Shown here: one piece after another, positions 1-9,312 of the stretch
Position numbering within the stretch: the stretch's first letter is position 1
Layout of the letters: every line of letters begins with the position of its first letter
DNA from: a bacterium
GTDB lineage: Bacteria; UBP15; UBA6099; DSWB01
Length of the DNA: 9,312 nt
Assembly: GCA_020061125.1 (NCBI GenBank)
Contig: JAGUYV010000282.1
Location: 1 to 9,312 of the forward strand
Direction of reading: 5' to 3'
Made by a program: the position numbers and the translations under genes
Notes under the pieces: model-generated
What the model was told of the DNA's origin: nothing
Seen by the model: only the letters and a program-made list of their open reading frames with translations
The model's database searches: none

Positions 1-1
1 G

Positions 2-778
2 GCCTCGAACCGCGCATTCCCTTACTATTACTACACGCACCGGCTGCTGGGCGGACTGCACCGCAACGCCGGGCGCGTGGAGCAGGCGCTGCGCGCCATG
101 GAGCTTGAGGAGACATACACATTCGGCGACCCCGCCGCGCCGCGCGCGCGGCGCATCGAATACCTCATGCAGCTCGGCCGCGCAAAACAGGCCGTTGCCC
201 TTCAGAAAGAGCTCGCCGCGGCCCGGCCGCGGGACCCGCAGGCCCTGATCGCCCTGGCGCGGCTGTATGCGCGCGCCGGTGATTTCGACGCCGCGCTCAA
301 AACCGCGGAACAGTCCAGGCCCCTGTTTGAAAAAGGCAGCGCCGAGCCGGACTTCGAAGCCGCGGACATTTTCATGGCGCAGGGCGAATACTTCGACGCC
401 ATCCGCCGCCTGGAGCCGATCATAGGCGCCGCGGAAAAAGAGCTGGCCCCGTTCGTGGAGCAGAACACCGGTCGGCTCGCTTTCGACGGCATGCCCGCGC
501 CGCGCGCACGCAAGCTCGAACACACAGCCGCGCGCCTGGCGCGCGCCTTGTTCGTTACGGGCCGCTGCTATATGCAAATCCAGGACCCGGAAACCGCGCT
601 CCCGTACTTCCAAAGCGCGCACCGGCTCGTGCCTTCAAATCCGGATTTCGTGTACTGGGGCGGGTTTGCCTGCGAAACGCTTGGCAACAGTGCGTGCGCA
701 GCCTCGGCATACAACGCCATCCTGCAGCGGTTCCCGGACCACGCCGCGGCGCGCGCGGCGCTCCAGCGCCTACGCTAA
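2..778 (+). CDS. Tetratricopeptide-repeat (TPR) protein, 5' end outside window
   Basis: The frame is open from base 2 with no upstream stop. The in-frame GTG at 77 is therefore probably internal, and the residues before it (ASNRAFPYYYYTHRLLGGLH) already look like helical-repeat sequence. The rest reads as paired amphipathic helices with TPR spacing: one around ALIALARLYARAGDFDAALK, one around FEAADIFMAQGEYFDAIRRL, and a C-terminal set around ARALFVTGRCYMQIQDPETA and FVYWGGFACETLGNSACAAS. Such repeats are protein-protein scaffolds, and no catalytic domain is visible in this part. Ala and Arg are very abundant, as expected for high GC. The gene ends with TAA at 776-778, converging on the acidic lipoprotein gene 43 bp further on. 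The partner and process are unknown. TPR assignment is fairly sure; the specific role is not. Confidence 0.8.
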   Translation, partial: ASNRAFPYYYYTHRLLGGLHRNAGRVEQALRAMELEETYTFGDPAAPRARRIEYLMQLGRAKQAVALQKELAAARPRDPQALIALARLYARAGDFDAALKTAEQSRPLFEKGSAEPDFEAADIFMAQGEYFDAIRRLEPIIGAAEKELAPFVEQNTGRLAFDGMPAPRARKLEHTAARLARALFVTGRCYMQIQDPETALPYFQSAHRLVPSNPDFVYWGGFACETLGNSACAASAYNAILQRFPDHAAARAALQRLR

Positions 779-821
779 AATTACTCTCTAAAGAGAAACA
801 ATGCCGGTGCTGCCTGCAGCC

Positions 822-1793
822 CTAATCCACATCCGTATCGTCAATCATTTCCATGAGCAGATCCATAGGCTCTTCTTCGGGAGAACCGGACTTGGCCTTG
901 GGCTTGGCCTCGGGTTTCTTTTCCGGCTTCTTGGGTTCGGGCTTGGGTTTTGCCGCGGGTTTTTCACTTTCGCCGCCGAACAGGGCGTCGAGCGCGGCGT
1001 CCACATCTTCTTCCTTCTGTGCGGGCTTGGCCTTGGGCGCGGGCTTTTCGCTCTCTTCGCCGAACAGGGCGTCGAAATCCGACTCATCGAAATCAGACCC
1101 TGAATCTTCGGATTCGGACTCCTCGTCCAGACTGTCCAGATCCAGGTCCTCGTCTTCCTCGTCGTCGAAATTCAGTTCGAAATCGTCGCCGCTGTCATCC
1201 GCGGCTTCCATGGACATGGTGATGGTGCCGGACCCTCCCGGCCCCGCGGAGCAGTCCACGGTGCCGGAGAGCGCGCCCGGGGGTCCCGATGCCGAGGGCG
1301 CAAGGTCGAACTTGCAGCCCGGCTCGCGGCCGTTGATGATCACGGCCGTTTCCTCGAACCGGATGAATCCGCGGCCCACTTCGCCCTGCACTTCGTTGGA
1401 TGCGCCAAGGGAGGTCCATTCGATTTCGCCGGTGACTTTGCCGGTGTTCACATCTTCGGATGCAAGGTAGAGCTTGAACGGGAGCGTGGCCTTGCCGCCC
1501 ACGGCCACATCCACGGACTCGCCGCCGCCGTCGTCTCCGAACAGGGCCGCAAGCTCGTCTTCTTCGGCGGATTCCGCGGGCGGGGCCGGGGCCGACGGCA
1601 TGTCCACCTCGGCTTCGCCGTTGTAATACTGTTCCCACGGGCGGGGCCGGGGCGTGAAGGACGCCGCCTCCGCGGAATCGTCAATGTCCACGGCCGTTGC
1701 CGCGCCGTGGTCCTGTTTTTTATCTTTGCCGCAACCCGCGGGAGCGAGCGCCACTGCGAACAGCAGCGCGCAGACGATGGCGAACTTGTGCAT
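822..1793 (-). CDS. Acidic repeat-containing lipoprotein, hypothetical
   Basis: The chosen start is the ATG at 1793 (MHKFAIVCALLFAVALAPAGC), preceded by GGAAAGGGA at good spacing. A longer frame reaching 1856 would place charged residues before the signal peptide. The 323-aa product has a lipoprotein-type signal peptide with the likely lipidated Cys at 21; the lipobox APAGC is slightly atypical. A Pro/Glu-rich linker follows, then a possible beta-rich domain at about 94-195 with two cysteines (C160, C181) that could form a disulfide. After it comes a very acidic run (about 199-240) and a Lys/Pro/Glu-rich tail ending in MDLLMEMIDDTDVD. A motif [L/D]xALFG plus acidic residues occurs three times (80-93, 238-250, 266-278), the last two in a 28-residue repeat. 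It lies downstream of the GNAT gene with a 106-bp gap, so it may have its own promoter. I do not recognise the family; periplasmic or outer-membrane attachment is inferred from the lipobox. Confidence 0.78.
   Translation of the reverse strand: MHKFAIVCALLFAVALAPAGCGKDKKQDHGAATAVDIDDSAEAASFTPRPRPWEQYYNGEAEVDMPSAPAPPAESAEEDELAALFGDDGGGESVDVAVGGKATLPFKLYLASEDVNTGKVTGEIEWTSLGASNEVQGEVGRGFIRFEETAVIINGREPGCKFDLAPSASGPPGALSGTVDCSAGPGGSGTITMSMEAADDSGDDFELNFDDEEDEDLDLDSLDEESESEDSGSDFDESDFDALFGEESEKPAPKAKPAQKEEDVDAALDALFGGESEKPAAKPKPEPKKPEKKPEAKPKAKSGSPEEEPMDLLMEMIDDTDVD
974..1075. repeat. Two direct copies of an 18-bp repeat inside the lipoprotein gene
   Basis: The same 18 bases occur at 974-991 and 1058-1075, exactly 84 bp (28 codons) apart. 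They encode the DALFG core of the repeated motif. The flanking codons (ESEKPA followed by Lys/Pro-rich sequence) are also similar, so this is an in-frame tandem duplication of a 28-residue unit. A more diverged third copy (LAALFGDD) lies near 1530-1555. Confidence 0.7.
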
Positions 1794-1899
1794 GGCATCC
1801 CTTTCCGGGCGGCGCGGGCGCGCGGCCCAGGACTCCGTGGTTTTCCGGTTTCCCATATTTTAGCACAGGTCCGCGCGCGCGGATCAACAGGCGCGCCGG

Positions 1900-2565
1900 T
1901 TATTGATGCGGACGCAGGCTCATCACATAATACACGCCGTACAGGTCGCGCTGGTCGCGGTCCTTGAAAATCGAGGTGCGGAACCGGCGCACGGCGTAGC
2001 GGCGGAACCCGAGTTTCTGGTAGAAGCCGTGGGACTGGGTGTGCGCGGTGGAGGTGCCCAGATGAATGCCGGGCGAACCCATGCCGCGCAGATCGTCCAG
2101 CCATGCGCCCACGAGCCGCGCGCCCAGACCCAGGCGCCGGTACGGCGCGAACAGGTCTATGTGCAAATGCGCCGGAAACTGCTCCAGGGGCGGGGTCATG
2201 CCCTCGCCGCGCCATTGCGACAGCAGCCCGCGCGCGATGTACCGCGCGGTCACTCCGTCAATGCGGTATCTGCCGCGCGCCAGATTTTTGAATATCCGGG
2301 GAAACACCTCGCGCTTCATGGTTTCCTCGTATACGCGCGTGTCCGCGCAACCGAGCAGATACCCCGCGGGAGCACCGTCCGCCAGCCCGATATAGGCGTG
2401 CTCCGGCTCGTAGTCTGTGTAGTAAAGCGTGAGCAAGTCCGCGAACAGCTCGCGGTCCGTGAAAAACGGCGTCACATCGTCGCCGCCGTAACCGGTCACG
2501 AACACGCAGTCGCGCACCGCGGCGCGATACTTTGCGTCGTAGGGAACGATGGAAACTTCCGTCAT
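1900..2565 (-). CDS. GNAT-family N-acetyltransferase
   Basis: This 221-aa protein has the GNAT fold signatures. The acetyl-CoA pyrophosphate loop is RRLGLGA at 143-149, following the beta-strand HLHIDLF (133-139). The later strand and helix are GIHLGTS (166-172) and FYQKLGF (181-187). The N-terminal half (FFTDRELFADLLTLYYTDYE, 34-53, then PEHAYIG) resembles the acetyltransferase-like domains related to the C-terminal part of O-GlcNAcase; that subfamily link is from memory. The start is set at the ATG at 2565, which overlaps the TGA of the upstream gene as ATGA, so the two are probably translationally coupled. A longer frame extends upstream but would overlap most of the neighbour's end. The acyl acceptor cannot be told from sequence: small molecule, antibiotic or protein N-terminus are all possible. 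It is likely cytoplasmic, having no signal peptide. Confidence 0.88.
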   Translation of the reverse strand: MTEVSIVPYDAKYRAAVRDCVFVTGYGGDDVTPFFTDRELFADLLTLYYTDYEPEHAYIGLADGAPAGYLLGCADTRVYEETMKREVFPRIFKNLARGRYRIDGVTARYIARGLLSQWRGEGMTPPLEQFPAHLHIDLFAPYRRLGLGARLVGAWLDDLRGMGSPGIHLGTSTAHTQSHGFYQKLGFRRYAVRRFRTSIFKDRDQRDLYGVYYVMSLRPHQ

Positions 2566-3599
2566 GAAGGGATAACCTCGATGGAGCGTGTGACTCGGGG
2601 GTCCCGCTTGCGGCCCGCGAATTCCACATGCGTGGTGGCCAGGGATGTGAGCGTGTCCTCGTGCCGCCAGGAGCCCAGGGGGTGCGGCCGCCGGTACACG
2701 CGGATGGCGCTGTGGCCCGCCTCGGTGTTGTGGCACCACGCCGGATCCCCGTCCGGGTCCGCATATTCCGCACACACCATGTCCTGGAACCGCGCCGAAA
2801 TTTCGCCCTTGAACAGCGTGTTGCCGGACTGGGCGCGAATCTGCCACAGACCCGTCTCGAACTTGCCTCCGGTGCGGGCGAGGTGGTGCAGTTCCGTGAA
2901 CCGGTAATCCTTGCCGCGGTACCGCAGAAACAGAAAGTTGAACGGAGGCAGGGGCACGCCCAGGCGCTTGATCTGCACGCTCAAGCCCTCAAGCGTTGCG
3001 GTCCTGTCCTCGGCGAATGCGTTGCAATGGACCCAGGCCCAGCGCTCGGCGTGCTTTTCCCCCCACAAATGGGTCTGGTTTCCGGGATCGTTTTTAAGCT
3101 CGAAGGTCTGACCGTCTATGGTCACTCGGCCGTTCAGATACACATCCAGATGCGGGCACAGCGCCAGGGTGTCCGCCAGATGAACCCGGTACAGCATACG
3201 AGGCAGATGCAGATGCACGGTTTCCGAGGGGATGAAGCGGAAATCCCACTCCACGGTGCGGCCCAGGCCCTGGATGCGGCCCGCGGCGCGCCCGTCGCTC
3301 AACCCGTTGTGCCCGATCAGCAACTGAAAATCGCTGTGCTCCGCGTGCAGCGCGCTGATGGGGTATTTTGCGGTCAGTCCGAAATTCTTTTCCGGCTCAC
3401 GGTAATTGAAATACGAAAACCAGATCTGCGCCCAGGGTTCGGGGCCGCCCTGCACGGGCGCGGTCATGGTGTACCTGATCCAGAATCCAGACTTGGACTT
3501 GAGGTGGTTGAAGGTCAGGTAATAGACCTCGTAATGGCCCCTGCGGCCTTTGGTCCACTTTAACCGGTTCGCCTGTTCCGGGGTGCGCGGCACGCTCAT
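2562..3599 (-). CDS. Tocopherol cyclase / AttH-like beta-barrel domain protein
   Basis: This 345-aa protein has no signal peptide or membrane segment. Two stretches recall the tocopherol cyclase/AttH/CrtC lipocalin-like superfamily. One is an N-terminal strand with HYEVYYLTF then GFWIRYTM (22-45). The other is an aromatic-rich central segment, HLWGEKHAERWAWVHCNAF at 177-195, followed by ATLEGLSVQIKRLG and a strand FNFLFLRYRGKDYRF (220-234). Known members act on or bind hydrophobic polyprenyl or carotenoid-type ligands, so a lipid/isoprenoid ligand is a guess. The start ATG at 3599 has GGGAGG just upstream and lies about 26 bp behind a predicted transcription start. It is first in a minus-strand operon with the GNAT gene (4-base ATGA overlap). 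The family call is moderate; function is undetermined. Confidence 0.65.
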   Translation of the reverse strand: MSVPRTPEQANRLKWTKGRRGHYEVYYLTFNHLKSKSGFWIRYTMTAPVQGGPEPWAQIWFSYFNYREPEKNFGLTAKYPISALHAEHSDFQLLIGHNGLSDGRAAGRIQGLGRTVEWDFRFIPSETVHLHLPRMLYRVHLADTLALCPHLDVYLNGRVTIDGQTFELKNDPGNQTHLWGEKHAERWAWVHCNAFAEDRTATLEGLSVQIKRLGVPLPPFNFLFLRYRGKDYRFTELHHLARTGGKFETGLWQIRAQSGNTLFKGEISARFQDMVCAEYADPDGDPAWCHNTEAGHSAIRVYRRPHPLGSWRHEDTLTSLATTHVEFAGRKRDPRVTRSIEVIPS

Positions 3600-3631
3600 G
3601 GCCCCTGCCCTCCCGCTTTCTAGTGCTTTTC

Positions 3632-3640
3632 ATTATAGCA
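3632..3640 (-). promoter_or_regulatory. Extended -10 promoter for the 3599-1900 operon
   Basis: On the minus strand the sequence reads TGCTATAAT, a consensus TATAAT preceded by the TGn extension. The predicted start is near 3625, about 26 bases before the ATG at 3599. No good -35 hexamer is found at 16-18 bp, which is acceptable for an extended -10 promoter. Confidence 0.5.
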
Positions 3641-3699
3641 TCGCCTCAACCGCACGGGTTTTTGTATCATAATGAATAAGGAGCCGCGGGAGGACACCT

Positions 3700-4014
3700 T
3701 TGGAACAGGACTACACGCACATGGAGCCGGGCGAGCGCATCGAAAGCGTGGCCGGGCACTATACCATGGAATCGGAATTCACCGTGGAGCACGGCGGCCG
3801 TCGGGTTCTGGTCGTGCTCGGGCACACCATCATAGACGGCGCGTGCTGTGGCGCGGGCGGGTGCCGGTACGCATTCGTGCCCGGATTCGTGATCGCGCCG
3901 CGCGGCGGCGGGCGCACGACCCGCGTGGAGCCGATTGACGACACCGATGACCAGCGGGACATCGAGCAAATCATTCACAGCCGCGAAATCGTGCAGCAGG
4001 TCATCTTCGGCTGA
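3700..4014 (+). CDS. Small conserved-looking Cys-containing protein (CCGxGGCRY motif)
   Basis: This 104-aa protein uses a TTG start at 3700, chosen because a strong Shine-Dalgarno GGGAGGA (3688-3694) sits 5 bases before it. The alternative ATG at 3721 has no comparable site. The centre carries GACCGAGGCRYAFVPGF (47-63), with Cys at 49, 50 and 55 amid glycines, a layout that could bind metal or be redox-active. The N-terminal half looks beta-rich (ESEFTVEHGGRRVLVVLGHTIID). The C-terminal end is acidic then helical (DDTDDQRDIEQIIHSREIVQ). I recall uncharacterised short proteins with the same CCGxGGCRY core in Desulfobacterales genomes, but no function. There is no signal peptide. It probably forms a transcription unit with the NTF2-like gene 57 bp downstream and is divergent from the tocopherol-cyclase-like gene. 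Confidence 0.75.
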   Translation: MEQDYTHMEPGERIESVAGHYTMESEFTVEHGGRRVLVVLGHTIIDGACCGAGGCRYAFVPGFVIAPRGGGRTTRVEPIDDTDDQRDIEQIIHSREIVQQVIFG

Positions 4015-4071
4015 CGCGCCCGCGCGGGCCGCCGCACGGACGCAAGCTCACTTCACAAGGAGAATTTCCCA

Positions 4072-4536
4072 ATGAATCTCAAAGGCAGGCTCACCGTATA
4101 CGCCGTAATCTTCGCCCTGGCCGCGGCCCTGGCTTACGCGTTTATGCTCCGCCCGAAAATTCTGCTCAAAAACGCTTTCGGGGAAATGACCGCCGCATTT
4201 GAGGACGAGGATGTGAACCGGCTCATGGAATATTTTTCCGAGGATTTCCGCGATGAGTCCGGCACTGTGCGCGCGGATGTGGAGGATTTTCTGGTGTTCT
4301 TTTTCGAGAGCCGTGAGAACATCCGGTGCGAGGTGGAAAAGACCCAGTTTCTGGTGCGCGGCAAAACCGCGATGGTTCTGGTGTGGGGCGAGATCCGATT
4401 CGAGACGCGCATGGGCGAGGACATCGGGGAAAAAAGCGTGAGCCTGCGGGACTCGCCCCTGACTCTGACTTTTTCGCGCGAGCCTGCAGGCTGGCGCGTG
4501 GTCCAGGTGGACAACGGCGAAACCATGCTCGAATAG
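4072..4536 (+). CDS. Membrane-anchored NTF2-like protein, hypothetical
   Basis: This 154-aa protein starts at an ATG preceded by AAGGAGA (4057-4063) at 8-base spacing. One N-terminal hydrophobic segment (about residues 8-26, YAVIFALAAALAYAFML) is a signal anchor without a lipobox. The remaining roughly 125 residues follow the NTF2/SnoaL cone layout: a long helix (LKNAFGEMTAAFEDEDVNRLMEYF), a second helix (VEDFLVFFFES), then several antiparallel strands (IRCEVEKTQFLVRG, TAMVLVWGEIRFET, LTLTFSREPAGWRVVQVDNG). The terminal GWRVVQVDNG is typical of such folds. The domain most likely sits in the periplasm, tethered to the inner membrane. No catalytic residue is evident, and a ligand-binding or accessory role is a guess. 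It follows the small Cys protein. Confidence 0.72.
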   Translation: MNLKGRLTVYAVIFALAAALAYAFMLRPKILLKNAFGEMTAAFEDEDVNRLMEYFSEDFRDESGTVRADVEDFLVFFFESRENIRCEVEKTQFLVRGKTAMVLVWGEIRFETRMGEDIGEKSVSLRDSPLTLTFSREPAGWRVVQVDNGETMLE

Positions 4537-4569
4537 GCGCGCGCCGCCGCGTCACTCCCGGCCCCCCCC

Positions 4570-4640
4570 AAACAAAAGCAATGATTACCTCGGGGGGCAC
4601 GGAGGCGCATAGATGGCGCGGAGGCAAAGCGCTTTTGTTT
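4570..4640. repeat. Intergenic inverted repeat, possible dispersed palindromic element or terminator
   Basis: The arms AAACAAAAGC (4570-4579) and GCTTTTGTTT (4631-4640) are perfect reverse complements separated by 51 bases. The interior holds two GGAGGC copies (4601-4606, 4620-4625). A competing hairpin pairs GCCCCCC (4561-4567) with GGGGGGC (4592-4598). The element lies 34 bp after the NTF2-like stop codon and between convergent genes, so it may end transcription. Its style resembles the dispersed intergenic repeats seen in many bacterial genomes. The remainder of 4537-4779 shows no gene, and its last 50 bases are already AT-richer. Confidence 0.5.
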
Positions 4641-4779
4641 CTGTAGCATTCAAAGCATGCACGGCGGCAGCGCCGGACGCCCCTGCGTGGAAAAGGCATT
4701 CGGTACCCGGGACGGCGCGCTTATCCGTGTTGTGAAATAGCAGAGTATCGGGGCTATCGCTTGAACTTGAACTGGCAGA

Positions 4780-5259
4780 TTACGAATCTAACAGGATTCT
4801 GACAGCATCGAGAACTTCTTCGATCAAAAATGGTTTTTGGATAAATTTTTGTCTTGATTGATTAAACATGGATTCCGATTCTTCGCTTATGTTCTGCCCT
4901 GAAGCGAAGAGAACCTTGACATCCCTGTCAATTTCTTGCATCCTCCCAAAAACCTCTGCTCCGTCCATGTCAGGCATCATCATGTCCTGAATGACAAGTG
5001 CAATATGATTATGCTTTTCGGCAAAGATCCGGACTGCTTCACTCCCATTGTCAACACAAATAGTCTCATAACCAGCCTTGTCTAATATTTTCCCCGCCAT
5101 TTTCAGCATGCTCTTTTCATCATCCACAATCATGATGCAGCCTTTGCCCGCGGAATATTCTGAAAGATGCGAGTCATTGGTGTCATGGACGGGATCTTCC
5201 GTCAGGGGCATCAATATTTTTACGGCTGTCCCTTGTCCAAGGGCGCTTTGAATGTGCAT
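4780..5259 (-). CDS. Response-regulator receiver half of the broken hybrid kinase
   Basis: This frame begins inside the ATPase domain: its first 20 residues (MHIQSALGQGTAVKILMPL) are the last strands of a HATPase (G3-type G8-G10). It is in the same frame as the kinase upstream. After a linker comes a complete REC domain (about 40-158) with acidic pair D46/D47, phospho-acceptor D92 in QDMMMPDMDG, S120 in LFASG and K142 in QKPF, so it looks phosphorylatable. The 32 codons 5355-5260 between the amber codon and this Met encode the missing F and G2 boxes (EPFFTTKGVGKGTGLGLS). The ATG at 5259 has no convincing ribosome site, so independent translation from it is doubtful. An ATG at 5133 has AAAGG seven bases before it but would clip the first REC strand. 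Best read as the C-terminal part of one gene, 7596-4780. Confidence 0.8.
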   Translation of the reverse strand: MHIQSALGQGTAVKILMPLTEDPVHDTNDSHLSEYSAGKGCIMIVDDEKSMLKMAGKILDKAGYETICVDNGSEAVRIFAEKHNHIALVIQDMMMPDMDGAEVFGRMQEIDRDVKVLFASGQNISEESESMFNQSRQKFIQKPFLIEEVLDAVRILLDS

Positions 5260-5355
5260 GTGACCATTGTGGCCCTGAATGATGCCATAGGTTACTGACA
5301 GCCCCAGTCCTGTTCCCTTGCCGACACCTTTTGTGGTAAAAAAGGGTTCGATTGC

Positions 5356-5358
5356 CTA
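5356..5358 (-). other. In-frame amber codon interrupting the hybrid kinase
   Basis: The minus-strand codon TAG at 5358-5356 follows DTGTGMPQDYID and precedes AIEPFFTTK in the same frame. Related kinases usually carry a basic or polar residue here before the FEPFFTTK F box. A single base change from AAG, CAG or GAG would give TAG. No frameshift accompanies it. Confidence 0.9.
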
Positions 5359-7596
5359 ATCAATGTAATCCTGTGGCATGCCGGTTCCGGTGTCTGATAT
5401 TTCTATTGCACAGCAACGAATATCCATAGGGTTGCCGCAAATTGAGCATTTGCCATTTTCGGACGCCTCATTGCGGCATTCAATAATCAAATTGCCGCCC
5501 GTTGGCATGGCGTCCACTGCGTTAATGCAAATATTCAAGAGGGCCTGTGTTATCTGGGAGACATCGCATTTTATTTTGCATTCATCATTGATCTGCGAGG
5601 TAATAACGATATTTTGCGGCACGGTTCTTTTCAGCATTCCCTGAATGGTGGAAATAATTTCTCGAACGAAAACGGCTTCTGCTTTTTTGACAGTGTCTTT
5701 TCTGGCAAACAAAAGGAGCTTGGAGGTGAGGTCTCTTGACCTTTGAGCGGCGGCAATAATTTCGCTGACTTCCTCTGATTCAGATACTTCGGATAAAGAG
5801 CTGGTTTTCAGGAGCTGCGCATTTCCCATGATGATTCCAAGCATGTTGTTGAAATCGTGCGCTATTCCGCCAGCGAGCTGACCAATGGCTTGGATTTTTT
5901 GTGCGTGAAGCAATTGCTTTTGCAGCTGTTCTTTCTCGCGTTCAGCGTTTATCCGGTCTGTGATATCTGTAAATATTGTAGCGAAGCGAGAACGCCCCAT
6001 ATTGGTTGCCGAAATGTGGAAATGCTTATCCAAAGGCATAAAATAAGTATCAAATTCCATTTGCTGATTCGTTAATACGACTGAACTATATTCAGAAAGA
6101 TAGGGTGGCGCCTCTGTCGAATATATCTCTGTCGCCAGCTTGCCCACAACCGATTCTTTCTTAATTCCAACAATGGCTTCATACTGGGGATTGACATCCA
6201 ATAATTCATAATTGATCGGGACACCAGACCCATTGAAAACCAATTTGTGGATTGCTACCCCTTCTTTCATACTGCCAAACAGTGAACGAAACCTCTCCTC
6301 GCTTTCTTGAAGCGATTGTTCGGTTTTCTTCCTCTCCGTAATGTCCCGCACAATTCCTTGTACAATTTCCTTGTCTTTCACAATGACGCGTGCGCTGACC
6401 TCAACCTCCACAATGCGTTGATCCGATTTCTTGAATTGTGTTTCAAATTTTACTTCACCCGCCTCACGGCATAGGTCGATCTGCGTTTGTACTTGCGGCA
6501 ACACTTGTTCCGGATGAAGTTCCTGCAACCGCAACGATAGTAATTCTTCATGAGAATACCCCATCATTGCGCAGGCTTTGTCGTTGGCGTCAAATATTCG
6601 CCCTCTCAAATCATGAATGAATACCGCATCATTGGATTGCTCGAATAATCTGCGGTAGCGCCCCTCGCTTTCCCGCAATGCCTGTTCCGCAATTTTCCGT
6701 TCCGTGATATCTCTGACAACTCCGATGATGCCGATGATCTCTCCTTCATTGTTTCTTAATGCGCCGCTCGTGTCCGAGGCCCACCCGGAACGCCCGGATT
6801 CAGGGAGGTTATAGGAAAATTCAGCGGATTCCGTTTGCTCGCCTTTCAATGCTTTTTGCAGCCTGTCAATCACGCCTGCATCCTTGAGAAACGGGAATAC
6901 CTCAAGCGGGGTTTTCCCCAAAACCTTGTCCGCACAAACACCGCTTATCTTCTCCATCTGGGGATTCCAGACTTGATATTTCAAGTCCGTGTCATAAATG
7001 ATGATCCCGTCTTGCGCGCTGTTGACAACTTGCGCGTTGAATTCAGATAAATCGGCAAATTTCTTCTGATACTCAAGCTCACGCAACCGTTTGAGGCCAA
7101 TGCCGGAAATGACTTCAATCATTCCCTTGATAAAATACAAGTAATTCTCAAGCTGCTTTTTTGTCCATATAGGAACTCGCTTAACCGCTTTCAGGTACTC
7201 TGTTTCATCGAAACCATACTTTTTTGCCTGTATCCTGAATCGCTCAATGTCCGGCTTTTCAAGAAAAAACTGCCCCGTGAAGAAATTACCGTAATGCACC
7301 CCATCAATGATGATCGGTGTGGCGTTGTCAATCAGTCCATGCGGGCATTCATAGCTTACAGCGGGGTTGGCTTCATGGATGTGCTCAAGAATGTACTGGT
7401 CGCTTTTTATACATTCTTTTTCGCATTCTTTGTGCCGCCTGTGGAATTTGGTGCAGATATCCTGCCATGCAGTCGCCGTGAGGACCGTTCCTTGGTTGTC
7501 AATAATGGCGGAGGGGAAAGAATAAATCTCGTTCAATCTGTCCTGGAGCATCTGAAACTGCTCCATGTCAATCAGGTCCGTAAGTTGATATTTCAT
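5356..7596 (-). CDS. PocR-PAS-PAS-PAS hybrid sensor histidine kinase, cut by an in-frame stop
   Basis: A cytoplasmic-looking sensor kinase with no membrane segment. Residues 1-170 form a PocR-type ligand domain with its cysteines (C48, C58, C62, C84) and SYECPHGLID and GNFFTGQF motifs; PocR domains are thought to sense small diols or hydrocarbon derivatives. Three PAS domains follow (about 180-300, 305-422, 432-548), two ending in VRDITERK and one in FTDITDR. The HisKA domain has H580 in GGIAHDFNN, and the ATPase has the N box (NICINAVDAM, 688-697) and G1 box (DTGTGM, 735-740). A CxxC plus CC insertion (C717, C720, C728, C729) lies between the N and G1 boxes. The frame then ends at TAG, losing the F and G2 boxes, so the 746-aa product should not bind ATP normally. 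Read through, it would be 938 codons ending in the REC domain. It is markedly AT-richer than its neighbours, suggesting transfer. Confidence 0.9.
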   Translation of the reverse strand: MKYQLTDLIDMEQFQMLQDRLNEIYSFPSAIIDNQGTVLTATAWQDICTKFHRRHKECEKECIKSDQYILEHIHEANPAVSYECPHGLIDNATPIIIDGVHYGNFFTGQFFLEKPDIERFRIQAKKYGFDETEYLKAVKRVPIWTKKQLENYLYFIKGMIEVISGIGLKRLRELEYQKKFADLSEFNAQVVNSAQDGIIIYDTDLKYQVWNPQMEKISGVCADKVLGKTPLEVFPFLKDAGVIDRLQKALKGEQTESAEFSYNLPESGRSGWASDTSGALRNNEGEIIGIIGVVRDITERKIAEQALRESEGRYRRLFEQSNDAVFIHDLRGRIFDANDKACAMMGYSHEELLSLRLQELHPEQVLPQVQTQIDLCREAGEVKFETQFKKSDQRIVEVEVSARVIVKDKEIVQGIVRDITERKKTEQSLQESEERFRSLFGSMKEGVAIHKLVFNGSGVPINYELLDVNPQYEAIVGIKKESVVGKLATEIYSTEAPPYLSEYSSVVLTNQQMEFDTYFMPLDKHFHISATNMGRSRFATIFTDITDRINAEREKEQLQKQLLHAQKIQAIGQLAGGIAHDFNNMLGIIMGNAQLLKTSSLSEVSESEEVSEIIAAAQRSRDLTSKLLLFARKDTVKKAEAVFVREIISTIQGMLKRTVPQNIVITSQINDECKIKCDVSQITQALLNICINAVDAMPTGGNLIIECRNEASENGKCSICGNPMDIRCCAIEISDTGTGMPQDYID

Positions 7597-7904
7597 CAGA
7601 ATTTCCCCATGCCATTTTGCATTGCATCTGTTGTGATATATATTAACAACAATTCCTTAAATCTGCATCGGACAACAATTCCCTCATGTCAAGTTGATTG
7701 TTGATAATACAGCTTTGGTTGCATGACAATGCCACAATTTATCAACATCATGCCGTTTGAAAGCACCATTCCACACACCGCAAACAGGTACAATATCTCT
7801 CCGACGCTGTGGGTTCTGACATCACGACTTTATACCAGAAATAAACCAGGGGAAAAGCCTGCTTGAAAAAGCCTTCATTTATGCAGATATTTCTGTTCGA
7901 AAAA
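7597..7904. other. AT-rich intergenic region upstream of the kinase, no gene seen
   Basis: These 308 bp separate the tRNA 3' end from the kinase start. They hold two direct copies of ACAACAATTCC (7646-7656, 7672-7682) and one inverted CAACAAT (7697-7703), which may be regulator sites for the kinase. An AT-rich TAATATATAT stretch on the minus strand (about 7637-7645) could be its -10 region, but no matching -35 is clear. I found no convincing terminator for the tRNA and no tRNA-end duplicate. Confidence 0.4.
7646..7703. repeat. Short direct/inverted repeats in the kinase upstream region
   Basis: ACAACAATTCC occurs at 7646-7656 and again at 7672-7682 (26 bp apart), and ATTGTTG, the reverse complement of the CAACAAT core, at 7697-7703. 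Their place 50-107 bp before the kinase start suggests operators, although an AT-rich background makes chance similarity possible. Confidence 0.35.
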
Positions 7905-7979
7905 TCGGAGTGGTGGGATTTGAACCCACGGCCTCTGCGTCCCGAACGCAGCACTCTAACCGGGCTGAGCTACACTCCG
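7905..7979 (-). tRNA. tRNA-Pro(CGG)
   Basis: The 75-base cloverleaf folds fully. The acceptor CGGAGTG pairs with CACTCCG, with discriminator A. The D stem is GCTC/GAGT with loop AGCCCGGTTA. The anticodon stem CTGCG/CGCAG has loop TTCGGGA, giving anticodon CGG, which reads proline codon CCG. The variable loop is AGGCC and the T stem GTGGG/CCCAC has loop TTCAAAT. CCA is not encoded. Its 3' end faces the AT-rich kinase block. A frame running through it (peptide ...GFKSHHSD) is an artefact of the tRNA sequence. Confidence 0.97.
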
Positions 7980-8011
7980 CAAACCGGCCGCTATTGCATG
8001 CGGCCCTATGA

Positions 8012-8040
8012 TTTATAGCTTGTTTCGTTCGTTTCGTCCA
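8012..8040 (-). promoter_or_regulatory. Candidate tRNA-Pro promoter
   Basis: On the minus strand a -35-like TGGACG (8040-8035) is followed after 17 bp by TATAAA (8017-8012). The predicted start near 8005 leaves a short leader with a 6-bp GC hairpin (GGCCGC 7986-7991 with GCGGCC 8000-8005) before the tRNA at 7979. The -35 matches consensus at 4 of 6 bases. Confidence 0.45.
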
Positions 8041-8129
8041 GTGTTTCGGCGCGCGCTTCCGGCGGCGGTTTCCCGGACTCCGGTTTTGGATTGCAGTTGA
8101 ATCGTTGTCCGCCTTCTTGCGCGTCTTGT

Positions 8130-8909
<780 letters not shown>

Positions 8910-8957
8910 TGCGGGTCCTCCTGCCGGGTGTGTTGTGCGCCGCGCCTGCGGCATGCC

Positions 8958-8988
8958 TTTACAATTATAGCCCCGGCGCGCGTATAAT
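8958..8988 (+). promoter_or_regulatory. Candidate thiL promoter, divergent and overlapping
   Basis: The plus strand has a perfect TATAAT at 8983-8988 and TTTACA (5 of 6) at 8958-8963, with a longer-than-usual 19-bp spacer. It overlaps the opposite promoter of the PPIase gene. The predicted start near 8995 gives a leader of about 50 bases containing the palindrome CCGCGCGCGCGG (9005-9016). Confidence 0.5.
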
Positions 8989-8993
8989 GAAAA
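8964..8993 (-). promoter_or_regulatory. Candidate promoter of the PPIase gene
   Basis: On the minus strand there is a perfect TATAAT (8969-8964) and, 18 bp upstream, TTTTCA (8993-8988), a 4-of-6 match to the -35 consensus. Transcription would start near 8957, about 48 bases before the ATG at 8909. Confidence 0.55.
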
Positions 8994-9046
8994 GGTATTT
9001 GAAGCCGCGCGCGCGGAATGAGCCGCGCCGCGGGGGGAGTCCGCGC

Positions 9047-9312
9047 ATGGCCAAAAAGCAATCAGGGTCCGCGCCGCGCACGCTGGGCGAGGACGGGATC
9101 ATTGATCTGGTGCGCCGCCATCTGGATGCGGATGCGGGGCGCGTGCTCTCTGGCGCTGGCGCGGACGACTGCGCGATCATCGCCGGGCCGCCAGGCTCGG
9201 ACACGGTTCTGCTTCTGACAACGGATGCGTTTGTGCAGGATGTGCATTTCCGGCTGGACTGGTCCTCGCCCTATCAGGTGGGATGGAAGGCGCTGGCGGC
9301 CGCGGCGAGCGA
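9047..9312 (+). CDS. thiL: Thiamine-monophosphate kinase, N-terminal part, runs off the window
   Basis: ThiL phosphorylates thiamine monophosphate to thiamine diphosphate with ATP, the last step of the pathway in the cytoplasm. The 88 visible codons from the ATG at 9047 (ribosome site GGGGGGAG, 7 bases before) show the family's N-terminal features. These are LGEDGIIDLVRR, the Asp pair in GAGADDCAII, a TTDAFVQDVHFRLDW strand where the family usually has TTDxLVEGVHF, and GWKALAAAAS leading to the expected NLSDLAAMG-type helix. ThiL proteins run about 320 residues, so roughly a quarter is present. The short Lys-rich N-terminal extension (MAKKQSGSAPRT) is not part of the core. Regulation beyond the divergent promoter cannot be judged; no TPP riboswitch is visible in the short leader. 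Confidence 0.88.
   Translation, partial: MAKKQSGSAPRTLGEDGIIDLVRRHLDADAGRVLSGAGADDCAIIAGPPGSDTVLLLTTDAFVQDVHFRLDWSSPYQVGWKALAAAAS

Follow-up and report, generated by a model that had tools for sequence, protein, structure and literature searches.

A single in-frame amber codon divides a probably foreign hybrid histidine kinase gene: likely recent inactivation in a draft bacterial genome

The window analyzed here, 9,312 nucleotides long, makes up an entire contig from a 4.1 Mb draft genome that comprises 513 contigs and is estimated to be 78.8% complete. On its minus strand, one long frame of 746 codons runs from an ATG at 7596 to a TAG at 5358–5356, which is codon 747. Past the TAG the same frame stays open from 5355 to a stop at 4782–4780, giving 191 more codons without any other lesion. 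Pfam profiles place PocR (7–166), three PAS domains, HisKA and profile positions 2–54 of HATPase_c in the upstream part (5356–7596). The downstream part (4780–5355) begins with HATPase_c profile positions 59–110 and continues into a full Response_reg (REC) domain (1–111 of 111). The gap between the two HATPase_c matches is only about five profile positions, indicating a single domain that is split by the TAG. The G1 box (DTGTGMP) lies upstream of the amber codon, and the F box (EPFFTTK) and G2 box (GTGLGL) lie downstream of it.

When both sides of the stop are counted, the frame encodes a hybrid histidine kinase: the phosphoacceptor His, the N, G1, F and G2 boxes, and the acidic, Ser/Thr and Lys residues of REC are all identifiable from Pfam and the sequence. 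As a translated product the hybrid kinase is interrupted at 5358–5356, and its domains do not share one uninterrupted frame. Columns conserved in at least 85% of 40 other proteins with the same kinase-receiver arrangement are kept at 31 of 34 positions after the TAG and at 31 of 33 before it. Judged by sequence, this is far more conservation after the stop than a chance open frame gives. An earlier note, made from the DNA alone, had put the amber codon between the G1 and F/G2 boxes, had followed an intact frame through REC to 4780, and had listed D46/D47, D92 and K142 (numbered from an ATG at 5259) as retained; the motifs, the HATPase_c positions and the lesion-free 191 codons bear out each of these statements. 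The domain order, the H, N, G1, F and G2 boxes and the REC residues are common to CckA-like HisKA/HATPase_c/REC hybrid kinases, among which the best solved relative is the histidine kinase 5idj. The window kinase differs from these in its input domains (PocR and three PAS) and in having its frame broken by one TAG.

The amber column was compared in relatives of two kinds, the earlier note having proposed an alignment of orthologues at this codon. It holds a sense codon, in an unbroken frame, in all 41 kinase cores that lie beside relatives of the PocR domain and in all 45 aligned regions of the bacterium's own genome, the situation that defines a nonsense pseudogene on the side of its relatives. 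The residues across both sets are chiefly basic (35 Arg, 22 Lys and 11 His); Asn, Gln and others make up the remainder. No stop was found in the matches that span the split in any of the 41 relatives, so no conserved split gene is seen, and by this comparison the split is private to the window's sequence. Relative to the upstream half, the identity of the second HATPase half ranks 12 and that of REC ranks 7 among 41 proteins. Neither is an outlier, the set holds no close full-length orthologue, and decay due to relaxed selection after the stop is not detectable at the available distance. No intact second copy of the kinase was found in the genome itself, where the next best match is 41% identical; a first scan of the genome's contigs with the whole upstream protein as query returned no match.

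These comparisons bear on the idea that the two pieces are functional separately, the truncated sensor acting alone (for example, by heterodimerizing) and a separate receiver starting at an ATG at 5133. Motifs are kept in both pieces, and the ATG at 5133 sits at the start of the REC domain with a weak AAAGG seven bases upstream. The first in-frame ATG, GTG or TTG past the TAG, the ATG at 5259, has no good ribosome site, as the earlier note had also observed. The break, however, cuts through a folded domain, so that each piece has just half of a HATPase. HATPase and REC share one open frame in the relatives, and the two separately started genes that, by the earlier note, would have spoken against an interrupted kinase were not seen. 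With no conservation of the split seen, a functional division of this kind is highly improbable. Automatic annotation would list a sensor protein and a response regulator at this place, and both entries would mislead.

The kinase gene has a GC content of 0.454, whereas genes of this genome average 0.609 (SD 0.036), and it falls in the lowest 1% of 724 genes. It lies in a GC-poor block (∼0.45) from approximately 4700 to 7900 (4700–7904), which, by its composition against the genome sample, is probably foreign DNA. The block adjoins a tRNA-Pro (CGG) gene on the minus strand at 7905–7979, identified by Rfam and ARAGORN. The 3′ end of the tRNA forms one border of the block, as in an integrated segment, and the tRNA gene is a possible insertion point. 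A tRNA-associated integrated element would be recognized by an integrase or by a second copy of the tRNA 3′ end at the opposite border; no att-like repeat of the tRNA-Pro 3′ end occurs elsewhere in the window, and no integrase was found among the window proteins examined. A syntenic empty site was sought in genomes of the same order, but the cyclophilin relatives there have no adjoining tRNA-Pro, which makes the comparison uninformative.

A search of same-order genomes with the PocR-PAS N terminus gave no match at E = 1e-30. Relatives of the PocR domain, 76 in all, were found in Desulfobacterota, Hydrogenedentes, Bacteroidetes, Spirochaetes, Chloroflexi, Acidobacteria and other phyla, as well as in Methanoperedens archaea; the nearest are 70%–78% identical, and the downstream modules joined to the 76 relatives differ. 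We conclude that the kinase was probably picked up from another species. Among the kinase cores found, the nearest is that of a paralogue from the bacterium itself, 49% identical and with host-like GC, and for this reason the history of the gene may include module recombination. PocR-domain sensor kinases of anaerobic sediment bacteria (e.g., L266 and L255) share the PocR domain, the PAS domains and the kinase-receiver core along one frame. Their frames are unbroken, unlike that of the window, and the kinase cores are only ∼30%–38% identical.

Two further observations concern sequences around these domains. The PocR input domain (window 7059–7596; loci L210–L285) is a widely exchanged sensory module whose attached PAS and kinase modules vary, and its ligand would be worth finding. 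At one locus (L045 of genome G048, 1501–2349) a PocR domain 65% identical to that of the window belongs to a 305-residue protein that continues as a coiled coil, with no kinase domain seen. Elsewhere in the window, an open reading frame on the minus strand (2562–3599) matches tocopherol cyclase (PF14249) weakly, though above the cut-off, and possibly encodes a related lipid-binding or hydratase-like protein.

An intact frame beyond an amber codon also raises the possibility that the codon is decoded, by pyrrolysine insertion or by a suppressor tRNA, and that full-length kinase is made. Stop-codon usage was counted in 1.3 Mb of the genome. The 724 long open reading frames there end in TAG 114 times (∼16%), in TGA 437 times and in TAA 173 times, and the median open frame beyond the stop is equally short for TAG (26.5 codons), TGA (27) and TAA (30.5). 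TAG is thus a frequent normal stop, and RF1 is present in the genome, scoring above its curated cut-off. All 40 tRNA genes found in the 79%-complete genome carry ordinary anticodons, with no CUA among them. The earlier note had suggested a search for pyl genes; in the same incomplete genome, the PylS match reached only 26 bits (cut-off 178), a weak signal of a kind that also arises in genomes such as that of E. coli, and PylD gave no match. In six genomes of the same order, too, no match to PylS or PylD exceeded the cut-off. The RNA that follows the TAG does not fold better than shuffled controls, which gives no indication of a read-through element. Where bacteria are known to use pyrrolysine, they depend on a synthetase, an amber tRNA and genes for its synthesis, and such use has been reported for methylamine methyltransferases (PMC8318568). 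The pyrrolysine proteins of Deltaproteobacteria (PMC8318568) resemble the window kinase in having an in-frame amber codon with a conserved frame beyond it. In contrast to these, the kinase is no methylamine methyltransferase, its amber codon is not conserved, and it lies in a genome in which TAG is a frequent stop and in which no PylS, PylD or amber tRNA was found. With roughly a fifth of the genome missing from the assembly, these absences are not absolute. Taken together, TAG usage, RF1, the tRNAs, PylS and PylD are all contrary to pyrrolysine or other amber recoding, and recoding of TAG in this bacterium is very unlikely. As the bacterium shows no machinery to read the stop as an amino acid, we take the gene to be simply broken, or the TAG to be an assembly error.

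The genome was also scanned for other in-frame TAGs, a check that the earlier note had called for. Frames whose coding sequence extends past a stop were collected from the 1.3 Mb, and 81 candidates were read by eye; the scan is blind to short, low-scoring and frameshifted cases. One more clear interruption was recognized: an acyl-CoA dehydrogenase gene on contig C217 (L075:1701–2849, minus strand) carries a lone in-frame TAG at residue 297, inside the C-terminal domain. Its orthologues in the same order are unbroken in six of six genomes, are 75%–79% identical and have Glu at this position. Past the TAG, identity is 79%–84%, against 80%–86% between intact orthologues, which reveals no decay. 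No TAA or TGA interruption was recognized among the 81 candidates, leaving the kinase and the dehydrogenase as the only two interruptions in 1.3 Mb, both TAG. Two of two is not a significant excess, because a random nonsense change in this genome would yield TAG about half the time.

The second TAG can be weighed in more than one way. That a conserved gene elsewhere in this genome also has an in-frame amber would fit amber decoding, as does the intact frame of the kinase. However, the relatives have Arg, Lys or His at the kinase site and Glu at the dehydrogenase site, and no single decoding fits two different residues; decoding of the kinase amber is accordingly a very remote prospect. We consider it similarly far-fetched that UAG is tolerated or suppressed through a tRNA encoded in the missing fifth of the genome, with both the kinase and the acyl-CoA dehydrogenase made full length by read-through. 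A different view is that the TAG arose through a wrong base call or during assembly of this draft metagenome, or that the consensus recorded the variant of a minority strain; the living population would then have an intact kinase. The fragmented state of the genome (513 contigs, 79% complete) and the lone TAG in a conserved dehydrogenase whose downstream part shows no decay are consistent with this. Set against it, only two interruptions were recognized in 1.3 Mb, none of them TAA or TGA, which is not the picture of an error-ridden assembly, and the kinase gene is foreign and of a class that is often lost. An error or variant is therefore unlikely, though an error is the main alternative. Both TAGs are compatible with recent nonsense mutations.

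The observations are probably best explained by a hybrid histidine kinase, of architecture PocR-PAS-PAS-PAS-HisKA-HATPase-REC, that was acquired horizontally and inactivated recently. Here the amber codon would act as an ordinary stop, and the product would be at most 746 residues long, with its sensory domains, phosphoacceptor His, N box and G1 box retained. From what is understood of histidine-kinase structure, a protein that lacks the ATP lid with the F and G2 region, and the receiver, would be expected neither to autophosphorylate nor to pass phosphate on. Like other bacterial nonsense pseudogenes, the gene has one premature stop in an otherwise conserved foreign sequence and intact relatives; it differs from them in showing no visible decay past the stop yet. 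The frame and motifs there are unusually clean for a pseudogene, a point that counts against this reading and means that it needs a recent event, with too little time having elapsed for the remainder of the frame to decay. Loss of function, its recency, and a base that is real rather than an assembly error are all three things that we infer. Of the three readings that the earlier note had offered, a recent nonsense mutation is the best supported and sequencing error is retained as an alternative, whereas read-through or recoding is opposed by the frequent use of TAG as a stop, by RF1 and by the lack of a CUA tRNA, PylS and PylD among the sequences found.

Amber read-through, if true, would matter greatly, but the way TAG is used, the presence of RF1 and the lack of decoding machinery among the sequences found argue to the contrary. 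The kinase finding is real but ordinary: for a striking in-frame amber codon in a draft genome, common gene loss following horizontal transfer, or else an error of assembly, is here the best explanation.
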